Positions 1-64,000 of a DNA stretch of 64,000 nt are shown in pieces; the first letter of the stretch is position 1; every line of letters begins with the position of its first letter. Under the pieces are notes generated by a model. The model was not told where the DNA came from, ran no database searches, and was given only the letters and a program-made list of their open reading frames with translations. Source of the DNA: Mya arenaria. Lineage: Eukaryota; Mollusca; Bivalvia; Myida; Myidae. Position numbers and translations under genes: made by a program. The stretch is from positions 35,586,098 to 35,650,097 of the forward strand of contig NC_069138.1 in NCBI RefSeq assembly GCF_026914265.1, written 5' to 3'.

Positions 1-82
1 ATTAATGGACGTCTAATTGAAACTGGCATCCGTACTGATGTGTTATACAATCAATTATTGTGAGTGTGTGTTGTTTCTGCAG

Positions 83-3000
83 GAGGTGTTACAGTACATG
101 TTCAGTGGATGTGGCCAAGTACAGACTGTGCACCTACACAATAAACCCACATCTGGACCTTCAGCTGTGAATCAGTCAAACTTCTTCCCTACAGCTCCCC
201 TTATTCAGGTAAGGTATTCTTTGGTAGTGTGTTATGAATCTTGGAACATATATTCAAGTTGACAGTACAAATACAAGCAGTTACGTGTGTTTAAAATTTA
301 ATAGCTGTGGGCAAAAATTTGTCCACCTACGGACTTGTTTTAAGTTTGTTGTTATTAGTACTGACATATTTTCTCTTGGAAAAGTGTTTGAAATTTTATA
401 TCCTTTAGACAATTGAGATCCTTCACATATTCAAAGATTTCCCTACTGCATGTAAAAGTTAACCATACTGTAACTGTAATAGAACATTGTGTTTTACCTC
501 CAGGGGTACAAGGTGGGGTATGTGGTGTTTAAAAAGGCCTCGTCTGTGAAGAAAGCCAGGTCCTTGCCCTTTGATGTGCCCCTTATAATGCAAGGGAAAG
601 GGGCCCCGACCATCAAATCTGGTATTGAGAGTAAGTACTACTGGCTCAAAGCTGGGAAAATTGTTCTTCAAACTTGTACCGGTAGCTTTCCTTTTACAGT
701 ATTTTATGCATACATGTTGTTTTAACTATTATAATACAATAGTTATGGTGCAGTTAATACATTCATTGTTAAGGTTCTAGAGGCAACATTATGAACTTGA
801 CGTTCATAAAGGTGTCATTGTACCTAAATTTTTAATTATTTTCAATTTTATTCAGGTCATTTTTTTATACATGAAGTTAAAGATGTTGATTCTTATGTGT
901 CACTCCCAACATTTTGTAAGTAAGATGAAATATCAGTAAGGGATGAATCAGAGTTGCTTTCCACAGTTGTATCATTGTCAGTACCCAGTCTGTTCATGAT
1001 ATGTTACTCGTTACTGAGTACCTTCGGGAAATTGACTGCACATAACTTATTTGACATAACGTTACTTTTGAAGAAGAATATTCATGAATTTATGTTAGCC
1101 TTTTTTCTCATAGTGTAGTCTGTGGAGTAATCAAAATATTCTAGCGAGGGTTCAGCCAATGTGAAAACCATGCTGATTGTATAAATAAGCTAAGGTAACC
1201 TATGCCTTGTATTGAAGTCACTGTTTTACCTTCCAGAGTGGTGCAGTGACTACCAGGCTGACGTGTTAGATCGGTCCACCCTGCAAGCGGAGATAGACAC
1301 GTATATGGCGGAATATGACCGGAAAGTACAGGAGGTAGGAAAAGATTTTACAAGTTTGATTGACACTCTTTAAGAAACGAGTTTCCATGTCACACTTGCC
1401 AGCATATTAACATGATGAAAATTGGAGCTTAGCTTTGTCAAGCCACTTGATGGAGGCTGTTTGTGAGAGGTGGTCAACCTAATCTATTGGAATATTCAAT
1501 CATCTGCAATTCTACCGAACAAATATTTTGTGAAACATCAAGAATGAAGCCAATTGCTTACACTGATTACATCTAAGAAAGACTTATATTTATGCCCCCT
1601 TTTGAAGAAGAGGGATATATTACTTTGCACATGTCAGTCAGTCGGAGGTCCGTCGGTAGACCATAGCTTGTCCGAGTGATAACTCGACAATTCCTTGAAG
1701 GATGGTCACCAAACTTGACCTGAAGATAGGGCATGACTAGTAGATGACCCCTATTGATTATTCATGAAGATCATGCCGATTCTGATTTAAGATTACCATG
1801 ATGTCTGAGCAAAAAATTTGGCTTAATGAAATAAGATACTTAAATGCTTCAGATATTTCTAAAAACTTAGGCCTAATGTCAAGCTTGCCCCAATTTTTCA
1901 AAGGTCATGAGTGTAATAAGTGAAAGTAGCTAATGTCATTCAGGCAAATTTATTACTTAAAGGGGCTGTACTCCGTATGATGAAATAGCAGAAAAAAAAG
2001 AAAATTGTTGAAAACTGACATAAACTTGGCATTGATGTGTACAATGCATTGAAACTTACTACCTGAAGTACCAAATAGTTTACAATTTATTTAAGTTCAG
2101 CAGTTATTTCGTATTTTTCCATTAAAAAAGATTACTGGGTATGTCTACCAGGTAGAATTTATTCCTTATGCGTGATTGACTAGTCGATGTTAGCACGTGA
2201 TATTACCGAGGTGGGTGTATAGCTTAATTATGTCATCCTATTATAGTAAGTCTTTGTAGCTCAGTGGATACAACGCTGGACTGCAATTTTGGCGACATGG
2301 GTTCAAACCCAGTCTCTGACACTTTTTTTTTTTACATTTTGGTACTTTTTTTACAATCATTATATCAAAGCGTAACACATTTTATTGGATAATTGTCCTG
2401 AGATTCGTTACAGAAAAAAACTTTTTTTGGTGCCAATCTGGTTTACAGTCCCTTTAATCTTAATTTTACTTATTATTAGTTCATGGAAATGTTCAGAAAT
2501 TTCCCTTTGCAGTTGCAATCTCTTGAGGATGTAAATATTACACAAATTATATTAGAACATAAAAAATTGAGCTTAACTTAATCCTGTAACATGGGTAGTA
2601 AGATGTTCAAGAAATTGGGGCCAGGTGACCATTTAAGCCAGTCAGTATAATTTACATAAAGGTGATGTTGTAAAGTGTTGATATACCGTACACCCATATC
2701 AGGAGAGTGAGTGAAGGCACTGATGATGATAATGGTGTCTTGCCCTTTATTAAATACATGATCGTTCTATCATTATCTAATTTCACACCCCTTCAGGAGA
2801 TGGAGCGAGCGAAGGCTAGCGAGGGTGTGCCGGACGACGAGGGCTGGGTTACTGTGACGAGGTTTGGTAAGAACAAGGCTGCGCCCCGCACAGAGGCTCA
2901 CGAGAAGGCAATCTCTGGGAAGGAGAAAAGACGCAGGAAAGAAAAGGTATGACGATGTTACTCTCCTGGGTTCTATTTTAGGGGTAACAGAAAGATCAAC

Positions 3001-3697
3001 TTGATCAGAAGGGGGCCTTACCTAGCACTAATGCTATACTGAAATTCAAACAAATTTGAATGATTTCCGCTGTTTTTTTTTTATTGACCACATTGCTTTT
3101 AATGAATTAAAAGTTATAAGTTATAAAGTACAAACATTGTATCTAACTTTTTGTGAGTTACTTGTAACTGCAAACATATTTCAGCATAGTATCTAATTGC
3201 AATTGCCTGTGAGTTAGCTGACAACATATATAGATTGTATCTAATTGCTTGAATATCGTTTATTCCTAGGAGCTGCTGAATTTCTACAGCTTTCAGATAA
3301 GGCAGACAAAGAGAGATCGTAAGTGTAACTAATAGAATGTCCTGTTTTTGATTAGTTGTTTTTTATGTATTTTTGGTATATTGTTTTTGAACAACATTTG
3401 ATATTTAAAATGATGTCAAGTAAATACAACCTTACTCAGTCAGGTAACTGAACATAGACATTGATGAAAAAATATACCTACCATAGTTGAATTCATACTG
3501 AAATCACTATGGCTTCATCATTTCTTAATACTTGCCCATTTTCTTGACACATTATTCTTACCAGAAAAATTAAAATAGTACTTATATATATCCATGATTT
3601 TTTCCTTACAGAGATAGCAAACCTGCGGCAGAAGTTTGAGGAAGATAAGCAAAGGATTTCCCTTATGAAGGAGGCAAGGAAGTTCAGGCCTTACTGA
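83..3697 (+). CDS. RRP7A: Ribosomal RNA-processing protein 7 homologue A, 3' six exons (5' partial)
   Basis: Six exons join in frame: 83-208, 504-630, 1237-1334, 2797-2946, 3270-3318 and 3612-3697, each bounded by AG/GT; together 212 codons including TGA at 3695-3697. The first two carry the RRM-like part (GYKVGYVVFKK, then a KSGIE motif), followed by a DTYMAEYDRK segment. The last three give the family signature: DDEGWVTVTR, then ELLNFYSFQIR, then a basic coiled region KFEEDKQRISL and the diagnostic C-terminus RKFRPY. These match animal RRP7A, a nucleolar small-subunit processome factor for 18S rRNA maturation. The start and N-terminal RRM portion lie before the window. A poly(A) signal AATAAA is at 3983-3988. 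The gene is convergent with QSOX. The 1.46-kb intron between exons 3 and 4 of this set contains a TIR element with a tRNA-like core. Confidence 0.93.
1589..1800 (-). repeat. Inverted partial copy of the 15-17 kb repeat family
   Basis: Starts 'tatgcccccttttgaagaag' and continues with 'gtcggtagaccatagcttgt', which is the reverse complement of the right end of the element at 15183-17192, then degenerates. It lies inside an RRP7A intron. Only one end and about one internal unit are recognisable. Confidence 0.55.
1957..2457. mobile_element. MITE-like element with TTAA-flanked inverted ends
   Basis: The left end 'ttaaaggggctgta' and right end 'tacagtccctttaa' are inverted repeats with one mismatch, and TTAA stands at both outer edges, as expected for piggyBac-type TTAA target duplication. 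There is no transposase ORF inside. The 500-bp body carries a tRNA-like module at 2250-2323. It sits in an intron of RRP7A. A SINE nested in a MITE would look the same. Confidence 0.6.
2250..2323 (+). other. tRNA-like (Pol III promoter) module, probably SINE-derived
   Basis: A good A box 'tagctcagtgg' (2257-2267) and B box 'ggttcaaacc' (about 2299-2308) are spaced as in a tRNA gene, and a run of T follows from about 2323 as a Pol III terminator. The anticodon-loop position reads GCA (Cys-like). The T-stem is one base short for a canonical 7-base T loop and acceptor pairing is poor, so this is a tRNA-derived repeat rather than a functional tRNA. Confidence 0.55.
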
Positions 3698-4045
3698 CCA
3701 TTGGGAATGGTCACACTGACCAGTGTCTGGCCTGGCTGACTGGTGGTCTGACCAGTCACTGATATATTTTACCACATTGACCAACCATTTTGACTTCAGC
3801 TTGAATGACCACATTGACACTTGCTGACTGTGCTAATACATGTATAACACTACAGAATGGCAAGTGTCTGGCCTTGCAGGTGAATGTCTAGTCATTCTGG
3901 TTGTCCTACTGGTCAGTGACCTGTCTTTTTGACCAGTGTCCAGCTATGATGACCAGAATTGAACTTCGCTGTTATGTTTGTAAATAAAACTTAGTAACCT
4001 ATTTGTTTTCTCTGTCTATCTAAATCCATATTGTGACTAAATCCC

Positions 4046-4300
4046 ATGATTTGCAAGTTCATCAGTAAATGATTTGCAAGTTCATCAGTAAATGATTTGC
4101 AAGTTCATCAGTAAAATGATTTGCAAGTTCATCAGTAAATGATTTGCAAGTTCATCAGTAAATGATTTGCAAGTTCATCAGTAAATGATTTGCAAGTTCA
4201 TCAGTAAATGATTTGCAAGTTCATCAGTAAATGATTTGCAAGTTCATCAGTAAATGATTTGCAAGTTCATCAGTAAATGATTTGCAAGTTCATCAGTAAT
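4046..4300. repeat. 23-bp minisatellite, about 11 copies
   Basis: Eleven near-perfect tandem copies of a 23-bp unit containing 'gatttgcaagttcatcagta', one with an extra A near 4114. It begins about 60 bp after the RRP7A poly(A) signal region. Confidence 0.95.
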
Positions 4301-4539
4301 AAGCTTACTTATATACTGATGAGACACACATTGAAAAAAGTTATATTACTACACCTGTTTATTGTCGCCTTTCCAAATTAAAGACCAACCCACTGGGTGT
4401 ATGCGATACCTTTCTATATGAACATCTTTACTCCCCATTCCTCCACCCCCCCTGGAACCTTGCAGGATTCGGTCAGTACTTAATTATTTAGTTAGCTGGG
4501 TCAGCAACTGGCCATATAAGAACAAGTCTAAACCCCCTA

Positions 4540-4990
4540 CAGTGTGTCACACATCTCATCATGGTGAATCTTTGTGGAAATTGTTTTGAAAATCATATTA
4601 TTCATGTTCAAGATGTTTGATTTGATCATTTCAACCTTTAACCTCTAACCTTGACCTTTGAGATACAGACCTGGGTCTTGTGTGGGACATGCCATCTCAT
4701 CATGGTGAATCTTCATGGCAAGTGTTTAGAAAATCCTATAATGCATGGTCAAGATATATTTCATTTGATCATTTCAATCTTTAACCCCTTAACTTTTACC
4801 TTGGAGGTACAGACCCAGGTCGCAGCGTGACAGACCACCTAATCATGATGAACCTTCATGGCAAGTTTTTTGAGTCATAATGCATGGTCAAATATATGAC
4901 ATATATAATGCACGGTCAAAGTTCAGTCAAGTTAGACAGATAGACGCAAATTGACAATACATGGAACCGCCATAGTGTAAACTATGTCGC
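4540..4990. repeat. Divergent ~150-bp tandem repeat of bivalve type
   Basis: Three diverged copies of a segment with 'catctcatcatggtgaatct' ... 'atttgatcatttcaa' ... 'aacccttgacctttgag'-like phrases, ending with 'agacagatagacgcaaattg'. No ORF. Related in style to the 'ccttgaccttt' arrays further on. Confidence 0.5.
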
Positions 4991-5029
4991 CGACTTCCCA
5001 TACATTTTCTTGTTATTTCAATCCACAAA

Positions 5030-8000
5030 TTTTAGCTCCATCTCGACACAAGTTAATAGGTTAACGGATCACTCCATATAGATGATAGCAGGGTCTTCTG
5101 ATCTCCTTTTTTTAGGTCAGAAGCAGTGTCTACTACTATCTATATCAATAAGAAAGAAAAGTGTTTTGTTTCAAAATTCTATTGCACACTTTTCACATCA
5201 TGTATAATACATGTACATACAAACATAAGTGACAATGAGACAGAAAAATCTGGGGATTATAATGATTACGAACAGTCATTAGTCTGAATTGAGACTCCAG
5301 TGACTATACTGTAAATCCTCATTTATTGGAACCTTGTTCTAGAGAAGTGAGTATCAATGATGAACTTGACTGAATATTAACACTATTTGAAATTGTTCTA
5401 TCGTATAAATTTATTTTTGTAAATCCAACGGAATATGTATGATTTTCTATAATTCAAAAAAGTGCATTTCCGAGATGGAGTTTTAACACTGACTTGAGAC
5501 TGGTCGTAATCATGGACCGAGATATTGTGCATCAATAACTTGGTGGCTCTCTCATCCTGTATGTTTTAAGGTTTTCATAAAAAATTTAATTTTGTAAGAG
5601 AAATGTAGTGATCAATTAATTTTTTTACATTCACATCAATGATCAATTCATACAATCACTTTATCAGATCAGTATCCTCGAGTAATAATCATAGTTATAT
5701 TTTGCCTATCAATTTTAGTGACCATATCTAACAGCAAAAATATAACAGGCCATATGGAAAAATCTAAATTGGGCAATTGTCTGAATGTAATCTTTTATGA
5801 TATTTACTAAAGTAATAAATCAATAACACCTTCATTCAGGAGCATACTGCATTTCCTAAAAAAATATTCTTGAAGAATTCAACTGCTGATTTTTGTTTAT
5901 ATTCAAGCAAATGCAGTAAATCATTCATTTATAAACGCCTTTTCCGGAATGGAAATTCTAGGAAATTTCATGTAAAGTTTTGAACGGATTCCTTGATTAA
6001 AACTAAGAGATGTGTGTAACAAGACAAAATTAATGAAAGTAGTCAATCAATTATGATAGGATGACCTGTATCATGTCATATTCTGTTTATAAACATGCAA
6101 AGTGGAAAACATAATAATAGTTGGTGTTTGCTTTAAATAAACCGTATGCAATCATGCTGCCAAAATATTTGCTTGGTAACTTATTTTTGAAATCATGTTC
6201 TGGCCTTGACAAATTTGTTTTGGGTCACTCAGCCTGCTGGGCAAGTTAACCTTATTTCTACTTGCCCTGCACAAAAATTACTTGCCCTATATTTTCAACA
6301 AAATCAGGTTACACTGATTACATATATGCTAGTTTTGCAGCCACTCACATTTACACTAAAAGTCAATAAACTTTGATTTGCTTGATTATAGAAACAGTGT
6401 TCTTTTACCTAGTCCCGGCCACTTACTGCTCAGCCATTCATTTATGAGGAAGTTGGGAACCAGATTGTCTATAACCGGCTTGTAATCAATTATAAATTAT
6501 TCAGATTATAAATTATTTAAAAAAAAAAAAAGATTAATTATTAAGAACCTATGTACCCTATGTACTTACAGTTCTTTGATTCCCAGAAGAATTACCTACA
6601 ACGTACAATAAATTAAACCGTCTCCGCATTCTTCCATGAGCACTTGATAACAAAATTATACAAAATAACTTGCCCATCATAAGATCACATTGCCGTTTCG
6701 ATTTGACTGTTTACATCATTGCAATCATTTCATTTTGGAAAATAAATAGGATTAATATTTGAATTTGAGAATCTTACTCGCCCGGGCTAGGCCTGATGTT
6801 TTTTGTCATTTTCTGAAAGAAAATAAGAAAAATTTGGGGGTAAAATCCACCAAAGGACACAAAACAAATAGCTATCACAAATAATAAAACTGGACTAGTT
6901 CACAGACCGAGGAAACCATCCATATAAAAGAAGCATGCGAAACAATAGTATAAACTAAATTATACTTGAGCACAATAATATTCAAATCGAGAAACCAGTA
7001 ATGTTTTCAGAATAATTTACAAAACTTTTATGAACAATACAATGACATATATAAGTTTCAACAACATGATATTTTTTTCATGATATGTTTAGCAAACAAA
7101 CATTTAATTCTCATTATTTTATGTACAGCCACCAATTGTATAAAAGTCATCTTAACTGAAGTGTTCACATTTAAATGATAGTTTAGTTTGTTAATATTGG
7201 ATAAATTTAGACCAATCAATAGACATTTTGGCTGACCAAAACGAAAAAAATCCTCATTTAAACTGAACTGCTGGTGATTATTTTGTTTTAGCCCTTCTTG
7301 ATTGTTGACAAATCAAAGGGAAATAATTCATTCAAACTACACAACAGAGTTATGTTAATTTAAGATATACTACAAGTTATTCATGTAAAAGAGAACAGGG
7401 GCAATAATCAACTCAAAACACATCTCAACTTGACAAGATTTACAGAAATTCATGTAAAAGAGAAAATATATCTCATAAATTAATATAAATATACAGCCTT
7501 TACCAATAAGCAGACTTGAACACCACATAGCATCATAAAATATTGCAATCAAAAGTCATTATAATGAGGATGAATGAATTCGTGTATTTGATAAACCTGC
7601 TGATATTCATTCAAATCAGGCCGATTGTTCAAAATCGTTATACAATGTTGTTAACGTCATTATTTCAAATTTTTACTGCTGTGGAAGTTAAATGGATAGT
7701 CTTGTGATCTACCGTATATCTAGCAAGATTTGAGCCAACTGTACCAAATCTTTAAATATATGATCACATCATCTAATAATTCACATTTAAAAATTTAACA
7801 AACTTTAAACAAAGTTCTGAACAATCAGCTGACTGCGTACAAACTCTTTATGATAGCAAAGGCAACCATCGCAAGACTGTCATAACTCCATATAAAAATA
7901 GCAGGTGTAACAAATGTCTTGCGCAAAGCACTCAAATTTATATTCATAATTATGTATTGAGGTATATCTGACTACAGGTGGGCACCGTATTCCAAGCTAA

Positions 8001-8190
8001 AAATGACAAGAATGGCTTTATAAGAATAATAGCATAGAATAGATATCAAGACTACATAATATAGTTGAAGTCATTCTGACCAGAGAAAAAAGTTTGATTT
8101 CATTGCACGACCTGATCTACAGATATTTAGCAATGTTTTCAAACTGCAAATATATAGATGTAAAATATATATGTACATGTTCATGTTTTG
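5030..8190. other. AT-rich intergenic stretch, nothing recognised
   Basis: About 3.2 kb between the convergent RRP7A and QSOX genes. I see no exon-like ORF, RNA gene or long repeat on either strand. Short recurring phrases ('acttgcccta', 6240-6300 and 6670) hint at an old element but cannot be bounded. Confidence 0.5.
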
Positions 8191-8200
8191 CTAGGCATCA

Positions 8201-8985
8201 CCAGGGGTTCTAACAGCTGATATTGCCAGTTTTAGTACCAGGGGTTCTAATAAATGTCAGTTTGAGTACCAGGGGTTCTGATAAATATCAGTTTGAGTAC
8301 CAGGGGTTCTAACAGCTGATAAATGTCAGTTTGAGTACCAGGGGTTCACAGCTGATAAATGTCAGTTTGAGTACCAGGGGTTCACAGCTGATAAATGCCA
8401 GTTTGAGTACCAGGGGTTCTAACAGCTGATAAATGTCAGTTTGAGTACCAGGGGTTCTAAAAGCTGATAAATGTCAGTTTGAGTACAAGGGGTTCACAGC
8501 TGATAAATGCCAGTTTGAGTACCAGGGGTTCTAACAGCTGATAAATGTCAGTTTGAGTACCAGGGGTTCTAACAGCTAATAAATGTCAGTTTGAGTACTA
8601 GGGGTTCTAACAGCTGATAAATGTCAGTTTGAGTACCAGGGGTTCTAACAGCTGATAAATGTCAGTTTGAGTACCAGGGGTTCTGATAAATGTCAGTTTG
8701 AGTACCAGGGGTTCTAACAGCTGATAAATGTCAGTTTGAGTACCAGGGGTTCTGATAAATGTCAGTTTGAGAACCAGGGGTTCTGATAAATGTCAGTTTG
8801 AGTACAAGAGGTTCTAACAGCTGATAAATGTCAGTTTGAGTACCAGGGGTTCTTACAGCTGATAAATGCCAGTTTGAGTACTAGGGGTTCTAACAGCTGA
8901 TAAATGTCAGTTTGAGTACCAGGGGTTCTAACAGCTTATTAATGTCAATCTAGAAAGGTAGCTGAAGGTCAGTTTGAGTACGGGC
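8201..8985. repeat. 38-bp minisatellite with length variants, about 21 copies
   Basis: Tandem units start 'aggggttctaacagctgata' and end 'aatgtcagtttgagtacc'. Three unit types mix: the full 38-bp unit, one lacking 'aacagct' (31 bp, going straight from 'ggttc' to 'tgataaatg') and one reading 'ggttcacagctg'. The last copies decay near 8940-8985. Confidence 0.93.
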
Positions 8986-9489
8986 GGGTAAGGGTGTTGA
9001 AACCCTATTTGAATCATTTCTAAAGTCATTGTATTCATTTCAAGGTACTTCCTACTGTTTATAATGCAAACCTCAAAGCTAAAACCTTTCTTTACAACTG
9101 TACAATAGTCTAAGGTTAAACACTCTCAATCTTGATTTCAGGATTAATCCTCAACTTTAGAACCCTTGCATGACAAATTCAATAAAAGGTAATTTAATGC
9201 TTCATAAAATACTGGTAAGCATGAGCCCAGGAAACAAAGGCTATGAGCCGGTCATGAAAACATCAAGGGGTATTTTAAATATGAAACTAGACAGTAAAAC
9301 GGTGACTTCACCATCCTTACACATATCAAAGATAACGATACTCAAATACAAGTTTGTATGAACATGTAAGAAAGCCGTACTTTGGCACAAGCATGGTTGA
9401 AAATCATAACACCACAAACAATAGCAGATCCCTACCCTTATCTGTCAATTTCTTCAACACCTTAACAATTATGCAAGTCAGAGTTATGA

Positions 9490-9650
9490 AAAAAGGTTGT
9501 TGGTTCGATCCCCAGCAGGGATACTTTCTCACGGCCTCTCCAAAAGGACACCGCTACTGGTTTCTTCCAAGTAAACAAACTTGAGAGTGATTCTATAAGC
9601 TATTAGCTTTCGTCACTATCAAGCTAAAAGAAATAAGTATAAACTAGTGT
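9490..9650 (+). mobile_element. SINE remnant with tRNA B box
   Basis: 'ggttcgatccccagcaggg' (9502-9520) contains a perfect Pol III B box. It is followed by a conserved-looking body with 'ctcacggcctctccaaaagg' and 'cttgagagtgattctataag', a block I recognise as common to bivalve tRNA-derived SINEs. No A box lies upstream, so the copy is 5'-truncated. The open frame across it is incidental. Confidence 0.5.
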
Positions 9651-11072
9651 TAAGCACCTTGCTGTACATGTTTAAATTGTCTCTGGCAGCTTGTGTACCA
9701 AGTCATGAGCAGATATCTTGGAACAGTTTTAAATTACAACTTTGATTATAGTTTTCACATATTGAAGCCCATGTTGATAACAAGGCTATCACTAGGGTTT
9801 GAGTCAGGTTTTTATGCAGAAGAGGACCATGGTGCTATTGGAGAAAAGTGCACATTGTATCCGGCTGATAAGAATTTGAATTTATCAAAAAAGTCATTAT
9901 TATAAATAATTGTGTTTAATCAAAAGTAATGTTAGGTTTCAACTGGCAAATATGTAAAATGTGTGTGTATTTAAAGTCATATTATAACATTTAATCAGAG
10001 CAAAATTAGAACTCATTTTACAAATGCAGGGCTTGCGGGCTTGTGCTTTTTTTCAACCAATGTCAGCTTGAACTATTCTTCTAAAATGCGAACAATTTTG
10101 AGCCCACCTCTACTCACTACAAAAATGAGTTCTGGACTCCATATGTCTCCATACTTTTTAAGTTACTTAAAACAGGACTTAGCTTACTATAATTTTTCTA
10201 TAATTTAAGTAATATTTACTTCATCACGAGTTTCTAGACTTTATTAATAAGGAAATAATTTTTGATAATCAAAATAAACCCATTGTCGATCAAAACTTTA
10301 AGTTTGTAATGTTGCCTCACTGAAATAAACTACTCCAACCTTGTAAGCTTTAAGATGTTTCAAGAAATAGGGGCTTAAATCTTCGAATGCACACCCCCCC
10401 CCCCTCCCCCCCCCACAGGACTATAATGCTGACTTTTATTTCAGTTAACTTACTGACCTTTATTCAGCACTTTTAACTATGGCAATATTAAAGGTTTAAA
10501 AACCTCATTTACAAAAAAAAATTAACTAAAATGTCATGGCAAAAAAAAAATTGTTAAAAAAATAAATATGATCAACAGTTTCAAAATACAGAACAAATAT
10601 AAAGCAATAACAACAGTATTACAATACAGACATACCTCAGCAGTAATCGCTGATTATCATTGGCTTTTTTAACAATATAATAAACAGTAAAGCATTTGTA
10701 TATGACAAATTTCATAAAATGAGCGTAAAAGTTAAAAGTAAGTCATACTTAAAGGTATGGTATTACCAAAATGTGTATATAAGAAAAAAAGAGCATTGTT
10801 TTTAGTGACACTAAATCACTCAACATCAATTAATAAATTAAAGTTAACTTGTAATAATGAGTTATCCTGTTGGTATGAAAACCAAAGTATGTCAACTTTC
10901 ATGTAAGAAAAATTAAAGAAAAACTGAAGGTACATTAATGTTTTAAATATAGACCTGGAATGTTTTAAAATTCTACCTGAACAACTTGTGCACCTTCTTC
11001 CATAGTTAACTTGAATAAAAATGCCTTGAAAAGTGTTTAAAATGCTAAAACAGAAACCAATATAATCATATA

Positions 11073-14000
11073 TCATACAATGACTTTTTTCATAAAAAAA
11101 TGACAAGGTCTGTATTTTCTCCTTACAATAAAATGATAATACAGGATGAGAATGACAAGAGAACAGAGCACATAGAAGAGCACACACATGCCCATATCCA
11201 GGTTGGTGAACCCCCAGCTATACCTTTGCTGCTGGACTGTAAACTCTACTTCCTGTCCAACTTCTTGGTGAAATGCTTTACTGTTGACTGCTACCAGAGC
11301 ATTTATTCTGTCATCTTGTTTGCTTTTAGATTTTTCCTTCTTAATTTTTCTTAAAGATCTTATTTTTTCCAGATCTTTTCTTCTCTGGTGCAATTCCCAC
11401 CAATCTAAATCCCTTTCAGGAGTTACTGCAGGATTAATTTCACTTCCTGTTTGGAATGAGTCATCAGATTCTAAAATAATAGCAGATTTTCCATAAAATT
11501 TCACAAAAAAATCAAAAACATGACTTTTGATGAATACACCTGTATCACTCTGACACTCTGGACATAATGTTTTTGGTGGGAACTGAAGTTTTGGATATTT
11601 TGGGTCTTCTGTGATATCACCCCGGAGACGAGCATTGGCCTTGTTGTGTGCCTGCCAGAGCCACAAGATGGAGCCACTAGGCTTCCGGTCACCGACTGTT
11701 ATGGTTTTGGTCATCCCAAGGAAGTGTTTGACGCAGGTTTCGCAACCGAAGAAATGCTTCATGTAGCCAGCAATTGCTGACAACACATCGATGGGCAAGT
11801 CCTTAGGATCTAGAAACAAAGATGGATATGTATATCAGATTTTTCTATCCAGACCAGAAAGACAGGTAGATATAATTTTTTATAGCCAGAACAAAAACAC
11901 ATTATAGGTTTTACTAACCAATACAAAACCATGTGAGAAAGAAATTATGCCTTTATTTTATTCGTTCCGCTCTGGATAAAAAAAAATCTGACCAGAGGCC
12001 ACTGGAGTAAGCTCGCATCACTGACAATGAAAGGGCAAAAATCAAATTTAAAATCTACAAAATTAATCTATTTAAATAAGTTAGGGCCAGTTGCTTTTTG
12101 GTGTTTGTCAGTAAAAGTAGGAAAAACTAGACAATTGTTTTTGTAATAAAAAAAATGATATAGTCATATTAAAGTCATATGACCTCTGACCTCTAAGTGT
12201 GACAGACATACAGACAGACACTGACACATGTTGCCATATGGCCGAGCGCACGGGCGGGCAGCTGGCAGACAGGCGGAAGTCAAGCTGACAGACAGACAGA
12301 CAACACATCACTTAAATATAAAATCTGTGAACAAGACCATTTCACCAGCTACTCACATTGCCTTGTGTGTGTGAACATGCCGACAGTGAGGGTGTGGAAG
12401 AGAGTCCACAATCCACATGGGTAACCACGGTAACGGGCCTCACTCCCACTACACCCCACCCACCTAACACGGTCTCTCAGGTAATCTGACACTGTCTGCA
12501 AGCGAAGACAAAACAGTTTGTAAATATGAGTACAAGAAAATGGTTAAGGGTGAAAACAAACATATTTTACTTCTTCAAAAAACATCTTAGTAATGTAACT
12601 TAAAAAGGTTTGCATTTAAAACTACCTCTACCCACCTGCAGTTCATCAATCTTGTTGAGCCACTGTTCCCCAGATATCTCTGTTGTCACGGTAGCAAGCC
12701 AGGCGGCAACCTTCTCAAGGTAGGTTTGCAAACATTCCCGACCTGGGAAATACTGAAACAAGAAATATAGGAATCCTTTGTCAATCGCAAATTTTGCAAC
12801 TTCGAATATATGGGAACTTCCCAAGTTTATTCCATTATTTTATTGTATCCTATACAATACAAGTGGGGAAACAACTCGTACATGCTTGCATTGTGAGCAA
12901 CTGTTAGTGTTAACTGAACTCAGGGCTGGTATACGGCACTTTAACTATAGTAATTCTATTCTTTAAAATATAAAACAAGAGGCCAGTTTTTTTATCCTTT
13001 TTTTCAAAGTGCATGTTTTAAATGCGTTTTAAAGCCCCTCAGAGTATACACGGATGGCCCTTCAAATTTACACCATAAATGGGTACTTCAAATCTCATAA
13101 CACAAGTATGATTTTACCTTAATAAGGACATTTATGAATGTTTTGAGGGCTGTAAGTTGTTCCCCCTTGATCTGGCTACAGATGGCGACCTCTTGTCTGA
13201 ATGCGTAGTGAAGCGTGGATTCCAGGTCTGACATATATACAGCTGGTCTGGAATAATGCAAATTGTTAGGTTGTGTGCAATTTTTATGTGATGGTACTGG
13301 AAAAATCGATCTTGCAACAGCATGCGATCTGATAATATCAAGGCATTTAAGACAAAGTTAAAAATCAATTTGAACAAGAGCTGTCACAGAGACAGTGTGT
13401 TGACTACATGTATTTCCCAATTCAAATCTAAGGATTGCGAAGTTTTACTAAAACATACACGGATCACTGTAAAATCAGATTAAATGCAAGACCTTGTCCA
13501 GAATTTCTTAGACAAAAAATAAAGGGGCAAAATTTTTATTATATGCAATATAGAGTTATCACACTTGATTGTTTAAAAGATCGATGCAATACATGAAGTA
13601 GTTCCTGAGTATTTACTGATATGTGCTTACATAAAAAATTTAACCACAATTTATTTGTCAACTAGTATAGGGAAATTATTTGCATTATATGCATGATAGA
13701 GTTATCTGATTTGATTAATTTAGAAGTTTGGATGTTTAAGAGTCCTTGCATAAAGATTTAATGATTATTGATGTATTTGCTGAGATATTGACTTAAATTA
13801 GGTTACAGGAGTACATGCAAAACCTAAAACAAAATTTTAAGTCCAACTAAAAAGATTCAATATTCAATATTCAAGATAGAGTTATCTTACCTATTTTTTT
13901 AAGTAGGTTTGATACTTGGGAACACATGTTTACAATGCAATTGAATTCATGATGTATTTGCTGTTAAAATGACTTAAATTTAGCTACATGCAAAACCTTT

Positions 14001-17000
14001 TAAAACCCAAATTGAGAAAGTTGAATAATAAGCTTCCATAATTTGCATTTTATGCAAAATAGAACTATTTAACTTTGTTATTTAAATAGGTTAGATGAGT
14101 GAGTACCATTGTATAAAGTATCAATGCAAAAGTTTTCACTGAGATATTGACCTAGATATATGCTTACATGCAAAACCTAAACCAAATAATACAGGCCTAT
14201 TTTTGGTACTATATTTAAAAAGGTGTTATTTAACTTCATAATTTATGTAGGTTGAATAGTTGGGAATAAATATCTAAGGTATAAATGCAATACATAATGT
14301 ATTTGCTGTCAGAGATAATAATTTAAATGTGCTTACATGCAAAACATTAACCAAGGTGAGACAACAATTCTAGGGTGATAAGTATAGCTTGCCTTATTCT
14401 TCGATTAGTTGAGCTAAAGATGAATTATAGGAACTATTTGAAGTGAAATATTTCACATTAAATTGCAGTCAGTTTACAACGATGCATGCATGTATTGGTG
14501 TAATGTACAAAACTGCATATTTGTAGATCATAATGCTGTTTCAGAATGAACATTACGACCCTAAAGCATAGTGTGTATATCGAGGGGTAAAAGCGAAAAG
14601 ATTCTATCTGCTTCGTTATTTAATGTTACTTAGAACCTTTTCGCTTTCACCCCTCGATGTGGTAACTTGGCATTCCTTGATACCAGCTTAAACACATGCC
14701 CTTAGGTCGAATGATCTGATAAGCACCAGAATAATACTTATAATTTGTAATCGTATCTCCTGTCTAAACAAATTGAATGAATTTAATTCATCCCCCCCCA
14801 TCAAACCATGACCAAACCACCCATCCCCCTCACTTCTCCTACCCAAAACACATAAACTGAAGCACAGAATCATAGGTAGATCCCAACAGCTGTCAATGTT
14901 TCTCACAGCATAGTCATGGCTATGACAATACTTAGTTTGTTTTTTAGAAAACTATAAAAGTTAAAAATAAAAACAAACTTTTTCTCAGGTATGGTTGCCA
15001 TCTTTGCCAGCTGTGCTTGTTCCATCTCAATGACACCATCTGCCTTCCGGCCCTCCTCCCTCTGAGCAATGTACTTGTCCCCAGCCCCCAGCTCATCGGC
15101 GCTGAGTAACTCTAGTAGATCATGCAACATACCCTCGCGGGAGTTGTCCTTCCTGACGACACAATGGAAGAAGTATAGTGAAACAAGAGATGTTTGTCAA
15201 ACATTATGCCCCCCCTGAGCGCCATGTTGTCAGGATTATATGAAATATGCATGGACCGAAATGACAGCTGATTTGTTGCCGTTAAGGCAGTTTTAAGATT
15301 ATGACCATTAAAGTGTGAGGATAGAGTGTGCTATGACCATGACCTTTTACTCTATGAACTCAAAATCCAGAGTCATCAGCTGGTCACCAGAAACCTAAAT
15401 GTCAAGTTCGAGGGCCATGGGTGCAGGCATTGTCAAGTTATCACACAGACAAGTTTTTTTTCATTCAAGGTCACTGTGACCTTGACCTTTAACCCAATGA
15501 CCCCTTAAATCATAAGGGGTCATCTACAAGTCAGATGCAACTCCAAGTCAAGTTTGAAGGCCATGGGTTCAGCCATTGTTGAGTTATCACTCGGACAACC
15601 TTTTACCATTCAAGATCACTGTGACCTTGACCTTTGGCTCTATGAATCCTAAAATCAATAAGGGTGATCTACTGGTCAGGCTTAACATCCATGTCAAGTT
15701 TAATGATCATAGGTTCAGGCATTGTTGAGATATCAGTGGGAGAAGATTTGTTAACTTTTTTGCGTTAAAGGTTACTGTGACATTGACCTTGGCCTGATGA
15801 CCCCCAAAGTCGATAGGGGTCATCTACTGGGCAGGCCCAACCTTCATGTCAAGTTTGATGACCATAGGTCCAGGAATTGTCGAGTTCGCTTTACATGGGT
15901 GCAGGCATTGTTGAGTTATCACTCGGACAACCTTTTATCATTCAAGGTCACTGTGACCTTGACCTTTAGCCCAATGACCCCTAAAATCAATAGGGACCAT
16001 CTTCTGGAGAGGCCCAACCTCCAAGTCAAGTTTGAGGGCCATGGGTGCAAGCATTGTCGAGTTATCACTAGGACAACCTTTTACCATTTCAGGTCACTGT
16101 GACCTTGACCTTTGGCCAGATGACCCCCAAACACCATAGGGGTCATCTCCTGGTCAGGCTAATTCTCCAAGTCAAGTTTGAGGGCCATGGGTGCAGGCAT
16201 TGTCGAGTTATCACTCGGAGAACCTTTTACCATTCAAGGTGACTGTGACCTTGACCTTTGGCCAGATGACCCCCAAAAACAAAAGGGGTCATGTACTGGT
16301 CAGGCCCAATTCCAAGTCAAGTTTGAGGGCCATGGGTGCAGGCATTGTCAAATTATCACACGGAAAACCTTTAACCATTCAAGGTGACTGTGACCTTGAC
16401 CTTTGGCCCGATGACCCCCAAAAACAATAGGGGTCTTCTACTGGTCAGGCCCAACCTCCAATTCAATTATGAGGGCCATGGGCGCAGGCATTGTCGAATT
16501 ATCACTCGGACAACCTTTTACCATTCAAGGTCACTGTGAACTTGACCTTTGGCCCGATGACCCCCAAAAACAATAGGGGTCATCTACTAGTCAGGCCCAA
16601 CCTCTTATTCAATTATGAGGGTCATGGGTGCAGGCATTGTTGAGTTATCACTCGGACAACCTTTTACCATTCAAGGTCACTGTGAACTTGACCTTTGACC
16701 TGATGAGCCCCAAAAACAATAGGGGTCAGCTACTGGTCAGGCCCAACCTCCAAGTCAAGTTTGAGGGCCATGGGTGCAGGCATTGTCAAGTTATCACTCG
16801 GACGACCTTTTACCATTCAAGGTCACTGTGACCTTGACCTTTGGCCTGATGACCCCCAAAAACAATAGGGGTCATCTACTGGTCAGGCCTAACCTCCATG
16901 TCAAGTTTGAGGGCCATGGGTGCAGGCATTGTTGAGTTATCACTCGGACAAGCTTTAAAATTATTTTACCATTAAAGGTCACTGTGACCTTGACCTTTGA

Positions 17001-20000
17001 CCCGATGACCCCCAAAATCAATAGGGGTCATCTACTGGTCAGGCCCAACCTTCATGTGAAGTTTGATGACCATACGTCCAGGAATTGTTGAGTTATCACT
17101 CGGACAAGCTTTGGTCTACCGACGGACCGACCGACATACCGACATGCCTGTGCAAAGCAATATACCCCTCTTCTTCGAAGGGGGGCATAATAAATGAGAA
17201 ATGTCAATTTTTATAATGAAACACAATTGCTATTGTTCCGGACCCAAGCAGCATATTTGTTCTGTACATTATTGTAAGAGGACTCAATGTTAACAATGTT
17301 TTTTCAACTTTATGAGATTGGTAGTGGGGCCCTTTAATGGGGAAAAATAGTGTCGTTTTGGCAAAAGGGGGAATAATACTATCACGATTCACGATTGATA
17401 TAAAGTTCAACTGGTTTTCAAATCTTTTATTCAACAAACCTATGGTAGTATTTATGAATGGCCTTATATTGCTATAAATGCTAACTGTTAAGAATCCTTT
17501 TTTAAAGAGGATATTTTTACCTGGGCAGGGGGAAAATATACTAGTCTTCTTTTTCAGAAGATAAATAGGGCAGAAAATAACCCTGGGTGATATGAGTAAT
17601 TTACCAAGTTTTTTTAAAAGACCAAAATATCAAAAAAATTCCAATTTCGAACTAAAAATGCCAAAAGAGTTTTTTTGTAGAAGACTCCTTATATTCTTAA
17701 ATGTTTGCCAAAATTTACAAAACAGCCAATTTATTAATTAAACAGTTACTTACTTGGCAAGATTTGTGAAGGTTCCATCCCGGTTGATCAGGAAGAGAGC
17801 AGGCAGGTCATCAACCCCAAACTTTTTGACCGCCCCTCGTAACATTCTTCTGACCAGCAGAGGCTTGTAGCGATATGTGTCCAGTATTATCTACGAGAAC
17901 AAAGATGGTATTTATGTAAGAGACCTTAAACAACTTGGCATAATGATAATGAGAAATATAATGTTTCATTGCAAAGTATTGTTTTCTTTCTTTTAAATTT
18001 GTTATTTCATTAAATAAAAGAATGATAACATTTACGCTTGAGGAATAAATATCAGTACCATTTTTTTGATGACTAAAAATAAATTTGTATTTCACCTATT
18101 TTTAGTCATCAAAAAGTAAGTGGTACTATCTTCAAGTTTATACAAGGGTGAGCGATTGGCCTTTAAAATTAGTTTTAAGAAAAGCAATGCATTAAATGGT
18201 CAATTAAATTTTGATCAGAGAAATTCAGGGTATTGGGAAAAAAACAGCAATTATAAGATCTTAACTCCCACATCAACATAATACTTACTCTAGTGGGGTT
18301 AAGTATTACAAATCATATTTTCTCAGAGAAGTAGACTAGATTTTGACATATGTAAGATATTCAAAATCAATATTGAAAGTATGTATACATTATTATTAAA
18401 TACAAAACAAACTAAATGGAAAATATCATATTCATAGGCAACATGTACGATAACCAGTACATCAATATAAATACTTTATTGATTCATAAATATATCACAA
18501 AAAACTGTTTCATTAGATTTTTATATATAGGTGATATTATCTACTTACATGTATCTAGGAATTGATCAAAACATTTTGCAATTATTTAAATGTATATAAA
18601 TGTTTATTTAGGAATAGGACTGTACAGTAGTTGCAATTTTATACAAAAAAAGATGAAACAAGCAGTCTGTAATGATTTTCATAAAATGCTGAATTAAATG
18701 TCAACAGGTGTATGATTCTTCTGATCACGTGATACATGATTCATCACAAATAAAACCAGATTTTTTTTAATAAGTTTTCGGTAAAAAGTTTAATGTTAAA
18801 TTAGTAGGGCAAAATGACATCATTGTCAAGGTGAAAAATAAAAAAAATATGCAATGTTTATATTACAGTGGAAACAGAAATGTCATATGATTAACAGGTA
18901 TGTATATACATTAATAAATGAAGTGATGCTCTAACAAAAATCAAAACTAAAATAATGACCAAATAAAGTCAATTATCAATTAAAATCAATTATCAACATT
19001 TTCAGGCCCAACCAAGCAATTTTCGATTATAATCGATCAATTGAACAACACTATTAAAACACATGAAATCTTGTTATAGTAATTTTCAATGCAAGCCATA
19101 AAAGGATTGAGTGACAAAATTATAAGTTTTAATTTCATTGTAACAGTAAGTTGAAATGTATCCATACAAGCTATTAAGCAATCCAGTGATGGAAACGTAA
19201 CAGATTTCTTTAAAGCACCAGCCAGCCATACCTGCCTACCAATGTGTGATCCCTCGTCTTCACACACAAAGGCCACGTGACGATGCTCATCTTTCGCTTC
19301 ATCCCAGATATCCTCCATGGACCTACAGAAGACATCAGTCTATATTAAGTACACATGTGTCTGCCATATCTCATTCAATTTACCCTAGCCTTTTTTGATT
19401 TATAAGTCAGAATTTAGGATTTTTTTAAACAATGCTTTGTAACTGTATTTTTTTTTTAAACCTATGCTTGGCATCAAACAATTTTACAAGGCCAGCTTTA
19501 TAAAATCCAGAATTTGAGCAAGCCAGGAAAGTGTTTTACCAGTGCAGGGCTTGCCGGCTTGTGCTTATTTCGACCACTGCCAGTTGAGTATCTCTATTGT
19601 TTTGTCTTAGATTCCTTAGGAGCTTTAGGAGCAAACTGGAGTCTAAGGAGCTCCCACTTACTTGATAGGTGCAAGGTTGGGCCAGGATTTAGGAGGTTCA
19701 ACCAGTGTGGTGTTTGAAATGAAGTTGATGACATGGTCCTCGATCTCCGGCTTCTCTTGCGCGTGGAACTGCACCACAGTACCATTGGGCTTATAGCGCG
19801 GTGGGAACAACTGCAATACAGATATTTTAGTTGTGTTATGAGCTGAAGAGTAATGGTATTAGCTTTATTTCGGCAAAACATAATATAAAACAAAACAAAC
19901 TCTCTTTTTTTCCTTGAATTTATCTCAGAAAAGCACTTGCTTCCTAGAATTTGCTACAAAAATCTAAACCTCACCTTAAAAGATGGGAATCCTCTTATAT

Positions 20001-21523
20001 TCTGGACTCTACATAACTCTGTGTTCTCCTCCACAGCACAGTCAACAGCTGCTATCTGCACAATTGGCCACCATGCTGAAAAAACAGTAAGTATGATCTT
20101 ATAAAGCCCAAATGAAACATTTCTTGGTAAAGTCAAATGCTAATATATATATATGATAGTTACTAGGTTACACTCCTCACTGTGACACATAACCTGAAGT
20201 GATGTTGCTTATTTGGAGACTTAAGTTGAACCAAGACAGGGCTGGCATGAATCAACTGCATATAGTTTTCAATACAAGTCTAGTGTTTTTTTTCTGCGTC
20301 ACTCATTTTTTGTTTCTGAAACAGTATATTTTCCCACTACCCAGGTTAAAAATTCCCTTTTAAGATTTTTTTATATTAAATCTGGCCCCATTCTATTTCT
20401 GAAACGGTGTATTTTCCCACTACCCAGGTACCCCTTTAAATATTTTTTTTATATTTTTTTAGAGGAGCATTGACCTCTAAAGCCTATAATATACAGTTAT
20501 TAATGTAACTATGCGGACCTACTGTTTTTTCCCCTTTTTCGACAAGATCACAGATCTACCAGATGTTAACACATGGCACAATTAAAATGTGTAGCGAAAT
20601 TTAATTTACAACCAGAGGCGCATAGCCACAATAATGCGCGTATAGGGCTTTTTTTAACATCTGGATATTCATTTTGTCCCTGAACACAAGTCAACTGATT
20701 CATACCAACATATATTGAAAACATATTCTTTAACTGTAACTCCACAATATTTAACACTGCATTGTTAAATAAAAACACAAAAGTTACACATAAATTATTT
20801 TTAGCCAATACCTTTCTCTTTAAGTGTTTAATGAAACACAAATTTAGATTGATCTGTCAACAAAACTTTTCCATTTTTGAACTATCTAGCAGGTGCCCTT
20901 TATTTTTCCGCTAAATATACTTAGCACTTGGATCTGTCATTCTTGGCTAGGAAAACAACAAGTGGGATATGGACGCGTAGAGTCGCCAAAACAAAAATCG
21001 TCAAAGACTCTGAAGCGGCTTTTTATTTGGACTACTTATCATTATGGACCACAAAAAAATGGTCTAGTATTAGACTTATACTGTGGGCTGTAAAAAGAAA
21101 ACAATTAAGCCAATAAATGCAAAAAAGGTTCAAGACCCTCTTAAAATGTCCGAATTTCGACTTATCCGAAATTTAGTCATGATGGCAAAAACAGTTAATA
21201 ATAAAACAGGAAAATCACGAACGTGAACGACGAAACGTTTGGAAATGAATGATTTCCACCATACCTGTCTTCTCAGCAGCAAATTCCTTCCATTTAGGGG
21301 CAAAATTGATACAATGTCCACACCAACTGTTGTAAAATTCAACCAACCAAACGGACTCAGAACCGACAACATTTTTATCGAAATTCCTGTGATTTAACAC
21401 GTAAACTTTATCGTTGTTATCATAAAGGCCTTTTAGAGTCTCAGACAATGCTAATTTATGAGCAATTTGAACGATTAACACAATATTTAAAACACAATAT
21501 GTCAAACATTTCATCATTGACAT
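11073..21523 (-). CDS. QSOX1: Quiescin sulfhydryl oxidase (FAD-linked thiol oxidase), complete
   Basis: Ten exons (transcript order): 21523-21265, 20075-19975, 19810-19662, 19322-19232, 17890-17754, 15152-14979, 13247-13118, 12752-12636, 12495-12357, 11809-11073; phases all agree and total 2034 nt (677 aa). The protein has a hydrophobic signal segment (residues 1-27), thioredoxin domain 1 with active site WCGHC (CGHC at 68-71), a second thioredoxin-like domain without CxxC, a helical linker, and the Erv/ALR FAD domain with WVGC (401), PC (413), the redox pair CETC (455-458), the FAD-contact stretch [13 protein letters not shown] and the distal CPEC (515-518). A C-terminal membrane span (about 640-661) is followed by a basic tail. 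The family makes disulfides in secretory and matrix proteins using O2. I chose the Met at 21523 because it directly precedes the signal segment; an in-frame Met at 21610 would add 29 residues. The first polyadenylation-like AATAAA beyond the stop is at 10459-10464. QSOX1 versus QSOX2 cannot be decided here. Confidence 0.93.
13373..14403. repeat. Satellite-like element opening with 'aacaagagctgtcacagaga'
   Basis: Lies in the QSOX intron between exons 6 and 7. Diverged units of about 150-170 bp repeat phrases such as 'acttaaat..gcttacatgcaaaacc' and 'gcaatacat.atgtatttgctg'. The same opening and units occur at 33609-34775, so this is a dispersed family with internal tandem structure. No ORF. 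Confidence 0.75.
14578..14660. repeat. Short inverted repeat (MITE-like hairpin)
   Basis: Arms 'cgaggggtaaaagcgaaaag' and 'cttttcgctttcacccctcg' pair with one mismatch, flanking a loop of about 30 nt, inside a QSOX intron. Confidence 0.7.
15183..17192. mobile_element. TIR-bounded element with ~11 internal 146-bp satellite units
   Basis: The left end 'attatgcccccc' and right end 'ggggggcataat' are inverted. Between them are about eleven units of 143-157 bp, each with 'ggtcactgtgaccttgacct', 'gatgacccccaaa', 'aggggtcatctactggtcag' and 'gccatgggtgcaggcattgt'. The right flank has 'gaccgaccgacataccgaca'. It sits in the QSOX intron between exons 5 and 6. The architecture (inverted ends plus tandem core) recalls the bivalve pearl/CvA class, from general knowledge. 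Several short ORFs across it are repeats of one another and not genes. Confidence 0.8.
18054..18127. repeat. Intronic hairpin with 18-bp perfect stem
   Basis: 'tttttgatgactaaaaat' and its exact reverse complement flank a 17-nt loop; outer bases 'agtacca'/'tggtact' extend the pairing. It lies in the QSOX intron between exons 4 and 5. Confidence 0.8.
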
Positions 21524-23024
21524 TTTCCACGTCTCATCTTCCTCTAAATTGGAGAGTACTAGAACCGGGTACGCGTAACTTCCGTTCAGAATCCTACCGT
21601 TTGGCCGCACTAGTTACGTGGTTTAATTACTCGTGCAGTTTTGTTTTATTTATTATTTCTTCTGGTGCATTTATGCCAACCGCAAGTGCAGGAATGGAAA
21701 ATGACACCTTAGAACCAGGTTTTAAGACGAAAGTGATTAACATTGTGAGCCAAAAACTAGGGCCAATTAGTTGGGGGTTCAGTTTGCGACGTCCAATATG
21801 TAATTGACGTTAAATTTTACACAAAAAATGGAAAGTGTAACTACATGTATTCTACATGTAGCATTAAATTGTAACGGAATAACAGCCCTATCAAAATGGT
21901 GCCGTAAACCCTTTATATTTTCATGATACATTTGATTACATAATTACACGGACCTATAAACTTTATAGACCCCCGATAACGAAGCTAAAAAATGGCATAA
22001 CTTTTCACATAGTTTACCGAATTGGACGAAATAAAAAGTTATGAGTTTATCAAAGAGGGTAGTTTAACAATACCTAACGTCTTGTGTACTTAAACCACTA
22101 AGTTAAAATCACCTGAACCCCTTACAATTAGTTCAAATGCAAGGGGAACGGGTAGATCCAACAACGATTCGAAACAAACGATCTAGCTTAGCAACACATT
22201 TAATATCTACAACTCTTACGAAGGAACTCAAAGTTCATACAAAGTAGGCTCTCGGAATGCACTTGGTCACGGACCTCTAAGTGAAGAAACGTGGAAACTA
22301 AAAGGTGTTAACCAATCACGCTGGATAATTAGTCGGAAGCGTCTGTTTTACTCGTGTTCTGGTATGCACGAGGAAATGAGCTGAACAATCTAGTATGATA
22401 CCTCGCGCACGGTCTGCGCCGGAGTGCCTGAGAAAATATCATCATGAATAGTTTTGTTATTGAAATTTTGTTTCAAATGAAAAAAAACCCACATACATAT
22501 GAACAAAATATTTTCTGTTTCAACCTGAGGTGCCACCATTTTAACAGGAATTTTATTATAATTCCGCATACAGTTAAAATGTCTATGTCAGATCAATAAA
22601 ATGTGAGAATGACCCTTTAATGCAAATAGACACAAGCATAAGAGTGGATCCAAAAACAATCTTGAAAGCACTTTTTTCAGCCCTTGAAACCAGTAAAATA
22701 TCGTTTAGTAAAAATGCTTAATAATGTACCAAGTTTTGCTTTGGTTATTCGTATAATCGGGTTAACCTTAAAATCTAGGACCCCGAAACTTCACTGGTAT
22801 GTTGCACTTGGCCAGCAGATGAACCTAATGTTTTTGGGGTTAAATCAGTTTAGGTCAAGGTCATTGTCAACATTTTTCTTTTTAATCCTCTGTACAATCC
22901 GATGCAAATGTTACTGACTAGGTGGTGCGTTATGTTTTACAAACACATCTTGCTCTTATAGATTTGCGCTAGAAATACCACGACAATAGTATTTTCTGTG
23001 AAAATTTATTGGCATGTTTCATCT

Positions 23025-23273
23025 GGCCCCAATTTCTTGAAACTTCTTAAGCTTAACAGGCTTAAGTCGCTTATTTCAATTAGCCAAAATGCATACTAAT
23101 AATGGAGTTTGATAAATGATTTTTTTTTTCTAATTAGCATACAGATTTTTCTTATATAATTTATAAAAAAACTCTTAAAGAAGTAAATACAATGCATATA
23201 GAACAACAAAAATAGTGAGTTTAGGTTAATCCTGTTATAAGGGACTTAAGAAGTTTCGAGAAGTTGGGACCAG
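23025..23273. mobile_element. MITE family 1 ('ggccccaatttct' ends)
   Basis: Inverted ends 'tggccccaatttcttgaaac' and 'agtttcgagaagttgggacca' bound 249 bp with no ORF. It is about the same length as the copy at 25337-25589 and shares internal phrases ('taagcttaacaggcttaagt', 'taatcctgttataagggact'). A lone right end of the family is at about 2566-2625. Confidence 0.85.
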
Positions 23274-23648
23274 GAGATGAACCCTGGTACGTTTAAATAT
23301 GTCAGAAGTTCACTAGCACAGAGCGGTTTGACCAAGGATCATGTAACATCATACGGATGTATTTTACCTGTTTTCATGACATATAAGAACCCTATTTGCT
23401 TCGGTGGGATTCGTTGGCAATGGTAAAGAGTCAAAGCTCAAGGCGCTTTTGTTATACTATTGACCCTTTCATTAGCTTAGTATTTGAGGTGATATTTCGT
23501 CATCGAATCCAGCCTCTGTTTTAATTTACCGATCAACTGATTAAAATGAATAACATCCGAGTGCCGAAATAAATGTATGACATGTTTGAAAAAAACCAAC
23601 CCAGATCTGATAAGACATAATGTAATTTCCATCTCTAAATATTTGTAA

Positions 23649-23653
23649 AGAAA

Positions 23654-23731
<78 letters not shown>

Positions 23732-23748
23732 ATTATTATTATTATTAC

Positions 23749-23799
<51 letters not shown>

Positions 23800-23804
23800 C
23801 ATCA

Positions 23805-23864
<60 letters not shown>
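23649..23864. repeat. ATT/TTA trinucleotide microsatellite
   Basis: About 215 bp of (ATT)n with a few interruptions (a short 'atcatcatc' core near 23800). It ends about 460 bp upstream of the gene A TATA box. Confidence 0.98.
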
Positions 23865-23866
<2 letters not shown>

Positions 23867-24245
23867 AGGAGAAGGATTGAAATTGGTCCCAGTTAGGACA
23901 CAATATAGTTAAAATTATATTTTTGATCATGAATTAGATAATTATGAAGTGCAATCCAACAATAGAGATCAACTATATACAAGATAATTGAATTTGAGCA
24001 AGTGTTTAAGCAATGTACATATGTTGCAAAGCGCTACAATTAATCTTTTAGTAATGTATTATATGTTGCCGCAAATCGCTACAACTTATCTTTATTCAGA
24101 AAAATATGTGTATACAATTTATATCAAAACCAAAAAGAACTCATTTTCAAACTCATTGTATTAAACATCCAATTAAAATAAACGTTATCAAAGAACACGA
24201 TCTGATGTTGTATATTTCACACGTAATGTGTAAGAGTATGGTAAG

Positions 24246-24383
24246 TCCTGTCAAGCTGTCCCGGGCCCGGAAGTCACGTGAGTGTCCGGGGCCCCTGTTA
24301 TGCAAAGATCAAACTTCACAACTATATAACCCCGTCATCCCCTCACATCGTCACTTCGTCCTAGACAGTCAAACACACAACAA
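24246..24383 (+). promoter_or_regulatory. Gene A promoter and non-coding exon 1
   Basis: 'cctgtcaagctgtcc' is followed by 'cggaagtcacgtgagtgtc' with an E-box CACGTG at 24275-24280, and TATATAA at 24323-24329. Transcription probably starts near 24355. Exon 1 ends at 24383 before gtaagt. The same module precedes all five paralogues. Confidence 0.8.
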
Positions 24384-24777
24384 GTAAGTGGACTAAAACA
24401 TTTTTTATTGAATATTTATTTTGTTCAAAATGGTATATTGTCATATGGAATGGTAGTGTTTTTATTTTTTTCCTGCATTTATTTTGGAAAAAACAGCCGT
24501 CTTTCGTTATTTATCCAATAGACAAATATAATTTTGAACACATAACAAAATTTAAGTTTATAATTCTCATATCGTATAAATATGAACTTATAACTGGTTA
24601 ATTGAATGTCGTGTTTAGATAACTAAGTTTATACGTAAGAATGTGCTTCATTTGGCAATGTCAATTGCTTCTTTTGAAAGATCACCTATTTCCAGTTATC
24701 GTCATAATTATGGCATGTTGATAAAACTAAATGGATGTTATATTTAAAACTTTTTTTTATTTAATTGCAGCTCTACC

Positions 24778-25791
24778 ATGAAGATCACAGCTTTCGTTGC
24801 TTTGGCACTTTCCGCCGTCGTCGGAATTGCTCTCGCCGACGAGTTCAACAACTGGGGCAACGACGACTGGGGAAATGATGACGGCTGGAGCATGGGTGGT
24901 GGCTTCGGCGGCATGGGTGGCGGTATTTCAAGTATCGGCGGCGGTCACGGTGGATTCGGCGGCTACGGTGGGGATTCGTACGGTTCTGGTTACGGTGCAG
25001 GATCTGGCTACGGCATGGGCGGTGGCGCATCGTACGGTTCTGGCTATGGTTCCGGATACGGATCTGGCTCAAGCTACGGATACGGAGGTGCATCAATCGG
25101 TATCGGCCAGAGCGCCGCCTTTGTGCCCGTCCCAGCCGCCGGCGGTTCCGGAAGTGGCATTGGATCTTTCCGTGAGTAGATATTATTCAATGGTTGCATT
25201 CTACTATATGGTGTTACACTTTTTATCATTTTATGACAAAAGAACTGAAAAGATTCGTGCCCTGAAGTATTGTTTTTTTATATATTACCTGTAAGTCGAT
25301 ATGTTTTAAAAACGCCGAAGAATGCCCATGATCATCAGGCCCCAATTTCTCGAAACTTCTTAAGCTTAACAGGCTTAAGTAGCTTATTTCAATACGTCAA
25401 AATACATTCTGAAATTGAAATTTTATAAATAAAAAATGGTTAATTGTGATAATCATAAACATAACTCCTATCTTAAGTATAAAAACTCTTAAAGAAGTAA
25501 ACATTATGCAAATTATTGAAAAGCAAAAATAGAGAGCTTAGCTTAATCCTGTTATAAGGGACTTAAGAAGTTTCGAGAAATTGGGGCCAGTAATATTAAT
25601 ACGTTAAATGTCATGTTAACAGCATGTTTATTGGTACATGCATACCTATCACATTCTATTCTTTATATTAATCAAGACAATGAATGTTTCTAGTGCCCCT
25701 GCTTGCGCTGGCTGTGCTGTTCCCTCTGCTTTCCGGCAACTCCGGCACCCAGGACCAGATCATCCTCGTCAACTCCACTCTCGAGGGTTAA
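24778..25791 (+). CDS. Secreted Gly/Tyr/Ser-rich protein, paralogue A (163 aa)
   Basis: Coding exons 24778-25171 and 25694-25791 join in phase 1 (C|TG) to 164 codons. Exon 2 starts at 24771 after 'ttgcag' and the ATG lies 7 nt in. Residues 1-20 form a signal peptide ending ALA|DE. Next come a Trp/Asn/Asp-rich block (about 21-37, two WGNDD), a Gly-rich region with GYGSGYG-type repeats (38-112), SAAFVPVPAAGG, a hydrophobic stretch LPLLALAVLFPLL (132-144) and a tail with a potential N-glycosylation site (NST). I do not recognise the family; a secreted structural role is inferred from composition. If intron 2 is retained, an in-frame TAG (25177-25179) ends the protein at 133 aa. The extension of the open frame into the intron is not coding in the spliced form. 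Closest to E: both begin their mature part DEFNNWGNDDW. Confidence 0.88.
25337..25589. mobile_element. MITE family 1 copy inside gene A intron 2
   Basis: Ends 'ggccccaatttctcgaaact' and 'agtttcgagaaattggggcc' are perfect inverted repeats; 253 bp, non-coding. It is absent from intron 2 of the other four paralogues, so it inserted after gene A separated from them. Confidence 0.92.
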
Positions 25792-26339
25792 ACCTCCTCT
25801 CAGTATGGTATGTAACTTATGTTTATATCATGTAAAAGCTAGAACATAATTTTATTATCTAGTATGACTTTGATGTATTCTTTCTCTACACAATTGATAA
25901 CAAATAACATATGGGGTAACTTGTCATCCCAAATCCATATAATTAGACATCCTCAACCTTATGTACACAATTCGATAAGTGAATAACGTGTGTTTTTGGC
26001 TTGTTTGCACATCAAAGCAATTTCATTGGTCAATAGTGATTATGGGATAAATATCGACAAATAAAGGGTAAGATTCCAATCCGCACCCCCCCCCCCCTCC
26101 AAAAAAAAAGAAAAGAAAAGAAAAAAGAAAAAGATAAGAAAATACACTTTTTTTACACAACTAGCAATTTTATCTGGTCACTAGCCGATTAATTGTCTCT
26201 GCCCGGGTGCGACCGAGAATTAATACAGTCACAACCATCCACTTTAATATAAGCTTAGTCATATACCCGACCAAGCACAGAGAGTTCTTTACGCTAGTTT
26301 TAAACAACTTAATTAATGATTTGGTTTGTTTTATTTCAG

Positions 26340-26475
26340 ATATCTGTGATATTATTACCCAGACCAGCCAGCATTCAAGAGATCTTGATATTCGATGTCA
26401 TCACTCTCAACAATGGCTGTTCATCTATTTATTGTTGTTAAGTTATTACAAAATAAAACATACAAGTTATAACTC
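26340..26475 (+). other. Gene A exon 4 (3' UTR) and poly(A) signal
   Basis: It follows 'tttatttcag'; 'atatctgtgatattatt' opens the exon. Exon 3 ends at 25807, 16 nt after the stop, before gtatgt. The conserved end 'ctatttattgttgttaagtt' leads to AATAAA at 26452-26457. Confidence 0.82.
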
Positions 26476-27585
26476 GGTTATTTTATGTTTATTAGAGTTT
26501 GTTGGTGAGTCGGCAAGAAAGCCTTTGGCATAAAAAATACAAACTATCAAGATATGTTCAAGATATATTCGGCAATAATGAAATACGTTTGCCAGAGCAC
26601 AAAAAACACCTATCCGTTAAATTAATTAATTAATTAATTTACTGTTATCACTAGCGAAGCCTAGTGTACTTTTTAGTTCAATAAAGGAGAAAATAAGTAA
26701 TAAAATACGTCCAATAATCACCATTTCGGACTAGAAATTGTTAAAAAAATGGGGGAGGGAATACCCCCAACACCCTCTGTCAACACTTTAAACCAAATTG
26801 TGTTCTGTTCTGAGGTAAGGGCGCAAGGTAACGCACCCCGAGTTACACTCCCTCTTACGTCCAATTGTGGAACCGCCCATGGTCGTTAGTTATCAAAATA
26901 TCGTTTCTTATAGTTATAAGTAAATGGCAGTAATGGTAAAAGGTTTTTAGTATGTTTTTTCTTGAAATAAACGGTTGAATATTACGCAGTCACATCTTTG
27001 GTCAATATCTACTACTAATAACCCTTTAAGTTTAACCAGCTAAGTGTTCCAGATTATAATTTGTCTACTGTCTGTGAAATATAATTATATTATTTATTCA
27101 CTTAATTAAAATCAATAACGACTGAATGCTGATTAACAAAAAAATAAATGATGGCTGAATTTCTGAATTAAGTTTACTGTCATCCCATTGGACTAAATAT
27201 GCTATAACATATTGCTAAATAAGCAATGCAAGAAATTAGCCTTCGCGCTTGAAAATGGATTTGTCTATGGCTTAAGTCAGGATTATTCTAAGAAAAAAAT
27301 CGAACATAAGATGTAAAAAGAATAGTCCGAAAACCGTTAAAACTTATGAGAAACATGACGCCTGAATATGTATGTGCTACCCTATTACATTCGGAACTCC
27401 ACGGCCATTTTCATCGAAAACAACCAATGAGGTATGCCGGCACGTCAGTTGAAGTAGTTCGTATTTTTTTTAATAATATCATTTATTAAATGTAGTGTTT
27501 CAGAGTTGTATTTATTGATCAAAGTTTAAATTGATTGCCAGTGAGGTGTAATATTGCAAACATAATTGCATTTCCCAAGAAAGAG

Positions 27586-27835
27586 TTTAAGCTGCACTCT
27601 AATAGATAGAAAGTTTTGAGAACTTTTTTTGTCTTGGAACGAGCCATATTTTTGCGAAAATACCTGCAAACCAATTATATATTATTGCTGACAAAAATTA
27701 GATCGCAGATTTTTATATTTAAGTTTAAAATTTGATGTTTAATGCATTTTCCTACGATTTAAATTTTTGTCAGCAATAATATATAATTGGTTTGCAGATA
27801 TTTACGCCAAAAAAGACAAAAAGAATGGAATAAGA
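27586..27835. mobile_element. MITE family 2 copy with 36-bp perfect internal inverted repeat
   Basis: It opens 'ttaagctgcactct' like the full copies at 30429 and 61857. Inner arms at 27664-27699 and about 27762-27797, beginning 'ctgcaaaccaattatatatt', are exact reverse complements. The right end is degraded. Confidence 0.75.
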
Positions 27836-28789
27836 GAAAATATTTCAGCGACTATAATTCAATTGCTAGATTTTCCTCCCCACCCGCCCCCTCTTTTTTC
27901 CGCCGCCCCCTAAATTTTATTGAATCAAATAAAAAAAAAAACAACTAGTATCTGTAATTGTGTATCAGTCCAGTACTGTCCGGGAACGGCGTTTTTTTTT
28001 TAAACCTACGGTGTCGATGTATAATATTCATATGTTATAAACAAGAACTGTTACAATCGTGTTCGTTATATCGTCTAGACACACATGTATATGGTCCCAT
28101 ATGCAATAAAAAAGAGCATGATACATTTTCAACGAAACAGTCGTCTAAGAAAAACAATGTCACCCCATCCCCATTTAAAAACATGGATGAAAATCTAGCA
28201 ATTAATTTTATATTGACCTTTACCCAATGTCCCTCGTATATTTGAACAACCTTTGATCGATACACTTTTTAAAAAAAGTTGTATAACTATATAGTTGGCT
28301 GACCATTGACTATGTAATGTATCAAATATGCGGTATTGCTTGTGTACGCCTAAGCACGTTGCCTACATATGTTCGAAATAAACGATATTATTAGAGTTTG
28401 TATTATTACCCTAAGAAACCCATTAAGAAAAAATGAGCTCCTACTATTTGTTGACTTTTTATAAGACCCCATATTTCTGAGCCGTTGCTAAAACAGGATA
28501 TGTTAGAAAACATGTAGTAAATTCTTAATGATTAAGAATAGGCTGAGTTAGCGCAGTTGGTAATAAGTAAGTTTATCAAAAATAACTCATCTGTGCTTAG
28601 CGGACAACGTATTGAATTAAAACACTGTCCTAGTTTAAAAAAAATCCTGACCAGATAGAATACCAAAAGTAATAGTTAAAGAACTTTAGTTGTTAATACT
28701 AACACTAACACGGTTAATTATTCTACATCATTATTTGATGTAATCGAACATGAATGAGAATACAACCAATAAATCGTATTCCAGTACTT

Positions 28790-28945
28790 GGCTTATCATT
28801 GGGAATTTCAACTTTCGTTCGTGTTTAAAGGTCCACCTATTGCCTTTCATCCGATACACACTTCCTGTGTAACATTTTGCGTTGACAATGTGTCAGCCAA
28901 TGAGGTAGTCTTATAAGACAGTTAGATGACCTGAAGTAATATTTT
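28790..28945. repeat. Segment shared with DNA downstream of gene E
   Basis: 'gaatttcaactttcg' ... 'gatacacact' ... 'tcagccaatgaggt' ... 'gtcagttgac'-like phrases match 60910-61050 in the same order. This fits A and E being duplicated together with flanking DNA. Confidence 0.6.
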
Positions 28946-29311
28946 AATGATTATGAAGGCCCCGCCCATGCACTCAACCCGCCCATTCATTCTTTAGTAA
29001 CATGTTACAATATGTCATCTAAGGGCGTTTTTGATGATACCAAACGAGTTTCAATTTTGGTTTCAAGGATTTTGACGGTTTGGAAACATGTTTCGAAAGT
29101 TTTGCTTGCAGCAACAAATGCATGGTTGTGTGTACAGTTCCAATTGCACGATGGAGCTTCTGCGTGTAGCCATAACCTCTAAATTTCTTTTAAACAATGA
29201 TATCGCAGATGGTCATTTGTCTGTCTTACATAAATAGTGAGTAATCGCATGTGTTGGATCACTGTCCGCCATGTTGTTTCTTAAAAGTTAACTAGGATTC
29301 GGATGGAACAA

Positions 29312-29503
29312 ACCGACGAAACCTCGGGAGGGGGGGTTCGATAGTTACAAAAACCAGTTTTGGTTTTATAATTTTTACAACTAATACCATTTTTTGCTAT
29401 CAATATTACAGTCAAAACTCGCTATGTCGAAGTGGTCGGGACGTCAGGAAAATCTTCGAGATAACGAACGTTCGATATAACCGAACTACAAAACATGTCA
29501 AAC
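29312..29503. repeat. Direct duplication, copy 1
   Basis: 'gacgaaacctcgggaggggg' followed by about 170 bp is repeated at 29993-30181 with few changes. The second half overlaps the left part of the MITE at 29409-29582. Confidence 0.88.
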
Positions 29504-29582
29504 TGAACCCAAAATATTCGAAAAAAGGCCGATATAACCGGAACACTGAGATAACAGAGTTCGAGATAGCGAGTTTCGATTG
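29409..29582. mobile_element. pogo/Tigger-like MITE with TA target duplication
   Basis: Ends 'cagtcaaaactcgctatgtc' and 'gagatagcgagtttcgattg' are inverted with few mismatches, flanked by TA on each side. The body carries several 'cgatataaccga' phrases. 174 bp, no ORF. Assignment to pogo/Tigger rests on the end sequence style and TA duplication. Confidence 0.7.
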
Positions 29583-29992
29583 TATTACAATTAATATAAT
29601 TAATATAACGTTTTGGTAAACTGCTATTCACAATGTCATTATTATCACTTTTCTTCACTATCATTCATCCACACATATTCTTAACATTTCTTCTTTCCCT
29701 TCTATTGAAATCGAGTAATTTTCTCTTTCTGCAATGCATTTTAGAGTTGATAATATTTTTCTAAAGTTTAATCTTTATTTTTATTGCAACATGTTACAAA
29801 AAGGCATGTGAAATATATTTAAATATATTTTGTTGACGTCGTATATCAAATTATTGAAGATTATATAAATTAAGGCATTCTTTAAAGAAAACTGCAAAAA
29901 CAAATTAGACTGTATACATTGAGATCTCGATATTTTGATGATAGTTTTAACAATGAAAGACTTAGGCATATCACGTGGTTTAAAATGAAGTT

Positions 29993-30181
29993 GTGACGAA
30001 ACCTCGGGAGGGGGGTTCAATAGTTACAAAAACCAGTTTTGGTTTTATAATTTTTACAACTTGTACCATTTTTTGCTATCAATATTACAGTAAAAACTCG
30101 CTATGTCGAAGTGGTCGGGACGTCAGGAAATTCTTCGAGATTACGAAGGTTCGATATAACCGAACTACAAAACATGTCAAT
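29993..30181. repeat. Direct duplication, copy 2
   Basis: Second copy of 29312-29503. It stops inside the MITE sequence after 'aaaacatgtcaa', so the MITE right end is missing here. Confidence 0.88.
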
Positions 30182-30428
30182 GATGTAATGATAAAACATA
30201 CATACATGGGTGTAATGCTACCACACTTCGTGACTGAATGCTCTTATGCATTATTGGTGAAAATAAACGAATAATAAAGCATTATGAACCAATCTTAAAT
30301 CTAAAGAAATCCCGATGATTACGTTGCCAGAATCACGCTCTAGCAAGTTATTCAAGTTCTAGATGAACAGATTCAGAACTGTTTCCAAATGTTATCAAAC
30401 CTATGTGAAACCGCATCATACTGAACCG

Positions 30429-30828
30429 TTAAAGCTGCACTCTCACAGTTTGAACGTTTTGACAACTTTTTTATTTTTTGTCTTAAAACGAGCCAATTTT
30501 TGCGACAATCCATGGAAACCAGTTATATAAGACTACTGACAAATAATTATATTGCAGATTTTTATATTTAAGCTGGGAGTAAGATAATTATTGGTCCAGA
30601 TTTAAGATAAAAAAATGACGTTTTATGCATTTTTCTTAAACCGTTAGGAACGGTTTAAGCCATACAACAATAACTTTCAAACGGAAATATGAAAATCCTC
30701 GATATGATTTTTTTGTCAGAAATCTAATATTATTGGTTTGCAGATATGTATGCAAAAAATGCTCTTTCCAAGACAATAAAAAATAAAAAAGTTGTAAAAA
30801 TGATAAATCTATGAGAGTACAGCTTTAA
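30429..30828. mobile_element. MITE family 2, full copy
   Basis: Ends 'ttaaagctgcactctcacag' and 'gagagtacagctttaa' are inverted, with TTAA at both edges. The ~400-bp body has matched inner arms ('gtcttaaaacgagccaattt' against 'gctctttccaagacaa'). No ORF. A second full copy is at 61857-62210, partial ones at 27586 and 42370. Confidence 0.88.
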
Positions 30829-31090
30829 AGGCGCACAATATAGCTTGATGCCAACAAATGTTTTTTTCATTTTTATGCATTTTTATTTTTAAGAAATTTG
30901 AATTTAATGATATAAACAAAAAGGCATATTTTTTGGGTACAGATAAAACAATGATAGCTTTTATCAATGTTTTTTAAGAGCTTAGTGGCAACAAAATTCC
31001 AAGCGCCAAAATATCGCTTATATTTTTTTTATATATAACATGATATAATGATATAAAGGATGTATGAAAATGAAAGGGACACCGTTATCT

Positions 31091-31132
31091 GATGATGATG
31101 ATGATGACGACGACGAAATGACGACGACGACA
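31091..31132. repeat. GAT/GAC trinucleotide tract upstream of gene B
   Basis: 'gatgatgatgatgatgacga' continuing as GAC repeats; ends about 450 bp before the gene B TATA box. Confidence 0.9.
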
Positions 31133-31493
31133 ATGATGTTCATGAGGATAGGAAACACTCGATCATTATAATATTTTTTTTTTGTTAGATGAACGTATTG
31201 TTTAACCGGCCTCAGTTCAGCCTATATTATAAATATTTTCGATTAAAATATTGAAAACAAATTAATGTATTATTAAATGCAGTTGAAATAAAATAACAGT
31301 ACACAATCGAAAATTGTACGGGCTATGTACGTGTATATGTAAAGCGTTGCAATTAATCTTAATTTTAAATATTATGTACATAAAATGCGTTCAAAAATAT
31401 ACATAAAATCCCTTTTTCAAGAAATCAATTAAATTTAACATTATTACAGTACAATATCAACAGTATATTATACACGTGAAGTGTATTTTTGAT

Positions 31494-31647
31494 GACAGGC
31501 GGACCTACCCGAGTCCTGACAACCTGTCCTACACCCGGAAGTCACATGATTGTCTGGTCTTTCCTTATCTACCATGAAGTGAACTATTTAACCCCCGTCG
31601 TCCCCTCACATCGCCACTTCGTCCTAGACAGTCATACAAACAACACA
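31494..31647 (+). promoter_or_regulatory. Gene B promoter and non-coding exon 1
   Basis: 'gacaggcggacc', then 'tcctgacaacctgtcc', then 'cggaagtcacatgattgtct' in which the E-box is CACATG (31543-31548) instead of CACGTG, and TATTTAA at 31585-31591. Exon 1 probably starts near 31615 and ends at 31647 before gtaagt. Confidence 0.78.
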
Positions 31648-32141
31648 GTAAGTGGATTGAAAGTGATATTTGTGGGTTTAAATTGTTGTAAATGTATTGG
31701 GTGGCAAACGAAATTAAATCATTAATAAATTGCAACCATCTCATGCAAAGATTTACTCGATACTTTTTAAAATTCACAATATTTCATATTTACAATATTA
31801 AAGAGAACTCTTAAATGCAATCGTTTACTCAAGAAATAATTGAGTATCTAACTACTGATGAAACCGTTAAACATACACATATATTTAATTATTTGAGTAA
31901 AAACACCATTTCGATTTTTTTTGTATTTAAAACGATTCCTCGAGTAAACTTTTTTTTTACAAAATTTCAATTTTAATTTTTTAAAAATATCAAACACAAT
32001 CTGATGTTCAAAGGTTTTATTCTATTAAGTTTATAGCAAAGTTAAAATCGCAATGGTTCATATGAAAGATAAACTAATTACACTTCAGAAGTGATTTGAA
32101 ATTATAATCATATGTTATGTTTTCGAACTTGCAGCTCCATC

Positions 32142-32941
32142 ATGAAGATCACAGCTTTCGTTGCAGTCGCCCTGTCCGCTGTCGTCGGAATTGCTCTCGC
32201 CGACGAGTGGGGAAATGATAACAGCTGGGGCATGGGTGGCGGATACGGCGGCTATGGTGGCGGCATTTCCAGTCTCGGTGGATACGGCGGTTACGGCGGG
32301 GATTCGTACGGTGCCGGATCTGGCTACGGCATGGGCGGTGGCGCATCATACGGTTCTGGCTATGGTTCCGGATACGGATCTGGCTCAAGTTACGGATACG
32401 GAGGCGCTTCATTCGGTATCGGCCAAAGCGCAGCCTTTGTGCCTGTCCCCGCCGCCGGCGGCTCCGGAAGTGGCATTGGATCTTTCCGTGAGTAGATTTA
32501 ATTAAATGTTTGCATCGAACTTATTGGTGTAGGAATTTTGTACTTCAATGACCATCAAACTAAAAAGAGTTCTAGCTTTCGTTTTCGATCATGCCTGAAA
32601 GGCAACCACTCGCATATTTTTCTTAAAAAGTATTAAAATCAGTTTGATTATCTTTTTGAAATATATAAATGAAGTTTGTTGCGTGTGATCTGCTGATGGA
32701 CTTGTTTTAAAATCTACTGAAGGAAACCCTTATTTCAATAAAATTATTAATTTATATGTTATGTTTACAGTATGTTTATTTAATAGTTCACACATATCAA
32801 ATCCTATCATTGAAATTAATGAAGTCTTTGAAAATGTTTCCAGTCCCCCTGTTGCTCCTGTTGGTGCTGTTCCCTCTGCTCTCCGGCAACTCCGGCACCC
32901 AGGACCAGATCATCCTCGTCAACTCTACACTCGAGGGTTAA
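32142..32941 (+). CDS. Secreted Gly/Tyr/Ser-rich protein, paralogue B (147 aa)
   Basis: Coding exons 32142-32487 and 32844-32941 join in phase 1 to 148 codons. The ATG lies 7 nt after the acceptor 'cttgcag'; an upstream in-frame Met at 32112 is in intron 1 and is rejected. A signal peptide (1-20, ALA|DE) precedes a shorter acidic start (DEWGNDNSWGMGGG) and the GYGSGYG region. The hydrophobic C-terminal segment reads LPLLLLVLFPLLSG, more Leu-rich than in the paralogues. The tail is identical to gene A (QDQIILVNSTLEG). The intron 2 donor is again gtgagtag, an in-frame stop if retained. It groups with C and D. The function is unknown; a secreted matrix-type protein is the inference. Confidence 0.87.
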
Positions 32942-33326
32942 ACTTCCTCTTCTCATGGTATGTAATTATGTTAAATACTTAGTCGTTGCACGCCCCAGCC
33001 CCTGCTATCACCTACCCTTAAATCGCACTTTAAATATCCCTATCCTCCGAATCCCTGCGTCAATATAAATGTGTACTGCAAAATGTCAATGAAATTGATG
33101 AAGAAACATATCTTTTGTACTTAAAGATGTTTAATTTGCAGCATTTACAACAAAGACTCGATAAAAAAAATGTTGTAAGACACAGACATATTCAACAATT
33201 TAATTTTAAATACTTCAATTGAAAATATCAAATCTCAAAATGTGAATATTAGTCGGGTTTCTCTGACGTCTAATTATAAAACAACTTCACTTTTTTACAT
33301 TTCGCACTTGTTATTTCCTATTGCAG

Positions 33327-33465
33327 ATATCTGTGATATTATTATCCAGTCCAGCCAGCATCCAAGAAATCTCGACCCACGTTGTCATCACGCCCTACAA
33401 TGGCTGGCCATCTGTTTATTGTTGTTAATTTATTACAAAATAAAAACATAAACATCGTAATTTCT
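33327..33465 (+). other. Gene B exon 4 (3' UTR) and poly(A) signal
   Basis: Acceptor 'cctattgcag' precedes 'atatctgtgatattattatc'. Exon 3 ends at 32957 before gtatgt, 16 nt after the stop. AATAAA is at 33439-33444 after the conserved 'ttattgttgttaattt'. Confidence 0.82.
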
Positions 33466-33608
33466 TTTGTGTTTGTTCTTGAATGTGCTTTTACCAAGAC
33501 GTCGTTGTTACTCGATGTAAGTTAAACATGAGACTGAATCACAAAAGCATCTTAAGATTTAAAAAACATGTTTTAAGTGTTAAATTTGGGATTGTTAAAT
33601 TTCTTGAA

Positions 33609-34775
33609 AAACAAGAGCTGTCACAGAGACAGCGCGCTCGACTCTTCCGCCGCTTAAAACTTTTAAGGATTGACTGTAAACTTAGATTACATGCAAAACC
33701 GTGACTAGAATGTCTAAACCTAATCATGAACGGCCATAATTTGCATATTATGCTTCTTACTTGGCTAATTAAGTACGATGGATGGCTGAAAACCGTTGTA
33801 TAAAGTTGCAATGCAGTACATGGAGAAGTTGTTAAGATATTTACATACGTGTTTGTACCTGCAAAACATTAACAAGAATTTCTAAGTCGAATGATAAAGG
33901 TCAATACATTTCATTACATGCAAAAACAGTTGTCATATTGATCGAATGAAGTTTCAATGCAATACATCCAGTAGTTAATGAGATATTGACTTAAATGTAC
34001 ATACATTCAAAACCTTAATCATAAGTTCTATATCAAATAGTAAAGAGCCATAACGTGTAAGAAAGTGTAATCTAACTTGTTTAATTAAGTAGGATGGATA
34101 GTTGGAAACACACTTTTCAATGCAAGAAAGGATTTTTTGCTGATATATAGACTTAAATGCGGTAACATGCAAAACCTTAAGCAGAGTTTCTAAGTCAAAC
34201 AATAAAGGGACATAATTTGCATTATAAGCAAAATAGAGTTGTCTTACTTGGTTAAGTATGTAAGTTTGATATGTGAGTACCGTTGTATGAAGTTTCAATG
34301 CAAAACATCAAGTAGTTACTGAAATATTAGCCAACATGTTCTTCCATGTAAAAACCTTGATCAGAGGTTTTAGCCAAATAATTAAGGGCCACACTATACA
34401 TTATATTCGATATATACTTATATAGTTTAATCAATAAAGTATGTTTTGTTTGGTAGTTGGAAACACATGCTCAACGTTTCAATACAATTGCTGAGATGTG
34501 GACTTAACTGTGGTTACATGCGAAATAGAGTTATCTTACTTAGGTATGTAAGTTGATTGGATTGTTGAGTACCGTTTTATAAAGTCTCAATGCAATACAT
34601 CCAAGTAGAGGTTAAGAACCCGTGTGCTTATATGCAAAACCTTATCCAGAATTTCTAATTCGAACAATAAAATTATTTTCAAAACAGTGTTATCTTTTCA
34701 TTAATTCAGTAGGTTGGATAATTGGGAGAACAAATATAGTTTCGATTACAATACATGATGTATTTACTAGGATGT
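33609..34775. repeat. Second copy of the 'acaagagctgtcacagagac' satellite-like family
   Basis: Same opening and same 150-170 bp unit phrases ('gcaatacatc.agtagtta.tgagatattgacttaaat', 'acatgcaaaacctt') as 13373-14403. About six diverged units; non-coding. Confidence 0.75.
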
Positions 34776-35249
34776 AGGTGCAGATCCAATATTTACTTAA
34801 CTTATACACAATAAAGATTGATGCAAAAATAGTTTATTCTTATTTTAATGCATTTTCATGTTGAACACTTTTTGACTTAAGTGATTAAAAAAATAATGTG
34901 TGTACTAATTTAAAATTCATTTTTATCTGTACACAAATCATTTTATTATTGTTATTATTATTATTTTGATCATGACAGTCAAATGAGATAAACATGATAA
35001 TGCATTAAAATTAAAATAAATGAATAACTTATTTATCTCTTTAACCTATATTGAACGTAGCTATTAATTGAAAAAGGCAAATTTATAAAGGCTAATATGT
35101 TTTTATTTGTATACATTTCATATATGTTTTTTTATTATTAATGTCAAAAGACATACTATTGGATTAAAATACATGTAATTCAATTACCAGTGAATTAGTT
35201 TAAATTAACAATCTACAATGTACAACTTTAATACGTTATGATAGTTATC

Positions 35250-35800
35250 GCCAATGTTGGACTGGCAGGGTGGACAGCATTACGACAAGGGGAGATACGT
35301 TCTAATTTTATTATTATTATATGCCGATGCTATTGTTGTACTTGGTGAAACCACAGAAGATTTACAAATGTCACTAGATATATTCCATAGTTACTGTAAT
35401 AGCTGAGGTTTAGAGGTATACGAGTACATTACTAAAACAAAAAAGTAATGTTTCACAAAGAGGTGGTACAAACCGAAATAAGAACTGGGTATATGGAAAT
35501 GAACATTTGGAGATTATTAAAAAGATGAACTTTTAGGTGTTACATTGAACTATATACCAAACTCTGTATGGTAAATGTTTAAAAACACTGAACATGTTGT
35601 TGTCATTTATTTAAAAAAATCCTTTGTTTTATCAATGTATATATAGTTATATACAGGTGCGAACTATAGGGATTTACAAAATCTACACAGTTGGAGGGAG
35701 AGGATACATTTAAGATTTTATGAAGCTGAACTTGGCGTTATAAAATCAACTCAAAACGCTGCTGTATACAATGGACATAATGAGAATCTGCGATCTGATC
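35250..35800 (+). pseudogene. Degenerate LINE reverse transcriptase fragment
   Basis: Around 35320-35560 the plus strand reads an RT-like stretch, 'YADAIVVLGETTEDLQMSL', then LDIFHSYCN, corresponding to the YADD block and the segment after it. Stops and frameshifts follow. Near 35660-35770 a piece resembling the LINE C-terminal domain (LGVIKSTQNAAVY) remains. The second Asp of YADD is lost. It is a different LINE lineage from the one at 43-48 kb. Confidence 0.65.
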
Positions 35801-36602
35801 TTTTGTATACGTATACATGCCCTGGCGTCGGCGTCCGGTTAAAGTTTTAAGGGCAATTTGGCATTTTCACTCAAGTCATATACCAATTATTCAATTGAAT
35901 TCCTACTTCAGACAGTTGTTCAGGACCACCACACAACTAGTTTACATAACACCATATCATACAAACTACAAATTACGGCCGCTAATTGACGTTAAAGTTT
36001 TATGGCACATGGTGTCTTGTTAAAGTTTGGGGGTGATTTTGTATATTCACCGGTAACTCATTATTATATCCTTAAACTAATTGACTTCATACTATACACA
36101 ATTGTTGACAACCATCATACAATTAGGTTGCATTACACCATTTTAGCCTGAATACAAAAGAAGGCATTTGATAGACTCGAAAAGTATGGTTAAAGTTTGA
36201 GGGCAACTTTGGGTTTTAATTCAGATCTCCAATACCATTTATTCAATGGACTTCTTATTTTACACCATTTTTTATTATAATATTGGCAACACCTACAAAT
36301 ATTATAATTGAGTTCAATTCAGTAGATTTTTAGAAAACATGTAGTTTTTTAGAAGTAATAATATATAGACCTTTAGCGTGTGGAATCTTCATTCCTAAAA
36401 CCCCTAAGATGTTACAAATAGGAGTTTTACTTTTAGTTAGAGATGTATACACTGTTTGGTTTGTGCTAGAGCTTGGGGCTCGGTTAACATGGTAGAGTCC
36501 GTGCCCCTTCGGTCGACGTGGTGTTATTAAAGCTCGTCTTTGGCCCGTTTCTTTGGCGTTGGCTGGAAGTTGCCGTCACTTAGGTGTAAATGTTGAAAAC
36601 TT

Positions 36603-36606
36603 TTGC

Positions 36607-36638
<32 letters not shown>

Positions 36639-36696
36639 TTGGTGGTGACGATGACGACGACAACGACGGCGATAAGAACGAAAACGACGACGTCGA

Positions 36697-36729
<33 letters not shown>

Positions 36730-36740
36730 TGATGATGATT
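36603..36740. repeat. CTG and GAT/GAC trinucleotide tracts upstream of gene C
   Basis: (CTG)n, then GAT, GGT and long GAC runs. They are followed by 'cagatcgatatattgaaaat', which is also found after the GAT tract upstream of gene E (58640), so the tract and flank are ancestral. Confidence 0.93.
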
Positions 36741-36869
36741 TAGCGTAAATGATAAATATTTCAGATCGATATATTGAAAATCAATAAAATTATTAGGAAA
36801 AGCGATCGAAAAAATACCAGTCATCAATCAAATAGAAACACTATAAAACAAGAATTGAATGCGCAATGT

Positions 36870-37941
36870 AAGACCTTATTTTTCCCAGATCATATTCTTC
36901 CCACCTGGGAAAAATAGGATCCTATTCTTCACAGCTCCTGGAAAATTTGTGATCGAAGCCGGTTTTTCATGTACCATGAAATCACATATTTTTTAACAAA
37001 GTAAATTTTACAACTGAGTCACATTTGTCACAGATTGCTATTTCCAGTATTGCAGATATATTTTGTTGATAAACATGTATGCGTATATATTCTAGTCATA
37101 AATAATCGTTGATTATGTTGTTGTCGTTTCTGTTTTTGTTGTTGTTGTTGTTGTTGCTGTTGCTATTAGTTGGCTGCAGTTGTAGGCGCAGTGGCGGTTG
37201 TTGTAGAGATAGTTGTTTTATTTTTTTTATATTTTATTTATGATGTTGCTGTACGGGTATTTTGTGGTATAAGTAGGAATAGTATTGGTTCTTGTTGGCA
37301 CCGTAATAGTTGGTGTTACCTAGTAAAGGTAGATGGCAATGTGTTTGTTGCCGTGAGTTGTGTTGGCATAGACAGATGTACTGGATAAAGTATTTGCAAC
37401 GCTTTTAACGGCTAAATTTCGGGCTACCAGTGAATACCGCAGTGCCAGAAGAGCTTTGGTTTAAAGATAGTTCTGTTCCGAGCTTGCCTGATATGGTCGA
37501 GCATTTACGATAGTGTAACAATTCACCCTCGGGGACACAATCTGACCAAGATAAATATAGAGAAAATTTTAGTGAATTGGTGTTGTTGTTGTTGTTGTTG
37601 TTGTAAGAATATGTTTTATTGTAGTTGTATAAGACGTAGGTTTAAGATTATGTGTTGTTGCTGCTGCTGCTACTGCTGCTGCTGTTGCTGCTGCTGCTGT
37701 TATTATTATTATTATTATTTTTATTTTTTTTATTTTTTTTTATTTCTTTTTATTATATTATTTTTAATATCAAATTTATCAAAGAGCAATTTCATCGACA
37801 AAATCTGTGAAGAATATGATTTCTTGCTTACCACCATTTTGGTCAATTATATTTTGAAAACTAGTCTAAAACTGTGAAGAATAGGATCCCATTATTCCCA
37901 GACATGTGAAGAATATGATCTGGGAACAATAAGGTCCTACA
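36870..37941. mobile_element. Long-TIR (Mutator-like?) non-autonomous element
   Basis: The ends share about 75 bp as imperfect inverted repeats ('gaccttatttttcccagatc' on the left; 'gatctgggaacaataaggtc' on the right). The 9-mer 'gcgcaatgt' flanks both sides (36861-36869, 37942-37950) as a target duplication. Inside are GTT and CTG/TTG/TTA tracts but no transposase. Long TIRs plus a 9-bp duplication suggest a Mutator-like MITE. It separates gene C from its ancestral upstream DNA. Confidence 0.82.
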
Positions 37942-38095
37942 GCGCAATGTTCGTGTATATGTGAAGCTTTTATATATATAATTCACTGCTTGAAAGTTAA
38001 AGTTAAGTGATATATTTTAACAATCCCTTACAAACAGGCAATTAAATTAAATTTTGAATATTACAGTTAACTTCACACATAAATTGCATATTGGT

Positions 38096-38255
38096 GACAG
38101 GCGGACCCAATCAACACCCTGTCAACCTGTCCCAAGCCCTAACGTCACGTGACTGTCTGTGCTACCGTTATCTAACGTGAGGAAAAACCCGCCCCACTTC
38201 GCATACTATTTAACCCCCGTCGTCCCCTCATTTAGGCAGTCTACCAAACAGCACA
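38096..38255 (+). promoter_or_regulatory. Gene C promoter and non-coding exon 1
   Basis: 'gacaggcggacccaatcaa', 'cctgtcaacctgtccc', 'aacgtcacgtgactgtctg' with E-box at 38146-38151, and TATTTAA at 38207-38213. Exon 1 ends at 38255 before gtaagt. Almost identical to gene D. Confidence 0.8.
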
Positions 38256-38951
38256 GTAAGTGAACTATAATGATACTGTTGTTTCAGGGTTTAAATTGTC
38301 GAAATTTAATTAGAAAGAAAATGAAGTTTCATGAAATTCGATCGTAAATTAACCGCAGCTTTCATTAACAAAGATTTGCTCGCTACATTTTGTAACTCGC
38401 AATATTTCATTTTTCTAAGTTAAAATTTTAACTTCTGATGAACGCGTTAAAACCAGACGTATTGTTGCACAAGCATCCTGTCTGCCCGGTTGATTGTATT
38501 AAGTGTATTTTTACCGATTTCGATTTTTTCTCACGGACATTCAATTTTGAATTTTTGAAAATATCAAACACGAATGTGATTTTAAAATCAATCTGAGGTT
38601 CAAAGGTTTCATTTTATTAAAGATGCACTCTAACTTCGAAATAAGATGTTTCGCAATTAATGCAATAGTTTTAATTTACCGAAAAGGATGAAATGGTTCT
38701 TATAAAATATACGGTTATAACCTTAATTAATATTTCCCATAAATGCATTATTCAGTAAGTAGTTATAGGTTTATCACTCCAAATGTATGTTTGTTAGACA
38801 TGTGCATGCATTGATTTTAAATACGAGTGTCACTTAAAGTGTATAGCAAAGTTAAAACTCGCAATCGTTCATGCGCACGATAAACTAATTCCACTTTAGA
38901 AACTATTTGAAAATCATTATAATGTCATGGCAACCCACTTGCAGCTCCACC

Positions 38952-39719
38952 ATGAAGATCACAGCTTTCGTTGCCGTCGCCCTGTCCGCCGTCGTCGGAA
39001 TTGCTCTCGCCGACGAGTGGGGAAATGATGACAGCTGGGGCATGGGTGGCGGATATGGCGGCTATGGTGGCGGAATTTCAAGTATCGGCGGCGGCTACGG
39101 TGGGGATTCGTACGGTTCTGGTTACGGTGCCGGATCTGGCTACGGCATGGGCGGTGGTGCATCGATCGGTTCTGGTTATGGTTCCGGATACGGATCTGGC
39201 TCCAGCTACGGATACGGAGGCGCTTCACTCGGTGTCGGTCACAGCGCCGCCTTTGTGCCTGTCCCTGCCGCCGGCGGCTCCGGAAGTGGCATTGGATCTC
39301 TCCGTGAGTAGATATAATTTAATGACTGCATCTAACTTTTTGGTGTTCCATTTGCGAATTATGTATACACTTTTGTACTGAAAATTTGTTCAAAGCGAAA
39401 AATTGAAACTCATTTTGAAAAGTTAACTTCATAAGAAATTCTAGTTTAGATACTAGTACCAATACATCTTAAAATAAATCAGTTCCATCGATGGTAAACA
39501 TTTGAAATGCCCATTTCTTTATTTGTTATATGGTCGGATTTTGCTAGATTCATATTTATTGATTAATTCATATATATAACATTCTATTCTTTAAATTAAT
39601 CAAGCCTTTGAATGTTTCTAGTGCCCCTGCTTGCGCTGGCTGTGCTGTTCCCTCTGCTCTCCGGCAACTCCGGCACCCAGGACCAGATCATCCTCGTCAA
39701 TTCGACACTCGAGGGATAA
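38952..39719 (+). CDS. Secreted Gly/Tyr/Ser-rich protein, paralogue C (149 aa)
   Basis: Coding exons 38952-39303 and 39622-39719 give 150 codons. The ATG follows 'ttgcagctccacc'; an in-frame Met at 38907 is intronic. A signal peptide (1-20), DEWGNDDSWGMGGG, the Gly/Tyr/Ser repeat region, SAAFVPVPAAGG, then after the phase-1 junction LPLLALAVLFPLLSG and the tail QDQIILVNSTLEG. Exon 2 ends GSL rather than GSF, shared with D. The stop codon TAA (39717-39719) is the first element of the 35-bp repeat that fills intron 3. Exon 3 most simply ends at 39735, before gtatgt at 39736. Its sister is gene D. Intron-2 retention would stop at gtgagTAG (39309-39311). Confidence 0.88.
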
Positions 39720-41763
39720 ACATCCTCTCATCATGGTATGTGATCGCGCTATAAACATCCTCTCATCATGGTTTGTGATCGCGCTATAAATATCCTCTCA
39801 TCATGGTATGTGATCGCGCTATAAATACCCTCTCATCATGGTATGTGATCGCGCTATAAATATCCTCTCATCATGGTATGTGATCGCGCTATAAATATCC
39901 TCTCATCATGGTATGTGATCGCGCTATAAATATCCTCTCATCATGGTATGTGATCGCGCTATAAACACCCTCTCATCATGGTTTGTGATCGCGCTATAAA
40001 TACCCTCTCATCATGGTATGTGATCGCGCTATAAACACCCTCTCATCATGGTTTGTGATCGCGCTATAAATACCCTCTCATCATGGTATGTGATCGCGCT
40101 ATAAACACCCTCTCATCATGGTATGTGATCGCGCTATAAATACCCTCTCATCATGGTATGTGATCGCGCTATAAATATCCTCTCATCATGGTATGTGATC
40201 GCGCTATAAACACCCTCTCATCATGGTATGTGATCGCGCTATAAATACCCTCTCATCATGGTTTGTGATCGCGCTATAAACACCCTCTCATCATGGTATG
40301 TGATCGCGCTATAAACACCCTCTCATCATGGTTTGTGATCGCGCTATAAACACCCTCTCATCATGGTTTGTGATCGCGCTATAAATACCCTCTCATCATG
40401 GTATGTGATCGCGCTATAAACACCCTCTCATCATGGTATGTGATCGCGCTATAAATACCCTCTCATCATGGTATGTGATCGCGCTATAAATATCCTCTCA
40501 TCATGGTATGTGATCGCGCTATAAACACCCTCTCATCATGGTATGTGATCGCGCTATAAATACCCTCTCATCATGGTATGTGATCGCGCTATAAATATCC
40601 TCTCATCATGGTATGTGATCGCGCTATAAATATCCTCTCATCATGGTATGTGATCGCGCTATAAATATCCTCTCATCATGGTATGTGATCGCGCTATAAA
40701 CACCCTCTCATCATGGTATGTGATCGCGCTATAAACATCCTCTCAGCATGGTATGTGATCGCGCTATAAACACCCTCTCATCATGGTATGTGATCGCGCT
40801 ATAAATATCCTCTCATCATGGTATGTGATCGCGCTATAAACATCCTCTCATCATGGTATGTGATCGCGCTATAAATATCCTCTCATCATGGTATGTGATC
40901 GCGCTATAAATATCCTCTCATCATGGTATGTGATCGCGCTATAAATATCCTCTCATCATGGTATGTGATCGCGCTATAAATATCCTCTCATCATATCATG
41001 TGATCGCGCTATAAATATCCTCTCATCATATCATGTGATCGCGCTATAAATATCCTCTCATCATATCATGGTATGTGATCGTGCTATAAACACCCTCTCA
41101 TCATGGTATGTGATCGCGCTATAAAAACCCTCTCATCATGGTATGTGATCGCGCTATAAATACCCTCTCATCATGGTATGTGATCGCGCTATAAACACCC
41201 TCTCATCATGGTATGTGATCGCGCTATAAACACCCTCTCATCATGGTATGTGATCGCGCTATAAATATCCTCTCATCATGGTATGTGATCGCGCTATAAA
41301 TATCCTCTCATCATGGTATGTGATCGCGCTATAAACACCCTCTCATCATGGTATGTGATCGCGCTATAAATATCCTCTCATCATGGTATGTGATCGCGCT
41401 ATAAACACCCTCTCATCATGGTATGTGATCGCGCTATAAATATCCTCTCATCATGGTATGTGATCGCGCTATAAATATCCTCTCATCATGGTATGTGATC
41501 GCGCTATAAATATCCTCTCATCATGGTATGTGATCGCGCTATAAATATCCTCTCATCATGGTATGTGATCGCGCTATAAACACCCTCTCATCATGGTATG
41601 TGATCGCGCTATAAACACCCTCTCATCATGGTATGTGATCGCGCTATAAATATCCTCTCATCATGGTATGTGATCGCGCTATAAATATCCTCTCATCATG
41701 GTATGTGATCGCGCTATAAACACCCTCTCATCATGGTATGTGATCGCGCTATAAATATCCTCA
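39716..41763 (+). repeat. 35-bp minisatellite (~58 copies) amplifying the exon 3 stop codon and 5' splice site of gene C
   Basis: Unit 'ataaacatcctctcatcatg' plus 'gtatgtgatcgcgct'. The first copy spans the real stop codon and the real donor (atcatg|gtatgt). Copies repeat every 35 bp to 41763, with one 40-bp unit near 41050. Variants are ataaatatcc, ataaataccc and ataaacaccc; at least six units read gtttgt instead of gtatgt, all before 40.4 kb, and a few near 41 kb read 'atatcatgtgatc', losing the donor. With the preceding t, most units also spell TATAAA. Confidence 0.97.
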
Positions 41764-42130
41764 TCCTTTGAACCTCTACTAGTCTTAAAATACATGAACA
41801 TTTATGTACAGCAATAATGCCATGAACTTGAGGAAGACATAAAACTTGAACACTTATATATATATATATATTAAAAAAATCACGTTTAAATACTTAAATT
41901 GAAGACATTAAAAGACTTTAACATGTGTATGCAGCAATAATGCCACGTACTTGATGAAGAAATATAACTTTACTTATATATTTAAAAAAATCACGTATAA
42001 ATACTTAAATTAAAGACATTAAATCTCAATGCGTGTGTTGTTAATATTCCTTCTGGTGTTCAGACATTTAATAATAAAATAAAAACATCTGATTTTTCTT
42101 CATATTACATTCGTATGTTTTCTTTTGCAG

Positions 42131-42250
42131 ATATCTGTGATAAAATTATCGATTCCAGCCAGCGTCCAAAAAACCTCGATCCAAGATTTCATCACGCTGG
42201 TCTATTTATTGTTGTTAAGTTATTACAAAATAAAACATAAAAATCGTAGT
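42131..42250 (+). other. Gene C exon 4 (3' UTR) and poly(A) signal
   Basis: Acceptor 'tcttttgcag' precedes 'atatctgtgataaaattatc'. AATAAA is at 42229-42234. Shares with D a deletion of the 'caatggctgttcat' segment present in A, B and E. Confidence 0.82.
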
Positions 42251-42369
42251 TTGTATTGAAATTCGTTCTATGTTTAATCTCGGATCGTATTACAAATACG
42301 TCCTAAGATATTTTTAAAAAAATATGTTTACTTCAGTGTTAAAGCCTAATTAGTTAATTAATTAATATT

Positions 42370-42510
42370 TAACGTAATTATTAAAATCTGCGATCTGATT
42401 TTTTGTCAGCAGTCTTATATAACTGGTTTCCATGGATTTTCGCAACGTTTTTCTCGTTCCAAGACAAAAAATGACAAAAATTGTTAAAACATTCAGTCGG
42501 TAAAAGTGCA
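42370..42510. mobile_element. MITE family 2, truncated copy
   Basis: Right half only: 'aaatctgcgatctgattttt' through 'cgttccaagacaaaaaatga' to 'taaaagtgcagattta'. Not present in block D at the matching place. Confidence 0.65.
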
Positions 42511-43224
42511 GATTTAATTGCAGATTATGGAAGGATACAATATTAACTTATTCTCAATTTCACGAAACATCTTAAGTCCCTTATATCAGTAATAAAGTTA
42601 AGCTCATTATTCTTGTTTTTTTTTATAGTTGTATGTGTAATGGTTGCATTTTTAAGAGATTTTGGACTCTAAACGGTTTCTGATTTTTTTTCTTAATTAA
42701 CTGTTCGTAAGTTATATGAAACTTAAGAAAGTAAATGAGGTTTATGTAATACGCTTATTAAGCTCATTACCATTAAGAACTTAAGTTATATCTTAAGATC
42801 TTTTGTAACACCACACAGATAAAATAATTCTGACATATTATAAATTAAAACAATGGCAACATAAATAATGCTGTAAATTAAAAGGCCATACATGACGTCA
42901 TGGCGTTGGCCTCAGTCTAAAACAGTGAATTTCGCTAATGTGAGGATAAATCTATGAAAAATATCGAAACTTCGTCATCGGCGGCAAACGCTTAAATGGC
43001 AAGCACACAAGCCGGAAACAGTTCAAATATAATAAAACTATTGCACCAGGCATTCTTTCTAAGTACATGTAAACATAACAAACAAAATATGAACTTGCAT
43101 GATTATGAACTGATTATCGCCCTTGGTTAATGGCGGGCACGTGCTTTTTGCTCTAAGCAATTTTTAATTACTTAGTGTACAACAGGATTATTCTAGTTTT
43201 TTTTGTGTGTGGATTTATAACACA

Positions 43225-44499
43225 ATGGCCAGCACTTCTAACAGGTTTTCTCCTTTGTGGCAAAGTGAAAAGAAGCGCAAACGTAGAGGGACAAGTGCTT
43301 CATCATGTCCGGACACGTGTCCGGATATCGGCCAGTATGATGGCCAGCGTGGTCATCATGGTGGACGTGGCACCCCATCTGTATTCCCTGAGACGGCACC
43401 ACCGCGTAGGGAGTTTACTTGTATGTCGTTGGACAACAAACTCGACTGTTTATTTGACCTTATCACTTACACAAGTCCAATTCACAATAAATTGGATAAT
43501 ATTGAGCAATGTTTGTTTCACACAAAGGCTACCACCGATGTCATTGAGAGCCGCCTTCGCCTTTTGGAGTACAAAAGTATAGATAACGAGGCCAGGATGT
43601 TGAAAGGGAACTTAATTTTCAATGGCATTGCCGACCCAAACGGGGCCGAGAACTGTGTTGACACCATCCGTAAGTTCCTTAGTGAACGATTGTTTGAGGA
43701 CGTTTCTAAAATCGGAATAGTGCAGGCGAACAGAATCGGCCGCCGGCGTGGTGGCCCGGGATCTCGCCCAAGAGGTGTGCTTGTAACATTTTCAGACCTC
43801 TGTGATGTCAATTTTATTATGAGCAACGTTGGGAAACTCAAGGGCTCCCCCTACAGTGTCATACGGGACTACCCGCTTGAAATTCGCACTGCCAGGCAGC
43901 AGCTTTGGCCGGATTTTAAGGACGCACAGAAAAGATGTGGTCCTAGAAATGTCCAATTGCTTTTTCCTGCCGCTCTTAAGGTCAATGGAGATGTCGTTCG
44001 TGATTTATTTCCTGGCTGGTATGATATTCTTCGTGGATCGAGGAATGCCAACAATGTTGCTCGTGTCGGTGAGCGTCTGTCCGCCCTCAAGATCGAGTCT
44101 GTGCAGCGACAAGTCAGGTTGGCGACATCGTATGCGTCCCAGCCCACCCCTAAACCGCCGATGGAGTCTTCACGAGTGACATCCGATGTGGACAGCAGTT
44201 CAGGCGACGAAACAGGATGCGAAGTCGACCTTGACCCGCAGGGAGGTACTACTAGACGTGCGATGCCTCGCGACGGCACAAGTCCTGTCCTTACAGCCCC
44301 CGGCTATCTCCTTAATGTCCATCCAGCCATGAACACACAGGGGAGCAAAGTGTCCACGTCGCATGTATCCAACCCCACGGAGACGGGCCTCAAAAGTAAA
44401 GCACCAAGTATCACTTCCGGTTCGAACCCCAGTGGCTCCCCCGATATCGAGTTGGCTCAACCTAACAGTATTCCTCATACGGAGAGCTCCAAGCTCTAG
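43225..44499 (+). CDS. LINE ORF1 protein (424 aa)
   Basis: I start at ATG 43225; a longer reading from GTG 43207 is less likely. The N-terminus is basic (KKRKRRG). A likely coiled-coil stretch lies around residues 75-125 (LDCLFDLITY to LRLLEYKS). It is followed by an RRM-type nucleic-acid binding domain recognisable from NLIFNGIAD, a middle FLSERLFEDVSKIGIVQANRIG and RPRGVLVTFSD, as in L1-type ORF1 proteins. The C-terminus is Ser/Pro/Thr-rich. ORF1 proteins coat LINE RNA in the cytoplasmic RNP. It ends at TAG 44497-44499, with ORF2 following in the same frame. Confidence 0.83.
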   Translation: MASTSNRFSPLWQSEKKRKRRGTSASSCPDTCPDIGQYDGQRGHHGGRGTPSVFPETAPPRREFTCMSLDNKLDCLFDLITYTSPIHNKLDNIEQCLFHTKATTDVIESRLRLLEYKSIDNEARMLKGNLIFNGIADPNGAENCVDTIRKFLSERLFEDVSKIGIVQANRIGRRRGGPGSRPRGVLVTFSDLCDVNFIMSNVGKLKGSPYSVIRDYPLEIRTARQQLWPDFKDAQKRCGPRNVQLLFPAALKVNGDVVRDLFPGWYDILRGSRNANNVARVGERLSALKIESVQRQVRLATSYASQPTPKPPMESSRVTSDVDSSSGDETGCEVDLDPQGGTTRRAMPRDGTSPVLTAPGYLLNVHPAMNTQGSKVSTSHVSNPTETGLKSKAPSITSGSNPSGSPDIELAQPNSIPHTESSKL

Positions 44500-47400
44500 G
44501 GTTGCGCGGGGAGTGTGGCATTCTGTGACGTTTGTGTAACACGCCCGTGCTCATCTTCGAAACTTCATTGTGCCCATATCTCTTCTGAAGAATTCCAATC
44601 TTTGATTAATTCCCATAACGAAACGATGAAAAGTGATTCTCGTAGTATACAGCATCCTGAAAATAGAAATAATAATTTGTCGAATGACCTCTGTTATGAT
44701 GCTTTAGATTTAAATATTGGTTCACTCAACGTGTGTGGCCTAAAGACAAGGCTTAACTATCCAGAATTTGTTGATCTAATTAAGAATTTTAATATTTTCT
44801 GTGTCCAGGAGACTTAAATTGACAATTTTGATATCATAAGTTTGGATAATTATCACTTTTATTCTAAACCAAGGTCACAAAAGTATCTCCGGAAATCCGG
44901 GGGTCTCGGTTTCTTTGTTCACAATAGTTTAAATCATAAAGTGGAAATTATCCAATCTAATAATGAATATGTTCATTGGCTAAAGTTAAGCTTATCAAAT
45001 AACGATTGTATAATAATAGGCAACATCTATGTCCCACCCGATCAGTCTAGATTTTTTAACGAAGACGAATTTTCAGAATTTCAAAATGATGTCTCTGACA
45101 AGTGTATAACATACAAAAAGATTTTCCTGACAGGAGACTGTAATGCATACACATCTAATATGCCCGATTTTGAAGATTTTGATGATTTTCTATCAAAGCA
45201 CTTCAGATTAGACGAAGAAACATTAAGTTCTCTTAATACATCACGAGTTTTAACTGACCTGAATCTGCCATTGTCACGCACTTCACAATGTCGTAAAATT
45301 AACAACCACGGATATAAGTTGTTAAATATATGTAAGTCCAACAATCTTTTTTTATTAAATGGACGTCTTGGTAACGATGCCCACTCTGGATATTACACAT
45401 TTCGTAATAGTTCTGTTATCGATTATAGTATTGCATCATCTCATTTACTCTGTTCGGTGAATGACTTCGAAATAATTGAAGTCGATCCACTTTTTTCGGA
45501 TGGTCATAGCTTACTGTCAACAATTGTCACTATCGATATTTCCAATACACAAACAAATGTAAACATTACCTCTAGCTCGCGAAATCCAACCCGTCATCCT
45601 AAATGGCAGCAGGAAAAACACGAGGAATTCGTGTTCAACCTGAACAGTACCGACAAAGAATCTATTGATAACCGGTTGCGTAATCCCCCACGGTCAAATA
45701 CGCGATTATTGCTCAATACAATTACTGAAGATATTGCTAATCTGTTCAAAGAATCGGCTTTTAAAACATTCTCTCAAAAAATAAGTAATAACACCTATCC
45801 AACAAAGTATACATATAGCACGAAAAGGCCGTGGTTCGGCCTACAGTGCAAGAAGGCGCGGTCGCTATACAATAAAGCACGGAAAGCTTATAATATGAAT
45901 AAATCGACTTCGAACAAAGAAAAATTACATACTGCGAGTAAGCATTATAAAGTTACAATGAATACGTATGTCGCAAAACACAAGCATACAGCAGAATACA
46001 AACTTCGAGAACTCCATTCAAAACATCCTAAAGATTACTGGAACCACTTGAACAAGGTTACCAACGTATCTAAACATGAGTCACCCCCTATAGACGATTT
46101 TTTTCATTATTTCAAAAAAATCAATGACGTCGTTGACGCGAATGATCATATATCGGATAATAACCACCCGAGCTTCTCTAGCGCCGAAACCGATCTGTTA
46201 AATAGGCCAATAGAACATGACGAAATTAACAAAATGATACTGAAAAGTAAGAATGGTAAAACATCGTCGCAGTTTGATAATATTATCAATGAATATTTTA
46301 AAGCCTCGCGCGCCGATATGGTGCCAACCTTCTGTACACTTTTCAATATAATTCTTGAAACTGGTATTCTCCCGGATGCATGGCTAATCGGGACAATAAA
46401 TCCAATTTTTAAAAACAAGGGTTCTCCTACCGACCCCCAAAATTATAGGCCGATTACCATTCTTAGTTGTTTAGGCAAATTATTCACGTCTATCCTTAAT
46501 GAACGCATCAACACATTCCTCTATAATAATAACTTATTAAACGAGAACCAAGCCGGATTTCGCGCAAATTATTCAACCTGCGATCATATTCTTACATTGC
46601 ATTTCCTTATAAGTAATCTAAGGGCCCAGAAAAAGAAACTGTTTTGCTCATTTATTGATTTTTCTGCCGCATTTGACTCTGTCTGGCGAGCTGGCCTGTG
46701 GCATAAGCTAATGCAAACTGGCCTACAAGGTAAAATCCTCACAGTCATAAAAAATATGTATAATGATATAAAATCATGCGTTTCCATCAATGGGCATCTG
46801 TCTCCTATGTTCCCAAGCTTGTGTGGAGTTCGTCAGGGAGAAAATCTTTCTCCGATTTTATTTTCTATTTACCTAAACGATTTAGAAGAATTCCTTAAAA
46901 GAACATGTTCTAGTGTTTCTATAGAAGTAGATGCTAATGAGACAATTATGTACCTACAGTTACTTATTCTCTTGAATGCTGATGACACTGTACTTTTTGC
47001 AGACAATGAACGTGATTTTCAAAAAGGTCTTAACTGTTTCCAAGACTACTGTGTGCAATGGAAACTTAATATTAACCTCTCAAAGACTAAAATAATTGTC
47101 TTTGGTGCCAGAAATCTAAAGAAATTTAACTTTAGCATTGCTAACCAAGCGCTAGAGATAGTCAAGGAATACAAATACCTAGGTGTATATTTCTCGTCCA
47201 CCGGTAGCTTTTTATACTGCCGTAAATATTTAATAAGCCAGGCTAACAAAGCAATGTATGCTCTATTTCTTAGAATTAATAACCTAGACTTGCCTTTGGA
47301 CATACAACTGAAGCTTTTTGATTCTACCATTGTCCCGATTCTAACGTACGGTTGTGAAGTCTGGGGTTTTGAAAACCTTGATCTGTTGGAGCAACTTCAC

Positions 47401-48147
47401 TGTAATTTTTTGCGACGGATTACATATACTAGAAAAAGTACTCCACGGTACATGCTCTACTCGGAACTGGGTAGATACCCCCTTAACACCATAGTTAAAA
47501 CCAGAATGATTAGTTACTGGAGTAAACTCGTTTCATCCCATGACTCGAAAATAAGTTTTTTGATATATAAAGGCATTTTACATAGTAATAATTCAGCCTG
47601 GACCAGTTACATCAAGTCAATACTTGATTCAACGGGTTATTCATACGTTTGGCATAACCAAACAAGAGTACCTGTAAAACATATCAGTAAACTTGTGAAA
47701 TCTAACCTTGTAGACCAATTTCAGCAAAACTGTTTTGAACAATTTAATCTTTCGTCTAAGGGTAAAATGTATTCTCTGTTTAAGTCTGATATTAAATTTG
47801 AGAAGTACCTTAATATTTTACCCAAATCTCTACGTTTTACATTCTTGCATTTCCGCACTAGTAATCATAAATTCCCTATCGAAGTCGGTAGATGGAGACA
47901 GAATGCTGTACCACATGTCAATAGAAAGTGTACGTTTTGTAATCTAAACGATATCGGTGACGAACTGCACTATTTACTTACATGTCCATTTTTTAATCCT
48001 ACCAGAAAACAATACATAAGTAGTCGTTTTTACTCAAGACCTAGTGTCTTACACTTTAGTGAAGTTTTAAATTGTATGAACCCGGATACCTTAAGGAAAA
48101 CAGCAATTTTTGTTAAAATCTTAGTTAATCACTTTAAACGAATCTGA
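44500..48147 (+). pseudogene. LINE ORF2 (endonuclease-RT) with one premature stop
   Basis: One frame runs from the ORF1 stop to TGA at 48145-48147, broken only by TAA at 44815-44817. Endonuclease motifs: LNIGSLNVCGLKTRL and VQET just before the break, GDCNAYTSN (about 45140), SSVIDYSIASSH (about 45410). RT motifs: NYRPITILSCLGKLF (46441), QAGFRANYSTCDH, FIDFSAAFDSVWR (46650), GVRQGENLSPILFSIYLND (46828), then LLNADDTVLFAD (46969-47004), where the usual Tyr of YADD is Asn (46975-46977) though both Asp remain. It ends with a CTFC...H....C zinc-knuckle-like segment (about 47932). The first ATG after ORF1 is at 44626. Premature stop plus Y-to-N suggest this copy is inactive but young. Confidence 0.88.
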
Positions 48148-49487
48148 TCATGTATTTTATAGTTTTTCATTTGATATCTCATAACTATACCGATCATATT
48201 GTATCCTACGTCAAATAAATGAATTAGTTTTGTTATAAATAAATAAATAATAATAATATTTAAACTAACCACATTCCCCTTACTTACTAATTATATTTGT
48301 TTTGTATAATGATAAACTCTAAACCTGTTGTGTAGCCGCCATTAACCCACATATTTATACCTGTGTTAACATATATATATTGCGTTTTCACATGCTTTTA
48401 CTTAAATGTAAACTGTGATATAATAAAAGAATATTGAGTTGAGTTGAGTTGACTCAAGTTAAATCTGGTTCCGACGGCCGGAACAATAAAAGTAGCCGGC
48501 ACGTGTTAGGAAAATATGTCTACATATAAGTACTTAACATAATATTTAGAAAACTGACTTCGACGAATAAACAATCGTTTTTATATTTCGTGTATAGAAT
48601 AGTTAAGGAAATTTGATCATATTTTGATGTTGAAATTTTTATTGTGGAATATATTATTTTTAATTTGGAAATCTCGGCATGTTTATTCGTAACTATAACT
48701 ATCGCCAGTGTCGGACTGGCAGAGAACCGTACTCCTATCATTGTCTTGCTAGTGTCTCTATTACACGGCAACTTAACGCATGGAAGGCCTTCAAGGACGA
48801 ATGCACACTTTTTGATTATATGATAGGTAGCCATATAAGGAAAATAGTATAAGTTAATGAATTAGGAGGCATGATACACATTCTACGGGAATTTATCGGT
48901 GCATGGCTTTGACTAAGACACACCGCTCGTATGAACACCGTTTTCACAATGGATATATGTTACAAGTTAAAACCTTTATGTTACTTCGGACGCAAAACAT
49001 ACACGACAGCTCCATCACTAGAACAACAGCGCCACCACTTTTATTATTTACTTTCTAAGAAGTGCTTATTAGTTGTGTTACATTTGCATGCGCCAGGATG
49101 TTCTTACGGTGTGTGTAAGCAAAGAAGTTTACTTGAAATGCAAGTCAATCTATAGTAAAAGTGTTCTTAAACGTCACCACATTAAACGTTTCCGATTTTA
49201 GAAATATGTCCAATAAAAAAAAATCAAATAAAATACAAATCAAAGTCACGTGTGAAGAAGTAAACACGTGGCACAGCTGCACCACGGAAGTGTCGACAGC
49301 TCATTTGTTTGCACCACTGATAAGTGGTGAGGTTGGTGTTAAGTGACCATGTATTGCGAATTTAAAGTTACAGTTTCTAATTTAAATATCAAAGGGAAGC
49401 ATAATCAAATGATGTGCTAGCGCAGTTTCTTGTTTAAAACGTCCGTGAAATCTTCCTTATTAGACAAACTTTTTTCCCCATGATAGA

Positions 49488-50690
49488 GTTAGATTTTGGG
49501 CCATCTGGGGTTAAAAACTAGGTCACCAGGTCAAATTAAAGGAAAAGTTTGTTAACACTGTAGAGATTATACACATTTATAACTGTATCTTCAGGAAACT
49601 TGGTCAGAATGTTTATATTAATAATCTCTAGGTCAAGTTCGAATCTGGATTATGTGCGGTCAAAAACTAGGTCACCAGGTCAAATTGAATGAAAAGCTTG
49701 ATAACACTCTAGAGGTCACATTTATGACTGTATATTCATAAAACTAAGTCAGAATGTATATATTGATTAGCTCTAGGCCAAGTTCGAATCTGGGTCATAT
49801 GCGGTAAAAAGCTAGGTCACCAGGTCAAATTTTAGGAAAAGCTTGTTGACATTCTAGAGGTCACATTTATAACTGTATCTTCATGAAGATTGGTCAGAAT
49901 GTTTATATTTATAATCTCTAAGTCATGTTTGAATCCGGGTCATGTTGGTAAAAAACTAGGTCATTAAGTCAAATTAAAGAAAAAGCTTGTTAGCACTCTA
50001 GAGGTCACATTTATGACTGTATGTTCATGAAACTTAGTCAGAATGTTCATATTGATTAGCTCTAGGTCAAGTTCGAATCTGGGTCATATGCGGTCAAAAA
50101 CTAGGTCACTAGGTCAAATAATAAAAAAGCATGTTAACACTCTAGAGGCCACATTTATGACATATGTTTATGGAACTTGATCAGAATGTTATTCTTGTTG
50201 ATCTTTAGGTAGAGTTTGAAACTGGGCAATCAGAGGTCAAAAACCAGGCCACTAGGTCAAATCATAGAAAAACATTGTAAACACAGTAGAGGTTACATTC
50301 TCTCTTTGATCACCATGAAACTATGTCAGAATGTTTGTGTTTATGAAGTCTATGTCAAGTTTGAAACTGGGTAACATGAGTTCATAAACTATGTCACGAA
50401 GTCAAATCATAGAAAACATTATTAAAACACTGTTAAGGCCATATTTTCTACTTTATCTATATGAAACCTGGTCAGAATGTACTTATTGCAGCAAGCTAAG
50501 GTTTGCAACTGGGTCATCCGTGATATTAAAAAAATCATCCGTGATATTAAAAAAAACAACTTGGTCACTAGGAAGGATCTAACCCCCTGTCACAATTGCC
50601 CTCGCCCTGAAAACACTTATTTCACAGTTGAATTGGATCAGGTGAGCGATACAGGACCTTCAGGGCCCTCTTGTTTAATTCTAAAGTTAT
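49488..50690. repeat. Tandem array of ~148-bp units between blocks C and D
   Basis: About seven to eight units with 'aaaaactaggtcaccaggtc', 'ctagaggtcacatttatgac' and 'ctaggtcaagttcgaatctg'. It ends with 'ggaccttcagggccctcttg'. This end style is typical of bivalve satellite-bearing elements. Short ORFs at 50391-50767 cross its edge and are not credible genes. Confidence 0.85.
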
Positions 50691-50892
50691 TGCTTTCGTT
50701 GCTATTTAAAAATCAATATTCAATAGACTTAGCAATTAACTTTTATTATGAACAGTATGTATATTAAATGCGTTCTAATATCTGCTTGAAAATTACAGTT
50801 TTAGTTATATATTTGAATACTCCCTTTCAAGCAGTCAATTTCATTAAATTTTGAATATTACAGTTAACTTCACACATAAATTGCATTTTGGT

Positions 50893-51051
50893 GACAGGCG
50901 GACCCAATCAAATCCTGTCAACCTGTCCCGAGCCCTCAAGTCACGTGAGTGTCTGGGCCTCCGTTACCTAACGTGAGGTAAAACCCGCCCCACTTTGCGT
51001 ACTATTTAATTCCCGTCGTCCCCTCACCTAGGCAGTCTACCAAACAGCGCA
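50893..51051 (+). promoter_or_regulatory. Gene D promoter and non-coding exon 1
   Basis: 'gacaggcggacccaatcaa', 'tcctgtcaacctgtccc', 'aagtcacgtgagtgtctggg' with E-box at 50942-50947, and TATTTAA at 51003-51009. Exon 1 ends at 51051 before gtaagt. Confidence 0.8.
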
Positions 51052-51838
51052 GTAAGTGTACTATAATGATACTGGTGTTTCTGGGTTTAAATTTTCAAAA
51101 TTAAATTAAATTAAAAAGAAAATGTTTTTTTTCTTTTTCATAAAATTTATTCATGGAAAGCAAACGTCATTTACAAAGATTTGCTCTCTACATTTTGTTA
51201 CTCGCAATATTTCATTGTTATCAGTTAAAATTTTAAATTCTGATGAACGCGTTAAAACCACACGTATTGTTGCAAAAGCATCCTGTCTGTTCAGTTGATT
51301 AAATTAAGTGTATTTTAACCGATTTCGATTCTTTCACGGATATTTAATTTTGAGTTTTTGAAAATATCAAACACGAATGTGATTTTAAAATCAATCTGAG
51401 GTTCAAATATTTCATTTTATTAAAGATGCACTCTAACTTCGATATAAGATGTTTCGCAATTAATGCAATAGTTTTAATTTACCGAAAAGGATGAAATGGT
51501 TCTTATGAATGATTTAGTTTGTTTAATTAGAAAGAAAGGTGCAATATTTCTACCTTATGAGACGAAAGTTAATGAATATAAATATTTTAGCTATTAAATA
51601 CACGGTTATAACCTTAATTAATATTTCCCATAAATGCATTATTCAGTAAGTAGTTATAGGTTTATCACTCATAATGTATGTTTGTTAGACATGTGCATGC
51701 ATTGATTTTAAATACGAGTGTCACTTAAAGTGTATAGCAAAGTTAAAACTCGCAATCGTTCATGCGCAAGATAAACTAATTCCACTTTAGGAACTATTTT
51801 GAAAATCATTAAAATGTCAACTCACTTGCAGCTCGACC

Positions 51839-52917
51839 ATGAAGATCACAGCTTTCGTTGCCGTCGCCCTGTCCGCCGTCGTCGGAATTGCTCTCGCCGA
51901 CGAGTGGGGAAATGATGACAGCTGGGGCATGGGTGGCGGATATGGCGGCTATGGTGGCGGAATTTCAAGTATCGGCGGCTATGGCGGGGATTCATACGGT
52001 TCTGGTTACGGTGCAGGATCTGGCTACGGCATCGGCGGCGGCGCATCGTACGGTTCTGGTTATGGTTCCGGATACGGATCTGGCTCCAGTTACGGATACG
52101 GAGGTGCTTCACTCGGTGTCGGCCACAGCGCTGCCTTCGTGCCTGTCCCTGCCGCCGGCGGCTCGGGAAGTGGCATTGGATCTCTCCGTGAGTAGATATA
52201 ATAAAATGTCTGCATCTAACTTTTTGGTGTACTATTTTAGTCGCATATGACTAACAGGGAAAATTCATGTCCTTGAAATGGTAATTGCTTTCGTATTTGG
52301 TCATTTGTTAACTAAGCAAAAATTCTTCTATACATCTCATAAATGCAAATAAGTCATACACTTAATGTACTGTACGTTCGATAACATTATCAATGCTAAA
52401 GTCGAATGTAAATTGCAAAATAAAGCGAGAAAAAAATGAAACGCATTTTGAAAAATTTAATTCCAAACGGAATATCCTGTTTAAGTTTTAGTTCTAGTTT
52501 AAGTCACAAGTACCAATACATCTAAAATAGATCAGTTCCACCGACGCCAGAAATTTAAAATGCCCATTTATGAATTGTTTGTATGGTCGGAATTTGTCAG
52601 ATTTAAATTTGATTTTCGTAATTTGTTACGCGTCATGCATTTTCGTCGCGTAGTTATCTTTTCGATAGCATGCTCATGGACATGTTTTAAAAATGCTAAA
52701 GTAAATCCTTATTTAAACATGTTCTTTCTTTATAAGTCATTTTTACAGCCTGTTAATTGATTAATTCATACATATCATATCTTATTCTTTAAATTAATCA
52801 AGCCATTTAATGTTTCTAGTGCCCCTGCTTGCGCTGGCTGTGCTGTTCCCTCTGCTTTCCGGCAACTCCGGCACCCAGGACCAGATTATCCTCGTCAACT
52901 CGACACTCGAGGGTTAA
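51839..52917 (+). CDS. Secreted Gly/Tyr/Ser-rich protein, paralogue D (148 aa)
   Basis: Coding exons 51839-52187 and 52820-52917 give 149 codons. The ATG lies 7 nt after 'cacttgcag'. A signal peptide (1-20) is followed by DEWGNDDSWGMGGG, Gly/Tyr/Ser repeats with one GYGIGGG variant, SAAFVPVPAAGG, GSL and, across the junction, LPLLALAVLFPLLSG with the NST-containing tail. It differs from C by a few substitutions and one residue of length. The intron 2 donor is gtgagtag, as in all paralogues. Exon 3 ends at 52933 (ga|gtatgt), with no minisatellite behind it. Function unknown, secreted by inference. Confidence 0.88.
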
Positions 52918-53381
52918 ACAACCTCTTATTTGAGTATGTATCTTATGATATTTTTTTATTCGTTGCACGCCCCAAACTCTCTGCTACCACACTACCCTTG
53001 AACTTTTTTTTTCAGTCGTTGCACCCCCATACACTCACACTTCGAATCTTGCTAGAGATATCCTCATCCTCCGAAGCGCTTAAATCTTAAAAGACTTGAA
53101 TATTTATATACAGCAAAAATGCCATGTCCTTGATGAAGAAGCATAACTAAAACATATGATGTTTTATGTGCAGCATGAAAATACATTGGTAGATTTAAGT
53201 TACTAGATAACAAGAATTTAAAGTGGAAAAGCAACGGAGACATATTTAAGCATTCACTTTTAAATACTTAAATTGAAGACATACAATCTCAAAATGTGTG
53301 ATGTTATAATATTCTGTGGAGTTTTATTATAAAAAATATATCATTTTCTTACATTTCACATTCGTATGTTTTCTTTTGCAG

Positions 53382-53500
53382 ATATCTGTGATAAAGTTAT
53401 CGATTCCAGCCAGCGTCCAAGAAACCTCGATCCAAAATTTCATCACGCTGGTCTATTTATTGTTGTTAAGTTATTACAAAATAAAAACATAAAAATCGTA
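53382..53500 (+). other. Gene D exon 4 (3' UTR) and poly(A) signal
   Basis: Acceptor 'tcttttgcag' precedes 'atatctgtgataaagttatc'. AATAAA is at 53480-53485. Confidence 0.82.
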
Positions 53501-55196
53501 GTTTGTATTGAAATTCGTTCTATTTTTAATCTGGGATCCTATTTCAAATGCATCCTAAGTATTTTTTTTAATATTTTTACTTTAGTGTAAAAGCCTCATG
53601 CTTTGAAAAAAACCTCATGCTTTGAAAGAGTATTTTATTCAACAATTTTCTATATCTTAATTGTAGAATATAGACTAAGTATAACAGTTTCTACCGGAGG
53701 AATATAACCAGTGACACAAATGAAGGAAATTGTTGCAATTATGGAAAGATACAATATTAACTTATTCCCAACTTCTCGAAACATCTCAGGTCCCTTATAG
53801 TCCAGTGGTCCTGTGGCTGAAAATGCAAATAAAGGAAAAACATGCACAGAAATGATTTTTGCATATTTGTGTTGTTCGATAACTGCTGTGTGTGGAAAAA
53901 AGGTATAGAAAAATCTAACGGTGCAAAATGCAATATTTGGGGTAAAATGTTAAAAATTGTAAACAAAAGTATGAATTTCTGGAATTTGTCTGTATCTTAT
54001 CTGGATTTAGCATTTAACCCCCCAAAATAACTCCTTTTTATAGATACTATACAGCATCATAGCATACCTTATATTAAGGCACATCAAATATTGTTCAACA
54101 TGATTTTTGGGGTAAAACGTTAAAAAATGTAAACACAAGTATGAATTTCTGGAATTGGTCTATATCAAAATAACATCTAGCAATAGAAACATCATTATAT
54201 CAGTATTAAGTTAAGCTCATTATTCTTATTTTGCTATAGTTTGTTTGTGTAAAGGTTGCATTTTTAAGAGATTTTGGACTTTTAAAGGTTTCTTAATTTA
54301 TCTCACTTAACTTTTCGTAAGTTAAATCAAAATCAAGTAAGTTAATAAGGTTTATGAAATACACTAGTTAAGCTCGTTACCATTAAGAACTTTACTGGGG
54401 GTCAAGTACTTAAGTTTATTTGAGGATTTTTAGTAACACCACCCAGTTAAAATAATTTATGATAAAATATAAATTAAAACAATGGCAACAAAAATAATGC
54501 TGTTAATTAATAGGCCATACGTCATGGTGTTGGCCTCAGTCGAAAACAGTGAATTTCGCTGATAAGAGGAAAAAATGAGGAAAGAATTGAAACTACGTCA
54601 TCGGCGGCAAAAGTTAAAATGGCAAAAACACAATCACAAAACCGTTCAAATATAATATATCTAGTGCACCACACAGTCTTTCTAAGTACATCGAAACCTA
54701 ACATCAAAACATGGACTTGCATGTTTATGAAATGATTTAAGTTAAATCTCTCCGCTGTCTTCTTTTTTGGTCTTTTTTTTGGTCTAAATGTAAGCAGTTC
54801 ATATTTCGAAAACTGACAACGACGAATTAACAATCATTTTAATATTGCGTGTATTGAACAATTGAGGAAACTTGATCTTATTTGGATGTTGCCATTTTTA
54901 TCGCGGAATGAATTTATTTTTTGAATTTAGAAAATTCGGCATTATACGTAACTATAACTACCCCCAGTGTCGGACTGGCAGAGAACCGTACTCATATCAT
55001 TGTCTTGCTAGTGTCTCTACTGCACGGCAACTTAACGCCTGGAAGGCCTTAAAAGACAATTGTACACTTTTTAATTAAATGATAGGTAACCATATCAGAA
55101 ATATATTATAATATAATGAATTAGGAGGCATGCCACAAATGCTACGGGTATTTATCGATGCGTGGCTTTTTCTAAGACATAACGCTCCAATGAACA

Positions 55197-55586
55197 AGTA
55201 AGAAAGAGTACGTTTTGTAATCTTAACGATATCGGTGACAAAATGCACTATTTACTTACATGTCCATTTTTAAATACTATCAGAAAAAATACATACATTG
55301 TCATTTTTACTCAAGACCTAAATTTTAGTGAAGTTTTAAATAGTAGGAACCCGGATACATTAAGGAAAACAGCAATTTTGGTTAAAATCTTTGTTTTTCT
55401 ATAAACATAATATTACTTAAACTAACCACATTCCCCTTACTAACAATACTAATTATATTTGTTTTGTATAATGATGAACTCCAATCCTGTTGTGAAGCCG
55501 CCAATAACCCACATCTTCATACCTGTGTTAACATGTAATTATATTGAATTTTCACATGCTTTTACTTAAATGTAAACTGTGACATA
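55197..55586 (+). mobile_element. 5'-truncated LINE copy (3' end only)
   Basis: 'gagtacgttttgtaatctta' through the CCHC-end coding remnant and 3' UTR ('aactaaccacattcccctta', 'cacatgcttttacttaaatg') matches 47930-48420, with small deletions. The flanks continue block-C homology ('tgaaca' on the left, 'ttcacaa' on the right, matching 48929-48950), so this is an insertion independent of the full LINE, which sits at another site. Confidence 0.82.
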
Positions 55587-56509
55587 TTCACAAAAGATAC
55601 ATGTAACAAGTCAAAACCTTTATGTTACTTCGGGCGCAAAAAAAAACATATTCGACAGCGCCACCACCACACGACAGCTCCATCACTAGAGCCACAGCGC
55701 CACCTCTTTTATTATTATGTGCATATTTCCTTTTTTATAGAAGTGCTTATATGCTCCGGCGTAAGTACTAAACATAACAGTTATATTTGCATGCCCCAGA
55801 ACGTTCTTACGGTGTGTGGCAACGAAGTGTACTTGAAATGCTAGTTGACCTCAAAATATGAACAAGTCAGATTCGGAAGCAAAGCTGCTGGCACCACAGT
55901 TCGCACACTATTGAAACAAAATCGTAGCCAAGCTGCAGTAAAAGTGTTCTTACACTGTACCACATTATCTGATTTTCGAAATATGTCCAATTAATAAAAT
56001 TAGCAAATAAAATATAAATCAAATTCACGTATGCAGAAGTAAACACGAGGCATAGCTGCACCAAGTAGCTCAGCTACTTTTCGACAGCTCATTTCTTGGC
56101 GAAACCGATAAATGTCGGAGCTGGCGTTTAGTGATCGTGTATTTTGGAATTTAAAGGTACAGCTTCCTAATTTATATAAAATTAAAGAGAAGTATAGTGA
56201 AATGATGTTCTAGCACAGTTTCTTGTTTAAAACGTCCGTCAAATCTTCCTTATTATACAAACTTATTTTCCCCTGCTAGACCTGAAAATTTTGGTCTTTC
56301 AGTGTTTTTGAAATAATATTTCGTTCTTACCATTTACATTGAATTGATTTTGAACAAATATGATTTACCAGTGGAATAAACAAAATGCCTTTGATATAAA
56401 TAAGCCATTTGAAATTAAGTTTACTTTGCAGCATTCTCAACAATGTTCTCCATACACATATTTGTGCAGGTGTACTTTTTCATTTAGTTATTTTCCAAAC
56501 AAATCTTAA

Positions 56510-57745
56510 TGTATTTTTTTTTGCAATCGGACCATTGTTATCCACAATTTCCTCGGGTTCCTCATTGTCAAGGGTAAATCCACCATGCCTTTTGTTTTAT
56601 TCACTTTTAATTGGTACCCGTTTTGATCAAGAATTTTAGTCGTATTTAAATTATTTTAAATCTGACTTAACGTCAAAAATGATCCATTTTAATGTTTGTC
56701 AAAGGTCAATTCACAAAAATATGTATCTAGATATTAAGACTATGACATAACGATAATTTCAATTTACGACTTATTAAATCAGATAACATCTTTATCGAAA
56801 AGGCTCCAGATGCTTCCAGATGTTGACAATAGGCATTGAAACCGTTTCTGAAATTTTGTCTGTTAAATATCTTCTGGCCAGTATACTTATATTGTCTGCG
56901 TACAACTATACTCAGATTTTTAAGTAATATTTAAATTGTCCCCTAAATAATCAACAGTTACGCCGTCATCATTTTAAATGCCTAGAAAGTCACACAAATC
57001 ATTGAGATAGTAATAAAAAAGGACCGGTAAAAGGTTTTCACCTTGGCGAAGTCCAATATTACAAGCAAAGGTCGCAGATGTGTTTCTATTAGGTTAGACA
57101 CAATATTTGATGTTAGAAGTGCATATTACGCACACTCCTTAGTATCTTGCCGTCTTTTCCTAATGAAATTATTTTCTGGAATAACTCCATTATAGGAATC
57201 GTGTCAAAATAACGTTTTAAATCAAAGTATCCTACGGATAGTGTTTGTTTCTGTAAGCTTAAATGTACAGTTAAAATTCGCAGAGTGAAATTATAATCAC
57301 AGGTAGAGAGTTTTTTTCACTGAAACCTGCTTAATGGTCAAATATATAGTCTTTTATGACTCACATCCCTAGCTAGTAAGTAATCAACAAACGACCAGGA
57401 TAGGTTTGTATATGGGCATTTGTTTAATCCCATAACAAAAATATACATATGTTATATACTTATCTGAAAGTGTTAATCGTTCAGTACAGCTTTAAACAAT
57501 TTACTTTGACAACTTAGAAATATTTGCCGATGGTGTGCAAGGGTGTTTGATGATCCTCTTTCTTTGTAAATTGTATAATGCCAAAGATTTGGAGAAATAT
57601 GCAGTATATGAGATGCAATTGAAGAAATGCACATAAATGGGTTCGAAAACAATTTTAGTTCACTTTATAAATTCGTTGCATATGTTGTCCGATGGACTGG
57701 GGGCTTTACAATTTTTATATTTAATCGACTGCTACTGGAGTTATA
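56510..57745 (-). pseudogene. Degenerate LINE reverse transcriptase, minus strand
   Basis: Reading the minus strand in several frames gives RT blocks in correct order: FLSCQSKLFKAVLND (about 57500, the LSCLGKLF block), DLKRYFDTIPIMELFQKII (about 57190), GLRQGENLLPVLFYYYLND (about 57010) and NGYQLKVNKTKGMV (about 56600). Stops and frameshifts separate them. Confidence 0.72.
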
Positions 57746-58153
57746 GGTGAAATAAACCTGATTTTTTTTTCGAAAATAAGCATTTCATCATGATTAAATA
57801 CTTTAGAGAGCTATGGCGTTATATAGAGTACCCAATATTAAGTCTTATATATGGACATATATTTTTTACTTTTATTCACATAATATAAGCAGACTGATTT
57901 CCAACCAATTTAAATATTTGATAATATTGTTTTTAATTAAAAAAATACCTATGCCTCTAGATTTTTTCAAGAGTTTCTGTTTTCTAGTCTGCTATAAAAA
58001 GGTGTGACTCTCAAAATTAATCATATCTTATTCTGGCAACGTTCTTTCGGTGCAGTGAAATAAATGATAACAATTTCGCAAATTTGTAAATTGTTTAAGT
58101 TCATTCGATAGATTGGTTTTTATTCCACACACATTGAGTGAGCCTATTTGCAA

Positions 58154-58201
58154 TGATGATGATGATGGTGGTGGTGGTGGTGGTGGTGGTGGTGATTGTG
58201 A

Positions 58202-58235
<34 letters not shown>

Positions 58236-58339
58236 GGTGGTGGTGATGATGATGATAATGATGATGATGATGTTGATGTTGATGATGATGATGATGATGA
58301 TGATGGGGGTGGTGGTGGTGGTGGTGGTTGTGATGATGA

Positions 58340-58373
<34 letters not shown>

Positions 58374-58435
58374 GGTGATGATGATAATGATGATGATGAT
58401 GATAATGATGTTGATGATGATGATGATGATGATTT
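58154..58435. repeat. GAT/GGT trinucleotide microsatellite upstream of gene E
   Basis: About 280 bp of alternating GAT and GGT runs. It generates long Asp/Gly, Met/Val open frames that are not genes. It ends 560 bp before the gene E TATA box. Confidence 0.97.
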
Positions 58436-58885
58436 TACGTTCTATACTATTACCCTTTTAAAAAAAAACAATCAGCAATTGAAGTGTTTTGGTTTCGAAA
58501 ATATCTATAGACATCATAACAAATAATATGTATAAATGGAAGCAAATTGGATGCACTGAATATATGCTTTTTGTGATATGGAATTATCCTTTTGAATGAA
58601 CACAGTATAGGCTATAGCTCAAACTATAATGATTTTTGATCGATATATTGAAAATAAATATATTTGATCTGGAAAGCGAACGAAAAACAACTGATCTGGA
58701 AAGCGAACGAAAAACAACAGTCAACATCAATTGTGTATATGTAAAGCGTTCCAATAATTCATTATTCTGAATATTTGAATATTATGTATATTAAATGTGT
58801 TGTTTTATATAATTAAAATTTTCAAACAGTTAGTTAAATTAAATATTATCACAGTCCAATATCTTCTGTACACTTCACATTTGTT

Positions 58886-59052
58886 GACAGGCGGACGCGG
58901 CGAGTCCTGTCAACCTGCCCTACCCGGAAGTCACGTGACTGTCTGGGTCCCCATTATCTAACCTGAAGTAAAACCCCGCCTCATCTTCACAACTATTTAA
59001 CCCCCGTCGTCCCCTCATATCGTCACATCTTCCTAGACAGTCAAACAACACA
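58886..59052 (+). promoter_or_regulatory. Gene E promoter and non-coding exon 1
   Basis: 'gacaggcggac', 'gtcctgtcaacctgcc', 'cggaagtcacgtgactgtct' with E-box at 58932-58937, and TATTTAA at 58994-59000. Exon 1 ends at 59052 before gtaagt. Confidence 0.8.
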
Positions 59053-59525
59053 GTAAGTAGACTAATAGATAGTGGTGTAAAATAATTATAATTTTACTAT
59101 AACAATCATTTATAAAGTTTTGCACAGTACATTTTAAAGCTATTTTTTTTTAATTTTTACAATATTTTAGTCAACGTTCACTCAAAATCTATAAATATGC
59201 AAATTGATGAGTATTAAACTACTGATGAAAACGATAAACAGACACGTTTATATTTAATTAATTAAGCAATTACACCATGTTTATTTTTATTTTTGTATTT
59301 ATTGTCCAAAACCGTTCCCTCGTGTGAACATTTTTACCAATTAAATTTTGAGTTCTTGAAAACACCAAACACGAATTTGATCGATCTGACGTTCAAACGT
59401 TTTATTTTATTAAATTTATAAAATCGTTATCAATCACAATGTTTCATGTGAAGAATAAACTATAACCTACTCAGAAATAAATTAATTTATTTATTATGTC
59501 ATGTTAACTTACTTTCAGCTCCATC

Positions 59526-60212
59526 ATGAAGATCACAGCTTTCGTTGCTTTGGCACTTTCCGCCGTCGTCGGAATTTCTTTCGCCGACGAGTTCAACAAC
59601 TGGGGCAACGACGACTGGGGAAATGATGACGGCTGGAGCATGGGTGGTGGCTTTGGCGGCATGGGTGGCGGTATTTCAAGTATCAGCGGCGGTCACGGTG
59701 GACTTGGCGGCTACGGTGGGGATTCGTACGGTTCTGGTTACGGTGCCGGGTCTGGCTACGGCATGGGCGGTGGTGCTGCATACGGTTCTGGTTACGGTTC
59801 CGGGTCTGGCTACGGCATGGGAGGTGGTGCATCATACGGTTCTGGTTATGGGTCCGGATACGGATCTGACTCAAGCTACGGATACGGTGGCGCTTCATTT
59901 GGTGTTGGGCAGAGCGCTGCCTTCGTGCCCCTCCCCGCAGCCGGAGGCTCCGGAAGTGGCATTGGATCTTTCCGTGAGTAGATATTATTCATTGTTTGCA
60001 TTCTAACTGATTGGTGTTCCATTGTTGTCACTGAATGAAAAACAAACTAAAAAGAATCACATTCTTAAGACTTCTTTATTATTTAAAGTAATATTATCAT
60101 ATTTTTTTTTCCAGTTCCCCTGCTGGGTCTGGCTGTGCTGTTCCCTCTGCTCTCCGGCAACTCCGGCACCCAGGACCAGATCATCCTCGTCAACTCTACA
60201 CTCGAGGGTTAA
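59526..60212 (+). CDS. Secreted Gly/Tyr/Ser-rich protein, paralogue E (181 aa)
   Basis: Coding exons 59526-59973 and 60115-60212 give 182 codons. The ATG follows 'ctttcagctccatc'. The signal peptide resembles that of A but ends ISFA|DE. The mature start DEFNNWGNDDWGNDDGW matches A. The repeat region is the longest of the five, with an internal duplication of about 18 residues (a second GSGYGMGGG plus AYGSGYG unit). The C-terminal exon encodes LPLLGLAVLFPLLSG and the shared tail. Intron 2 is only 141 bp, the shortest in the family, and has the same gtgagtag donor. Exon 3 ends at 60228 before gtatga. Function unknown; secreted by inference. Confidence 0.88.
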
Positions 60213-60578
60213 ACTCCCTCGCATCATGGTATGACACCTTTGTTAATTCCATCAAATTGCGCTATAAATTCCCTACTTAATGGCTTGGACATGAATATGT
60301 ACAGCTGACTTTCCATTCCATGTTATTGATGAGGAAGCATAACATGTACACTTCAAGATTTTTTATTTGCAGCATAACTACACATTTTTGTAAATAACTC
60401 GATAAAAAGAGAGTAAAATAAACAAAGAAGAAATATAAAAACATTTACTTTTTAATACTTAAATCGAAGACGTCCGCTCTGAAAATGTTCTACCATATAT
60501 TGCTTATATTCATCTTACATTTTATTACAAAATACTACTTATTTTCTTACATTTCGCACTCGTGTTTATTTATTGCAG

Positions 60579-60715
60579 ATATCTGTGATATTAATATCCA
60601 GTCCAGCCAGCTTCCAAAGAAATCTCGATCCACGGTGTTATCACACTCAACAATGGCTGTTCATCTATTTATTGTTGTTAAATTATTACAAAATAAAACA
60701 TAAAAATCTTAACTC
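60579..60715 (+). other. Gene E exon 4 (3' UTR) and poly(A) signal
   Basis: Acceptor 'tttattgcag' precedes 'atatctgtgatattaatatc'. AATAAA is at 60692-60697 after the conserved 'ctatttattgttgttaaatt'. Confidence 0.82.
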
Positions 60716-60909
60716 ATTTCTTTTGTGTTTGTTCTTCGAAGGGCTTTTATCAAGAGATCGTTTTAAGTTGTTCTTAGTTCAATCTGGGACCGTATTATAA
60801 AAGCATCGACCTTTTTCCCCAATTGATTAACATAAGTCTAGAATACAACCTACTTTTTTAGCCAATGCAATTGCAGTAAAGCATTAATTAATTGTTAGAT
60901 TTAGTCATT

Positions 60910-61050
60910 AAGAATTTCAACTTTCGGGTATTTAAAGGGTCCGCCCACTGCCACTCAATCGATACACACTCTCTGCGTCAGATTTAGCGATTACACTGTA
61001 TCAGTCAATGAGGTTGTATTCTAAGTCAGTTGACTTGAATTATATCTAAG
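60910..61050. repeat. Segment shared with DNA downstream of gene A
   Basis: Matches 28790-28945 in order ('aatttcaactttcg', 'gatacacact', 'tcagtcaatgaggtt', 'gtcagttgactt'), a trace of the A/E duplication. Confidence 0.6.
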
Positions 61051-61122
61051 ATCGTTCGCTAAGCTCACTCCGCCGATTCTTAATCATTAAGATTTTAATT
61101 CATGGCATCTAACTATCATAAA

Positions 61123-61181
61123 AACTATGGCAATCCCAAATTGGATGTTATAATTACATACAATTTGGGATTGCCATAGTT
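61123..61181. repeat. Perfect 21-bp stem hairpin
   Basis: Arm 61123-61143 begins 'aactatggcaatcccaaat'; its exact reverse complement is 61161-61181; loop 17 nt. There is no ORF and no MITE-like end sequence that I recognise. Confidence 0.9.
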
Positions 61182-61856
61182 CTTGTGAAGACTAATAATG
61201 CTTTGAAATAGTGTTTTATTTTTAAAGTTAAACATTCCATTAAGGAAATTAATGATTTTAAGATCAAGATACAATATTAACTGAAGAGGCCTCTTTAGAT
61301 AGGACGCATGGTACTTAAGTTATTATTTAATACGTGAGTAACATCACACACGGCAAATAGTTCAAATAAGTACACAAACCCTGATGAATCACAACTCAAA
61401 TCGGGACATCTTGGCCAATTTCAATCGAAAACAACCTCGGATGTATATGGACGGTTTACAATGTTAAATTTGTTAAATGTTTACATTTAACTACGCTGCA
61501 AGTAGATCGCGTAGTAATTTGAATTTAGCAGATAAACCTAATGATTAACACTTGGTAATCTTAATTATTTATGCAATAGTACACTTCACTGACAATCAAT
61601 TTAAACTAAATGATACAAAATACACGTTAAAACACTTTAATTACTTTATACTATTATTTAAAGTTTTACGAACTACTTCTCATGATCCGAGGTTGTTTTA
61701 GATGGAAATGACCGAGGTGTTCCGAATGTCCACAATTCTTTTCCTCCCTGTTGTAACGCTAAAGATATCACCAATCATTGTAACACAGCATCGTTTTTGT
61801 ACTTCATTCAATAATGAAAGCAGACCTCACTCTAGCGACTTCTAAATTATTCCTTG

Positions 61857-62210
61857 AAGCTGCACTCTCACAGATTGAACGTTTTGACAACTTTTTTATT
61901 TTTTGTCTTGGAACGAGCCAATCTTTGCGAAAATCCATGACAACCAGTCATGTAAGACTGCTGACAAAAAATTTGTTCGCAGATTTTTATATTTAAGTTA
62001 AAAAACATATGATTTGCATTTTTCTTAAACCTTTACTAAGGGTTTATGCCTTAAAACCTAAATTTCCGAACGGAAATATTAAAATCTACGATCTGATTTT
62101 TTGTCATCTTATATCATTGGCTTGCAGATATTCATGCAAAAATCTGCTCTTTCCAAGACAAAAAATTAAAAAAGTCGTAAAAATGGTATATCTCTGAGAG
62201 TGCAGCTTTA
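61857..62210. mobile_element. MITE family 2, full copy
   Basis: Ends 'gaagctgcactctcacag' and 'ctgagagtgcagcttta' are inverted. The body matches 30429-30828 ('gtcttggaacgagccaatct', 'gctctttccaagacaaaaaa'). Confidence 0.88.
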
Positions 62211-62461
62211 TACAGCATGTAGGTGCTGTGGGGTCATACTGTGTACGCTTTTGGCACCGAAATATGAGAATGCATTTAGCACAATTTTAGGAATATTATC
62301 AACCCGACATTTTGTCATGAATTAAGTTTCATTCGTTCTATATATACAAATATCTCTCCCCCGTCTCCCATCCCCAGTGCTGATGTAGTTTGTGTATCAC
62401 CAAGATAAAGAAGGATGAAAATTGAATACGGCCCGTAGAAGGTAAATGTACAGTACTGACT

Positions 62462-62660
62462 ACGTTTTTACTTGCAAAACATTACTAGTAGTACAAATCG
62501 TTTAGAAACAAGGAAAACAATAGAGGAGACTGGCTCCCCCTGTCTGATACCTACGTGTATACTACTTTGGAAACAATTTTACAATTCTGAATTCACTGTA
62601 ACACAGGATTTAATGCTTTTATACGTTGTTTTTATGAGAGTAAAACATTATTCGTTTATA
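62462..62660 (-). pseudogene. Small LINE RT fragment, minus strand
   Basis: The minus strand reads YKSIKSCVTVNSEL, then HVGIRQGEPVS and, one frame over, SPLLFSLFLNDLY: the RT block around GVRQGE...LSPLLF, with one frameshift. Nothing else of the element is visible. Confidence 0.65.
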
Positions 62661-63636
62661 TAGTTGGTAAGTTTCCACCGAAGACCTACTCTTTAATCAG
62701 TGGCAAAAGCTAACTTTAGATTTGAGTTCATTATCATGCAGCGTATTGGCTCAGCCGCCACGCTTTGGCTCAAGCTCCCAGGCTTTTGGCTCAAGCTCAA
62801 CCCAGAAAATGAGTATTAACATGCTTATTCCGGGAAACAGGCGGTCATTTTCATCCCTGAGAAAATAAAAAAAACTCGTTAACACTGGCATTATCTTGAA
62901 TGTAAGCTTCTTTAGTAACGCTTAATATTGATGAGTATCTATCTACTTTCGGTTGTAAACATGTATGTGTTTGATGCGAGAATCGTTCTTATTACCATTT
63001 TAACAGTATGACAAAATAACCGAACTAACGTATGAAGATAAAACATAATTATATGGCACTGCATTCCCTGCAAATAAGCTCTTTTGCTCGAGCTCGGAAT
63101 GGGTTTCGCTCTCTTTATATACAGCTCCTAAAAGAGATGGGGCCACTCTTTCGCATACGTGCAAGAACGCTTGGAAACGTTGTAAGGAGTGTTTCTTTAT
63201 CAAAATCATCTATGTTTCTATTTTCGATTTCAGCGACAGGCAAGTCTTTATAAATAGGACAGTATAGCATTTATTTGATTTTATCATGAAATTGAAATTG
63301 AAATTAAATTTCAATTCATTCAGCTGTGCACGTAGCTATTCCATTCCGGTGTAGCGTGAGAATTATCAGACCGTGAGATTTGCAAGATCTTACAGATTTC
63401 ACACTACGGCGTGAGAAATGTAAGTCGTGAGAAATGTAAGACCGCTGCATCCAATGCACTTATAGGATGGTGAATTATTATTGAAGACGTATATATTGTA
63501 TGATGTCCGCGTTTGTCCGTTTTGTATAAAAAGGGGATACAAATAATTAATATGAAAGACAGTGTTTTTGATATATTCCAATTAATCGCCATTTAATGTC
63601 ATTTTGTATGAACAAATCTAATAAAACTTGACTTAA

Positions 63637-64000
63637 TTAACAGAATATAGAACGGAAACTGGTGGTGTTTGATTGACAATTGTAAGACATTATTGTTAGA
63701 CGTAATGTTTTATTGGCCCTGAAAAGGGCCGTTTCGTTATATTCCTTAACTACCGGTACTGCATGATACAGACACCTGAGCAGAACGCGATTACCCTCGT
63801 GCGTGAGGTGTACACCGTCGCTTGAAATGTGCCTGGTTGGCACAACTGCCGCCGTCTTGATCCGCTGGGAATTGACGACCAGGAAGACATGCCGCCGCTC
63901 TTCAGCTGACGCGTGACGTCTCGGCAGGAGTTCGACGACACTACTAAGTGCCGCCTTCCCGACGAGACGGCGGATCTGCCCACATATCTCAAGCAGATCC
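63637..64000 (-). CDS. C-terminal fragment of SGNH-hydrolase-like ORF (5' part beyond window)
   Basis: The frame is open from the window edge to the stop at 63637-63639. It reads SVVELLPRRH, then VFLVVNSQRIK, then DGVHLTHEGNRVLL, which resembles the last SGNH/GDSL hydrolase block (DxxH catalytic Asp and His). Short SGNH-like ORFs of this type often occur on animal mobile elements, from general knowledge. The last residues overlap a histone-type stem-loop at 63715-63730, so the true end may be different. It is partial; an ordinary cellular gene cannot be excluded. Confidence 0.45.
   Translation of the reverse strand, partial: DLLEICGQIRRLVGKAALSSVVELLPRRHASAEERRHVFLVVNSQRIKTAAVVPTRHISSDGVHLTHEGNRVLLRCLYHAVPVVKEYNETALFRANKTLRLTIMSYNCQSNTTSFRSIFC
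63715..63730 (-). promoter_or_regulatory. Histone-type mRNA 3' stem-loop
   Basis: On the minus strand, GGCCCTTTTCAGGGCC has a 6-bp stem and a 4-nt loop, fits the metazoan replication-dependent histone stem-loop consensus and is preceded by 'acgaaac'. An AATAAA follows directly (63710-63715 on the plus strand as TTTATT). No histone gene is in the window. Confidence 0.6.

Follow-up and report, generated by a model that had tools for sequence, protein, structure and literature searches.

In gene C of Mya arenaria, the end of exon 3, with its stop codon and 5' splice site, is the first unit of a minisatellite of 58 full tandem units and a 13-bp partial unit (39716-41763, + strand). This donor-bearing array is confirmed in the window analysed (the whole stretch of 64,000 nucleotides, C17:35586098-35650097), and its counts come from one assembled haplotype. 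We consider it probable that the minisatellite is private to this locus and arose from the gene's own exon-3/intron-3 boundary, and that the first donor dominates splicing, while the donors that follow yield a small share of transcripts with stepwise longer 3' untranslated regions (UTRs).

Gene C, its paralogues and the native end of exon 3

The window holds five paralogous genes (A at 24778, B at 32142, C at 38952, D at 51839 and E at 59526), and the features of gene C and its array are as follows.

38256, + strand: start of GTAAGT, the likely donor of exon 1, which would open an intron in the 5' UTR (from paralogue comparison)
38945..39303, + strand: exon 2, with the ATG at 38952, encoding the signal peptide and Gly-rich part
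39622..39735, + strand: exon 3 as ended by donor 1, 114 nt (placed in part by paralogue alignment)
39717..39719, + strand: native TAA stop after the protein C-terminus NSTLEG, an ending shared by P0001
39720..39735, + strand: 16 nt of 3' UTR from the stop to donor 1
39736..39741, + strand: native donor 1, GTATGT
39736..42130, + strand: intron 3 as begun by donor 1, 2395 nt
40976..41045, + strand: units 37 and 38, donor lost, with CATATCATGT in place of CATGGTATGT
41743..41766, + strand: native intron-3 segment ATCGCGCTATAAATATCCTCATCC at the right edge of the array, homologous to intron 3 of B, D and E
41751..41763: 13-bp partial unit at the right end of the array
42131..42260, + strand: exon 4, 3' UTR only, with AATAAA at 42229 and an approximate 3' end

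Over its full length of 149 residues, the gene C protein is 100% identical to LOC128223431 of Mya arenaria; the public entry, of 159 aa, begins 10 codons before the gene C ATG, a start that, to judge from the sequences, is likely an annotation error. A profile search returned 11 proteins, the named members coming from Ruditapes, Mercenaria, Mactra and Dreissena, and, of eight further sequences that were non-Mya or unnamed (P0003-P0010), six share with gene C an end just past the NST motif, the exceptions being the unnamed P0009 and P0010. With a signal peptide, a Gly/Tyr/Ser-rich body and a C-terminal DQI(I/L)L(L/V/I)NST motif followed by the stop, gene C is a member of the heterodont bivalve Gly-rich secreted protein family (LOC128223431, Ruditapes LOC132729478 and their kin). 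Pfam held no family for the protein, and a literature search found no paper naming LOC128223431 along with Mya arenaria. Between C and D, dN is 0.009 and dS 0.145 over 148 codons (dN/dS ~0.06); by this comparison gene C is under constraint, and the same ratio disfavours reading it as a pseudogene.

The promoter and exon-1 regions of C and D match at 90%, and the exon-1 donor site is CAGTAAGT at the corresponding place in B, C, D and E and AGTAAG in A. By paralogue comparison, the 10 extra codons of the LOC128223431 record (window 38922-38951) appear to lie in the terminal part of intron 1. A LINE-like element (window 43168-48147, + strand) sits between genes C and D and has two frames, one of 443 aa without a Pfam match and one of 1109 aa with RVT_1 (E 1.7e-37). 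On the - strand, window 11076-11834 and 21218-21613 hold frames with Erv1/Alr and thioredoxin domains, a domain order that we take to be that of a quiescin sulfhydryl oxidase gene.

The first-pass annotation had described the first unit of the array as the functional end of exon 3, with TAA, 16 nt of UTR and a GTATGT donor, and both the gene C sequence and the paralogue alignment bear this out. A stop, 16 nt and then a GTATG donor are found in all five window paralogues when the homologous donor of A is taken at 25808; the automated pick in A was a GT 5 nt earlier, and the homologous donor was used instead. The exon-3 end of A (25803-25813) holds two overlapping GT choices, GTATGG and GTATGT, 5 nt apart. 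Two more exon-3 copies, at C17:35667748-35671000, have their stop 12 nt before GTGAGT, and the array is present in gene C only among the seven full exon-3 copies on the chromosome. These two extra copies, oppositely oriented, lie 18-21 kb beyond the end of the window; another chromosome, C13, has two shorter matches to exon 3 (C13:52430210 and C13:53121814).

A public model, P0002, which resembles gene E (window 60210-60600) without one repeat block, is spliced at GAGG/GTTAAA ahead of the stop and reads into exon 4. We disfavour exon 4 as coding sequence because U1 pairing at this site is poor in A and E (-3.5), the required GT is missing from gene C, and a 1-nt insertion puts exon 4 of E in a different frame from that of the other paralogues.

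The array and the origin of its unit

Cut unit by unit, the array has 57 units of 35 bp and one, unit 39, of 40 bp, and TRF reports a single array at 39716-41762 (period 35, 58.3 copies, 95% matches), so that the earlier figure of about 58 copies holds. A 25-mer unit core with at most three mismatches has 57 matches in the window against 0.00 expected (100 shuffles). Across the species' own genome (1,216,080,610 bases), in a scan that skips very common words, a 29-base unit pattern with at most three mismatches has 58 forward matches, all within the array, no reverse matches, and none for a reversed-pattern control. The scan thus places the unit at the array only, and a foreign or dispersed repeat is ruled out. 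Just 3' of the array, intron 3 also holds a direct repeat of 116-128 bp at 79% identity (window 41785-42023).

Dozens of identical donors had been proposed, and the tally upholds their number and most of their identity: 50 of 58 units carry GTATGT, but six (units 2, 8, 10, 16, 18 and 19) carry GTTTGT and two have no donor. The sequence preceding donor 1 is GAGGGATAAAC and that preceding the later donors is GCGCTATAAA. The whole array contains a single AG, at 40745; being nearly free of AG, it supplies donors and not acceptors. Folding of four units is unremarkable (-28.1 versus -24.0 +/- 3.9 in 200 mononucleotide shuffles).

It is doubtful that the copy number or the uniformity of the units is an assembly artefact, because a 2-kb array falls within the span of single long reads and because the unit variants are mixed along the array with no higher-order period among unit types (autocorrelation P 0.51), which argues against simple misassembly. 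According to the available part of the assembly report, PacBio FALCON-Unzip, gap filling and short-read polishing were used, steps that can alter or homogenise arrays (PMC10663159), and polishing could have made the units look more alike.

The 35-bp unit joins a piece of intron 3 to the end of exon 3 and its donor, both of them native sequence. Its last part, the 18-mer ATCGCGCTATAAATATCC, is a native intron sequence: when both strands of the window were compared with it, leaving aside the array, the three best matches came from intron 3 of B (16/18), of E (15/18) and of D (14/18), and the next best from three places elsewhere at 13/18. The last unit and its flank, aligned to D and B, start matching in both at unit position 28 and continue into the flank. 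With gene E, BLAST of the last unit and flank leaves two GCGCTATAAAT stretches unpaired, which a shorter query and MAFFT do pair; this account of the origin has a gap at gene A, where no clear copy of the segment is seen. The segment lies 64 nt past the donor in B, 27 nt in E and 112 nt in D but 7 nt in C, which has thus lost the intron sequence that stood in between. At the level of sequence, the comparison shows a deletion, or an equivalent rearrangement, in the C lineage that moved GCGCTATAAATATCCTCATCC to a position 7 nt downstream of the donor.

Two imperfect direct repeats, ATAAACATCCTCTCATC at the end of the exon and ATAAATATCCTCATCC within the intron, thereby came to lie 35 bp from each other, and this 35-bp stretch was amplified, presumably by slippage or unequal exchange. 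The pair of repeats explains the birth of the array, its edges and its TATAAA motifs, and the model accounts for GATAAA in the first unit and TATAAA in later ones. Through the paralogues, the birth of a minisatellite from a pair of short native repeats can be read with unusual clarity. The first-pass annotation had taken TATAAA as a motif gained by most units; it belongs instead to the native intron segment, a segment that paralogues B, D and E share.

TATAAA is a variant poly(A) hexamer with activity, and the array contains 58 copies of it. Read from the sequence, each unit places TATAAA ahead of a GT-rich stretch, a layout in which the array might provide intronic poly(A) sites in series, restrained by the U1 site, and cleavage there would spare the protein. 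We regard this as highly improbable, as neither AATAAA nor ATTAAA occurs within the array.

Donor choice and the fate of the transcript

As had been claimed, one acceptor lies past the array; it is a strong one, with 42131 the first base of exon 4. Exon 3 would measure 114 nt with donor 1, 289 nt with donor 6 and 2114 nt with the last donor. The distance from stop to junction is 16, 51, 86 and 121 nt for donors 1 to 4 and 2016 nt for the last donor, in agreement with the earlier arithmetic that put the stop more than 55 nt upstream from the third donor on. Under an EJC-type criterion for nonsense-mediated decay (NMD; stop >50-55 nt upstream), donor 1 falls below the limit and donors from the third onwards, at 86 nt or more, would lie above it if used. 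Among the literature titles and abstract openings searched, nothing was found that settles whether clam NMD obeys the 50-55 nt junction rule.

The donors themselves are ordinary. By U1 pairing (kcal/mol), the unit donor scores -6.1 and the paralogue donors -6.9, -6.9, -5.1 and -4.2, with GTTTGT weaker at -5.3; of the 3503 other GTs in the window, 4.4% equal the unit donor by U1 pairing energy and 21% by plain consensus matches. Nor is there a sign of selection on the array for donors: seven columns vary among the 57 units of 35 bp, three of the six in the donor hexamer versus four of 29 elsewhere, so that hexamer columns are no less free to change than the others. Units with GTTTGT are concentrated in the first third of the array (units 2-19, P ~5e-4), a pattern noticed after the fact that local spread explains as well as selection does. 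By chance, the seven long arrays in the window and 15 donors, an assumed figure, would give 0.057 first-unit hits and 1.39 overlaps; since chance overlaps are expected, placement of an array on a donor proves nothing in itself.

In our preferred reading, exon 3 would be recognised by exon definition, directing most transcripts to donor 1 with its 114-nt exon and removing the array along with intron 3. A minority of transcripts would use donor 2, 3 or later, each step adding 35 nt to the 3' UTR, and from donor 3 onwards, with the stop at least 86 nt from the junction, these minor mRNAs would decay if clam NMD senses downstream junctions. The predicted protein would be identical across all donor choices. 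Two human datasets guide this expectation. In the available text on the ABCA7 variable number tandem repeat (VNTR), retention of one unit was 2 +/- 1% and unaffected by VNTR length, whereas skipping of exon 19 rose 3.2- to 4.1-fold with VNTR length and cycloheximide raised frameshifted (PTC) isoforms (PMC5954066). In the available text of a survey of near-equal donors, long flanking introns favoured the upstream donor and shorter exons; this upstream preference is modest, at 60% over all near-equal donor pairs, and downstream donors win in short-intron contexts and, when no strength filter is applied, in all four architecture classes (PMC9225289). Together, the ABCA7 retention data and the donor survey lead us to expect that donor 1 dominates and that the others form a thin ladder; these closest human cases suggest that the array is mostly spliced out with little effect.

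The 55 later competitors could together win against donor 1, and we caution that, with intron 2 at 318 nt and intron 3 at ~395 nt from the last donor, intron definition may apply. Under intron definition late donors would dominate and the 3' UTR of most mRNAs would include array sequence, up to 2 kb of it, which we think improbable. The intron made by the last donor would resemble those of the paralogues (350-537 nt), and the downstream preferences in the human survey point the same way; against this, exon 3 would grow to its full 2114 nt, and the same survey favours shorter exons.

A further proposal was that the array acts as a length-dependent rheostat, in which copy number sets the success of late donors and hence the share of mRNA sent to NMD. 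Junction distances beyond 55 nt from donor 3 on, unit donors about as good as paralogue donors, and the length-dependent skipping and cycloheximide response at ABCA7 are consistent with it. On the other side, unit retention at ABCA7 was independent of VNTR length, and the donor sequence in the clam array is conserved no better than background; on this analysis, which yielded nothing in favour of a length-dependent effect, we judge the rheostat unlikely and the less likely reading. A related version, in which array length and the weakened nearest competitors (GTTTGT, units 2-19) on a ladder past the stop jointly set the decayed share of mRNA, has in our view a low probability; if it were true, the minisatellite would tune dosage and leave the protein untouched. 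Compared with these alternatives, dominance of donor 1 with a thin ladder is the reading we retain.

Relation to known donor-spanning repeats

The Mya reference was annotated with RNA-seq from six tissues, according to the part of its description available (PMC10663159). If gene C is expressed, it would provide a natural competition among ~50 near-identical donors for one strong acceptor with an unchanged protein, each donor choice giving a known stop-to-junction distance. Its cDNA could then tell exon definition from acceptor proximity among equal mollusc donors and could reveal whether clam NMD senses junctions.

Minisatellites that span a donor are already known from human ABCA7 and CBS, and the clam array, whose unit holds the canonical donor and which starts at the exon end, is a further case. 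The VNTR of ABCA7 intron 18 has a 25-bp unit in 12 to ~427 copies; its first GT is the canonical exon-18 donor and the second donor is used at a low level, as far as the available text describes (PMC5954066). The two arrays are alike in that the tandem unit contains the canonical donor of the exon. They differ in that the ABCA7 unit has no stop and adjoins an internal coding exon, where unit retention shifts the frame, whereas in the clam unit the stop comes ahead of the donor and the change is confined to the 3' UTR; as clam exon 4 is terminal, exon skipping of the ABCA7 type has no direct counterpart. The human CBS 31-bp VNTR, c.1444_1467+7(16_21), present in 16 to 21 copies, also has a unit that spans an exon/intron boundary, to judge from its nomenclature in the available text, with copies that repeat the exon end and donor; unlike the clam array, it lies at a coding exon and has fewer copies (PMC2630376). 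In UBC, the accessible portion of the report describes tandem dual-specific splice sites, amplified within a tandem repeat as in the clam and used stochastically, but the UBC AGGT sites serve as donor and acceptor and the clam unit has no AG (PMC10809524). With its one AG at 40745, dual-specific splice sites and recursive splicing are ruled out for the clam array. What is new here is the unit as a fusion of the exon-3 end and donor with an intron-3 segment, and the clam array differs from the known cases in three ways: its unit includes a stop codon, it occupies the last intron, and the protein stays the same.
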